DNA of 64,000 bases from Astropecten irregularis (lineage: Eukaryota > Echinodermata > Asteroidea > Paxillosida > Astropectinidae), in NCBI GenBank assembly GCA_963971285.1, contig OZ020247.1, forward strand, positions 10,188,614-10,252,613, read 5' to 3'. The translations under genes were made by a program, and so were the position numbers. Below, piece after piece: positions 1 to 64,000 of the stretch; the stretch's first letter is position 1; each line of letters begins with the position of its first letter. The notes under the pieces were generated by a model. It worked only from the letters and a program-made list of their open reading frames with translations. It was not told the DNA's origin and searched no databases.

Positions 1-397
1 ATTCAAAGTCAGTGAACAACAGCCAAAGAACAATCGCAAGCGATACACAACCAATGGACATTTGGATTTTGATCCTGTTTTTATAAATACATGTAATAAA
101 CTGCTGCAAACTGCTCATCAGCCAAAATGACCTGAAATATATAAGTTAGGAGTGCCTGACGCGTTTCGATCCTAACAGGATCTTTCTCAAAGGCTGTTTT
201 TATTAAGTTAGTCTTCGATAAAGATCCTGCTAGGATCGAAACGTGTCAGGCCCTCCCAACTCCAAGCATTTTATAATTAATTTGAGGTCATTATTTTGGC
301 TGATGAGCAGTTTGTAGCAGTTCATTACTTGTACTGTTTTCATTAAGAGAGATATTTCACGGTTAGCAAATTTTTGTGCTAAGCATGAAATTGGCCC
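1..397 (-). mobile_element. GGGGCCAATTT-type MITE with nested palindrome (cut by window edge)
   Basis: Ends in AAGCATGAAATTGGCCC at 397. The nested insert (89-332) is an inverted repeat with CTGCTGCAAACTGCTCATCA-type arms and two hammerhead-like cores at 152-194 and 211-252. Confidence 0.75.
152..252. ncRNA. Pair of inverted hammerhead-like motifs
   Basis: Minus copy (152-194): CTTTGAGAA, stem AGATCCT/AGGATC, then GAAACGCGTCAGGC. Plus copy (211-252): TTCGATAA, same stem, GAAACGTGTCAGGC. The layout follows a type I hammerhead, but core positions 3 and 8 are U and A instead of C and G. A single related copy is at about 14143-14174. Catalysis is unproven. Confidence 0.35.
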
Positions 398-774
398 TTG
401 GTTCATCAAGTTTCAGAATTTTCAATTTATCACTAAACAATTTCTTTTCATTTCTGGTCTGTGGGTAAAGATTTTAATAGATTAAAAAAAAAAGTAATGT
501 ATAGGAATACCAAGCACTAACGTCATCAGAAGGATTGCCATAGTAACAAAACCAAGAAATAAAATGAAAATAATGGTTAAAGGATAAATATAAATAATTA
601 ATCTTAAAAAAATCATGATCATATACTTTGATATGGGCAGTAAATAATCTAGAATTAGAATTAAAAAACAAAAACAAAAATGTCAAAAGAGATTTCATTT
701 CAGTTTCTTGCCCTAATTACCTTTCAAAATGGTGGCCTCTGAGAATGGTGGCTAGTCTAAGAATCCTGTCAGCA

Positions 775-3700
775 TCAGAGTTTGGAGGCGGTGGATGACG
801 TACTCACAAAGTCCTTCCACCACGTGGGCCGCTCAAGACTGCCGGGCGTCTGTAAGAAGGAGGAGTATAGCCGCTTGTAGACCTGTTCAGGAATGACAAA
901 AGGAAAGACCAAAAACACAAATATCAATCATGAACAATCATAATGAGTTTACAAATCATTCTCTCTGAAGGCCTTTTCGTTTTTTTATGTAATTGACGTT
1001 TAATAACTGAAAAGATCCAGTATTTTCCAGAATTTATTTTTTCAATTGCATTTTTTTTTGGGGGGGGGGGGGGGGGGGCTAGACAAAATTGTTGGGGGGC
1101 TCAAGTGCCCCTAGAACCCCCCATCTCTAGAGTGGACTGGTTCCTTTGTGCCATTCTTATCCATTACGAACAGTGCATTGGTGCAAGACGTCTGTTATGT
1201 AACTAAGCAAAAGCTTGCCCCGCATCATGTGATATAGTAACAAAGTCTTTAATCTGGGAAATTCAAACTGGGATGTTTATATGCAATGAAAGAAGCCTGT
1301 GTACCAGATACTATTCAGATTTATCTCGCAAATGGCTTATTGCTACCAAGGACGAGCCAAACCTACCTGTCCATCTGAAGCTCCAATGGGTGAGTTCAGG
1401 ATGAAATCAGGGGGAGCAAAGACATCGACGAGGGCCACGGCTTCGTCTTTGAGTCTAGAGCAGAGGGTCAGAATGGCATTACGGATCAGCCGAGTTGGCT
1501 GGCTGCCTGAGAAATATCCCCCTGGAATGAGAAGGGCAACAAACTTAAAACAATCTCAGCTTCAGCATTAATACTTTATACATGAACGTATGACAACAAT
1601 CAAAGTTTTATCAATATGGTTTTTGTTGATGGGGATGGGGATGCAATTAAAGGTAATATCACACTTTGTTTTTTGTCAAAGAAATGCAGATTCAGGAGCC
1701 AATTTCATCGAGCTGTTAAGCACAAAACAAAATGCTTAGCACAACATTTCTCTGCTCAATAAAACAAACCGCCATATAAAAATTCCATTTGATATTCATG
1801 GTCAGCGAACAACAGCCAAAGAACAATCACATGTGTTACACAACACATGAACATTTTAATAGTTGTTAATCCTGCTTTTACTATAAAGATCTGGTAAATT
1901 TCATGTTTAGCAAAATTTTTATGCTAGACAGGGCCATGAAATTGGCCAGAGTTGTAACCAAATCAAATTTTCACAAGTCAAGTCAAGTCATTTTGTTCCA
2001 AGTCAAGTCAAGTCACAAGTCACAAGTCAAAAACAAGTCAAGTCAAGTCACAAGTCATATTTCGGTGTAAATTAATGTGAACGTGTGCAGACCATATGCG
2101 GCAAAAGTCGATCACGGTTCAGTACACTATACAAAATCCAGTGTGTGCATACATTGTACATAAAAATAAACAATGTACATATAAAACTACGAACAATGTT
2201 ACGGGATGTATTTGACAGGCGGCGCGGTCGTGGTGGCATCGTTTTCAATTTTTGTTCCGAACCGTCCGTGACAGGAATGGTATGAACAATTTTATTAAAT
2301 AATCAAAAGAAAGTACAAATATACTCCAATGTTTTCAAGTCAAATTTTCACAAGTCAAGTCAAGTCGCAAGTCAAATTTTCTCCAGTCAAGTCAAGTCGC
2401 AAGTCATTTTGTTCCAAGTCAAGTCAAGTCACAAGAATTGGTGACTCGAGTCGGACTCGAGTCCAAGTCACTGACTCGAGTCAACAACTCTAAAATTGGC
2501 CCATGCTTTACAGGAAAATTGTCTAGCAGACCTTGGTACAGGGTCGCTGCGTGTTTCTCTAGACTCCAGAGACCATACAAGCTGAACATGGTCAGAAGGA
2601 CTGCCCTCGTAGACGTAGACATGTCTTCATCTTGGCAAAACTGCAGGAAAATATCTAGGGCTGTGTGCTGAAAAAAAACCACAGAAAAAAGATACTGTTA
2701 TTAAACATTTTGAGACACCGCTAGCATAGGGCAGGATAGTTCAGTTGGTAGAGCGTCGGTGTGGTGTTCTGGAGGTCGCAGGCTCGAATCCTGCTTCAAT
2801 CAATTTTTTTTTTTTTTTTTTTAAAGTCACCAATTGCATTTTGGGGGTAAGTGTGCTTTTAGTCCACCCAGGATTATTTTCAGACAGGACTTCAACACTG
2901 AACTAACTCACCTAAATATGTCGACCAGTTGTGATGTCCTCATCAATATTAGCAAGGTTACATTTGTGGAAAGAGCAGGGCTTTGAGTTTTGAGGGAAAT
3001 TATGGGGGTATGAAAATAATCCTTGTGGACTAAAGCACACAAACCCCGCATTTTGCTTCAGAAGTTTTCTTAGAAGTCATCTGAGAAATTCCCAGTCCCA
3101 TACGGTGCCCACTTTAAGGAAAAAAAAAAGGTGAAAGATGGCCACAGTATTTCTTAAGTCTTTTCACCGTTATTTTTTATCTTTAAAATATCAAAATTGT
3201 TTTTGATCACTGGTTTGACTGTTTTCTGGATAAAAATTTCAACGGTATGTTTCTACCATCACCATCTTTAAACCCTGTAAGGCATAGTTAAATCTGTGAA
3301 CATTTGGGCTCTGGTGCCCTGACTTACCTCAATGTAAGCAATGGCAAGTGATCGACAGTAGTAGACCTGACTATCGTTGCGGGCAGTGAAGGGATCCTTT
3401 CCCTTCTTAGATTCAGCTTCCACCTTAGCCATGCTCTCCTCCAGGAGATATACCACCAGCCACTTGTATGCATCCAAGATAACTGTGACAACAAACAAAC
3501 AATTAAAAGATTGCTGCTAAAGGAATTTTCACACGACGCTAACAAACCTTTCCGCAAACCTCTCAACCATTGAGACATTTTCTTATGGTTGCGAAATCTT
3601 ACAAAACGGTTTTATGCTGGCCGCTTTTGCGTCCTTTCACACGGCAGAGTGCAACATTTTGCAAGCCTCCCTTGAGACGGAACACGGTAATTATCGATAA

Positions 3701-6700
3701 ACTATGCATTTTATGAATCTAAAACGCTGCTAGTACCGTCACAACTCTGATGTTGTGCGTGGAGTGCGCACGGTTTGCAAAGGTCATGTACATAGAAAAC
3801 ACATGCATGTGTATTGCAAAGAACTTTGTAAGAGTCCCTTGAGAAATTTTGAAGTAGGTCTAGACCTACTTCAAAATCTCTCAAGGATTCACCAGGGACG
3901 TCGGTCACTCTCAAGCATTGCTGTCCTTTCACATGATAACACTTTTGTAAGATTTCTACGTAGGGCTGCAATGCATCATTGTCCTACAATTGAAAATAAG
4001 TTACGATGAGTTCGGTGAAATCCACCCAAGTTTCTAAAACTAAGACCACAGACCTGAATCAGAATTCCAGCTGTATTCGCTGTTTGTTTTTTTAAATACC
4101 TTTTGGCTCCATGACGTCAGTTTCGGTAGTGCAGTCAAAACGATGCTGTCGGATGGATTCAATGTCATCCAGAAAATCCACCGTTTCCATTGGCGACCAG
4201 ATGGACTCCCCGTCTGTGAATCAACAATGCGCAATCATCAGGTACAACACACTCTTTCAAAATGAGTCATCAGTACAGTTTGAACGCCATAATACAGATA
4301 CTGACTGATTAATTAATCAGAGTCTTTGAGTGATGCCCAATATATACCGTTTCTCAGGTTTGCAGCATTGCTATTTAAAAATGTTACATGCATCTTATTA
4401 TGATCCTTGGAATATATGGGTATGTGAGTGGTTTTGTGGCTTTTGACTGCCAAATGAACAAAGATAATTGACTATTTGGGACAGCACCAACAAAGGGCTG
4501 GATAGCTCAGTTGTTAGAGCACCAATACTGTGTTCCAAGGATTGCAGGCTCGAATCCAGCTCCAGTCAAATTTTATTTTGTTCGCCTTCCTTGATTAAAA
4601 TTTCACAAGAATATTGCTTGTGCTTGTACTAGCCAATTTTTTCTTTTTTATTTAGTACTCTCTATCTAAAGGCTTTTCATACAATCTCATTTTCGATCCG
4701 TGGTAAAACTAATCCGGATCTGCCTCGGTTCAGCCTGGCAAGTTTTTCAACCGGATCGAAGAGACTCAATTTTCAAACAACGTTTTTAGTGAACCAGTTC
4801 ATACGACACAGATCACGGCGAAAAATGCAGTTTGGAACCGGGTTGAGATTTTCAACCCAGGTTTGATTTCGATCCAGCTAGGCTGTCCTACCCGGGTTGG
4901 CTCGGGGTTTAAAATGGATTGAAAAGTGTGAAAAGGATTTTAAAAGATCTCAGGGTTCGATCCGGTTCCAACCCCGAGATTTTGGATAGTGTGAAAAGCC
5001 CTTAAGACAACTTACAATTTTTCTTGGCTTGCAGTAAACTGATGAGATAGTTGCTGGTTTGTATCAAGAGGACATTGTTGTCGCCCTCGTAGGTGCAGTT
5101 AGGGTCATGGTCATTCCGAATCTCTCCCAGACCACTGGCTGAAAGACAGAAAAACAACCACATCACAGATCAAAATGATCAGATTCAATTCAAAGATATG
5201 AGCAGAGAGACCTCTAAATATCACAGGCTGTGGCTTACTCACCCCATAGGAAACCATGGCCTCCGCAAGCCTCTCTGCACTCCTGTATGGCATCACGGGC
5301 TGTCCACGTTGCCAGCGGCTTACCGGCACTGGAAAAGGCGTGAACCTCACGACTGAACTTGGCCTGTGGATCGGTCATAATTGATTGAAATGAATTTCCT
5401 TTCATCAAGATATAATTACACGCTATTAGGAACCTAATTTTGGTTACAGGGAACTTCTGCGAGGGAGGAACTTAATAAAGCATGTTGGATCAATTAAAAT
5501 AACCCCAAGACAATTGGCTAGGGACACCTAAGAAATGACCAAGTGCACTAAGGCAGTGAGTGACAAGTGGCACAAGGGCAATCAACTAAATGGCACAGAG
5601 GCAATGACCAAGTGCACTAAGGCAGTGAGTGACAAGTGGTACAAGGGCAATCAACTAAATGGCACAGAGGCAATGACGAGGGGCACTAAGGCAATGACCA
5701 AGGGCACTAAGGCAGTGAGTGATAAGTGGCACAAGGGCAATCAACTAAATGGCACCGAGGCAATGACCAGGGGCACTAAGGCAATGACCAAGGGCACTAA
5801 GGCAGTGAGTGACAAGTGGCACAAGGGCAATCAACTAAATGGCACAGAGGCAATGACGAGGGGCACTAAGGCAATGACCAAGTGCACTAAGGCAGTGAGT
5901 GATAAGTGGTACAAGGGCAATCAACTAAATGGCACAGAGGCAATGACGAGGGGCACTAAGGCAATGACCAAGGGCACTAAGGCAGTGAGTGATAAGTGGC
6001 ACAAGGGCAATCAACTAAATGGCACAGAGGCAATGACCAGGGACACTAAGGCAATGACCAAGGGCACTAAGGCAGTGAGTGATAAGTGGCACAAGGGCAA
6101 TCAACTAAATGGCACAGAGGCAATGACCAGGGGCACTAAGGCAATGACCAAGGGCACTAAGGCAGTGAGTGATAAGTGGTACAAGGGCAATCAACTAAAT
6201 GGCACAGAGGCAATGACCAGGGGCACTAAGGCAATGACCAAGGGCACTAAGGCAGTGAGTGACAAGTGGCACAAGGGCAATCAACTAAATGGCACAGAGG
6301 CAATGACCAGGGGCAATAAGGCAATGACCAAGTGCACTAAGGCAGTGAGTGACAAGTGGCACAAGGGCAATCAACTATTAAAATGGCACAGAGGCAATGA
6401 CCAGGGGCAATAAGGCAATGACCAAGTGCACTATTAAGGCAGTGAGTGACAAGTGGCACAAGGGCAATCAACTAAATGGCACAGAGGCAATGACCAGGGG
6501 TACTAAGGCAATGACCGAGGGCACTAAGGCAATGATCAGGGGCACCGAGGCAATCATGATTAGGAGCAACAAGGCAATGACTGCACCAAGTGACCATTAG
6601 TAACAGGGCAATCAACTAAAGGGCACTAAAGGCAATTACCAGGGGCACTAAAAAAATGACCACAGGTGCCAAGGCAATGACCAGGGGTGCGAAGGCAATA

Positions 6701-9700
6701 CCAGAGGCACAAAGACAATGACTAGGGGCATCAAGACAAAAGTCAGTAGCACGAAGGCAATGACCAGAGGAACAATAGCCTCAGCTGCCTCTGTGAAGTA
6801 GAAGCCCTGTAAAACAGCCAGAGTGGCCAACAAGAAAATGAAAAGGTCACATTTAATAATACAAAAATAAGCTGCGTTTGAGTAGGTTACTTAGGTCACA
6901 CCGAGTCAACCCCACGTACCGTTTGATTAGGTTTAACGTCATTCTCGGGGTTCACCCAGGGCAGCCACCAGTGAACCTGCTCGCGAGCAGAGTCAGTGGT
7001 GGAAAACACGTCACACGAATTCAAGATGGCGGAAAGGTAAACAAGCATGCGATTAACCGGCCTGTGGTGACATGACCTGTATTGACCGAGGAAAGCTACT
7101 CAAACGCACTTTTAATTGGAATGGACTAACTCACAAACAGCGCCCTCTACACCTACCTGTCTCTCGCTCTTATCACCCAGGAAGTTGCCGGCAAGGAACT
7201 CATGATATCTGGCACCGAAGAATCCCGCAAAACAATGCTGGACGTACATGGCAGCGACGTATGGTAGTAGGCGCCATTGCTGTGAAGTAAAGACAACAAT
7301 TCAACATTCAGAGTCGAGGCAGTCGTCACTCAGAAATTTGAAGGAGATCTTGTCACCAGGGGCCTTCCTCAAAGCTCGGCTCCGGCTCCATTTGGTGAAT
7401 CCATTTTAAAATCACAGGGTATCAAAATAGAGGCTTTTGGATGCGGTTAGGAGGTAGATTCTCCAGTTTGAAAAAGATAACAGAGCTTCAGCTTCAATGA
7501 AAAACCAGAACCCAAATTTTCAGCAAATGGATGACAGAGATGAAGCCGGAGCCTGAGGCGGAGCCAAGGTTTGGAAAAGGCCCTTTAGCAACAGTAAATT
7601 ATCATAATAGTCAGGGGATTTCACATGCTGAATATACTACACATGAAGTCAGTTTACCAGACGGCCTAAAATCTAGCATCAGTGTTAATGTAGAGTTACA
7701 AGGCTTTGATATTTTGACTCGGTAATTGTGCACGCACCTGTAGTTGGTACTCGATGACGCAAATCTCTTTCTCGTCCGTGGGGCCGAACTGCTTGCGGAC
7801 GGCGGAGTAGCGGACGGCGATGGTCAGAGCCTTCTTGAGGCTGATGACCGCCATGCTGATGATGCCCACTCGACCGGCCGACAGCGCACCCAGAGCCGAG
7901 CTGAACCTCTTCGTTGGATCCTTAAAAATTGGAAAGTGAACATAGATGAATTGACTTGAGTGGGATTTGAACCTGTGACCACTGGAATACAGTACTAGCA
8001 CTCGTACCAATTGAGCTAATTAAGGTACAATACATGGTTGGTACAGATGACAGAACAGCACTGACACTCTGTCTGATCCAGCATGAACATGAAATAATGA
8101 GCCTGTGAAAATTTGAGCTCAATCGGAGATCCGAGTCACGAGAAAATAGCAAAAACCCAAATCAATTTTTCTTATAAAACATAAAGAATGGTTTTGATCT
8201 TATCCAGAGATCAAAACTGTTTTCGGTCTTTGTTTGACTTATGTCTGGATAAATACACCATTTCAGGTGGAAATATTTTAACGGTATGTTTTTACCAGCA
8301 CCATCTTCATACCCTGAAAGTTATAGGTAAATCTGTGAACATTTCTGTTTGGGTATGTTACCAATCCTGTACTGTACCTTTAAGCATTGCAACACTGAAT
8401 AATTCTTACCTTGTATGGAGTGACATATTTCCCATCGGCAGTCACATCGCCGCCCCTGTTCAAGAGGTTGACTCGTGGAATACGATAATCGTTGAAAGAG
8501 ACAAAGCTATCAAAGAAAAAATTAAAAACCAAAACATGCACGTCAAGCTTTTGAACAAACTGAAATTTTGCCTTTTTAGTCGCTATGCTGTTTCTTTTCA
8601 GCCAAACCTACTGTCAGCCCTGAATGCTTACTGTCACCAAAATACACCTGTTTTCACCCCAAATTGTCTTCTTTCACCCAAATGTACCCAATGCATGTCA
8701 AGACAATATACATTATGTACCCAATATTACCCAAAGGTACCCAGTAATACCCAGATATACCTAATGCCACCCAAGGATACCCAATGTCTCCATGTACGTC
8801 ACTGTCACCCCAAAGATCCCTTTGTTTAATACTCAGACATACCCAATGTCACCCAAATCATTCCTACTATCTCCCAAAAGAACCTTCCATCACCTATTAA
8901 ATGAACCCACCATCGCCTGAATGAACCCATCGTCACCCAAATGAACCCACTGTCGCCCAATTGAACCCACTGTCACCCAAATGAACCCACCGTCGCCCAA
9001 ATGAACACACCGTCGCCCAAATGAACCCACCTCTGCTCAAATCAACCCACCGTCGCCCAGATGAACCCACCAGCGCCCAAATGAACCCACCGTCACCCAA
9101 ATGAACCCACCATCACCCAAATGAACCCACTGTCACCCAAATGAACCCAGTCACCCAAATGAACCCACCGTCGCCCAAATGAACACACCGTCGCCCAAAT
9201 CAACCCACCTTCGCTCAAATCAACCCACCGTCGCCCAGATGAACCCACTATCACCCAGATGAACCCACTATCGCCCAAATGAACCCATCGTCGCGCAAAT
9301 GAACCCACTGTCGCGCAGATGAATCCACCGTCGCCCAGATGAACCCACCGTCATCCAAATGAACCCATCGTCGCGCAAATGAACCCACTGTCGCGCAAAT
9401 GAACCCACCGTCACCCAAATGAACCCACCGTCATCCAAATGAACCCACCGTCGCCCAAATGATACCACCGTTACCCAAATGATACCACCGTCACCCAAAT
9501 GAACCCACCTTCACCCAAATGAACCCAACATCGCCAAAATGAGCCCACCGTCACCCAAACCTACCCATTGTCCAGTCCGTTCTGACCCATTTTCTTGCCC
9601 ATGTCACCCATCACCAGCCCCGGGTAGCTCCGGAGTGTCCTGGGGTTGCGCAGAGGTACAACAAAGGGGTGTAACCCATGGCGCACCCCGTCAGGGGTGT

Positions 9701-12700
9701 AGAGCTGGGCGTAGAGTAAGGCGTGGGTGGCAGTCTTCCCCATGCAGCCCACCCAGCATTTAGTTGCCTCCACATCCGGAGTGCTCAGCACAAACTCCTG
9801 GAAGACAAGAAAAACATCAAAGAACTTTGGAGAGTCTTTCAAATGTTGTCAAAATGATTTTTTATAACAGATTGAATGAATTCCACCTCATCTTATTGGC
9901 CTTAATCATGGCGCATCCATTTTGTCACCTTCATTGTATACCCTTTGGGAAAAGATAACACCAATTCTGAAAAGAAAACGAGTACCAGACTATTTTGAAT
10001 CCAAGCCTCGGTTTAATTTCACTGCTTCAAATGTAGGATGGATGCACCGTTAATAAGACCTATTCTCACCTATAAAGCATAACGTGTGAAATTGTTTCTA
10101 AAAAATAAAATAAACACCAAACAAAAACGATAATCTTTTTTCTTTATCTGAAACTTCGAAATGATAATGTAAAATGAAGAAAGGTAGGATTTGAAGCTTT
10201 GCATGGTGGAAGTAACATAAAAGAGTAGGTTTGCGGAGACAACATGTCAAATCTCTTTTATAGATGTGTGGTTCTGGTTCTGAAAAGAACCAGTGAGAAT
10301 AGTCTCGACATTCCGGCCAGTGTACTCTGGCCGTCCTCAAGAGAGTGAGTGAGCGAGTCATCACTCCCCTGAGGACACTGGCCGTCCTCACTCCCCTCAG
10401 GACGGCCAGAGTACACTGGCCGGAACGTCGAGACTATTTTCACTGGTTCTTTTCAGAACCACACATCTATAAAAGAGATTTCACATGGTGTCTCCGCAAG
10501 TTTACATTACGTGTACCTCCCATTAAAAGCCAACCCGAGTAAACTGGGTTTTACTCGGGTCGGGACGCATAAAATTCGAGTTGGAGGATTAAGGGGATTA
10601 AGATCGTTATCAGCACTAAACAAACAACGAGTTCCAGAGAGCCACTCTGCCTGAAAGTTGTGCCAGAAAATTTTGTTTTATAAAGTCGTAATTTCAGTTG
10701 ATATAAATGTGATGATCTTTGTTTTTGTGAAAGCGTTCTTCGATTATATTTTTGAACGGTGAAAATCGGTTAAGAAATGGCAGAGATCGAGAATTGTTCT
10801 TGCACTTGCAGAGATTTTTCACACTGACTCCGGAAATCATGTGTGCGTACTAATACCTGTCTCGTAGAATGGTTGTTTGGTCAGATAAAGTAGGCCCTGT
10901 GTTTGACGAAAATATGTGTACTCGTGTATTCTTCACATGTTTTTAAACACATTAAAGTAATAAAGTTAGTCGTTCATAATTTCGTACAATAAAAACCATT
11001 ATAAAACATTATATGACGTGCCGACCGCTCGCGCTGATTTCTCTCCGCCAAATAACCCCCTCAATGTCGGCACACAAAAAGTCACTTGGCCTGGCGGTGT
11101 TTATCATGCCGTGCTCTCTTTTTTTTAGTACACTGTACATGTTTATATCTTACTTCAGAAATAATCTGGAAACAATAACAACCATTAACATTTCTGATAC
11201 TAACTTCAAGACTTTCCGATAATTTCGCACGAACTGTCAAGTCTGCAACGAGGGCGACTCTATCGACCACTTGTAGATAAGTCACTCGGCCCTGCATGCA
11301 AACACGTGTTCTGAACTGCAATCGACCTTTGCTGCATGCGTTCTGCGCGCTTTCACATTTGTGAACAAATATCTGGTTACCCGTCTCCCGATCGACGCGA
11401 TCCATTTTAAACCGTTTCTTCCATAGAGCACCATGCTCAAATCTATCGATTTCGCACTTGTGATGAGGACAGCAATCTTGTTCGTCGTAGTTTCGCGAAA
11501 CTTCCTCACTTATTCTTTCCAAGATACAGTGTTTTGAATGAGGTTGCTTTATTCAAACTACACTTCGACGATTCCTCGTACATCCACAAAAACAGAAGAG
11601 GAAATTTTTGGACATTTTGAGGTACATATGCTTACATTAAAGGGAGGGTACAGAATTGGTAAGACAAAATACACTTCATAATCACAGATTCACATAAAAC
11701 TTACACAGTTTAATGGTGATGATAGGAGAAAACATCCCATGAAATGTTTTTGTCTGAAATGCCATATTCGTTGAGAAATAAATGAAACTATTTTCCGATT
11801 GGAATAAATCGCTTCGAAGCGTTTTATTCATTCGTTGAAATGTGTACAGTTCTCCGTACACGGGTTTTCACTATTTTCTCGTGACCCAGATGGCTGATTG
11901 ACCTCAAACTTCTACAGGTTTGTCAGTTAAGGTATATGATGGATTACATAATGTGCTTTCACTGTCAGCAACGGTTTTGTCGCAAACACCAGTTCTGTAC
12001 CATCCCTTTAAGTTGAGTTCGCGATTGCAACTGTTACCTTACCGCGATGTGTTGTGCGACGGCAGTGGGGCTAATGCTTCGTGTGGCCGGTCAACATACC
12101 GCGTGGACACGCTACCCACATTGTGTGCCGCAACGCACGGAAACTCAGTTGATAGTTAATCTCTATGCAAAAATGTTTCGTGTTCATCTGTTATGGATTG
12201 TTTTTCACTAAATTTTACTTGGAGTAGGCCCTAGTTGCAGAATACCCCGTCAGGGGCGGCCACTAAGCTTTTATTGCAAGTTTGCCATAACTTTTATTAT
12301 AAATGTAAACTTCTCTTTTGATTTTTCTGTGAAATTTAGTAGATGTCTATTCGAGTCTGTCCTAGTACTTTTCTTTACACTTACACTTACAGGAAGGCCA
12401 AAAATGTGCGTTTACATTATTTTATTCAAAATCTGTTTCTCAATGGTTTTAGGCTTACTTTTTTCGCTTTACCATAGACATATTTCTAGTAAATCAGCAA
12501 TAATTGAAAAAGCATAAAACTGAGGAATAAATTAATGTTTCCCTTAAAACACCAAAACAAAACACTTGAACTTTACAAATTTAAACCTCCCAGTTCAACA
12601 ACTGACAAATGTAAGGATGAGGAATAGTAGGTACTGATCAACTATTTGTAGGTTCTGTTTAGTCTTATTAAAATGTTCACAACCTTTGCTCTAAAAGGTC

Positions 12701-15700
12701 TGAGGAAATTTAGTGGACTTGACTTGTCTTGTCTTGGAATGGAATACAATATACATGTAGATTCAAAATTTTCTAGGACTTTATTTTTCAAAGTTCGAGA
12801 AATGCTCGCTCGTGTTGTGTGCTTTGAAACAAGCACTCCCTGTTTTTCGTTTTGCACTCCGGACCCACAGCTGAAGCCGAGCAGTAGAACATGACATTAT
12901 ACTATACATAACAGCATTACCTACATGATCTGATGACCAATGGGTAAAAGTAGTTCCAGTGCTAGTCAACTGTGAAGTCCACTTGCTTGGCCCATAGAAG
13001 ATTGTTTATTTAAGGGATTATCTCACCAGGCTACTGGTCAATCTGTTTACATAAGGGCTCCCCACTGTGTCTCAATTTTATGTGTGAAACTGGCCAAAGT
13101 TTTTAATGGAAGGTACACGTCATGCTCTATTAAAATGAAGAAATAATAATGTTGCTAATTAAATCAGGCATGCTGGGTTTTGTTTGATTGTTTGTTTGTT
13201 TTTTAAATAACACTGACCTCTGTTTCGGGATCGTATGTGGCAGTCGTCCGGACGGCTTTTGAGTTACTGCCATGTGAGAGTTCAGTCATTGAGAAGCATC
13301 CACAGAGCTACAGGTATAAACAGGACAACAATACAGTTACATTCTGTACTCACTCATGTCAAGATTACCTGCTCTAGTGAATGGGCCCTTCCGGCCTGTC
13401 AATCAAACTGTGCGCATTGACCAATTTGGAGGATACTTCGAACATTACCTCGGTCAAACTCGGTCATATGCTGTATGTAGAACACGTGGGATGTGGGTGG
13501 GTCTTAAGAGTAAAGCCAGAACAGTGCATTGTAGCTCTGAGGCTGATTTCAAGAATGCTTTACGATCATCGCTAAAGCCAAAATCCATCGGTAAACGGAG
13601 AATTGCTGATACCGATGATTTTTACATTGATGAGAAATTACCTCAAATCTGGCCGATTGGTCCCTGAACTTCAGATGACGTTCCGTACCGAGGGTCATGA
13701 CGGAGCCTCCAAACATCTGAAAAGCAAACCGTGAAGTTCAAATCAACTGGCTTCCAAAAAACACAACAGCAAAGGTGATAAAATGACCCATGAATGGTGA
13801 AGCAACTAAAGACAATAATTTACCAAAAGAGTAAGAAAGGGAAGTTTGCGGAGACAATGTATTTCTTTTCTAGACGTATGGTTCTGAAAAAGAACCGGTG
13901 AGAAATGGTCTTGACGTTTCGGCAAGTGTACTCTGGCTGTCCTCAAAGAACAATGACCAGAGGCCAATATCACAGCGCTGCTTAGCACAAAAATTTAGCA
14001 TGACATTTCTGTCTAAATAAAAACAGTCAATACAAGTAATAAACTGCTGCAAACTGCTCATCAGCCAAAATAATGACCTGAAATTTATAAAATGCTTGGA
14101 GTAATAGGAGGGCCTGACTCATTTCAATCCTTAGCCTTTGATAAAGATCCTGCTAGGATCGAAACGAGTCAGGCCCTCCTAACTCCAAGCATTTAATAAA
14201 AACAAGGTCAACAACTAAATGTCAATGTGTTGTGCATCACTTGTGATTGTTCTTTGGCTGTTGTTCACTGACTATGAATATCACATTTTTAACGTTGGTT
14301 TGTTTTGTTGGACAAGACATTTTCGTTCTATGCAAATTGTTGTGCTTAGCAGCTCCATGAAATTGCCCCCTGGTATTGCATTTTGGAATGGAACCAACAA
14401 TGAAGGAAGAAAAGGAAGGAAATTTGTGAGGCTAATCTTCCTTACTGGCAGCTGGGGTGCTGAATTGCGAAGAATGGGACTTCAACGGATCGAGTAGCAG
14501 GCTTTCATGGGCACCCTTGGCTGCCAGCCACATCAACCCATATATGATCGAACCCAGGCCACATTGGTGAGAGGTGAGTGCCTAAACGCACTTGCCACCT
14601 ATGCCCCCTATGGGGCCAATTTTACAGCCCTGCTTAATAGCACAAAATTTGCCAACCATGACATTTCTGTCTCAATAAAAACAGGATTAACAACCGAATT
14701 TCCAAGTTATGTATCACTTAGCGATTGTCCTTTGGCTGTTGTTCACTGACCATGAATATCAAATGGAATTGTTAATGGTTGTTTGTTTTATTGAGCAATA
14801 CAATTTGTGCTAAGCAATTTTTTGTGCTAAGCAATATTTTGTGCTTAGCAATTTTTTGTGCTAAGCATTTTTTTGTGCTAAGCAATTTTTTGTGCTTAAC
14901 AGCTCAATGAAATTGGCCCCAGATTAAACAGAATCTTTCTGTGAATCGCTAAGCTATTAAGGTGAAGTCATACAAAGCCAGAATCTTATCCTTAAGAGCG
15001 ACTGACCTGGTAATTCAGGATGTACTTGGCAGACAACGACCAGTTGTACATGCCCAGGCCGTTGATCATCCACTGCATGTTGTTGATCTGTTCCAGAAGC
15101 TTGTCCCATGGCATCAGGTTCATCTTCATCAGGTGGGCCAGCCGAGCCTGGGTAGCCTCTCGCTCATCGGCCATGGTGGCATCTGGAGAGATGTGCTGGA
15201 AGACTGGTTCCTTCTCCATCATGGCCCAGAGCTTGTGCTGGTTGAGGGTAGGGGTAGGAGTAGGAGTAAGGGTACAGTGGATCATGGTGGTAATCATTAG
15301 AGTTTACTATCATACTTTGGCCAAAGAAATGCAGATTCATGAGCAAAAATGTCAAGGCAGATACAGTAACATTCATCTGTGAAATTCCTAGTCCCATACG
15401 GCGCCCACTTTTTGAGAAAAAGGTGAAAAACAGCCACTGTATTTTAAAAAGCTTTTCACCATTATTTATGATCTTCCAAAGATCAAAATTGTTTTTGGTC
15501 ATTGATTTGACTCTTTTGCTGCATAAATACAGCATTTCAGGCAGAAAAATGTTAACGGTATGTTTCTACCATCATCATCTTTATAAGATTTATAGGTAAA
15601 TCTTCACAGATTTATCCAGCAAAAGAGTCAAATCAATGACCAAAAACAGTTTCGACCTTCGGAAGATCATAAATAACGGTGAAAAGATTGTTAAAATACC

Positions 15701-17320
15701 GTGGACGTTTTCCATCACTGTATGGGACTGGGAATTTCACAGATGACTGTTACTGTATCTGCCTTGATATTTTTGCCCATGAATCTGCATTTATTTGACA
15801 AAAAACAACTTAGTATGAAATTACCTTTAAAGGTACATTACAGGATTGGTAACATACCCAAACAGAAATGTTCACAGGGTATGAAAATTGTGTTGGTAAA
15901 AACACACAGTGAAAATATTTCCTTTGAAATGGTGTATATTTTTATCCAGAAACAGAAATTAATAAAACCGAAAACAGTTTTGATCTTGTGATAAGATCAA
16001 AACAATTGTGTATGTTTTATAAGAAAAATCGAGTCTGGGTTTTTGCTATTTTCTCGTGACTCAGATGTCCGATAGACCTCAAATTGTCACAGGTTTATCA
16101 TTTCACGTACATGTTGGATTAGACAAAGTGAGGGTGCTGTTCTGTGACCTTTACCAATCATGTAATATACCTTTAAATTAAAGGTCAAAATGGTCCACTC
16201 ATGGTCTAGAGAGCTGAACAACAAAATATTTGTAACATTACGGATGTACAGTTTGAGACCATGCTGAGACCAAGTTTTGAAATTTTGAACCCAGAATGTC
16301 GACCTTGAGCCAGATAAGGAACAATGGGATCATTCTTATCTTATCTTGCACTATCAGTTGCTTTTGTGTGGCAAACAATGTGACTGAATGTTATCGTGTA
16401 ATCTATTAGTTATAGGACAATCAATGCTTTGTCGTGCATCTGTATACATAACTGTACAAACACTGGCTATAAATAAAAGAACAAACAATGGCTAATAAAA
16501 GAATATCAGTTGACCTACTGTACATCCTCAGAGGTATAGACCGATCCGACGGCACGATATACTGTCCGCCATTACTGCAGTGTCCCCGCCTGCCTTTTGT
16601 CCGGCAACAAACTAATTTACGCTCCACAGCACTCTATAATTACAGGATGTACGTCCCATGATAAGGGGACGTACACCCTGCAGTATAGAGTGCGACTGAC
16701 GTAAATTCTTTTGTTGCCGGACAAAATATGGGCGGGAACACTGCAGTAATGGCGGGTGTTTCCTACTTACATGGTCGCGCCGTCGGATCAGTGTATTACA
16801 TGATTCGTAAAGGTCACCGAACAGCACTCACATTTTGTCTAATCCAACATGTCCATGAAATAATAAACCTGTCAAAATTTGAGCTCAATCGGACATCTGA
16901 GTCACGAGAAAATAGTGAAAACCCGATCCAAATCAAAAATGTTTGCTTAGCACAAAAATTTGCTGACCATGAAATTACTGTCTCAATAAAAACAGGATTA
17001 ACAACCCAATGTCCAAGTGTTTTGTATCACTTGCGATTGTTCTTTGGCTGAATGAAATTTTTAATGGTAAGTTTGTTTTATTGGGTAAGACATTTTTGTG
17101 CTAAGCAATTTCTTTTGTGCTTAGCAGCTCTATGAAATTGGCCCCTAACATTTACCTGGAATCGGATCTGGTCCTCCCCCTGCACCAGCAATTTCATGTC
17201 CTTCCAGTTGAAAGAAGCTTTCTGACGGTACACACACAGGGGACCGGACGGCATATCGGGCACCATCTCTGCAAAATCCACTGGAGCAACTGGCTCCTCA
17301 GACATAGACGAGGGCTCCAT
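775..17320 (-). CDS. ACOX3: Peroxisomal acyl-CoA oxidase, ACOX3 type (15 coding exons, 702 aa, complete)
   Basis: The family oxidises branched-chain acyl-CoA in peroxisomes with FAD, making trans-2-enoyl-CoA and H2O2. Exons from the start codon: 17156-17320, 15007-15237, 13642-13716, 13218-13307, 9565-9797, 8410-8506, 7738-7920, 7157-7279, 5243-5363, 5016-5138, 4100-4213, 3328-3482, 2532-2667, 1367-1521, 775-882. All junctions are GT/AG and in phase; they sum to 2109 nt. The start is supported by the N-terminal match ([14 protein letters not shown], residues 27-40). Seen motifs: TELSHGSN (165-172), CGGHG (432-436), TYEGDN (455-460, which carries the catalytic Glu in the family), APPDF near 650, and C-terminal SKL, a PTS1 signal. 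Human ACOX3 is 700 residues and also ends SKL; GGYFSG favours ACOX3 over ACOX1. Introns are full of MITEs and two large tandem arrays. It faces PIG-S head-to-head. No broken exon was seen. Confidence 0.93.
1697..1947 (-). mobile_element. GGGGCCAATTT-type MITE
   Basis: Ends GCCAATTTCATCGAGCTGTT and CATGAAATTGGCC, with interior GAACAACAGCCAAAGAACAA. It sits just after a TTAA-MITE fragment at 1650-1690. Confidence 0.75.
1980..2480. repeat. Degenerate AAGTC array
   Basis: Two blocks (1975-2060 and 2335-2480) of CAAGTCAAGTCACAAGTC-like pentamer and hexamer repeats, ending in GACTCGAGTC palindromes next to ACOX3 exon 13. The sequence between them is unrelated. Confidence 0.7.
2729..2822 (+). mobile_element. 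tRNA-derived SINE with T-rich end
   Basis: GGATAGTTCAGTTGGTAGAG (A box) and GCAGGCTCGAATCCTGC (B box and T-arm), 45 bp apart, followed by a run of T. Imperfect acceptor pairing makes a working tRNA unlikely. Confidence 0.7.
3040..3312 (-). mobile_element. TTAA superfamily MITE, type 1, partial (ACOX3 intron)
   Basis: Shares TCCCATACGGTGCCCACTTT, CAACGGTATGTTTCTACCAT and AAATCTGTGAACATTT with complete type 1 copies; ends are eroded. Confidence 0.65.
3838..3886. repeat. Near-perfect 48-bp palindrome
   Basis: CTTGAGAAATTTTGAAGTAG followed at once by its complement around GTCTAGAC; one mismatch pair. It sits in an ACOX3 intron inside older repeat sequence. Confidence 0.75.
4440..4580 (+). mobile_element. 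tRNA-derived SINE with leader
   Basis: Leader TTTTGACTGCCAAATGAAC and GATAATTGACTATTTGGGAC, then GGCTGGATAGCTCAGTTG (A box) and GCAGGCTCGAATCCAGC (B box). The same leader reappears in the PIG-S intron 6 array and at 57905-57965. Confidence 0.75.
4669..5006. mobile_element. MITE with AAGGGCTTTTCACAC ends (ACOX3 intron)
   Basis: Left AAAGGCTTTTCATACAATC, right ATAGTGTGAAAAGCCCTT. The interior is rich in GATCCGG / CCGGATC inverted motifs. It ends about 10 bp from the ACOX3 exon at 5016. Confidence 0.7.
5535..6600 (+). repeat. 90-bp minisatellite in ACOX3 intron 8
   Basis: About eleven units of 90 bp, each built from shorter GGCACTAAGGCAATGACCA-like subunits. Because 90 is a multiple of three, one plus-strand frame stays open for 292 codons with a 30-residue period ([16 protein letters not shown] and so on). 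It lies antisense inside the intron between 5363 and 7157. The decaying edge continues to about 6780. A fragment of the same motif occurs at 51255-51325. Confidence 0.9.
7370..7590 (+). mobile_element. Element with GAGCCG-hexamer inverted ends, copy 1
   Basis: Left CTCGGCTCCGGCTCCATTT, interior TATCAAAATAGAGGCTTTTGG and TTCAGCTTCAATGAAAAACC, right GCCGGAGCCTGAGGCGGAGCC. Found also at 21540, 33210 and 63620. Confidence 0.75.
7958..8019 (-). mobile_element. tRNA-like SINE fragment
   Basis: Minus strand: TAGCTCAATTGGTACGAGTG and GTCACAGGTTCAAATCCCAC (B box). It borders the TTAA MITE at 8020. Confidence 0.6.
8020..8383 (-). mobile_element. TTAA superfamily MITE, type 2, complete
   Basis: TTAAGGTACAATACATGG to CAATCCTGTACTGTACCTTTAA. 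It ends 27 bp from the ACOX3 exon border at 8410. Confidence 0.8.
8880..9560. repeat. 20-bp VNTR next to the ACOX3 exon 5 donor
   Basis: About 33 units of CACCGTCGCCCAAATGAACC with variants; a looser ACCCAAA-rich lead-in starts near 8620. On the sense strand of ACOX3 each unit is GGG-N7-GGG-N7, so the transcript can meet the G3N1-7 quadruplex rule over and over. The array ends about 5 bp from the exon border at 9565. Confidence 0.92.
10187..10510. mobile_element. Palindromic repeat with two histone-type stem-loops
   Basis: Two inverted arms. Each contains GGTTCTTTTCAGAACC (10276-10291 on minus, 10445-10460 on plus), followed by ACACATCTATAAAAGAGA. Ahead of it is a stem-loop GGCCAGAGTACACTGGCC followed by GGAACGTCGAGAC or GGAATGTCGAGAC. 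The minus arm ends in a tail containing CCACCATGCAAAGC that recurs in other copies. Confidence 0.75.
11637..12011 (+). mobile_element. TTAA superfamily MITE, type 3
   Basis: TTAAAGGGAGGGTACAGAAT at the left, CAGTTCTGTACCATCCCTTTAA-type right end. Matches the copy at 58124-58486 along its length. Confidence 0.8.
13845..13950 (-). mobile_element. Histone-stem-loop repeat, single arm
   Basis: Minus strand reads TTTGAGGACAGCC, a short stem-loop, GCCGAAACGTCAAGACC, then GGTTCTTTTTCAGAACC (13880-13896), then AGAAAAGAAA and TGTCTCCGCAAAC. Same order as at 10187-10510. Confidence 0.7.
13962..14370 (+). mobile_element. GGGGCCAATTT-type MITE with the same nested palindrome
   Basis: Host ends GGCCAAT ... 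CAGCTCCATGAAATTGCCCC. The insert at about 14032-14206 occupies the same place (after AATAAAAACAG) as in the element at position 1, so the composite probably spread as one unit. Confidence 0.75.
14612..14920 (+). mobile_element. GGGGCCAATTT-type MITE, complete
   Basis: Starts GGGGCCAATTTTACAGCCCT and ends AGCTCAATGAAATTGGCCCC. The right arm has an expanded TTTTGTGCTAAGCA repeat (about five units). Confidence 0.85.
15302..15830. mobile_element. TTAA superfamily MITE, type 1, rearranged
   Basis: Starts TACTATCATACTTTGGCC. Two partial type 1 bodies face each other (GAAATGCAGATTCATG near 15325; ATGAATCTGCATTTATTTG near 15779) and end at TTACCTTTAA. This is an internal inversion or nested insertion. 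Confidence 0.65.
15827..16176 (+). mobile_element. TTAA superfamily MITE, type 2
   Basis: Shares its first TTAA with the preceding type 1 element. TTAAAGGTACATTACAGGAT to CCAATCATGTAATATACCTTTAA. Confidence 0.8.
16535..16797. mobile_element. Long palindromic element, family GATCCGACGG, copy 1
   Basis: Nearly the whole 263 bp is one inverted repeat: CCGATCCGACGG ... CCGTCGGATC, with CGCCATTACTGCAGTGT, TTTTGTCCGGCAACAAA and a central GGGTGTACGTCCC-type palindrome mirrored. A second copy is at 38713-38988. Confidence 0.85.
16941..17145 (+). mobile_element. GGGGCCAATTT-type MITE ending 9 bp from the ACOX3 exon 1 donor
   Basis: Left end missing; the right end ATGAAATTGGCCCC stops at 17145, while the donor GT is at 17155-17154. 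In the ACOX3 transcript the MITE follows GTAAATGTTA directly. Confidence 0.75.
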
Positions 17321-17433
17321 TCTTATAATACACGGGTGGTGATGGGTACCAGACGAGGCTTCTGCCAGTAATGCAGTCCGTGGACCGTTGGGCTGAAATT
17401 CTAGTCTGCCGGCTTGGTTAGAGCTAAACTCTG
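17321..17433 (-). other. ACOX3: Probable 5' UTR part of ACOX3 exon holding the start codon
   Basis: Upstream of the ATG at 17320 the minus strand runs without a better in-frame start to an acceptor-like TTACACAG at about 17434-17441, so a 5' UTR exon boundary near 17433 is likely. This implies at least one upstream noncoding exon. Inferred from splice-site appearance only. Confidence 0.35.
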
Positions 17434-17477
17434 CTGTGTAAGATGAACGACAATAAAAGATAAAACCATAATTACAT

Positions 17478-17841
17478 TTAAAGTAGTATCATACTTTGGT
17501 AAGAAACCAAAACAGAAATGTTCACAGATTCACGTATAACTTACAGGGTATGAAGATGGTGCTGGTAGAAACATACCGTTAAAATATTTCCGATGGTGTA
17601 ATATAAAGAAATTAGTAAAACAACGACCGAAAATCTTTTTGATTTTTGTATAAAAGATCCACACAAAAAAGAGAAAAGACTTAAGAAATACTACATGGCT
17701 GTTTTCCACTGTTTTCTCAAAAAGTGGGCACCGTATGGGACAGAAATGTTCACAGATGACTGTTACTGTATTTTCCTTGATATTTTTGCCCATGAATTCT
17801 GTATTTCTTTGATAAAAACCAAAGTATGATATTACCTTTAA
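17478..17841 (+). mobile_element. TTAA superfamily MITE, type 1
   Basis: TTAAAGTAGTATCATACTTTGG and the inverse CCAAAGTATGATATTACCTTTAA. It lies upstream of the ACOX3 start codon. Confidence 0.85.
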
Positions 17842-18946
17842 GGCCAGGTTGTCAAGATCACAATGGAGTTTCTCAGTACACACACTAAAACTTTACCGAT
17901 TGATGCAGTAAGAATAATCTAACATAATCTAATAAAACTCCACTTAACTTATACAGACTACATTTAGCCACACAGTGTATGTGGTTGTGGGGTACAGATG
18001 CCAGGCCCGTCTGTTGTCTGATTGAGTAATGATGACTCATTAATCGTGCACTAGATAGACTGTTGGATAATCATAGTCCTACTCTGTACTTTGGACGGCC
18101 TACCACAGTGTGCAGTACCAGAATGACTTATCATTCAACAACTTACAAGAATATCAAGACAGTGACTTTGTGACCTCACCCTACCATTATCAGATTACCA
18201 ACACAGTCGTCGCACTAGGGCTAAGCTTGCTCCATTCGTTCTAGCACTGAGCAAGGTCCTTGATCTGTAGTTATCATGAGTACGGGGTATTGTGATAAGA
18301 AGGGATTCCCAGAACACATTGATTATTTTAGCTCTAAAGTACTAAGTAGTTTCTACTCCTCAAAAATGATAATTTTGACTTTCAGCAAATGTTCCTGTCC
18401 CCATGTCAGACCTAGGGTTACGATCATCGCAACTAGTCTGGTTAATGCCCAACAGATCAAGTGTGCTCAAAATGTCAGAGTGGAAACCATACTATTCTTA
18501 TCTGCGGTCGTTCGTGCGGCCTTGAAATGTTACATCTTCGCTACAGTTTTTACCCCATAATTTCCCTCAAAAATCAAAGCCCTGCCCACTTTCCACAAAA
18601 CTAACCTTGCTAATTAGTAATTGTAGAAGAGGACACCACCAAGTCCAAGCTATCAAAAAGTAGTTTTCCTTTCCTTTATAGTTTTGGGACCCGTCTTATC
18701 ACAATCCCCTCTAGTACTTTGTAGTAGGCAATAGGCATAGTTAGGCCTAGTAGTACTAGTAGTTAGTAGAACTAGAAGTGGAGTACCATGTACCAAAGGG
18801 GCACTAGGCCTAATATGTGCAGCTACTGACCTACACAGCGGCAGCCTAGCCGTGCAACACGCGTGACTAAAATCGGGTGATGTCTGAAAATGTTGCCCGA
18901 CGTTTAACCTTTTTTTACTGCACTTGTGTAAACACAATTTACCTAC

Positions 18947-19010
18947 CGTCTGCGGTGCAAGGAGCACCGTGAATGCATGAAAGGCTTGGCTGAATGATAA
19001 GCTTGTGGTC
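18947..19010 (-). other. Candidate noncoding first exon of ACOX3
   Basis: On the minus strand CCGCAGACG is followed at 18946 by a strong donor, GTAGGTAAA. It could be the end of a noncoding first exon joined to the acceptor near 17434. The 5' limit is not visible; 19010 is only a placeholder. No transcript evidence is available. Confidence 0.2.
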
Positions 19011-20239
19011 GGCTGATATTTGTACAGAATGGCTAGATGAAACTTGCATGAATGACGACCAAAGCTGCAGGCATTTCAATCACAATCAAACTCACAGAAG
19101 TTATAACATTTTTATATTTTTTTTGCAGACGAACGCGAGGGCGCCACCAATAGTTCACTGAAAAACACTGATCCACCAATAGTCTGGGGACATGCTTGAA
19201 CCGGTAGACTGGTTCCCGTTCCCTACAGTAGTCTCCTGACGTCTATCGTCACTCAAATGTAGGGACCGGTAGCGGGTAATGAATAGTGTCAGAATTCCTC
19301 CACTCTTATGTTAATGAGCTCCCATAATGCAACGGGGTTCTTTAAGTCTGATTCCCAGACCCAAAACATTGTATTCATACAGTACAGTTACGAGACCTGT
19401 CTAAAGCTAGCCGCGTATTCAGTCCGTGATTCAGCCGCGTATTCAGCCGCGTATTCCAAAACCTAGAATCCATGCAACAAAAGAGATTTAAAAATGCATA
19501 ATTTTTGAAACAAAGTGCCAGTTTCAAACAAAGTGTACCAAATATGCTTTATCTAAATCGATTTTTTTATTAATGGATCAGGAAGACCAGGTCCCTGGGC
19601 ACACATAATTTCCGTACTGGCTAATTCCAATCACTAATTAGCGACTAATTAATCAATTGAAAATACCCCAATTTTCGGTCTTTATTCAACACATGCGGTT
19701 ATTCAGAAGAAAGGTGTTACTTTCAAACAAAGTGTACCAAATATGCTTTATCTAAATCGAATTTTTATCAATGGATCATGAAAACCATGTCCCTGGGCAC
19801 ACTTAATTTCCGTACTGGCTAATTCCAATGACTAATTAACGACTAATTAATCGATTGAAAATACCCCAATTTCCCGCAATTATTCAACACGTATAAAAAA
19901 GGTATATGCGGTTATTCAGAAGAAAGGTGTCACTTTCAAACAAGGTGTACCGTACGTGCTTTATCTAAATCGAATTTTTATAATAATAATAATAATAATA
20001 ATATATAATTCTTGTATAGCGCCAAATCCGTCAAAATTGACGCTCAAGGCGCTTCACAGAAATAAAAACAATCATTTAGAATTAAACAACAACCTTAACA
20101 ACTCACGAAGACCATGTCCCTAGGCACACTTAATTCCAATCACTATCTTTTTGCTTTTGAGGGGGTTACTACGTCCATGATGATAGTTAAAATTTATAAT
20201 AATTAAACAGCTGCATACTATGGCATGCTGACCGTCACG
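18948..20239. other. Shared upstream region between ACOX3 and PIG-S, mostly repeats
   Basis: This gene-free stretch separates two divergent genes. It holds a three-copy tandem of about 205 bp (listed separately), an AAT microsatellite and short unique AT-rich sequence. At 19420-19460 GCCGCGTATTCAG is repeated in tandem. I see no convincing coding exon. Confidence 0.5.
19522..20150. repeat. Direct tandem triplication, about 205 bp per unit
   Basis: Three units begin with TTTCAAACAAAGTGTACC or a close variant at 19522, 19731 and 19934, and share ATGCTTTATCTAAATCGA, GTCCCTGGGCACAC and GACTAATTAATC. The third unit is interrupted at about 19980-20103 by (AAT)n plus a dispersed motif (TATAGCGCCAAATCC ... 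CTCAAGGCGCTTCACA). Confidence 0.8.
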
Positions 20240-20547
20240 CATGGCTTGTGATCATCTTACACGTGCGCACACAAAAGTTGTAAACACCATATCTATAAAT
20301 AGAAACACTTTTGTGCGCATGCTCAGAGCTGACCCAATCAGGAGCCTTCATTTACTACTAGCTACCTGTCCCTATATATTTTATGTATTGGGACGGGGAA
20401 CCAGTCTATTGAACCGGTTGATCACCGGTGCGAAATCCTACGAGGAATCGAGTTTGTGTGCTCTGGGTAATACATTTTGATCGCAAGTTGTTGTTTTTGT
20501 CGTTTTTTTGGTGTTTAGGTTTACGCTAATTTATTAATTATCGTGCA
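20240..20547 (+). promoter_or_regulatory. Candidate PIG-S promoter and 5' UTR
   Basis: The 300 bp before the PIG-S start codon hold an E-box-like CACGTGCG (20260), an NRF1-like TGCGCATGCTC (20310) and a CCAAT box in TGACCCAATCAGG (20329). The layout fits a housekeeping promoter. Start sites cannot be placed from sequence alone. Confidence 0.3.
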
Positions 20548-23500
20548 ATGGTGGAACAAGAGCCCGATCAGAAAGGTGGAAATGGTGGTAAGTGACGCCG
20601 AGAAGTGATACAGAACGGCATTATAATTTTGCTTGACCGATCTTGGATAATTTAGGTGTTTTCCACTGCACTGCTGGACTGGACTGGAGTCGAGTGCTGA
20701 CTGCATGCACACTTAATAGTCATAGCTACAATCACTAATCGATCACAATGTGAATGTCAATGGAGTTTGGTAAATGGCATGAATTAAAATCAATAAATGT
20801 CATGGTTGGACCACGTTAACTTGGCCTTGACCTTTTACTTAGGAAAGAATTCCACTGACGGCCGTTACGGAAAAAAAGGTTATTTCCTCCAAGAACAGGT
20901 TGTTTCCTCCAAGAACTTATTTATTGGATGCAAGTCATGATGAACTTTAATCTCAGGTGTATAAGTTTATATAATAAGACTGGGGTAACATATCTGAAAA
21001 GTGAGATTTTCAGTGTTTTTTTTTTTACCTACAATGTACATGTACACTTCGAATGCAGCGGTAGCCATTTTTCTCATAATGTCCTCTGTCGGTCCCATAG
21101 GTTTGTGCACAAGTAATGGCCGTCAGTAGAATTCTTTCCCCTTTTATTTCGGCGTTACGGGAGATAAGTACACCCAGGTATACCCGAGTGTAATATAGTA
21201 ATCTCCTGTAGGCCTAATGCCTTTATTTCCTTGGACCTTGGCCTTAAAAATCGGCCATATGTAAAAAAAAAAAAAAATGTATGGTGCTGATCTTTAAAGT
21301 CTATGCCTAATTCCTTGAAGTTTTTATTAATCTGACTTAAATTTTTTCATTAATCTGCAGATGATGTACGCAGTCCTATGGTTGCGGCTTTGGCTGTTGC
21401 CTTTATTGGTGTAGTCATCGGGGTTCCAGTATGGTGGATGTCCACTACAACCTACCGAGCCTCTCTGCCGTACCAAGAAATCAGGGAATTGGCTACAATA
21501 CAAGTGAGCCACATCATGATCAAATGTAGTTGTAGGTCCTTTTCCAAACCTCGGCTCCGGCTCAGACTCCGGCTCCGGCTCCGATTCCGGCTCTAGCTCC
21601 ATTTTGTGAATCCATTCTTAAATAACGGATATCAAAATAGAGGCTTTTGGCTGCGGCTTACAAGTAGATTCTCTGTTTTGAAAATGAAAACATAGCTTCA
21701 GCTTCAATGAAAAACCACCTACATTGTAGCCTATATTTTCAACATATGGATGACAGAGCTGGAGCCAGAGCTGGAGCCAGAGCAAAGGTTTTGTAAAGGC
21801 TCCTAGTTCCTTTAAAGTTCCTATAAACTTGTCTGCTGCCCCCATTATCATTATTATTATTCTGGTTTATTTATCCACTTGGTTGCAACCCGAAGGTTGA
21901 ATTATAAGTGGTTACATACTAAAAAGCTAGCAAAATTCAGAGAATTGGAACTTGGGAGCTGACAAGCTGAGAAAAAAATGTAAAAAACCAAATTTCTTTC
22001 TGTATTCAGTGTGAGTAAGCATAAACATTTTGTTCTCATTTCATGTTATTTTAGATTATAGTTTTATACTGTAATCTAATAGTGAGATTTGTCAAGTGAA
22101 GAAAACCCACATTTAATATACAAATTTCATTTTGTGCCTGTCAAATGGTACAGAATCAATACAGTATACTGATGTTGATTTGTTGATTTTCTTTTTTGCA
22201 GTCTAATTGTCTCATCCCAGTTGCAATCGTTTCCTGCCTTGGCCCACAAGACCAGAAGGACTTGGACAAGTTTAAATCCGAGCTTAATGCCTTGCTTCAG
22301 CCAGGTACACATAGTTCATTGGCTTTTCCGCTTTTTATTGTGGAAAAGCCTTACTGTTTTTTTCTCGGACTTGTTTTTCCCCAAGGCCCATAGACTTTGT
22401 TGCACATCGTTCAAAGTTTGCATAGGCATAGTACATACTGCATAGATGTATCCGGGTGAATAACGTCATGATGACGTCATCAGGTGTCAAATTACAAGCT
22501 ATTTGAATTTAATAATCAAATTCTTTAAAAATCAACAATAAATCAACCGATTAAGATACTAAGTGGATTCTTTTGCCAAATATCAATGTTAGGCTAGGTC
22601 TTTATTTGTGACACATTGCTTGACCTCTGTGACCTCTACTTCCGGTCAAACAGGAAGTAGCTCCTCATTTAAAAGTGGTAAGATCTAGGATCATGATTCT
22701 TCCACCAAATATCAATGTTAGGGACGGTCTTTCTTTGTGACACATACATATTTTAATAGATTAAATGTTCCAGATGCATAATTTAATTTTAAAAGCATGT
22801 TGCAGAAAAGCCCTATGTTCTGTTGCAGACAGACATAGATCTCTAGTTACATTATTCTTTTATGTCACACTTTGATGAAGTTACAAATCATTTATGAAAA
22901 CTGGTGAATGATATGAAAATTATGGTAATTACTTCAACAGATGAAAGGTCCGTGGTGAGTTTACACTACTCCATTGACTGGCAAACCTGCTCCAATACAG
23001 AAAAGAAGATCCTCGATACAAGTCCAACGTTGAAAGGTAAATTTCATTTAAAAAATGGCATTAAAGGTAATATCATACCTGGGTTTTTTCAAGGAAATAC
23101 GGATTCATGGGCACAAATATCAAGACAGATACAGTAACAGTCATCTGTGAAAATTTCAGTCCCATACGATGGCCACTTTTTTAGAAAACAGTGAAAAACA
23201 GCCACAGTATTTCTGAAGTCTTTTCTCTTTTATTTTTTATCTTTTAAAAGATCAAAAAGATTTTCGGTCGTTGTTTTACTAATTTCTGGATAAATACACC
23301 ATTTCAGGTGGACACATTTTAACGGTATGTTTCTGCCAACACCATCTTCATATCCTGTAAGTTATACGTTATAAGTTATAAATCTGTGAACATTTCTGTT
23401 TTGGTCTCTTACCAAAGTATGATACTACCTTTATAGAGGGTTAGGGTTAATGTGCTCTGTAGTGTCAAACAGACATCGAATGCTGTCTTCTTTCTGTTGA

Positions 23501-26500
23501 GAGAAGTTGGGAGAATATCGTTGTTGTAACATACTTTGTTCTTGTTTTATGATTCTTGTCAAAGAGCTTGTCAGAAGCCTGGGCGCACCCAGGGACATAC
23601 AACACGGCCAATCAGCTATCTACTTGGTTTCAAATGGTAACAAGCTCCTCCAATCAGCCGACAGCTTCCTGGGAACGGGAAGGGTTGCCGTGGCAACATT
23701 GACAGGTAATAAGGTCGCAGTTTTGTACTGAGTTTATTTCAGTGTTTTGTTCTAAATGTATTTCAGTGGATCAGTTCGTCAGTCAATTTTTTTTATGAAT
23801 ATGGTTCGAATCCCACCAGGAGCACCATGTGGATTGGGTTGTCAGTCCCCACCTGATTGGTGTACCTGGTTCCCATCCCACCAGGGGCACCATGTGGATT
23901 GGGTTGTCAGTCTCTATCTGATCAGTGTACCTGGTTCCCATCCCACCAGGGGCACCATGTGGATAGGGTTGCCACTCCCTACCTGATTGGTGTACCTGGT
24001 TCCCATCCCACCAGGGGCACCATGTGGATTGGGTTGTCAGTCCCTATCTGGTTGGTGTACCTGGTTCCCATCACACCAGGGGCACCATGTGGATAGGGTT
24101 GCCACTCCCTACCTGATTGGTGTACCTGGTTCCCATCCCACCAGGGGTACCATGTGGATTGGGTTGCCACTCCCTACCTGATTGGTGTACCTGGTTCCCA
24201 TCCCACCAGGGGCACCATGTGGATTGGGTTGTCGGTCCCTATCTGGTTGGTGTACCTGGTTCCCATCCCACCAGGGGTACCATGTGGATTGGTGCCACCT
24301 GATTGGTGTACTTGGTTCGAATCCCACTAGATGGAAGTAGAAAACTTCTGTACACTTGTGTATTAAAATGTGTATTAAACCACAAGGCATAAATTATCAT
24401 TTATTGACAGTTTCTGGTGTGGCCTCCCTGATAAAGAGCAGATTAGTGAATGAGGATGCCATGACCAGAGCTTACCTGAATGCAGCTGGAGCTCGTCATG
24501 ACATGGTAATAGTGTTTAACCATGTGCTCTACCATCTGAGCTGTCCAGCCCTCCCTGTAGTGAACTATCCTTGCTCATGGTGCCAGTCAGAAGCTATATA
24601 ATCCATTAACTGCCATACCAGTGCTCTACCATCTGAGCTATCCAGTCCTATGATGGGCCTCCCTGTAGTCAACTATCTTTGCTCAGGTTGCCAGTCAGAA
24701 GCCATATAACCCATTAACTGCTTTACCAGTGCTCTACCATCTGAGCTATCCAGTCCTATGATGGGGACCTCCCTATAGTCAACTATCTTTGCTCATGGTG
24801 CCAGTCAGAAGCTATATAATCCATTAACTGCCATACCAGTGCTCTACCATCTGAGCTATCCAGTCCTATGATGGGCCTCCCTGTAGTCAACTATCTTTGC
24901 TCAGGTTGCCAGTCAGAAGCCATATAATCCATTAACTGCCATACCAGTGCTCTACCATCTGAGCTATCCAGTCCTATGATGGGGACCTCCCTATAGTCAA
25001 CTATCTTTGCTCAGGGTGCCAGTCAGAAGCCATATAACCCATTAACTGCCATACCAGTGCTCTACCATCTGAGCTATCCAGTCCTATGATGGGGACCTCC
25101 CTATAGTCAACTATCTTTGCTCAGGTTGCCAGTCAGAAGCCATATAACCCATTAACTGCCATACCAGTGCTCTACCATCTGAGCTATCCAGTCCTATGAT
25201 GGGGCCTCCCTGTAGACAACTATCTTTGCTCAGGTTGCCAGTCAGAAGCCATATAACCCATTAACTGCCATACCAGTGCTTTACCATCTGAGCTATCCAA
25301 TCCTATGATGGGCCTCCCTATAGTCAATTATCTTTGCTCAGGGTGCCAGTCAGAAGCCATATAACCCATTAACTGCCATACCAGTACTCTACCATGTAAG
25401 CTATCCAGTCCTATGATGGGCCTCCCTGTAGTCAACTATCTTTGCTCAGGTTGCCAGTCAGAAGCCATATAATCCATTAACTGCCATACCAGTGCTCTAC
25501 CATCTGAGCTATCCAGTCCTATGATGGGGACCTCCCTATAGTCAACTATCTTTGCTCAGGGTGCCAGTCAGAAGCCATATAACCCATTAACTGCCATACC
25601 AGTGCTCTACCATCTGAGCTATCCAGTCCTATGATGGGGACCTCCCTATAGTCAACTATCTTTGCTCAGGTTGCCAGTCAGAAGCCATATAATCCATTAA
25701 CTGCCATACCAGTGCTCTACCATCTGAGCTATCCAGTCCTATGATGGGACCTCCCTGTAGACAACTATCTTTGCTCATGGTGCCTGTCAGAAGCCATATA
25801 ATCCATTAACTGCCATACCAATACTCTACCATCTGAGCTATCCAGTCCTATGATGGGGACCTCCCTATAGTCAACTATCTTTGCTCAGGTTGCCAGTCAG
25901 AAGCCATATAACCCATTAACTGCCATACCAGTGCTTTACCATCTGAGCTATCCAATCCTATGATGGGCCTCCCTATAGTCAATTATCTTTGCTCAGGGTG
26001 CCAGTCAGAAGCCATATAACCCATTAACTGCCATACCAGTACTCTACCATGTAAGCTATCCAGTCCTATGATGGGCCTCCCTATAGCCAACTATATTTGC
26101 TCAGGGTGCCATTCAGAAGCCATATAACCCATTAACTGCCATACCAGTGCTCTACCATCCAGTCCTATGATGGGCCTCCGTATAGTCAATTATCTTTGCT
26201 CAGGGTGCCAGTCAGAAGCCATATAACCCATGAACTGCTATACCAGTGCTCTACCATCTGAGCTATCCAGTCCTATGATGGGCCTCCCTATAGTCAATTA
26301 TCTTTGCTTAAGATACCAGTCAGAAGCCACATAACCAATCATGCAGCCAAGTCTATTTATATCATAATAGAAATGATATCAAGTTCATCCCTCAGTCTTA
26401 TTCGTGTTGCATTCACTGACTGAACTGTTTGTTGGTCAATCATTTTGATGTTTGTTTGTATCAGGCGGATGCGGACAGTATGAGAGCGCTGGTATCCACG

Positions 26501-29500
26501 CCGGGCTACGAGTTGTCCTTCAGTCTGCTCAATCCCCAGCCAGATACATTCAACGCTCACTGGGATATAGAACAAGCTGTACAAGGTATGCTAGCATCAA
26601 TACTGACTTGGCTCTCCGAGTCCCACAGAAATGTTCACAGATTTACATATGACTTACAGGGTATGAAGATGGTGATGGTAGAAACATACCGTGAAAACCT
26701 TTTTTGCCTGAAATGCTGTTTTTATCCAGAAATAAGTAAAACGACGACCAAAAATCTTTTTGATCTTTTAAAACAGAAAAGACTTAAGAAATACTGTGGC
26801 TGTTTTTCACAGTTTTCTCAAAAGGTGGGCACCGTATGGGACTGACATTTTCACAGAAGACTGTTCCTGTATCTTCCTTGATATTTTTGCCCATGAATGT
26901 GCATTTCTTTGACAAAAACCAAAGTATGATATTACCTTTAATCGACTTTGGGACTGACTTTCCTTTCTGTTTTTTACAGCTTACCTGGACCCATTCCTGG
27001 GGAAGCTGTCTGAGTTTGCTGACTTCACCGTCAATTCCCAGGTCCTGTACTTCACGGGGCTGTCCATCAGGCCCAAGCGCAAGGAGGAGGACGACACCTA
27101 CCACGTATCCCAGAATTCACTGCCCCTGGTCATCAACCCGGTGGAGGCTAAGCTAGGTAGGTCTTGGGAAGCAGCCTTTATCAGATTGAGAGAGATGGCG
27201 GAATTTCTTGTAATTTTGTAATTGGACTCCAATTTTACAGCCCTGCTTAGAAAAAAAAATTGCTAATCATAAAATTCTGTCAGGAAAAACAGGATTAACA
27301 ACCAAATGTCCATATGTTATGTATAACTTATGGTTGTTCTTTGGCTGTTGTTCGTTGACTATGAATATCAAATGGAATTTTTAATGGTTTGTTTTATTGA
27401 GCAAGTCATTTTGTGCTAAGCAATTTTTCTTGTGCTTAACATCAGATTTTGATGCCAGTTTTTTATGATTTATGGAGAATAAAACAAGTTGTGGGGAGAC
27501 CAGTTGATGGCAATATTTGGCTGGTAACCTGCACACACTTTTGATACATATTCTGTGCTAGTGCTAAGTAGCCTTGGTCCTAATCACTCATCCAATCAAT
27601 TGGGTGTGTTAAAGTCATTTCAACAAAAGGATCTCTTTATTAATTCCTTTTTTTTAATTGACAGGTTCACACGTCTCGACCAATCCCAGCCTGAATTTCC
27701 TAGTGTATATTCCGCGGACGAGATACTTGCCACTCTATATCACCGACAGCAAAGGTAAGGCTTGCTTGGATAAAAGAAAAAGTGATGTTTTTATGGAACC
27801 ATATTTAGGCATTCAGTTTAATAAAAATGAGGAGAGCTGCAAATCGCTCCACTTAAATCAACATAGAGAATTTAGGAGAGTCAATTGCTCTCGCTATAAA
27901 CAAAAATCAAGTTTGAGATGCAAATCCAACCCCTTAAATCAACATAGGGCCTACTCATACTAGTGAATAAAGAGGGCAGTTTGCTCTTGCTAAACCAAGT
28001 TTTTGCATGTGTCCAGTGTCAGAAAAAAGGGAACATGCAAAATTTTGCTTGTCCTGTTGAAAAAGATACTACTATTTTTGTATTTTCCATAAAGGGTAAA
28101 TGTCAGCTGGAAAAATGTATGTTATGTTTTGAAAAAAGGCAGCTCTCCTTAAATTGTTAAGGAGCCCTTTTTTTCGCTCTCCTTGGAAAACATTAAGGAG
28201 AGCGGAGAGTGATCACTCTCCTTAAAAATTAAGGCCTGCCATATTATTGATTTATAATAAACAAAAATCTCTTTGAAGAATGTTGTGTTTCAGTCCTCTT
28301 TTGTCCTTTTTGTAATGCAAGGATTACTGGGGACTTTATCAACTGCCATCATTTTTTTGTCATAATAATTGGTTAACATGGAGGCTTGTTCAATCTCAGT
28401 GCTCCAGGGGCCGATTTCATGAAGCCCTACGATCGATCGTAACTCGAGTTAAGAAGGATAACCCATCGTATCCTACATAGGGATGGAATGCATCATAAGT
28501 CCTACGATTGATTGTAAGTTACGATATGTTTGGTAAAATCAACCCCATCAGGAGCCGATTCCACTAACTTTTTGGGGTCATTGCGAAAACCCAAAACCAT
28601 TTCGAAACAGAAAAAAGCAATTTTCCGTTTAGCGATGGATTTGGCTTTAGCGATGATCGAAAAGCGTTAGTGAAATCAGCCACTGGTTCGATTTTACCAA
28701 ACTCCAAGGTGTGCTACCGATGTTTAGAGAAGCTTATGGCCGGGCGCTGGCAAGTCCCATTGCTGGTCAGCATCTTATGTTATCTTTCAAGGAAGTACCT
28801 TTATGGGATGATCCTTCAATTTCTTGGCGAATACTTATTCTTTCTCTTACCAAGGTGAGCCTGTGGGTACCAATGCTTTCCTGAGTCCACGCTGGGGCGG
28901 TGTGATGGTCCATAATGTCCCCAGGCCGACGGACAATGACACCCTGCCGATGATGGTGGAGATCGACACCCGACGCGCCATGGAGGTATTCCTGGCCCAG
29001 TTGAGGTTACTCATCGGAATCCCGCATCAGGTTGGTGACGACAGAATCGCTGGAATATCTGTTCGGGGATAAAATATTTCACGTCTTGAGAACACGCTGT
29101 GCTGTTGCCTACTTAATGTTTATAGTTTGTTTAAAATAGCTTTATTTTCCTTCTTATTTAAGCATTACTTCTTTATTCACATGAAATTGCTTAAAGGTAC
29201 AGGATTGGTAACATACCCAAACAGAAATGTTCACAGATTTACGTATAACTTTCAGGGTATGAAGATGGTGACGGTAGAAACATACCGTTAAAATTTTTCC
29301 AGGTGAAATGCTGTATTTATCCGGAAATTAGTCAAACAAAGACCGAAAACAGTTTTCATCGTGGGGTAAGATCAAAACCATTCTTTGTTTTATAAGAAAA
29401 AATATGAGTCTGATTGAGCTCAAATTTTCACAGGTTTATCATTTCATGTACATGTTAGAACAGACAAAGTGTGAGTGATATTCTGTGACCTTTACAAATC

Positions 29501-31724
29501 AACATCTTTAAAGGTAATATCATACTTGGTTTCTTGTCAAAAAATGCAGATTCATTGGCGAAAATATCAAAAAAGATATAGTACCAGTCATCTGTGAAAT
29601 TCTCAGTCCCACACAATACCCACCTTTTGAGAAAACAGTGAAAAATGCGCACGGTATTTGTAAAATCCTTTCACAGGATTTTTGATCTTCCGAAGATAAA
29701 ATTGTTTTTGGCCAATTGGTTTTACTCTTTTCTGGATAAATACAACATTTCAGGCAGAAAAATATTAACGGTATGTTTCTACCATCACCATCTTTATACC
29801 CTGTAAGTTATAGGTAAATCTGTGAAGATTTCTGTTTCGGTATGCTACCAAAGTATGATAGTACCTTTAAATTTGAAATAAATCTATCTGCTATCTATTA
29901 ATCTAGCTCTTTCTTTAGCGAGATGATTTTTAGAGGTCGGTCATTGCTTGCTTTGCAGACGGCTTCAGACAAGGTTCTCTTTGCTCAGCCAGATGAGACT
30001 GGCATCACGGACTGGGTAAGTTGAGGTAGACATCTCATTCTTCGTTTACGTCTCAGGAATAAAATATACTCCTTTGAGCTTCTTATTCAAAATTTGCATT
30101 GGATGGAAAATTTTAAATGGTGGCCAATTATTCAAATGATTCTTTGCAATTTTCAACATGTACTCCATTTTTCTATAAGTCTTGTCTTTTCCATCAGAAG
30201 CCGTATTTGTCTCCGAATGTTTGCCAAAAATGGAATTTTTGACAGGTTTTTTTTCAAATTTTGTTTGTATTTTTCTTTTGAGTTTTTTTTATGTGGAACA
30301 AAGAAAATTAACTGGAGCGTGATTTGAACCTGTGACCATCAGAATACCGTACCAATATTCTCCCAACTTTGCTATCCATCATTATGTTAGTGGTGTCCCA
30401 AATAATCAATTATCTTAGTTCATTTGCCAGTCAGAAGCCATGAAACCATTTATTCCTCTTTTAATGAAAAGTCAAAATGGAAGAACTTATTGCATAAGGT
30501 GTAGCCATGGTATAAACACAAGTCTGGTTTCCATCCTCCATGCAGGAATATGATGTGCTACTGAGAGGCAGAACATTGGAGAACCTGGCTACTGCACGGT
30601 CTACACTAGTGTCCTTGGCCCAGCTGTTGAACCAGATTAGTAATATTGTAATCCGCGATGACATAGCCGATCAGGTAATTAAGTGTAGCCTACTTCCAAT
30701 TGTCTTGTAATGTGAAATATTTTCAATCGGCCCCAGGTCTACCAAAGTTTGGATGCCCGATAGAAAGGGGCAACAACATTAGAGTTGGCAATCTAAAACA
30801 GGACTTTCTGTAACATCAAGGAGGTCCACGACTTCAGACTGAGCCTCCTCTATAAACCTCCCTTCCCCTTTCCTTTTGATTAACTAGGTCTACCAGGCTG
30901 TGTCAGCCATCAAGCAAGGCCATAAATACCTCAGGGACGGCAACCTGTACAGGGCCTTCCACGACAGCAAGAGAGCAATCGCTGCATCCGAGAAAGCCTT
31001 CTTCGATCCGTCCCTCTTGGAGCTACTCTACTTCCCGGACGATCAGAAGTAAGTACAACATCCTCCGACTGCTTCTAGACCCCATCCTTCCTCTGCGTTA
31101 GTTTCCTAAGAGCCAAAGACAAACAGTAGTGATTCGTTAGGTTTATCGGAGAGACAAGAGTTGTTGACTCTGATCGGCAAGGGATAGAATAAGATTGAGG
31201 TGTTGTTTCATCTTTAAGATACTTGGTAGCTGTATAAACTTAAAATGATTTTAGAAGTAAAAGAGGATGAGCATCTCTTTAATTGACCGATTTGGTACGT
31301 TGAGATATTCAGTCAATAAGTTGTTTTTTATGTGGATCGGTTTGCGGAACCACCATGTAAGAATCGTTCGTACTTTTTGCGCTTCTTATTTCGTTCGCAC
31401 TTCTCGTAAAGTCTCAACATTTTCGACTAGCCTGCTCTAGTCATCATAATGGTCTCTTGATGATGACTAGAGCAGGCTAGTCGAAATAGAAGTGCGAAAG
31501 TATGAACGATTCTTACATGGCGTTTTTGCAAACCGATCCACATACCAATTGTCACCATGCAAAGCTTTAAAAAAAATTGTTTTGATTATTTCTTTCTCGT
31601 TATTTTATCCTGCAGATTTGCCATCTACATTCCTTTGTTTCTACCCGTTGGTATACCAGTGTTGAGTTCATTCTACAAGGCTGTGAAATGGATGAGGACG
31701 AAAAGAAAAACAAAACAGGACTGA
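20548..31724 (+). CDS. PIGS: GPI transamidase subunit PIG-S (14 coding exons, 545 aa, complete)
   Basis: PIG-S is a subunit of the ER-membrane GPI transamidase (with PIGK, GPAA1, PIGT, PIGU) that swaps a C-terminal signal for a GPI anchor. Exons: 20548-20587, 21361-21503, 22202-22304, 22941-23036, 23565-23705, 24411-24505, 26465-26585, 26980-27156, 27665-27754, 28855-29030, 29959-30015, 30546-30674, 30888-31048, 31616-31724. They total 1638 nt and all phases agree. A hydrophobic segment at residues 20-40 is followed by TYRASLPY (44-51), a signature of the family. Later matches are [48 protein letters not shown] and [18 protein letters not shown] second hydrophobic segment (511-532) and a basic tail end the protein: the usual two-TM topology with a large lumenal domain. 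Human PIGS is 555 residues. Introns 5 and 6 hold tandem arrays. Confidence 0.94.
20840..21139 (+). mobile_element. MITE with GAATTCCACTGACGG ends, copy 1 (PIG-S intron 1)
   Basis: AGGAAAGAATTCCACTGACGG at the left and GGCCGTCAGTAGAATTCTTTCC at the right. The interior shares TATTTCCTCCAAGA and GTGAGATTTTCAG with 52607-52857 in reverse. Confidence 0.8.
21535..21810 (+). mobile_element. Element with GAGCCG-hexamer inverted ends, copy 2
   Basis: The left end carries at least five CTCCGG-type hexamers; the interior and the GAGCTGGAGCCAGAGC right end match the other copies. PIG-S intron 2. Confidence 0.75.
23061..23434 (-). mobile_element. TTAA superfamily MITE, type 1
   Basis: TTAAAGGTAATATCATACCT to CAAAGTATGATACTACCTTTA in PIG-S intron 4. 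Confidence 0.8.
23806..24330 (+). repeat. 65-bp tandem array in PIG-S intron 5
   Basis: About eight units at a 65-bp period (TGTACC at 23861, 23926, 23991, 24056, 24121, 24186, 24251). Inner units read GGTTCCCATCCCACC, while both outer units read GGTTCGAATCCCAC, which is a tRNA B box and T-arm. Each unit can fold as GGTG..CCTGGT / ACCAGG..CACC. Confidence 0.9.
24510..26340 (-). repeat. About 108-bp tandem array in PIG-S intron 6 (tRNA A-box unit)
   Basis: Seventeen units, each carrying on the minus strand GGATAGCTCAGATGGTAGAG, a tRNA D-arm/A-box, plus the leader seen in the SINE at 4440-4573 (GACTGGCACC, AGCAAAGATAGTTGACTAT). No B box is present in the units. The array starts within 5 bp of the exon 6 donor at 24505. 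A six-unit block repeats at about 655 bp. Confidence 0.92.
26625..26941 (+). mobile_element. TTAA superfamily MITE, type 1, left end missing
   Basis: Ends AAAGTATGATATTACCTTTAA at 26941, 39 bp from PIG-S exon 8. The left inverted end is absent. Confidence 0.7.
27227..27445 (+). mobile_element. GGGGCCAATTT-type MITE, right end truncated
   Basis: Starts CTCCAATTTTACAGCCCTGC and shares TTCTTTGGCTGTTGTTC; the right inverted end is lost. PIG-S intron 8. Confidence 0.65.
29191..29511 (+). mobile_element. TTAA superfamily MITE, type 2
   Basis: TTAAAGGTACAGGATTGG onward. The right end is fused at TTTAA with the next element. Confidence 0.75.
29508..29870 (-). mobile_element. TTAA superfamily MITE, type 1, sharing TTAA with its neighbour
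   Basis: TTAAAGGTAATATCATACTT to AAAGTATGATAGTACCTTTAA. Tandem insertion of type 2 and type 1 with one TTAA between them; PIG-S intron 10. Confidence 0.8.
30305..30450 (-). mobile_element. tRNA-derived SINE, degraded
   Basis: Minus strand has GGTCACAGGTTCAAATCACG (B box) and the leader ATAATTGATTATTTGGGACA; the A box is damaged. PIG-S intron 11. Confidence 0.65.
31320..31572. mobile_element. Related palindromic repeat without the histone stem-loop
   Basis: Inverted arms with TGATGACTAGAGCAGGCTAG followed by TCGAAA, and a tail ending CACCATGCAAAGCTTTAAA. Same core and tail as the histone-stem-loop copies, but GGYYCTTTTCAGRRCC is replaced by other sequence. It lies in PIG-S intron 13. Confidence 0.65.
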
Positions 31725-32103
31725 AAGAAGCTTTCTAGTACGGTCAATTATTTTAAGACGTCACAGTGTTGGAACATTGCTATCAGAATTGTCTAAATTG
31801 ACGCCGGTTCCAACAACCAAAGAAAGATAGCACCTGACGTGTGGCATGCCACACTGGAAAGCTCATTGTCAGCTTATTCCAGTGGCATTCATCTCAATTT
31901 TTTGTGGACTTTTCCGACTTTTTACCAATTTTAGGTAATTTTTTTCTCAACAAGGAAAAATAACCTGTAGAATAACTTTGTAAATGCCAATACATGTATT
32001 TACAAAAAACATGTCTAGCGTAATGCAAACAATTTATTACCCTTCAACGATGTAGATAAGCACTCCACTAAGTGCCTTTTGAGCACACATGAAAGAATCA
32101 TGT

Positions 32104-32205
32104 GCTGGCTCAGGTGGGATTCGAACCCACGACCTCCTGCTAACTACTGTAGCAGATGCAATACAGCCGTACCCTCTAGGCCACCAAGCTAGCTGGAGTC
32201 AGTGG
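32104..32205 (-). mobile_element. tRNA-like sequence with a long variable arm, probable SINE
   Basis: Minus strand: TGGCCTAGAGGGTACGGC (A box) and GTGGGTTCGAATCCCACCTG (perfect T-arm). The length resembles Ser/Leu-type tRNAs, but acceptor pairing is unclear. Confidence 0.55.
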
Positions 32206-32409
32206 AGTGAATCGAATCCCCTATCGGAGGACACCGTAATTAATCACTTATAATTGATTTATTTGTTGCATTATTCTATAAGGAGATAAAATAATGCAAC
32301 ATGTCTAGCCTCTGAAAATATTTTTAGCATGTTCTTCAACGTGTAGTACTTGAAACAAAAACTGCTTACCTGCAAGTAACCTCGTATATGTACATTCTAA
32401 AGTCTTTTG

Positions 32410-32415
32410 AATAAA
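32410..32415 (+). promoter_or_regulatory. Candidate polyadenylation signal for PIG-S
   Basis: AATAAA about 690 nt past the PIG-S stop, at the edge of a TTAA-type MITE. Weak evidence; signals further downstream are possible. Confidence 0.2.
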
Positions 32416-32770
32416 GGTTGTATCATACTTTGGTAGCATACTGAAACAGAAATGTTGACAGATTTACCTATAACTTACAGGGTGTAAAGATGCTGATGGT
32501 AGAAACATACTGTTAAAATTTGTCTGCCTGAAATGCTGTACTAGAAAAGAGTAAAACCAATGACCAAAAACAATTTTGATCGTTTAAAGATAAAAAATAA
32601 CAGTGAAAAGACTTATGAAATACTGTGGCCATTTTTCACTGTTTTCTCAAAAAGTGGGCACCGTATGGGACTGAAATTTTCACACATGACTTTCACTGTA
32701 TCTTCCTTGCTATTCTTGCCCATGAATCTGCATTTCTTTGACAAAAACCAAAGTATGATATTACCTTTAA
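32411..32770 (+). mobile_element. TTAA superfamily MITE, type 1
   Basis: AAAGGTTGTATCATACTTTGG to CAAAGTATGATATTACCTTTAA, past the PIG-S stop codon. Confidence 0.8.
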
Positions 32771-33204
32771 GTTGAACTTTGAAACAATGCAGAAAAAAAA
32801 AACAATGTGAAATCAATCAATCTACTTCCGTGCCTCTTATTTTCACTAAAAAATAATGCAAGAGCATTTTTACAACAAACATTTTGTATGTACCAGTAAT
32901 AAATTATACACGTAAATGTATATAAATAATTACATGATGAAATTGTACAAATTGTCGACTGTAAAATTTGGAAGTCAGGATGATACCATTTTAAAGATAT
33001 TATTTGGTATGGAAACAATTTGCTACTAAAATTTACAACATAATTTATGTATACAAGTAAAATACATTGTAAATATATTAAATACAAATTTTCAATCAAA
33101 ATTTACAATCTTTGCAATCAAGTTAAATTGTGAATTAATTGTTCATCCTTAATATTCAATAATTATTTGCACTGCTGTACATAGTTGGCCCTTTTCCCAA
33201 ATGT

Positions 33205-33445
33205 CAGCTGGGTTTATGGGTGTTTACGAAACGGAGGCTCAGGCTCCGTTTCAGGCTCCAGCTCCATTTCGTGAATGTATTCTAAAATAACGGGTATCAA
33301 AATAGAGGCTTTCGGAAGTAGATTCTCTGGTTTGAAAAAGAAAACAGAGCTTCCGTTTCAATGAAAAACCACAACCTATATTTTCAGCATATGGATGTCA
33401 GAGCTAGAGACTAAGTCTGAGCCTCCGTTACGTAAATGCCGTATG
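33205..33445 (+). mobile_element. Element with GAGCCG-hexamer inverted ends, copy 3
   Basis: TGTTTACGAAACGGAGGCTC at the left, GCCTCCGTTACGTAAATG at the right, same interior phrases. Confidence 0.7.
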
Positions 33446-34139
33446 ACTTCGACTGAGGCTATGGCTCACATTGACCTAAAGTATTACTCGTAAATTTAAA
33501 GGGAATGAATGTACAGAATGAAACTGAAACATGAGCCCAAGCAAAGGTTTTGATCAGGTTAACGATTATGCCCTGCAATAGCAACCTATGGAATATCCAA
33601 TGGCAACCACCCGGGTACCAGTTTGGCATATTTTCTTCACAGAATGCATGATTTGAGGCATTGCAATACACGTATAATTATTGACACTTCTCATCACATA
33701 TGCTATATAGCAAAACTAGACTCCCTATTAAAATGCATAGAATATACCCATTTCTATCTTTCACTCACACACACACTTGTAATAGTTGTCAATATAATGT
33801 TGGTTTCATAAAATTTACTTTGTAAAATTGCATTTTTTCATTTGGTAAATTGCATTGATGATTGCAGATCACCAATTTGGGTAAACATGAAGGAAAAAGA
33901 CTGAAATATACCAGGATATTCCGGGGTTCAGGTGTTGTATGAGAATTCCTCTAGTTACATGATAAGAATTATGTACAACATGATTTTGAAAAATTAGTTT
34001 TAAGGCTATGTATGATTTACGCTTTGATAAAAATAAAACTCAATTTTGTAACTTGACATAATTTATGTGTGTTCATATCATCAATGATTGAAATGAATTT
34101 TAATCTTATCTCTTTAATGCCATTTGAACAGTGTTGTAG

Positions 34140-34650
34140 TACTCATACTTGGTACTCGGATTTGAGTACCACTCGAGTAACGTCCAAGTACTCGCACTCC
34201 AATTGCAGTTCTTGTACTCAGGTTACAAAATACTCGGAACTCGACAAACAAAAATTGTACTCGAGCATGAATGTACTCATGTACATTACTTCCTTACAGA
34301 CGTTGTTTCATGTACCTTTTTACGCTTTGTTCATCTGGATAGCAGAAATATGGCAGAAATAATCTTGCCCCCCTACGAATCTTTCACGGTTACACCACAC
34401 CAAAAATTCTAACAACGAATCTAGCATGTAGAAATTACATGCAGTACTTCAAAGTACTTTTACTCGCACTCGGAAGATGATAAGTACATGTACTTGTACT
34501 CGTACGCACAAGAACTTGTACTCGCACTTGTACTCGTACGCACAAGAACTTGTACTCGGAAACCAGTTCTTGTACTCGGTCGGCAAAGTACTCGACCTGT
34601 CTTGAGTCAAAGTACTCAACAGTACTTGGTACTCGGAAAACACTGCATTT
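34140..34650. repeat. Degenerate TACTCG / GTACTT array
   Basis: Many ACTCGnACTTGTACTCG-like units in two blocks (34140-34280 and 34445-34645); a similar shorter block is at 37765-37920 (GAGTACGGGCCAAGTA). Confidence 0.7.
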
Positions 34651-35009
34651 GAATACATATACATGTACATACTCTTTTGTGGATAGTCAGCCTATGGGAT
34701 TTTGTATACCGGGGTTTCTTCGCTGCACATGACCACCCTACCCGCAAAAGGGTAGGTCCCGAAACCTGTCCATGGCGTGGCAGTAAACTAAATTTTTGGA
34801 AGAACTGCTAGTTCAGTAACTCAGCATGTTCTGTGAAATATTCTCAATTTTGTTAGAGGCTACAAAAAAATTATCAAAGCTCAATTCTTTCATGGCCACC
34901 TTTTTACAAATGGCATATAAATATACCTGAGAGCAAAAAGTTACTGCAGCAAATTCTTGCAAGTTGTGCAAATATTCTATGTATTAATCATGTGTGACCT
35001 GCCTGTATA

Positions 35010-35230
35010 TACAGTGTGTCCCCAAAAAACATGCAACACGCAAAATTGGACTGAAATTGAGGAAATAACTAAGACTGAATTACCCAACCTCAAACCCCGA
35101 TTTTCATCTTTCTTTCAATACACATTATGTATGTAATGACCATTTATTCTGGAATACGGCAAATTTGTTTTGAAAGAGTACTCATTCAATTGGTCATATT
35201 TTCACCAATTTCAGTCCAATTTTGCTTGAA
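35010..35230. mobile_element. Mariner-like inverted-repeat remnant
   Basis: ACAGTGTGTCCCCAAAAAAC at the left; CAAAATTGGACTGAAATTG near 35040 is mirrored by CAATTTCAGTCCAATTTTG near 35210. No ORF. Confidence 0.55.
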
Positions 35231-35618
35231 TACTACATGGTGATAGCCAAGACATGGTTGTATCATATAACTGAATTTTTAAGTGATAAACAGTTTAGTT
35301 TTAACATAATAGTTTCCGACACAGTGTTGCGTTTACTCTGGGACATCATGTATATGCCATTGAGTGGAATTAGTCCTACCATGAAATAAATATCACTGAA
35401 ATAATGAAATGAGGTTAGGTATTTTAGAGTTCTCTTCACAGCCCTTGGGTTGTTATCTTTCTTAGCGAGGCTCTGGCCGTTTCCAAAACGAGCTTCCAGA
35501 GCTACAGCTAGGTCTATTGTCTTGGTGTCTCTGCAAATTTCCAGTGGAGCGAAGACTAGACCTAGCTCTAGACAACAGATTCGGATGTAGCCTCTTTCTG
35601 TGAAAATCTTAGACAACT

Positions 35619-35872
35619 GGGGCCAAGTTCACTGCCCTGCTTAAGCGCTAAGTGCTAAGCACAAAAATGTGCTAACCTTGAAATTTCTGTCTTAATACTA
35701 ACAACAAAATTTCCATGTGCCGTCAGTGTTTCGCTTGTGGTTGTTCTTTGGCTGTTGTTCACTGACCATGAATATCAAATGGATTTTTTTTAATGGTGGT
35801 TTGTTTTTTGAGCAAGATATTTTGTGCTAAGCAATATTTGTGTGTGCTTAACAGCTCCATGAAATTGGCCCC
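35619..35872 (+). mobile_element. GGGGCCAATTT-type MITE, complete
   Basis: Starts GGGGCCAAGTTCACTGCCCT and ends CAGCTCCATGAAATTGGCCCC apart from small changes; intergenic. Confidence 0.8.
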
Positions 35873-36830
35873 TGGCCAGATTTTTAATTTGCTAAGAGAA
35901 CCAAATGCTTACCTAGCGACTTTCCACTCATTTATCAACGCTGAGGTCACAATTTAGCTTAGCAAAGTAATGCCGACAGGGAACCAGCCAACCTCACGTC
36001 CTATATACAGTGCATATGGGTTGTCGGTTACCAATGTGCACTAAGCAAGATGCTTCCATGCTTAGCACATCTGTGTGCCTATATGAGCTCTGTAAAACTA
36101 ACCCAAGCTCAAATTATGATAATCACTCAATACTGTCAATCAAAAAAAAAATGTAAAAAGCAAACAACTAACTCTGTAAAAGTGCTAAAACTGAAAGACC
36201 ATCAAAAGGAAATTTGAATTTGATTTTAAGAACAATATTAAATATAACTTATGTAAAATTAAAATTTGATCTACTATAATTACAGGATAAAATCATTAAA
36301 AAAGTGAAACCCTTTGACAAATACATTATGAAAAAATGCACACAATCTTTGGTTTTTATAATACAATTTGTGACAAGGAGTGTATTGTGCGCTATGTATT
36401 AAAATATATTGGAGGGCAATAAGCCGCCAAAGATTTTCATTTTTGAAATTCCTGAAATATATTCTCCTTTATAATCTAACAGACCAGTGGTCGATTTCAC
36501 CAAACTCATCATAACTTACTCTCAATCGTAGGACTTGTGACGCATTGTTTCCTAAAATCATTTTCTTCAAAAACCATGTACTTTTGAATTTTACGAATTG
36601 ACAAACTTAATTTTTACTTAATTTTTAAGATTCATTGTTGGTCAACCTGATATGCCGATTATTTAATACAAACTCACAGACCAGCCATTTACCAAATTTC
36701 TCCCCAAAATTTGGATGTTAGACCAATAAATTTACCGTTTGAAAACTCCCACATTGTTACACGTAATTTTTGTGAACATCCATGTTGAAAAAAGGGCCTT
36801 TATTTTGCTGGATCGTATAAACGGCAACAA

Positions 36831-36836
36831 TTTATT
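36831..36836 (-). promoter_or_regulatory. Candidate polyadenylation signal for the GDPD gene
   Basis: AATAAA on the minus strand about 225 nt past the stop codon; a second copy lies near 36799-36804. The sequence is AT-rich, so chance occurrence is possible. Confidence 0.3.
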
Positions 36837-37060
36837 ATGTGACCATGAATTTAAAAAGCCTCTGATTATCTTTCATAGAGATTCTATAAAAAAAAAGGCA
36901 ACATGTTTTTGTTTTAATATCAAATCCTTCTATGCATCAAGTACAGTAAATTGTGACCAGAGATTAAGTTTAGTAACCGGTGTCTGATCTGCAGTGTGAA
37001 CACGACTTAGGACAGGATCACCCAGCAACTTGCGTTCACATGAGGGACTAGATTGAAGCT

Positions 37061-40000
37061 TCAGTTGTCTTCATCGTTTGTGAAGGTCTGGTAGTTGTCG
37101 TTGTTCTCCGTGGTCTGGTCCCCTATCCACTTGCCCTTCCTGCGCATGTATTCGGCTAGCTTGACTGGGTAGTCTGTCATGATGCCGTCCACGCCTTTGC
37201 TCATGGCACGATCCCACTGCTCTTCACTGTTGAGAACCCAGACGTAAACCTGCAATGTGGTATAATAACAACCATCTGCCATGAATAATCCAGTTATTAG
37301 GAGATTAAAGGTAATATCCTACTTTGGTTTTTATCAAAGAAATACAGATTCGTTGGCAAAAATATCAAGACAGATAGAGTAACAGTCATCTGTGAAAATT
37401 TCAGCCCCATACGGTGCCCACTTTTTGAGAAAACAGTGAAAAACAGCCACAGTATTTCTTAGTCTTTTTGATCTTTTAAAAGATCAAAAAGATTTTTTTT
37501 TTCTAATTTCTGGATAAATACACCATTTTAGGCGGAACAATTTTAACGGTATGTTTCTACCAGCGCCGTCTTTATACTCTGTAAGTTATACGCAAATCAG
37601 TGAACATTTCTGTTTTGGTTTCTTACCAAAGTATGATACTACCTTTAACTCCTGATGATCTTCATACTCCCATTGTATAATTTATCGGAAATTGGCAACA
37701 TAATCAACTGTGAAATTTTAACGAAAATAACATTTGCACTAAAATGGTTGTGTAATCTCAAAATTTGAGTCCACGGAATCGAGTACGGGCCAAGTACTGT
37801 ACATTTATTTTTGAGTACTTTTTATTGAGTATGGACCAAGTATATTTTATTTCCGAGATTTCTAATTGAGTACGGGCCGAGTATTTGTATGTACTCAAGT
37901 AGTACGAGTACGAGTATTCCAACATTGCCAGTCTCTCACTCAGTCTTGCTGTACATGGAACTTCAACTTACCTTGATGCCTCGTCTCTGCAGATGACGAA
38001 ACAGGAAACGGTTGATGAGAAGGAAGTCCAAGACCCACAGGAGAGCCTTAATCCAGCGCTCCGTCACACCGCTGATTCCAGCCAAGCAAGGATCGGAAAT
38101 AGAAAAAACAGAATTTCCATCAGTCCCCATCGACAGGGAATTGGTTATATAATCATCATAGTTTCATATTTTTAAGATTAAAGGTAATTACAGGATTGGC
38201 AACATACCCAAACAGAAATGTTCACAGATTTACGTATAACTTTCAGGATATGAAGATGGTGCTGGTAGACATATACCATTAAAATATTTCCACCTGAAAT
38301 GGTCACGGATCCAGAAATTAGTCAAACAATGACCGAAAACGGTTTTGATCTCGGGGTAAGATCAAAACCATTCTCTATGTTTTATAGGAAAAATTGAGTC
38401 GGGTTTTCGCTATATTTCTTGTGACTCAGATGTCCGATTGAGCTCAAATTTTCACAGGTTTATTGGTTTATTATTTTATGTATGTTGGATTAGACAAAGT
38501 GTGAATAGTGCTCTGCTACCTTTACCAATCATGTACTATACCTTTAAAGATAAAGCTACAAGCATAAGCATGAACGTTTAACAAAAAATCTAATATGGTT
38601 TTCTATGGTCTTTCAAATAAATAAAAGTTCAACAAAATCAGATTTGAGTTACAGTAGATTTTGAGTTAACTGCTAAATAAAAGGTAGAAATGAATGCTGC
38701 AAGCTCTATAAGCTTATACACCGATCTGACGGTGCGAACATGGAGGTAAAAAACACCCGCCATTACTGGTGTGTCCCCGCCCGTATTATTGTCCGGCAAC
38801 AAAAAGAAAAGTCCACCGCACTCGATACTGCAGGGTGTACGTCCCCTAATCATGGGACGTACACCCTGCATTTATAGAGTGCGGCGGACATAAATTCTTT
38901 TGTTGCCAGACAAAATACGGGAGGGAACACACCAGTAATGGCAGGTGTTTTTTACTTCCATGTTCGTGCCGTCGGATCCGTGTATAAGTTGCATTTCAAA
39001 AATATTTAGCCATCTTTTACAGATAGGTTATAAATGGAAATTTAATTTGTTAAAAGCATTCCAGTATGCAAGCAGTTTGTGAAGGCAGTTGACTGCCAAG
39101 GTGAAAAGTGAATGCATGGGATAAGAAACTGATGATCTGGAAAACCATGAAAACGTATCGAGGTATTTCATGCATTTATGGACAATTCAGCCATAAGTGG
39201 TGTCATATAACTCCTAAATCCTGATAGCCAAGTATTAATCCTGCCGCAACAGTTTGCCCCCATTTGAAATAACCTTATTTCCCTTACAATTTATAGCATC
39301 TTGTGACTTTGTTACCCAAGCATTAAAGGTAAATTGTCATACTTTGGTAGGAAACCAAAACAGAAGTGTTCACCGAATTATAATGCACCTGGGGTCGCTT
39401 TCACCAAACTTATTGTAACTTACTATCAATCGTAGCATTTATGATGCAATGCATCCCTATATAGGATACGATGAGTTATCCTTCGTAACTCGAGTTACAA
39501 TCGATCGTAGGGCTCGTGAAATCGACCCCTGGTACAAACATACCGTTAAAATGAAATGCTGTATTTATCCAGAAATGAGTAAAACAAAAGACAAAAACAG
39601 ATTTGATCTCCGAAATCACAATTACAATAGCAATGGTTTTTCAATGTTTTCTACTTTTTACAATGATCAATTGAGCAGAAAATTTTACAGGTTTGTTTTT
39701 CTTTCATGAGAAATCAAATTAATATGACCAGATCGATGCTGTTCTATCGACTTTTAATATGATAGTACCTTTAACTCAGATGTTATCATTTTTTTTTCTA
39801 TTCCTAGTGTTACATGACTCATGTTACCTCCATGCTATCTTGGCCATTAGTCTTATAATCAAAATGTTACACAAATCCACTCAAACAGTTATTTTGACAC
39901 ACATCATGGGTTAAAGTGAATTTAATGTCGATGATGTTAGTAGAATGAGAGTTTTCATGCTAAGCGGAAATAAGCATGCAGAGTAATAGAGTAACAGTGG

Positions 40001-43000
40001 CAAGCAATGTTAGATCACATGCAATATTTGGTCAGGTAATCTTCTAAGCAAAGTTTCTGAGCTTAGCAGGACAATGAACCCAGGCATTGCTGCCTGGGCT
40101 AACGTTTCGAGTTAGCCGATCAGCTGGCAATTAATAAGCAAAAAAGCTGATAGCAAAATATCAAAATAAATAAAAGGATTGAATGATATTCATAAATACC
40201 TTGGATAAATTGACTACCGGTATTTCGACTGGTTGAAAGCCTGTCTCACGCTAGTCTCAAAACGCGCTTAGCACACTAGTTAGCGGGACCTGTTAGCAGA
40301 TCTACATGCGAGCATTTTTTTTTAAACAAGAGTACTAAAAATGCTTCATGCCACGGGAGGGGATGTATGTGTCATCCACCCATGTATGTCATATTGTCAC
40401 ATGTGGATGTGCATAAAATATGATGACATGCATGGGTGGTGTATGCGTCAACACATGTATGTCATATTATTGTCACATGTTGATGTATGTGCAATATATG
40501 ACATGCACAGGTGGTTTATGTGAATATGCGTCGACACACGCATGTCACATGTGGATGTATGTGCAATATACATGTATAACATGCATGAATGAAAGTGTCC
40601 CCACATATCCATGATGACCTCAAAGAGGCGTGGCATTTGGATTGGTCTAGTTCTTGCCATGCCCCTATTTAAATCATTTCCTTTCGGTAACAAGACAGAT
40701 CAAGTTTGCAACCCTTAAAATAACTTGTGTATTAAAGTATACATCAGATTAATTAATCATCAAGAGCGCCACCAATGGTGTAGGCACCAAGCAGATGAGA
40801 CTACAGTTTATATACCACACCATGCAGTCTAATGATAGTATACAGGCAATTAGAGCACAGAGCAACCGACATCTACACTACGAGACTTTAAAGAGGCAAG
40901 CGAAGAAGTTCACAGAGGCTGAGCAGAGAGTGGAACTACAAAGAGCGACAGTCTTCTATCAAATCCGTGTCAGCGGTGACAAATCAAAAACTCCCGCACC
41001 ATAGCATACCAACAGACAATTAAAACACCACTTCACTACAAAAACTTAACACGTGAATTTTTCCCTTGATCCTCATTCTACATTTTTAAAGACTTTGTTG
41101 ACAATGCATTACCAATGGAGTTTAATTCTTCTTTTTTTTTTTTTTTTTTTATGAATTGCACTGTCTTGAAGCCTACCTTGTCACAAAAGCAACATGTCAT
41201 CTGTTTTTCAGCTTAGTTTAAAATTAGTATCATACATTGGTAGGAAACCAAAACAGAAATATTCAGAGGTTTGCGTATAACTTTAATACAGAGTATAACG
41301 ATGAACCTTTTACAAACAAACCATTAAATTTGTATCCACCTGAAACAGTGCAATGCTGTATTCAGGCATACAACTTGGAGTTGATGAAAAAAGAGGAAAT
41401 TTCTTTACCATACTCTGTACAGTGGTTTTTTTTTTTACTTTTCAATGGCATAAGAGTGGAGTGAAAAAAAGAGGAAATCAGTTGATCCGAGGAAAAGTTG
41501 CATGCCTGTGTATTTATCTAGAAATGAGTATTAAAGCCAAAAGACAGGAAACAGTTTATCTCTGAGATCAAAACTTCACAATTACAATTACCGTTGCGTA
41601 ACAATTCCAACAGGTTTTTGCTGTTTTCTACTATTTTCAATGATCAATTGAGCTGAAAATTTCACAGCTAACGTTTCGAGTTAGCCGATCAGCTGGCAAT
41701 TAATAAGCAAAAAAGCTGATAGCAAAATATCAAAATAAATAAAAGGATTGAATGATATTCATAAATACCTTGGATAAATTGACTACCGGTATTTCGACTG
41801 GTTGAAAGCCTGTCTCACGCTAGTCTCAAAACGCGCTTAGCACACTAGTTAGCGGGACCTGTTAGCAGATCTACATGCGAGCATTTTTTTTTAAACAAGA
41901 GTACTAAAAATGCTTCATGCCACGGGAGGGGATGTATGTGTCATCCACCCATGTATGTCATATTGTCACATGTGGATGTGCATAAAATATGATGACATGC
42001 ATGGGTGGTGTATGCGTCAACACATGTATGTCATATTATTGTCACATGTTGATGTATGTGCAATATATGACATGCACAGGTGGTTTATGTGAATATGCGT
42101 CGACACACGCATGTCACATGTGGATGTATGTGCAATATACATGTATAACATGCATGAATGAAAGTGTCCCCACATATCCATGATGACCTCAAAGAGGCGT
42201 GGCATTTGGATTGGTCTAGTTCTTGCCATGCCCCTATTTAAATCATTTCCTTTCGGTAACAAGACAGATCAAGTTTGCAACCCTTAAAATAACTTGTGTA
42301 TTAAAGTATACATCAGATTAATTAATCATCAAGAGCGCCACCAATGGTGTAGGCACCAAGCAGATGAGACTACAGTTTATATACCACACCATGCAGTCTA
42401 ATGATAGTATACAGGCAATTAGAGCACAGAGCAACCGACATCTACACTACGAGACTTTAAAGAGGCAAGCGAAGAAGTTCACAGAGGCTGAGCAGAGAGT
42501 GGAACTACAAAGAGCGACAGTCTTCTATCAAATCCGTGTCAGCGGTGACAAATCAAAAACTCCCGCACCATAGCATACCAACAGACAATTAAAACACCAC
42601 TTCACTACAAAAACTTAACACGTGAATTTTTCCCTTGATCCTCATTCTACATTTTTAAAGACTTTGTTGACAATGCATTACCAATGGAGTTTAATTCTTC
42701 TTTTTTTTTTTTTTTTTTTATGAATTGCACTGTCTTGAAGCCTACCTTGTCACAAAAGCAACATGTCATCTGTTTTTCAGCTTAGTTTAAAATTAGTATC
42801 ATACATTGGTAGGAAACCAAAACAGAAATATTCAGAGGTTTGCGTATAACTTTAATACAGAGTATAACGATGAACCTTTTACAAACAAACCATTAAATTT
42901 GTATCCACCTGAAACAGTGCAATGCTGTATTCAGGCATACAACTTGGAGTTGATGAAAAAAGAGGAAATTTCTTTACCATACTCTGTACAGTGGTTTTTT

Positions 43001-46000
43001 TTTTTACTTTTCAATGGCATAAGAGTGGAGTGAAAAAAAGAGGAAATCAGTTGATCCGAGGAAAAGTTGCATGCCTGTGTATTTATCTAGAAATGAGTAT
43101 TAAAGCCAAAAGACAGAAAACAGTTTATCTCTGAGATCAAAACTTCACAATTACAATTACCGTTGCGTAACAATTCCAACAGGTTTTTGCTGTTTTCTAC
43201 TATTTTCAATGATCAATTGAGCTGAAAATTTCACAGCTTTCTTTTTATTTCATGACAACCCACATCATGAACAGACTGCAGCTGTTCTATCAACTTATAC
43301 CAAAGTATGATACTACCTTTAACAGACTATTGAGCATTTAGTTTTTCACTTAGGTAGGCATGGTATATCATTATCAATGAGAATAATTTTAGTGGACTCT
43401 TGAGAAAGAAACAAGAGTCGCATCAAAATACAGCAACTTCCAAATTTCCTTTTTATAAAATGTCTAATGGTCGTGGAATCTTCACACAACCAAGAATATG
43501 CAAACACAGTGCCATAAAAAAAAAGCTTCTGCGCTTTCACTTGGTACAAAATGAATAAACATGAGAATTTGTTGGTCTTTTTTAAATCCATCAAAAATGA
43601 AGAGTGAGAGACCATGATCCCGTGACATTAGGGGGGAAAGTATTCCTGTTATCACCGCACTGAATGAGAAGACCCTTACAAGTTCTTGATCAACTCTCGT
43701 CCCATGGGGATCTCCAGATAATGCTCCTTGTAGGGAATGAACGGCAAGAGGCCAAAGTAGAAAGAAGCCAACATTCTGACCACGGTCTGCATGCTCATCA
43801 TCGTCGACAACTGTGGAGCCTATTAAGAGGTGATTTCCCAAACATTTCAGTTTTTATAAAGATACAGTACGGGATTGGTAACATACCCAAACATAAATGT
43901 TCACAGATTTAAGTACCGGTATAACTTTCAGGGTAAGAAGATGGTGCTGGTAGAAACATAGCATTAAAATATTTCCACCTGAAATGGTGTATTTATCCAG
44001 AAATTAGTCAAACAAAGACCGAAAACAGTTCTGATCTTCGGTTAAGATCAAAATCATCTTTTATGTTTTGTACGAAAAATTGAGTCAGGTTTTCGCTATT
44101 TGAGCTCAAATTTTCACAGGTTTGTCATTTCATGTACATGCTGGATCAGTCAATGTGTGAGTGCTGTTCTGTGACCTTTACCAATCATGTATTGTACCTT
44201 TAATTAAAAAAGAAATACAGTATCAGCAACAAAGGAAAAACAACACAAATAGGCCTAATTTACAAGAAAAGCACTGGGTATATATGCAGCTTGCTTTTAA
44301 CATAAACTACCGATCAGCCAAACATAAATAAGGGGATGAGTCAGGGTGCTAGGTCAAATCCCGTTAAGAAGCCATAATGAAGGTATGACAACCTGTATAG
44401 TCTGGTTCCCTCCTGTCATGTGGGGAAATTGCAACTTAGAAATTGGTTCTCAACGCCACCTCAACTGAGTTTTCAAACCTGGGTTTTTTTTTTTTTTACC
44501 AAAACCAAAATCGACACCAATTGGATGACAAATGATGGTGTGCCATGTATACAGTAATCCGAGCACACGGTTTTAAATGGCGCCCTCTGTTGAATAAAAC
44601 AAGAAACTGCGGAGGTGTCAGTCTATTACTTTGTACACCAGCAATCATCTTTTCTTGAAATCTGGGAAGCTGGGAAGCTAATCATGAGCAAAAGACCTGG
44701 GGGGAAATCCGGGAGATGTTGTAGATGCCAAATATACTTCTAACTCTGTTTTTTTCGGGAATGAATCATGTACAACGCACAAAGCCGGAGTTGTAGTGCA
44801 TTTAGATCGATAAACACCACCGCAGTTTCTTGTTTCAACCAATAGAGGGCGCCATTCAAAACTGTGTGCTCGGATTACTGTATAGGAAATGTCCGGTACA
44901 TGAAACAATTAAATGTTTTGGAGTGACTCTCTGAAGTTGATGTTGTGTCATTGACTACAATGCTTCTGTGAAGTTTGACCCCGAGTGTTAGTCAGTTAGG
45001 TTGGATCCAAATTAACGACTGCGGCTATGGCTTTGGCTGTTGCTAGGGGTAACAATGCATCAGTGTGAACTGAACACAGACATAAATAACCTATAGACCG
45101 ACAGTGCCTAATTCAAATGTATGGCGGGGTACCGTAATTTTGACGGCACCCGACTTTTGCCAAACTATGGGCAAAAAAAGTTACTTTTAAGCACGATTGA
45201 ATAGAGAGGAATGTTTCGAACGGGAAATTCTAGATGAAAACGAATTGATATCCACTTTAAACCCATTGGAGCATTAAGTTTACCTCACATACCATTACAC
45301 AGTAATGTATTTTTCTCAAATAATGGAAAGATTGAATGAAAACTTGTTTGAAATTTCATCTTGATTTTATAAGAGGGAACTAGCGCGAGACTACGTGCGC
45401 AACTGGCCTCTTTTAGAATCTTTGCAAGATTTCAAAACAAAATAATTGTTTACGTGCGCTGCGTGCGCCGCGCGCACTGGGTGACGCACAACTTTGCCCG
45501 TAGCTTTTTAAGATGGCGTCCGTTTCCAAAATTACTCGCTCGCGCCCTATGCTGTCGGTCTATAGGTTATTCATGTCTATGGTACTGAAGTATGTGCCAG
45601 GCAACAGAAAACCACTTGGCATGAGCCGATCAACCGCAACTGTTAATTTGGTATCTGACATGCATTTAATATTCTAACATGCAAGTTATACGTTCATCCA
45701 TAGAACCACCCATAGGAAATACACTATGACACACCACACTGTGCGCAACAAATGCCAAATTTCTCTCTCAGTTTTTCTTGTCTCCTTACAAATTTAACGT
45801 GGCGACGGAACCGAAAGGGATTTCGGCAAAGGTTTCTTTGAGGGGCCAGAAGGGTAGTAGTCCTGAGTAGAACAGTAGGACCACCTTGGTGATGCCTGAC
45901 ATGCTGAATAACAAGGGGTATGTGTGGTCCTGAGAAATGAGGGGGATCAAAGGTCATAGGTTATAAGGTCAAATTATTAGGCTTCCCCTGTCATTTTTGG

Positions 46001-49000
46001 CAAATGAGCGGCCAATTTCATTTTCATGCATTCGTGTTGAAGTGATTTTGCCTTTCCGGTTGAAACTGTCACTCGATTTCACAGAAATGCTAACAGATTT
46101 ACCTATAACTTAAAGGGTATAATGGTGATTGTAGAAACATACCGTTCAAATTTTTCTGCTTGAAAATGGTGTATTTATCAAGAACAAAGTAAAACGAGTG
46201 ATCAAAAATAAAAGAGAAAAGACTCAAGAAATACTGTGCCTGTTTTTCACTGTTTTCTCAAAAAGTGGGCACCGTATGTGACTGACATTTTCACAGATGA
46301 CTGTTGCTGCATCTTCCTTGATAATTTTGCCCATAAATCTGTATTTGACAAAAACCAAAGTATGATACTACCTTTATGCATTCAACAGTCGTTCAGTTTG
46401 GCCATGCAAAATCAGCATTGAATATACCACGCTGCCAAAAGCCATTACGAATATGAATGCTGTTCGAATGGAATTTGATATTGAAAGGCGATTCTTTTCA
46501 TTCGCCTGACGCTTGTTTACATTTGCTTGCACATGAAGTGAAATCGAATGGCTATATTTTGAGGTGCCTTGCAGTTTCACGCAAAATGGGATGGCACAGC
46601 GTTTAAATTGTCCACTCGTGTGCCGAAAATGACCGGTAAAACCTATATTAGGAATTAAAGTCTGGTACCGCGAACCAACAACAAGGATGCACTGTTCATA
46701 TCAGGGACATGGGTTCAGAATTCTTTAAAAAAAACCAAAGTCTGGTGCCCTGTCTTCATTGATGCACATTGCCACAATACATGTATTTCATTTTTCTGAT
46801 ATTATGCATATACCGGTAATTTCTTTCATGTGCAAACTTGACTTGATCTCAAGAATTGGCACAGAAAAAAACAATGACAAACTTTTCCGAGACTTCACTA
46901 CAAAAACTTCAATTTTATTGGATTTTTCTTTTTATCTACTCTAAAATTTGAAAACACCTCAAATGCAATTTTGCAAACGATTATAAATGAAGCAATAGGT
47001 TTGGGGTAACACCATGTGACGAAGATTTATGCTGGAGCATTCTTCCGAAGATGGCCATAGAATACTGACCAGAACGTCGCGCTAACCGGCTCTTTTCAGA
47101 GCCACCCCATACTCACAAAAGAGATAGATATAAGTCGCAAAGTGTTACTGCAAACCTATTACTTTATGTACTTCCACCATGCATAACCTCAAATCTAAGT
47201 TAATTATATAAAATGACAAATATTCTTTAATTTCTACCGCCTCACAGCAAGTCAAGTTACTCATTGGTTGTCCTATTTCCAAAATATTTGTCAAACATGC
47301 ATCAGTGACAGAATCATTATTTTGGGTGGGAGAATTATCTTCTTCGACTTACCCTTTTATGGCATTTTCTGACGATGGCTTCTGAAAAGTTGCCAACGAC
47401 TGTAATATCTTCTCTCTTATACTTCACAATCATCTCCAATACCTGAAATAAACACCACAACCAGCCAAAAACCAATCAGAATATCAGGTTACACTATATA
47501 TGAATAAATTGAATTAACATATATGTATATGCTGACTGGCTATACAAGTACAAGTAACACATACGCACTTTTGTCATGAATATGCAAATATGGATATGTA
47601 AAGTATGCAAATTACATAGCCCTGTGCCAATGGAGCATGATGCTTTCAATTCTGAATGAACAGTTTTTTGCTGATTGGTCATGTGACTTGTATGCAAATG
47701 AGACATTCATATACGAATAAAAGGTATTAATATCGACAGCCTAATAAAATAATTAAAAGTCATTTTGACCAAATTCAGATATTTTGCTTAAATCAGATCT
47801 TTATCATAGGAGCTACCCTATGGATGAAGTGTCCAGGTTTTTAGACATTTGTGTTGTTTTTCTCAAAAGTAGCAAGAATTACTTAGGCAATTAGGCTGGC
47901 AATATGCAAATGACATGGCGTAAGCAAATAATGCATTCATATGCAAATGAGGTATTGTTGTTTACCTTGTCAATAAGCTCATCATCATTCCTCTTGATGT
48001 CTAGGTTGATCGGAACGTTGGGAAATTTCTCAAACACTTCCTGTAGCAGAGGTATCTTTCTGTCAGAGGTACTCCCGCACACACTGTGACCTTTTGCCAT
48101 ACAAGAGAGAACAGATCCGATAAAGTACATTGCCAAATCATTAGGTAAACAACAACAAACAAACAAATAAACAAACAAACAGATGCACCAACAAAAACAA
48201 ATAAATCCACATGCACAAGGCATTACACTTAAGGCCTTTTCACACAACGCTAAGAAAACTCTCAACCATTGAGAAATGTTCTCATAGTTGCAAAATCTTA
48301 CAAAACGGTGTTACTCTGGCCGCTTTTGCATTCTTTCACACGGCACAGTGTATAATAATAATAATTTGGGAGGCTAATCATCCTTACTCGCAGGTGGGGT
48401 GCTGAATTGTGAAGGATGCGACTTCAACGTGATTGGGTAGCAGGCTTTCATGGCCGCCATTGGCTCAGGCTGCCATGATCACAGAGTACAGCCTGAGATC
48501 TTTTCTGGATAAATACACCATTTCTGGCAGAAATATTTTAACGGTATATTTCCAACAGCAACATCTTCAAACCTTAAAAGTAATATGTAAATCTGTGGAC
48601 ATTTCTGTTTGGGTATGTTACCAATCCTGCACTGTACCTTTAAGGGTTTGATAGGAAGTAAGCAATACAAGTAAAACTAATGGAAAGAATTGCAGGAACA
48701 CAAATTTACATTAATTGTATTCCCTTCTGGAAGCTTACCTTTGCAAAAATGCACAGCTAATGTCTGAGAGAGAAGGGGTAAATCCTAAAAAGACAAAACA
48801 AAACACCAAAGAAAAAAAAGTAATTCCGCATTTCTGTTTAAGTTGCAGGGTGTGCAAAACATTTCACAAATGTATACAAATGTCACATCCAAATCAGGCA
48901 GAGAATGATTAGAATGCAATAACGCAGGCCCTAGTTAAGTGGGCCCCCGACCCCACGCAGTGAGCTTCAGAATGTGTACAAACTCAGCTAATTCCATGTA

Positions 49001-51724
49001 TGCAAACTACATACATACTCATTGGAACACCAATATAACCAGAGATGCAACCAGCCAACGCAAAAAAAATCTGAAAATGACTGTATACGTGATTAGCTAG
49101 ATAGTTATTTGTATGCCAACTATAGACACACAGCATGATCCAAGGTAGTGCTGCAGAAGATATTAGTGAATATCATCAACAGTGGCGTAGACAGGTTCTC
49201 AGACCTGGGGGGGATGATCCTCTAGCTGGGTCGTACTTTGGTACCATTGATCTCCATTATACACTGGATAGGACACGCGTATTCCTTTTGTACAGCGCTT
49301 CCTGTAAAAACGCGCAGCCCCGTTTAGGAGGGTTGCGCATGCGCTGATGAATGCCATCATGATAGTTCACAGTAGTTATTTATAGATAAAAATAAGGCTA
49401 ACTTAATACAATATCGTTGAGTTGATGAGTTTTGTTTGCTCCAAATTACAAAAATGTATCGCCACCCTACCAAATAGGTTACCGGCAAACTACAGCTTAC
49501 TACGATCATTCAAAAAAGGCAAATGAAATAAGGATTCTAGAATTCTATTCCCACACACTTAAAATTATTGTTCTGCAGATTAAAATGCTTACTTATGGAA
49601 TCAAATCCCTCTTTTTGTGTCATCCGTGCACCCGGCATTCGTAGGCCTACATCCACAAAAGCATAACACATCCAATAATCCATAGTAAGGTATTTCCTCC
49701 AAAAGTTTAATTCTAAACCACTCAAAAATCAGCAAAATATATGGCAAATTTATTGCCCCAACCCCAAAACTTCATTTGTTTGTGTTGCGTACGGTCTATG
49801 CGCCGACCCGCGCTTGAAGTTTCTAAACCCTCCTGAGCAAACGCACGCATTACACAAGATGGCGCGCGATGTCCTATCCAGTGTATTATGGAGATCAATG
49901 TTTGGTACCTTGTTGAACGGATCAAGAGTCGTGCACATACGCACGCATAACGAAGACCAGCAGCGTTCCTAGCAGTTTATCCTTGCGTTTCATCTGTCAA
50001 ACGCATGTTGTTTGCTTTTAACAATAATTAAATACTTTTTTAACTAGCATTCATTGCATGATTATACTTAATTATACTTAAATTTCCCCCGATAGAAACC
50101 GGGGGGGGTGATTGTACACACCATCACCATCCTCCCGACCTAAAATTCTGGGGGGTGCAACCCAACCCCCCAACCTCCCAACCCCCCAGGTATCTACGCC
50201 CCTGATCATCAAAGGAGACTTGACAATAAATTGTACAATTTAAAAACATTTGAAAAGGAAGAAATCACAATTGGGGTGACAAAATTCGAAGAAAAAAAAT
50301 CTGATTTCAGATTAAAATCTGAAAAATTGCATCGCTGTATAACAAATACAACTATACCAAACATTTGGCTTTACCGAACATCATCCTTGGCTCCCAATTT
50401 TTGTGTGTTTACAGTACATACCCAATCTATGGTTTCTTAAATCACTTTAATGAACTAAAATATCTGTGCATCCCGCAATGTTCGTTAGAGCGGTGTTCCA
50501 CTGTGGATGTACGACTTTTCAAACAGCAACACTTGATTTAACAGCTGTCAAACTTCAAAATACGGTACACCGATCACTCAGGAGAAAGCAAGCATGTCCC
50601 AAACCACTGGTTTTGGATGTTTTTTTTTACCTTGAAGTCCAGATTGCTGATGTGATTGTCAGTGCCTGTTATTCTGCCCAAGTGGTCATCGTGGGACACC
50701 ACGATCTGTTTGTCCTTGGTGATCTGACAGTCTAGCTCCAGCATATCCATGCCTGAGGTCATGGCACTGCAAGAAATACAAACGACGAGAATTATTAAGG
50801 TACAGTACAGGATTGGTAACATACCCCTACAAAAATGTTCACAGATTTACGTATAACTTAAATCAGGGTATGAAGATGGTGCTGGTAGAAACATAGGGTT
50901 AAAATATTTCTGCCATAAATGGTGTATTTATCAAGAAATTAGTCAATCAAAGACCAAAAGCAGTTTTGATCTCATGGTAAGATCTGTTTTACAAGAAACT
51001 TTGAGTCGGGTTTCCGCTATTTTCTTGTGACTCAAATGACCGATTGAGCTCAAATGTCCACAGGTTTATCATTAGATGTACATGATGGACCAGACAAAGT
51101 GATATTTCAATATTTTTTCCGGGGCCAGATACGATTTTCGAAATGAACAAATATCGTCATATCGAACAAGCTTTATAGTGAGTGCTGCTCTGTGACATTT
51201 AGCAACTATGTATTATACCTTTTAATAACTACAAGTCTATTCAACTTGTCTATGACCAGGAGCACCAAACCAATGACCAGGGGCACCAAGGCAATGACCT
51301 GGGGCCAGTAACACAATGACCTATAGATGACATTTCAATTTTGCCTTTCCTCTACACACTTACTGATGATATGCTGTTATTGTGTTTTCCAAATGTTCAC
51401 CAGCACCTAAAAAAAGTAATAAAAAAACAAAATTGATGTAAAAAGTACTGCATTCAATTTAAAAGTACAACGTCCATCAAAATAAAACACAAGTACATGT
51501 AATGTATGAGCATCTCACCTCAGAGCTAATCAGTCATTATTCAAATTCAGTGCCTTAATTTGCATAAATTTGCATGTGCTCTTACCCCCTCTGTGTGCGA
51601 TCAGCCTCGCGTTGATCTTGGTTTGTTTCTTGCGGTGAATCAGGAGGGGAAAGCGCAGTAGAACGGCAGATAAGACGACATAACCTCCGAAGACCGACAG
51701 AGGTACTATGAGTGCTGCCGACAT
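37061..51724 (-). CDS. Glycerophosphodiester phosphodiesterase, GDPD1/GDPD3 type (about 335 aa; one exon frameshifted)
   Basis: The GDPD1/3 subfamily acts as membrane-anchored lysophospholipase D, cutting lyso-glycerophospholipids to lysophosphatidic acid. Coding exons from the start: 51586-51724, 51364-51406, 50631-50766, 48739-48784, 47966-48090, 47352-47442, then either 45790-45929 or 43680-43819, then 37972-38071 and 37061-37249. Seen: an N-terminal hydrophobic anchor (residues 7-24), AHRGG (43-47), LELD (E71, D73) and VVSHD (H86), the family's metal and catalytic residues; later IPLLQEVFEKFP, INLDIK and GIMTDYPVKLAEYM. Other boundaries keep phase. Exon 47352-47442 has one extra base: about 14 residues match the family in one frame, the rest match in the next, and the annotated frame hits a stop. 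Without that base the coding length is 1008 nt. Human GDPD1 has 314 residues. Confidence 0.88.
37315..37648 (-). mobile_element. TTAA superfamily MITE, type 1
   Basis: TTAAAGGTAATATCCTACTT to AAAGTATGATACTACCTTTAA, in the last GDPD intron. Confidence 0.8.
38178..38547 (+). mobile_element. TTAA superfamily MITE, type 2
   Basis: TTAAAGGTAATTACAGGATT to CCAATCATGTACTATACCTTTAA, in the large GDPD intron. Confidence 0.8.
38713..38988. mobile_element. Long palindromic element, family GATCCGACGG, copy 2
   Basis: Ends CTTATACACCGATC and GATCCGTGTATAAG; mirrored ACACCCGCCATTACTGG, TTGTCCGGCAACAAAA and GCAGGGTGTACGTCCC. It clearly shares the layout of the copy at 16535. Confidence 0.85.
39323..39774 (+). 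mobile_element. TTAA superfamily MITE, type 1, with a nested element
   Basis: The outer element runs TTAAAGGTAAATTGTCATAC to ATGATAGTACCTTTAA. A separate repeat is inserted at about 39391-39532 (GGGGTCGCTTTCACCAAACT ... CGTGAAATCGACCCC), which also occurs inverted at 28409-28560. Confidence 0.75.
40098..41666. repeat. 1569-bp tandem duplication, copy 1
   Basis: Begins GCTAACGTTTCGAG and is followed directly by copy 2. The 3-bp sequence GCT is shared at the junction. It lies in the GDPD intron between exon B and exon 38071. It ends inside a TTAA-type MITE that is complete only in copy 2. Confidence 0.95.
41667..43235. repeat. 1569-bp tandem duplication, copy 2
   Basis: Read against copy 1, I see a single clear difference (GACAGGAAACAG in copy 1 near 41546, GACAGAAAACAG here near 43115). 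It continues into GCTTTCTTTTTATTTCATG, the normal MITE interior, so copy 2 keeps the original right flank. Confidence 0.95.
42790..43322 (+). mobile_element. TTAA superfamily MITE, type 1, cut by the duplication breakpoint
   Basis: Complete across the right edge of duplication copy 2 (ends CAAAGTATGATACTACCTTTAA); its copy at 41221-41666 stops at the breakpoint. Confidence 0.7.
43680..43819 (-). other. GDPD alternative exon B (140 nt, mutually exclusive with A)
   Basis: Same length and phases as exon A, with acceptor CTTAATAG and donor GTAAGG. It encodes MSMQTVVRMLASFYFGLLPF and then EHYLEIPMG. Eight residues precede SM, twelve lie between SM and GLLPF, and twenty-four follow from GLLPF in both exons, so they align without gaps. 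Using both would shift the frame because 140 is not a multiple of three. Confidence 0.85.
43857..44203 (+). mobile_element. TTAA superfamily MITE, type 2
   Basis: AAGATACAGTACGGGATTGG to CCAATCATGTATTGTACCTTTAA, 38 bp from GDPD exon B. Confidence 0.8.
44552..44880. mobile_element. TA-flanked inverted-repeat element (Tc1/mariner-like MITE), 329 bp
   Basis: Arms of about 65 bp start CAGTAATCCGAGCACAC and end GTGTGCTCGGATTACTG, with TA on each side. CAGT ends and TA target sites fit Tc1/mariner. No transposase is present. Confidence 0.8.
45790..45929 (-). other. GDPD alternative exon A (140 nt, mutually exclusive with B)
   Basis: Bounded by acceptor TTCTCAG and donor GTAAGG, it starts in phase 0 and ends after two bases of a codon. 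It encodes 46 residues, including HTYPLLFSM, VVLLFYSGLLPFWP and FAEIPFG, which align with the human GDPD1 hydrophobic segment (IPILFSL ... GLLPFVP ... FEIPM). It is the more family-like of the pair in its first eight residues. It would supply residues 194-239. Confidence 0.85.
46075..46376 (+). mobile_element. TTAA superfamily MITE, type 1, left end missing
   Basis: ACAGAAATGCTAACAGATTT onward, ending AAAGTATGATACTACCTTTA. Confidence 0.65.
47030..47197 (+). mobile_element. Histone-stem-loop repeat with a canonical stem
   Basis: Contains CCGAAGATGGCCA, a loop, TGACCAGAACGTCGC, then GGCTCTTTTCAGAGCC (47088-47103), followed by ACCCC and CACAAAAGAGATAG, resembling a histone 3' end with its purine-rich downstream element. 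The tail ends CTTCCACCATGCATAACCTC. No histone coding sequence is nearby. Confidence 0.75.
47352..47442 (-). pseudogene. GDPD exon with a one-base insertion (frameshift)
   Basis: Flanked by TTTCAG and GTAAGT, 91 nt instead of the 90 that the phases of its neighbours require. The first codons read VLEMIVKYKREDIT. After an extra T (plus strand 47400-47401) family residues resume one frame over as VVGNFSEAIVRKCHKR. As written the frame meets TAA before the exon ends. It may be a sequencing or assembly error, a null allele, or a disabled gene; all other exons look intact. Confidence 0.8.
48500..48644 (-). mobile_element. TTAA superfamily MITE, type 2, half copy
   Basis: TCTGGATAAATACACCATTT to CAATCCTGCACTGTACCTTTAA, 95 bp from the GDPD exon at 48739. 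Confidence 0.7.
49180..50204. mobile_element. Nonautonomous hAT-like transposon, 1025 bp
   Basis: Ends CAGTGGCGTAGA and TCTACGCCCCTG are inverted, and the 8-bp sequence ATCATCAA flanks both sides (49172-49179 and 50205-50212). An 8-bp target duplication is typical of hAT elements. Inner inverted repeats (CATTGATCTCCAT and its complement near 49245 and 49885) suggest nesting. No transposase ORF. It lies in a GDPD intron. Confidence 0.85.
50795..51225 (+). mobile_element. TTAA superfamily MITE, type 2, with an internal insertion
   Basis: TTAAGGTACAGTACAGGATT to ATTATACCTTTTAA. About 70 bp of unrelated sequence is inserted near 51103-51172. Confidence 0.75.
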
Positions 51725-52137
51725 GATGGTATCTTTAGAACGGTGACTCTTTTAACAGTAGCGCAAACAAAATGGCAGTGTTTTTCCTAATGTACTGATG
51801 ACTGATGGTTGGTACATGTATTAAAAGCCGATACTACTGCAATGGAAAAAAGAAATAGACTTTGAATCAGTCCTACATTTACTTTAATTAATACTGTTTT
51901 TTTGCCCACCTATATATACAGCCCAGAATGCCAACAGTGCAGTTTCAGTGCACTGTTAAATTTCAATTTCAAATACATAAGGTGGAACGCTACTATAATG
52001 AACACAACGGAATGCACAGAAACTGTTCGTTGTAGTGGTCGTTTGTTATAGAACAATGTTCAGCATGCCTAATTGCACATACACTATATACGAATTGGGA
52101 GCCAAGGATGATCTTTTTTTTTTTTAATATGCATGAC

Positions 52138-52152
52138 TGTGCGCATGCGCCA
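52138..52152. promoter_or_regulatory. Perfect NRF1-type site upstream of the GDPD gene
   Basis: TGTGCGCATGCGCCA holds the palindromic GCGCATGCGC bound by NRF1 in animals, about 420 bp upstream of the GDPD start codon. It is a plausible promoter mark for the minus-strand gene, but no start site is visible. Confidence 0.4.
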
Positions 52153-52285
52153 CACACGCGACTGGCAAAAATGTGTGGAGCAGAGCCACAGCTGCCACAG
52201 AAGATTGCCGCCGTCCGATCATGATCGTCTGGTTTTCCGTCTGAAAACATCGACAAGACAAGACAAAGCAAGACAAAAAGTTACA

Positions 52286-52397
52286 GGGGTTACCTCAATT
52301 AGTACACTCAGGGTAGCTTCTACAGTAAACTAACTTACCTAAATACGACTGGGTCTCGGTACCAGCTAACCTGAGTGTACTAAACTGAAGTAACGCC
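52286..52397. repeat. Short hairpin element, about 34-bp arms
   Basis: GGGGTTACCTCAATTAGTAC..ACTCAGG at 52286-52313 is mirrored by CCTGAGTGTACTAAACTG..GTAACGCC at 52370-52397, with a loop of about 45 nt. It could be a tiny MITE or a foldable RNA. Confidence 0.6.
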
Positions 52398-52606
52398 AAG
52401 TTACATACAGAAGTAAACTGTTGGCACACCGATTTGGCTTGCAGTGGAGCAGATACCACCGTACACAAAACAAATCAACTGGTTGTGTGGTACAGGCATG
52501 CACGTCGAGTATTAGTGATGTATAGAAGGTCAATCCTCGAAAACTAAAAGACTCGAAAACTAAATGACTCGAAAACAGGTAGGCTACACTGAGGATATAT
52601 TTACTT

Positions 52607-52857
52607 TAGGAAAGAATTCCACTGACGGCTATCACTTGTGCACAGACCGATATGGGACCAACAGAGGGCGTTTTCGAAGTGTATAATTGTAGGTCCAAAA
52701 AACCTGAAAATCTCACTTTTTAGATAAGCTACATGTACACCAGTTTTCACTCCTGAGATTGAAGTTCATCATGACTTGCATCAAATATATAAAGTTAACT
52801 CTTGGAGGAAATAACCAGATAACCCTGTTTCCGTCATGGCCGTCAGTGGAATTCTTT
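52607..52857 (-). mobile_element. MITE with GAATTCCACTGACGG ends, copy 2
   Basis: Same ends as at 20840, in opposite orientation: interior TTGTGCACAGACCGATATGG, GAAAATCTCAC and TTGGAGGAAATAACC. Confidence 0.8.
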
Positions 52858-54876
52858 ACGTACTTTATATTTTGGTAAATGTCTCTTTACAAAAAGTTGC
52901 TTTAATCCCTTTCCCGTCACGTCAGTGAACCCTTACCAGTTACTGGTCTACTTATCTAGGCCTACATTAGTTTAGTTTTTACCTTCAAAACAATACACAT
53001 TGAATACAGAGCCTCAGAGGCAGCCATTTATCTCATAAATAAAGGCCCTCCGTTGCCAACGTAGCATGCAATGATCTATAGCTTAGGTTTACTTTACCCA
53101 TGGAGGAAGGAAGAGACTTCCTTCCTCCATGCTTTAACTAAAAATAAACTAACTATAACGTTAGGGGAGTAGCCTAGGGCTTTCTAAATCATCGGGCTAG
53201 GCCTACAGCAGCTAGTCAGCTACCAACTCGTACCTTTTTAAAAATGCAGCACTTCGGCACCACAAGACAACAGACAATCTTCTGACCAGTAAACGTGTGT
53301 AACAACAACCCCCAAGTCCAAATTAAAAGTAGAAAACCATCTGGAAATTGGTTGAGTTTCAGTGACAAGCGAGCATGACTTGGTGTTTTTATCAGCAGGT
53401 GGAATCTCATGTCAGAACAGCGCCCTCTATAGGGCAAGAGTGAAAATGCGTCCTCATAGATTGAAATTAAAGGTTTACTGTAATCAAATTTGTGAAAGGG
53501 GTGAAAGTGCTTATAAATTATTGCTTAATACATAATTAATGACTATATAGATTCATATTTTTATGCAAGTGCTTAATTTTGACCAAAAAGTTAGAAAATC
53601 ATACATGCATGCCCCGCCCCCCAAAAAGTCCCCCTTGGTACCGATCCAGGCAACAATAGCGTGTGACGTCACCTAATGACGTAAGCAAGGTTTTTCGTTG
53701 TGAAAAGTGTGGTGCTAAATTATGTGTCCTAAAATACCTCCTTTTTCTATATACAATACTTTTTAGCACAAACAATGATAGACAGGTTGAGTTTTATACC
53801 AATACAGATGTATTTAACTTTATAGAGGCAGTATACTCCCCAGGGAGTTGAGATGGTTTTAGGAATGTAAATTATGACCCAATAAATTCAGAGCCATGTA
53901 TCTTTTGGCAATTTGGCACTCCATAAATCCAGTAATTATTATTATCAAACGGAATAGTAGAAATTAAATTAAATCTAAATTGCATATCAAGGAGAGACTT
54001 TAGCGTCTAAAAGTGAACATTTGGGAGACATCTGCAAATAGGGGGACTTTTCGGTGTCTCCCTATTATACCAGCTACCTTTTAAAGACATATTTTTGCTG
54101 TCCATATTTTAATAGAAGACAGAGAATGCTCTCAATATGAACATAATGTCAATATCAAGTTCATTGGTTTGGAGGATGTTTAGAAATAGGTAAGTAAAGT
54201 TTGTGCACGACCCAATGAGAAAGCTAGTCTCCCTAATGACCCATTTAACAACACAACCAACACATCGTTCTTGAAGGAAAACAATTTACCGATTTACACT
54301 AAATATTTTTGTTTGTTTGTTTTTTATTTCTACTTCAGCAGTCTACAATATATATGTGCACTCAGGATACAATAAGTTGTTTGTTAATATTTTGTGTAGA
54401 AAATAATCTCTGATTCTCCTTTCATTTATCTCTTTCTTCTTTCTTTCTACATTAAAAATATTTCACTTTTTTTTTTGCTTCATTTTTATTAATTTTTTCA
54501 TTTTAAATATAATTATAAACCGAAGTTATACTTGATTTGACATGATTTTGATACAGAGTCCAAGGGTGTTGAAATTAAAAACTCAAAATATAAATGTTCC
54601 TGAATTTTCACTTCTAATTACAGTTTGTAATTTTTTTTATACAGACATAATTCGCAGATATAAGTTTCGATGATAGTGTGGGTTTTTTTTTGTCCAGAGA
54701 GTAAAATCAAAACCTCTAAATTATAATTGTAATGATTTTTGTGATAATTGTAGTGACTGTGTTGATTTTCTCTATTCCAGCAGAGGGCCTGATTCTATGG
54801 CTGTGATCGTGGAAGATCCGCTAACAGTTCATGCTTACCACAAGTGTGGGTTTACAGCCAATATTTGTGACTTTTG

Positions 54877-55162
54877 TTAAAAGGTAGTATCATACTTTGG
54901 TAGCATACCGAAACAGAAATCTTCACAGATTTATCTATAACTTAAAGGGTATAGAGATGGTGGTTGTATGTATGCCATTACAATTGTTCTGCCTGAAATG
55001 CTGTATTTATCCAGCAAAGGATACAACAAATGGCCAAACAATTTTGATCTTTTAAAGATAACAACAATTTCACAGATGATGTTACAGTATCCTTGTTGAT
55101 ATTTTTGCCCATGAATCTGCATTTCTTTGCAAAAACCAAAGTATGATATTAATTACCTTTAA
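54877..55162 (+). mobile_element. TTAA superfamily MITE, type 1, internally deleted
   Basis: TTAAAAGGTAGTATCATACT to GTATGATATTAATTACCTTTAA; shorter than other copies. Confidence 0.8.
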
Positions 55163-55936
55163 CTACAAACCCACATGAATGCCACAATTTACCACACATA
55201 TTTCTCCCTTAGGTAAGTGTGGTATCCTGAATACTACAATACACCACAGTGTGGCTTTCATGATAACATGTAGTTTATGATTCATTTTCCCCTGTGGAGG
55301 CTGTGGTAATGTGTGGTAAGCAGGACATTTGTTAGCCTTTTATAGTACAGAATGTCTGGGCTATGTAAGTACAGACATGACCTCCATGACCAGAGCCATG
55401 GAATAAACCCCAGGTCTCGAATCCCCTAAAAGTCACTCAACTCTTCCGAGTTCCAAAAGAGGTTATTCACCGATGTCATAAAATCACGTGGTTGGCAGTC
55501 AAGATTTTTCTTTGTTGTCCATGGTTACGCGTAGGACACTGTACGTTGCATGTGCACTAAAGCGTATTGTTTTGCATGCGCAATCATTGTGCTTGACGGC
55601 CAATTACGTCACATGAATAACCTCCATACAAGACCACAGTTTTGCACATGAAATTCACTATACATGTATTCTGCTCAAATTGGTGCGGCAATAGAGATAT
55701 CCCAAGATTTTGTGTCTCATCTTTCTGTAATTAAAAAAACAATCAGATTTACATCCCTTTTTCTACCTTTTTTTATGTCATTATTTTCTTTTTGCAATTT
55801 GAACATGAAGATTTCACAATTAAAATATCCATCACCCATGACATCATAATTTATGCACAAAAAATATGCAGAAAATGACCGACGGTTCACTGCACCAAAA
55901 CACATAGAGTAAAGCCCAACATAATTTAAGCAAACT

Positions 55937-56058
55937 AGGGGCCTGTTTGTTAAGCGCACGGGATCCCAGATTTGCGGATCCACGTCCTATGCAGGGTGCG
56001 CTAAAATGGGATCCGGATCAGTAGAATCCGTGATCCTCTGCGTTAAACAAACAGGCCC
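55937..56058. mobile_element. Short MITE with GGGCCTGTTTGTTAA ends
   Basis: GGGCCTGTTTGTTAAGCGCA at the left and TGCGTTAAACAAACAGGCCC at the right, 122 bp; the interior is rich in GGATCC-type palindromes. Confidence 0.8.
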
Positions 56059-56384
56059 TATGTATCTGCAACATATATAATAATATTATCATTATTTAAT
56101 GTGGAGCACTTCAAAGCAGGTTATATACAGCTGAAGAAGGCAGTGCGTATTAACAATAAAAAGGGAGTAATATGGGATATAATACCGAGGTTGACTAAGC
56201 AGCCATGTTGGAGGTCAGAGCTTTCAATTCAAGTCAATTCCGACACAAAACATACATATTTTTTTAAGTTTTATCATCTTGCATGATATGTACTGTAATA
56301 TGCAGTAAGCACGTGCATAAGTCTAACGCAGTACAGTAAACACACACATAAAAAAAACCTGTCTTTATTGGCTCCGTGGATGAT

Positions 56385-56550
56385 ACCGCCCTCTGTCTGT
56401 TACATGCATGATAGCGCCCTCTACTGCCTCAGTGCATGATAGCGCCCTCTACTGCCTCTGTGCATAAAGGCATGCATGATAGCGCCCTTTACTGCCTCTG
56501 TGCATAAAGGCATGCATGATAGCGCCCTCTACTGCCTCTGTACGTAACAG
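56385..56550 (+). repeat. Minisatellite GATAGCGCCCTCTACTGCCTC
   Basis: About five units with CATGATAGCGCCCTCTACTG, spaced about 27 or 52 bp; longer units add TGCATAAAGGCATG. Confidence 0.8.
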
Positions 56551-56899
56551 CTCCCTTTTACGACATTCATGCAAAACACCAACATCTTTTTTATGCTCCA
56601 CACAAATTCACTTCACTTCCAAACCGGCCTATGTTTTTTTTATACAACAACAAAAATATAATTGTATAGTACAAATTAATATGGGAACGTTACCCATTCT
56701 ACGCTTTGATATAATACAGAGAATACGGTAGGTCTTTCTCAAAATTGACTTCCACCAGTCGTGCTCTGCTAGTCAGAATGAATGACTCGTGGACAATGGC
56801 CCGCTAAGATCTCTACCTTTCTAAGCCAAGACCGTAAAAGACGCAGTTAGCCATAGCTAGGGCATAGACCCTTGTTTCTCCTCCAGTTCAGGAGACTGT

Positions 56900-57250
56900 C
56901 AAAGGTACAGTACAGGATTGGTAACACACCCAAACAGAAATCTTCACAGATTTACCTATAACTTTTGGGTATGAAGATGGTTCTGGTAGAAACATACTGT
57001 TAAAATATTTCAGCCTGAAATACTGTATTTCTCCAGACATTAGTCAAACAAAGACCAAACAGTTTTGATCTCGGGGTTAGATCAAAACCATTCTTTATGT
57101 TTTATAAGAAAAATTTAGTCGGTTTTTCGCAATTTTGTCTGGACTCAGATGTCCAATTGAGCTCACAGGTTTATCATTTCTTGTACATGCTGGTTCAGAC
57201 AAGTGAGTTCTGCTCTGTGACCATTACCAATCATGTATTATAACCTTTAA
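56900..57250 (+). mobile_element. TTAA superfamily MITE, type 2
   Basis: AAAGGTACAGTACAGGATTG to CCAATCATGTATTATAACCTTTAA. Confidence 0.8.
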
Positions 57251-57839
57251 CAATTGCTCAAATATAAGCTTGTTCAGCCCTGGTTCCCAGCTTATGGCTG
57301 TTTTCACTTTGGCTGTGGGAGACTGGGAGCCTATCTCATTGCCAGCAAAACAGGCAATTGCTACAAAGCAGCCCCCCTCCCAAGAAACAAACCCACTTCA
57401 CAACAATTACTTCTTAAAGAGTGACAGAACCTGCTTAGTTCATACCGTCCATCATAATTATAATATATTAAACCTGATGTTATAAAATGGCTGTAGTGAA
57501 GTTACACCAGTGCAAAATACAGAGTCAATATCACCACTGGAAGAAATCTTGAAAAGAGTATTACATGTATATTTCATCAGTGGTTAGACAAAAGTTCGGC
57601 TTGCTATCAAAAAGCCTTGAACTTACATGTTAATGTAATGGCACAGCAAACTTAAAGGCCCATGTCACACGAGGCCAATTTACGGGCAACCAGTTCCAGG
57701 CGATCTCCAAGAAGAAATAACATTCACCTTTAAATCTTGATATAATTTTATTGTAGATACTGAAAAACTGCCCGAAAAGTGAGTTTTGCGCAATCCAAAC
57801 TTTCCTGTTTGTTTTGTCATTGAAAAGTGAATAAAGAAA

Positions 57840-57965
57840 CAGAGCGAAATTTGAACCGGCGACCTCCTGAATACCGTACAGGCGCTCTACCAACTGAGCC
57901 ATCCAGCCCGATGTTGGTGGTGTCCCAAATAGTCAATTGTCTTTGTTCGTTTGGCAGTCAGTCAG
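57840..57965 (-). mobile_element. tRNA-derived SINE with leader
   Basis: Minus strand: leader AGACAATTGACTATTTGGGA, GGCTGGATGGCTCAGTTGGT, then GTCGCCGGTTCAAATTTCGC. Its internal promoter boxes look good. Confidence 0.75.
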
Positions 57966-58123
57966 CTTCTCTTGTGGCTGTTTGTATTTGGTGTGCTTGG
58001 TTGCCTCCAAGCTGCCTGTAAAAATTATCTCATGAGATATGGCCATATTATTCTGACACCCTGTTTTTGTTGTTTCGGTTTTTTCTTTTTGTGGATTACC
58101 AAATGCCAACAATCAGTTTTGAC

Positions 58124-58486
58124 TTAAAGGGATGGTACAGAATTGGTAAGACAAAATACACGTCAAGATCACAGATTCACATAAAACTTACACAGTATAA
58201 TGGTGATGATAGGAGAAAACATCCCATGAAATGTTTTTGTATGAAATGCCATATTCGTTGAGAAATAAATGAAACTATTTTCCGATTGGAAGAAATCGCT
58301 TCAAAGTGTTTTATTCATTTGTTGAAATGTGTAAACGAGTTTTCACTATTTTCTCGTGACCCAGATGGCCGATTGACCTCAAACTTCTACAGGTTTGTCA
58401 GTTAAGGTATATGATGGATTGCATAATGTGCTTTCACAGTCAGCAACGGTTTTGTCGCAAAAACCAGTTCTGTACCATCCCTTTAA
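58124..58486 (+). mobile_element. TTAA superfamily MITE, type 3
   Basis: TTAAAGGGATGGTACAGAAT and its inverse at the right end. The interior shares GATGATAGGAGAAAACATCC with 11637-12011. Confidence 0.85.
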
Positions 58487-58907
58487 GCTCATGATAGCGT
58501 GAGAAACAAACCTTACACTATATTCCATTCTGCTGGGAAATATCCTAGTTTAACTATCTTACACATATTTTCTTTTTCTCTTTTTACTATTTTCAATATC
58601 AAATGATGATTCTGTATCGAGCAGAACGAAATTACATTTCAATGATTAGTTTCGGACACATTAATAGATCAGTACAAACTATGTCGCTCTAAAGTAGCGA
58701 TCCTGACCTCCGATTTTATAGACCACAAGTTTCCAATCAATCTTTTCAATTCCTATCATAATTTTATCGACTCGAGAAAGATTAGTATGCATGATTGAAT
58801 TTCGATTAGTACTTTAACACTACAAACACAAAAATTACAAGAAAACTCTTGCTTTTTTTTACAACCTTTTTTTTGTTTTTGCTTCGTCTTCTATTAAAAG
58901 GAACGTC

Positions 58908-59425
58908 GTTTGAAATTATCTCAGGATAAGCAGTGGAGGAAAATTCTCTTTGACAATATAACGAACCAGTAGGCCACGCCCCCTTGACAAATTGACCAAT
59001 CACAACGCGCTATTTAAGATCCGACAAATTGCCGCCATTTTGTCCGACAAAATGTTTTACATTTTGTTTTCTTTATGACATACTTTTGGTTGAGTTTACT
59101 TTTGTTTCGTATGTACAAGGCAATTCTTTTACAAATCCGAGTTTTCTTCTTAACCATGGTCAAGCAGTGTTTATATTTTTCATTATAATTCTGACTCTCG
59201 CTGCCCTGGCTGAGAGGAAATGTACATTTTGGGCCTTTCAAGAAACCAAAATCCAACGTAGAGAGATGCCCTCTGTGGTTGAAGGTATACAATTCATCGT
59301 GTTTGGGCGATCATGACACGTTGTGTGCGTGTGCGTTGTTGCTTGGACGTTGCTATGGTAGGCGTGGCCTACTGGATCGGTATATTGAAAAGCACAACCC
59401 ATTACTTATCACGAGATAATTTGAG
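58908..59425. repeat. Long imperfect inverted repeat with promoter-like interior
   Basis: The left arm holds AAATTATCTC and CCAGTAGGCCACGCC (58966-58980). The right arm holds GGCGTGGCCTACTGG and GAGATAATTT. Inside are GACCAATCACA (CCAAT), CTATTTAAG, and GCCGCCATTTTGT. ORFs of 92-95 codons occur on both strands; I recognise neither. Confidence 0.6.
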
Positions 59426-59724
59426 AACGGTCCGTTAAATAATGGAAAAATACGATGCTTATAATATAAACACATGGGCATCAGCTTTCTGCTTGTATAC
59501 ATTAACTCCGCTCTTTTCTCTTTTTTAAATTACGATAATTTGGTCAACCATGATACGTGTAGTAGAAAAATAGCTGAACAAATAAGTTAATAACTGGGAG
59601 AAGCTTTAGATATTTTGTAGAGTTACAAAGCAAATCCAGTGTGAGAATTCGCCAAAAACTAAAAACTTGGGAGAAAATCGATGAAATGAAAAGAAATCAA
59701 TAAAAATGTGAATTGTTGTTGTTT

Positions 59725-60091
59725 CAAGGTAGTATCATACTTTGGTAGGAAAACAAATTAGAAATGTTCACAGATTTACCTATAACTTTATATATGGTAT
59801 AAGGATGGTGATGGTAAAAACATGCCATTAAAATTATTCTACCTGAAATGTTGTATTTATCCGGAAATTGGTGAAGCAATGACCTAAAACATGTTTGATC
59901 TTTAAAAGATAAAAAAATAACGGTGAAAATATTTCAGAAATTCTGTGAGCGATTTTCACAGTTCTCTCAAAAAGTCGGTCCCGTATGGGACTGGGAATTT
60001 CACAGATGACTGTTACTGTATCTTCCTCGATATCTTTGCCCATGAATCTGTATTCTTTTGACAAAAAACCAAAGTATGATACTACCTTTAA
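59725..60091 (+). mobile_element. TTAA superfamily MITE, type 1
   Basis: CAAGGTAGTATCATACTTTGG to CCAAAGTATGATACTACCTTTAA. Confidence 0.8.
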
Positions 60092-61389
60092 GTGCATTCT
60101 GGGGTGAAAACATCGGGACAAATTCAATGGACTTTGGAGTTTGTGATCAAACGTGATTGACAGCTTGAAAAACAAAAAAACCCACATAAATACAAGGTTT
60201 TGTTTTTAAACTGACAAACTTTTAGATAAAAAAAAAACTGGTCAGCTGCGAGTGTCCTGACACTTTTGGGTAACCTTTACAATCAGATAATAAACATCAG
60301 TTATACTTTATCTATCTATTTTTTCAAATAAACATAAAGTTTCTGGGTTAAAGAACTTCGCACTGGAAAGATTGGACTTTTTGTGTTCTGGGGTGAGAAA
60401 AAAAAAACGTACACTGTTGACTTACATTAATAATTATTCAGTACAAAGAGACCTATAGGCTATAATTGAGTATTAAACTGTACATGTATTTCTTACGCAC
60501 ATTGGAGATTTCACCTAAACCTAGCAACCTCCCCCCCCTCCCCAAAAATCAGAAAAGTGCAAATTCCATTTCCAAAATCCTTGGATTCCGTTTCAGGCTG
60601 AAAAATTTGGCTTCAGACTGAACAAAATCTGTTTTGTGCTATATAGTTCCAAAAAGTTGTAAAACATGCAGTAAATCGTATACTAACTTTCACTGACTGT
60701 TTGGGCACTGGAAAAGTGTCGTAACTTTGCTCAGTGAGACTGTTGTCAGACTGTGTTTTGTCACCAAAAAAACAGTCAACAATTGCAAGACTAAACCATG
60801 ATTCAGTTAGCCTAGGAAATGTATATCAATCTGTTCACATAAATGATGCATTTTATGAATTTAATTCAAAAATGGATCGAATTCCGTTTCAAGGAGCATA
60901 TTATGTGAATTCCGTCCGTTTTTTTCGTTTTTGCGGAAAATCAGTGGCTCTATCAATAATGCATCTTTCGAAATGTGGCCCTAAAAGTTCTTTAACCAAA
61001 ATGCGAACTATATGAGGTCAAAACAAAAATTAAAATTTCTGTAAGCGTGCTAGGAAAAAAAATTTGTAGAGTATAATGTCAATGTGCTGCATAGTGTTTT
61101 GAAAGCTGATTTAATAAAAGTTAATTAGTTTTGTTTCACAATTTTCCATTTTTTCCCCGTTCGTTTTTGTTGTTGTTGATGTATTTTTGACAGATGCATT
61201 TACTAGAGATAGAAAGCTGCACAGGAAAGATTTTTTTTTTGATGATTTGTTTTCCCTTTTGTTCAATTTGATCAATGTGCGTCAATTATAATATATGTAC
61301 AGAAAACTTCAATAAATTTACCTTTTTTTATACTTAATTTCTTCAAATCTGTAATATATTTTTTTAAAACAACTTAACATACAGTATTA

Positions 61390-62549
61390 TGTATTACACT
61401 TTAATATCAATAGTGTTCTAGAAATGGATCACGCCAAATGTTTCCAAAGCCAATTGGCCGGGAAAACAATTTGGCTACAACTAGTACAAACCGGTTTGAG
61501 ACCAGAAAACTCAGCTCAAACGATTCACTGTGTACAAAAAAACAACTTTCCCAGCAAAGCACCAGTTTGGACAGGAAAATCAAACTGGTCAAAACCAGAG
61601 AAAAACCAGTTTTGCTAACTGCTCCCAAAAAGTTGCAGTAGCCGGACATCTAAGAAGGAAAAACCACAAAACAACAACAACAACAATTGGAAGCATTTAA
61701 ATAAACAAATGACATAAACCACATTATCGTCTGTTTCCTTCCCCCAAAAGAATCTTTCCCTTTTTGAAAAAGACACTGCAAGAGTTGTTTTCGTTTTCGG
61801 AAAAATCCTCAAAATATTTGGCCAACTTCACTTCAAAACATTCCTGCATTGACTTTATATGGAGGCTTTCAATTTTATTTCCAAGATGGCTTCTAAAGCG
61901 AAAGCCAAATTTGAAAAGCGATGCCAAAATTCCTCTTTCCTCCTTGAAAATATCCCAAACAATAAAAAATCTCTTCATTTATTTGATTTTCCACTTGGGG
62001 GAAAAAACAAAAATTCAAAGTTTATTTACAGAATCGTCAGACTGACGCCATGATTTCAAGTCCTGATGCAACATCCCTCGTCTCACGTCTACAAACTGGG
62101 ATAAATAATCAATTTCTAAGTGACAAAAAAAAATGACCCCAAAAAATAATTAAAAAAACCTACCAAAAAACGTATTTATATAAATGACAATATTTTGGGA
62201 AGCAAATGGTGGCACTGGCAAGAACCACAATTAATTTTATAACCGTCTAAAAGCAGTTCAAAGATAAAAATTCTGCTTGTATAAACCTCAAAGAGTACGA
62301 CTCTATACACATACAATTCATCCGATGAAATAAACTTTTAACCAGTGCTTAACCAGAGCGAACCGGTTGGAACCGGTTGGAACCGGTCGGAACTGGTTGG
62401 AACAAGTTTCTGACACCTGAACAATTTGTTTTGTTTGGGTTGCTTGTCTTTTTGAAACAACGTTCTATTGAAAAAAAAAAACTCCGCCTGACTTGCTGGG
62501 TTTTAATACCTCTAGCTTTTTGGAGACGGCACCGGCGCCGACGGGCAGC
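61390..62549 (-). other. Probable 3' UTR and flank of the ERK gene
   Basis: Downstream of the stop at 62550 there is AT-rich sequence without a supported gene. It contains clustered AACCGGTT-like motifs at 61440-61620 and 62340-62405 (separate finding) and several minus-strand AATAAA matches. The short ORFs here overlap in several frames and resemble no family I know. Confidence 0.4.

Positions 62550-64000
<1,451 letters not shown>

Follow-up and report, generated by a model that had tools for sequence, protein, structure and literature searches.

Why should a histone mRNA 3′-end signal recur in DNA that has no histone gene beside it? The window, the whole 64,000-nt stretch of Astropecten irregularis DNA analysed here, contains five short hairpins that the initial annotation had read as the stem-loop of replication-dependent histone mRNA, spread by a mobile repeat. 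In animals, this stem-loop and its downstream element are otherwise used to finish tail-less histone messages. The locus therefore raises the question of what carries the signal, where it came from and whether it is used.

Histone-type stem-loops in the window

All five hairpins are present with the positions and sequences first described: GGTTCT-TTTC-AGAACC at 10276–10291 (−) and 10445–10460 (+), GGCTCT-TTTC-AGAGCC at 47088–47103 (+), GGTCCT-TTTC-AGGACC at 63127–63142 (−) and GGTTCT-TTTTC-AGAACC at 13880–13896 (−). The TTTC loop is kept in four of the five, as had been claimed, the exception being the five-base TTTTC loop of the 13880 copy. The same copy is the exception 3′ of the stem, where it has AAAAGAAAT and the other four have AAAAGAG on the same strand. 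The gap between stem and AAAAGAG is 10, 12 and 13 nt in three copies; at 10276 a GGTTCT duplication in the spacer lengthens it to 16 nt. Allowing up to three mismatches, the motif occurs 10 times in the window (four exact), against a mean of 4.07 and a largest value of 9 in shuffled sequence, none of 100 shuffles reaching 10. With the Rfam Histone3 model (RF00032, cut-off 34 bits), one of the five copies scores above the cut-off and the 63127 copy falls short by 0.3 bit. The features are as follows.

10190–10500, no strand assigned: inverted (foldback) non-autonomous element, GGTTCT subfamily (inverted repeats I6 and I11; tail/extension matches)
10253–10259, −: HDE-like AAAAGAG, left arm (sequence)
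10276–10291, −: histone-type stem-loop GGTTCTTTTCAGAACC, left arm (sequence; Rfam Histone3 25.2 bits, below cut-off)
10304–10341, −: hammerhead-like hairpin, left arm (probe match)
10396–10432, +: hammerhead-like hairpin, right arm, GGACGGCCAG..CTGGCCGGAACGTC^GAG (probe match; RNA fold)
10445–10460, +: histone-type stem-loop, right arm (sequence; 32.4 bits, below cut-off)
10471–10477, +: HDE-like AAAAGAG, right arm (sequence)
13880–13896, −: decayed copy, 5-base loop, AAAAGAAAT downstream (20.6 bits, below cut-off)
31329–31544, no strand assigned: comparison inverted element with a similar terminus, CATGGTGGTTCCGCAAACC (inverted repeat I12)
46984–47200, no strand assigned: GGCTCT-subfamily element (inverted repeat I14; tail/extension matches)
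47045–47081, +: hammerhead-like hairpin, diverged (7 mismatches to probe)
47088–47103, +: histone-type stem-loop GGCTCTTTTCAGAGCC (40.3 bits, E 2.2e-8, above cut-off)
47117–47123, +: HDE-like AAAAGAG (sequence)
63108–63114, −: HDE-like AAAAGAG (sequence)
63127–63142, −: histone-type stem-loop GGTCCTTTTCAGGACC (33.7 bits, just under cut-off)
63157–63193, −: hammerhead-like hairpin CTGAGGACGACTAG..CTAGTCGAAACGTCGAG (0 mismatches to probe)

The 10276 and 10445 stem-loops, which the first reading had not connected, are the two arms of a single inverted element, in which a Penelope 3′ terminus ends each arm and both stem-loops point outward. The element at 46984–47200 has a degenerate left arm and a long tail on the right arm, and the fold of its hammerhead-like hairpin is absent from the single-sequence RNA prediction. 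The comparison element at 31329–31544 has a related hairpin and lacks the histone stem-loop, and is a further relative. At the window copies no target-site duplication was recognised and no ORF was found, and their Penelope membership rests on their ends. The earlier statement that no histone gene is near also holds among the core-histone matches listed (all but a few of 151 in the genome, most of them on contig C18): none is inside the window, and none places a histone ORF directly upstream of a window stem-loop.

Further palindromic elements, with ends resembling AGTTAGGAGGGCCTGACTCGTTTCGATCCT, lie at 14086–14198 and 144–261, the former resembling the MIR405 hairpin family below the Rfam cut-off. 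A long open frame of near-identical repeats at 5532–6413 is most likely a minisatellite.

The carrier element and its terminal repeat

Judged by its coding capacity, the hairpin carrier is a Penelope-like retroelement (RT plus GIY-YIG), which bears out the claim of a mobile repeat and sharpens it. Between outward-pointing stem-loops, locus L010 holds two inverted copies of part of the ORF with Penelope-type RT and GIY-YIG (PF01541, 5.5e-6), and L009 holds one decayed copy. L082 has a 717-aa open frame (RT PF00078, 5.7e-10); the loop of this copy, one of the best with an open frame, is two T longer, and its score is only 23.9 bits. At least 122 Penelope protein matches are present in the assembly. 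Just upstream of the Penelope insertion in L082, positions 116–235 of that locus match U5 snRNA (90.6 bits).

The terminal repeat comprises, in order, the ORF stop, a TATA-like box, a hammerhead-like hairpin, the stem-loop, AAAAGAG, the RT-start tail and the ATG of the next ORF. The stem begins 230–271 nt after the stop in four GGTTCT copies and ~97 and ~108 nt after it in two GGTCCT copies, distances longer than the 24–28 nt of the three histone genes measured. The hammerhead-like hairpin lies in the intervening stretch, together with the TATA-like box in five of six copies with the stem-loop that were compared; 3′ of the stem-loop come AAAAGAG, then CATGGTGTYWCCGCAAACC, then the tail. In a copy on contig C27 (L130), the stem-loop and AAAAGAG lie upstream of the ORF, which begins MQSFK and has its ATG in CCACCATGCAAAGC, 64 nt past the stem. 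The GGTCCT-type copy L132 has its stem-loop cut off, starts MQNFKPYLSSLYGE at the corresponding ATG and begins MQNFK. The reading frame of L130 is open through the stem-loop, which may be translated there. Coding constraint is an unlikely cause of stem conservation elsewhere: in the one frame worked by hand the stem changes would be nonsynonymous, and L132 has an in-frame stop overlapping the AAAAGAG box, upstream of the ATG.

The insertions have two further Penelope traits, a one-sided tail of roughly 30–40 nt and target duplications of 13–14 bp, which inspection by eye showed in L009, L010, L019 and the C27 copy. In L010, an insertion end lacking the tail is found 110 nt downstream of where stem II starts (counted by eye). 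For the Anolis element PAc, PMC11167929 gives an RT start at 111–118 nt and an optional tail of 30–40 nt. RT and GIY-YIG in one ORF, a repeat with a hammerhead-like motif near the ORF start, the optional 30–40-nt tail and an insertion end at ~110 nt are shared with Penelope/Poseidon elements such as PAc. The difference here is that the histone stem-loop and AAAAGAG separate the hammerhead-like hairpin from the RT-start region; the main text on PAc does not contain the word histone. Among the top-ranked open-access matches, which did not include two primary Penelope-hammerhead papers, no paper joins a transposon or Penelope with the histone stem-loop, and none in the open-access literature searched was found to treat Penelope together with SLBP. 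One early idea, suggested by L130, was that cDNA 5′ ends lie at the hammerhead cut; it was dropped, as breakpoints are scattered in the 37 tail-selected copies described below.

The minimal type I hammerhead core comprises CUGANGA, a strong stem II, GAA and GUC, with no helix III. A second Penelope family, with a protein 38% identical and frames open up to 884 aa, has a canonical-looking minimal hammerhead, CTGATGA..GAAACGTC, in the matching position, and no histone stem-loop in the stretches read. The core is CUGAUGA..GAAACGUC in the stem-loop-less family (L085–L087, L128) and approximate in the stem-loop families. Relative to the minimal type I hammerheads of Penelope-like elements (reviewed in PMC7761336 and PMC6155905), CUGANGA, strong stem II, GAA, GUC and the missing helix III are alike, whereas the stem-loop families depart, on our own reading, at G12 or A15.1 according to subfamily. 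Rfam hammerhead models gave no match in the window or the loci scanned. The histone signal may have taken over from a weakening hammerhead, one whose core is non-canonical in the stem-loop families.

AATAAA is present in all three copies without the stem-loop that were compared (L085–L087), where it is a putative poly(A) signal, given that it overlaps the TATA-like box. In the stretch compared it occurs in none of six stem-loop copies (L009, L010, L074, L082, L083 and L084), one of which has ATTAAA overlapping the AAAAGAG box. With one family having the stem-loop and its relatives lacking it, the signal was either gained in, or lost from, one branch.

Stem pairing, conservation and the host histone genes

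The exact motif with the following AC has 1822 matches (865 + 957) in the 475.7-Mb assembly, a count that takes in the host histone genes (large arrays on C18), so that the repeats alone are fewer; the reversed pattern has none. Exact stem-loop copies in the retroelement family probably number more than a thousand. When the genome was scored with Rfam Histone3, the 75 best of 91,728 candidates all passed (75/75), most of them in the C18 histone array.

Both variable stem pairs are Watson–Crick in 93 of the first 100 places listed among the exact matches, all on contig C1, compared with 33 expected if the arms were independent. By stem type these places are TT/AA (42), CT/AG (29), TC/GA (20) and CC/GG (2), with a mismatched pair in 7; genes, not repeats, account for both CC/GG places and for two or more of the CT/AG ones. 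From 66 stem-loop copies with up to three mismatches, we aligned the 42 that have the hammerhead-like hairpin and tail. The stem-loop helix is 97.2% paired in this alignment, most of whose loci were fetched through an exact motif match or a best Rfam score, a choice that favours intact loops and does not force the arms to agree. At pair 3, 24 copies have UA and 16 CG; at pair 4, 32 have UA and 8 CG. Two copies are unpaired at each position, and G–U occurs at neither. The covariation check proposed with the initial annotation thus upholds its compensating stem changes, with three subfamilies (GGTTCT, GGTCCT and GGCTCT) differing by paired changes. The traits of RF00032 are seen here, namely six paired bases, a four-base loop and pairing maintained through two-sided changes. 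When the majority sequences of the three subfamilies (14, 16 and 7 copies) are aligned, the linker and spacer differ and are gapped, while stem pairing, loop and AAAAGAG persist.

To lessen this bias, we searched with 64 nt of the tail that follows the motif and fetched 37 of the 40 best-scoring places. The three left out (two in L020 and L077, and one other listed place) all have an exact stem-loop, so their omission does not flatter the count. The stem-loop is spanned by 27 of the 37 copies, exactly in 19 and with the stem, loop or both changed in eight, and the remaining ten break off within the stem-loop or 3′ of it. Measured against the subfamily sequence, the copies diverge by 2.2% (11/491) in the stem-loop, 3.3% (12/367) in the linker upstream of the stem, 3.7% (8/214) in AAAGAG, 6.6% (46/699) in the hammerhead-like part, 11.9% (26/218) just 3′ of AAAGAG and 14.5% (52/359) in the spacer between stem-loop and AAAGAG. 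These figures are little changed when L114, which has an inner inversion, is removed. Within the young GGTTCT subfamily, the stem-loop is not clearly better conserved than the upstream linker. Neutral decay of the stem had been named as the outcome that would speak against a signal in use, and on this point the copies do not decide: most of them are probably dead on arrival, and some have changed stems. The relevant point is that every amplified lineage retained the signal.

The repeats agree with the host H1, H3 and H2B genes in loop and AAAAGAG, and their spacing is similar; this match to the host's own downstream element strengthens the histone-type identity first assigned to the signal. 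In the H1-type array on C18 (PF00538, 5.8e-22), GGCTCTTTTCAGAGCC lies 28 nt past the stop and is followed by ACATATATTCAAAAAAGAGATT. A core-histone array spans ~15.63–16.05 Mb of the same contig, where the canonical stem-loop with AAAAGAG follows the stop by 26 nt at one H3 3′ end and by 24 nt at one H2B 3′ end (H3, H2B and H2A were identified by eye from protein ends). The one H2A end read (L127, C18:15637500-15637740) has an aberrant stem-loop, GGCTCTAACGGAGCC, and a normal downstream AAAAAAGAG. From AACC through the stem-loop to ACCCCA, the H2B end and the GGCTCT subfamily are identical letter for letter. A host histone gene is probably the source of the signal; among the histone ends read, that of H2B comes closest, and its identity to the repeat suggests that it was the source. 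The SLBP RNA-binding domain is encoded in two exons on C18. U7 snRNA was found neither with the Rfam model nor with a sequence pattern, a weak negative given the prokaryotic controls of the Rfam search.

Proposed use of the signal and other genes that end in it

Set against the 3′ end of replication-dependent histone mRNA, the repeats have the same six-bp stem (GGYYCT/AGRRCC), TTTC loop and ACA/ACC flank, and the same AAAAGAG starting ~9–13 nt past the stem, as in host H1, H3 and H2B. They differ in that the signal is on a retroelement, ~97–271 nt after the stop compared with 24–28 nt, and is also found upstream of an ORF. We consider it reasonably probable that the element carries a complete histone 3′-end signal and uses it to make poly(A)-free mRNA, the window repeats being mostly non-autonomous, inverted or truncated copies of a Penelope-like 3′ terminus. 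Of the original suggestion that a mobile element uses or imitates the histone pathway, the presence of the signal on a mobile repeat stands; its use for 3′ ends in place of poly(A) fits, and is something we strongly infer from the signals themselves.

For such use, RNA reading through the terminal repeat would be bound by SLBP at the stem-loop and by the U7 snRNP at AAAAGAG, and cleavage a few bases past the stem would yield a non-polyadenylated element mRNA, with a histone-like expression in S phase and the early embryo. Genomic copies extend past the stem-loop and AAAAGAG into the tail, so the RNA that is reverse-transcribed must be the uncleaved form; cleaved RNA would then be the mRNA, and uncleaved read-through RNA the template. 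Because the stem-loop is also in the 5′ UTR of the ORF, cleavage there would be harmful unless suppressed, and the signal would need to be ignored near the promoter. By analogy, LTR elements likewise have their poly(A) signal in each of the two repeats. A retroposed histone mRNA was rejected as the origin of the repeats, as AAAAGAG and the tail lie beyond the presumed cleavage site.

Alternatively, the signal may have been captured and repurposed, serving as a structured 5′ UTR or as RT-template RNA and not in 3′-end cleavage; either SLBP or a protein of the element itself would then bind it, for translation or for packaging. This we regard as unlikely, although it would account for the long stop-to-stem distance and for the position in L130, 64 nt before the ATG and between the hammerhead-like hairpin and the RT-start tail, which corresponds to the part of the Anolis element close to where protein binds and RT starts (PMC11167929). 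The loop and the ACA/ACC flank nevertheless remain histone-like. Moreover, AAAAGAG, which is not known to matter except for U7, persists in three subfamilies in which the spacer varies.

Less probable again is a functionless passenger, in which a single histone 3′ end was captured and the subfamilies reflect the amplification of a few source copies. That the linker and spacer differ among three subfamilies in which the stem pairing, loop and AAAAGAG persist argues against a passenger, as do stems that differ through paired changes. However, these paired changes amount to few separate events (at least two) among the subfamilies, and the eight inexact copies of 27 in the tail-selected sample and a linker nearly as conserved in the young subfamily also fit this account.

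A DNA-level palindrome, such as a DNA transposase end site or cruciform with a chance likeness to histone ends, would suit elements that resemble foldback MITEs with arms inverted outward, and the 11 outward pairs within 3 kb among the first 100 listed places, each of the same stem type (one further pair is inward, of different types, and one same-direction), but is very improbable given the one-sided tail and target duplications, the loop, flank and AAAAGAG that match host histone genes, and the internal Penelope RT and GIY-YIG, whose presence between the stem-loops of L009 and L010 led us to drop a palindromic MITE.

Returning to a signal used for poly(A)-free mRNA, we give about even weight to the broader proposal that a clade of retrotransposons captured it and makes RNA without poly(A) through SLBP and U7, tied to replication, and that unrelated multicopy genes do likewise. 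If true, selfish DNA would be exploiting the histone 3′ end as a terminator that works without poly(A), is of general use and can be transferred, and a transposon would be shown coupling itself to S phase. The family offers many natural variants for testing SLBP and U7 requirements, and it is relevant to those processing motifs of Penelope repeats that lack an explanation: hammerhead-like and histone-type cleavage sites adjoin.

Among other genes, a small family with 15 matches has the stem-loop and purine box at four of the six 3′ ends read, 28–52 nt after the stop: L026 (C1:11.07 Mb), L073 (C1:8.57 Mb), L135 (C17:6.91 Mb) and L136 (C1:22.61 Mb). The two other ends read, L134 and L137, have no stem-loop and purine box. 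The stems show a paired difference, being GGCCCT/AGGGCC in L026 and, with its first base changed, in L135, and GGCTCT/AGAGCC in L073 and L136. To the eye the members resemble transposases, a reading that Pfam does not confirm, giving just a sub-threshold zinc finger.

At L072 (C14:14722500-14724800), GGCTCTTTTCAGAGCC and AAAAAAGAGAGA come after what looks like a broken Tigger-like copy. Its DDE_1 match (PF03184, 4.4e-6) and the ORF whose end lies 27 nt upstream of the stem-loop are read in different, overlapping frames, which makes the link of the signal to this copy uncertain. At L081 and L025 (C1:8366500-8372000), GGCCCTTTTCAGGGCC and AAAAAAGAGATT follow ~19 nt after the end of an ORF or last exon.
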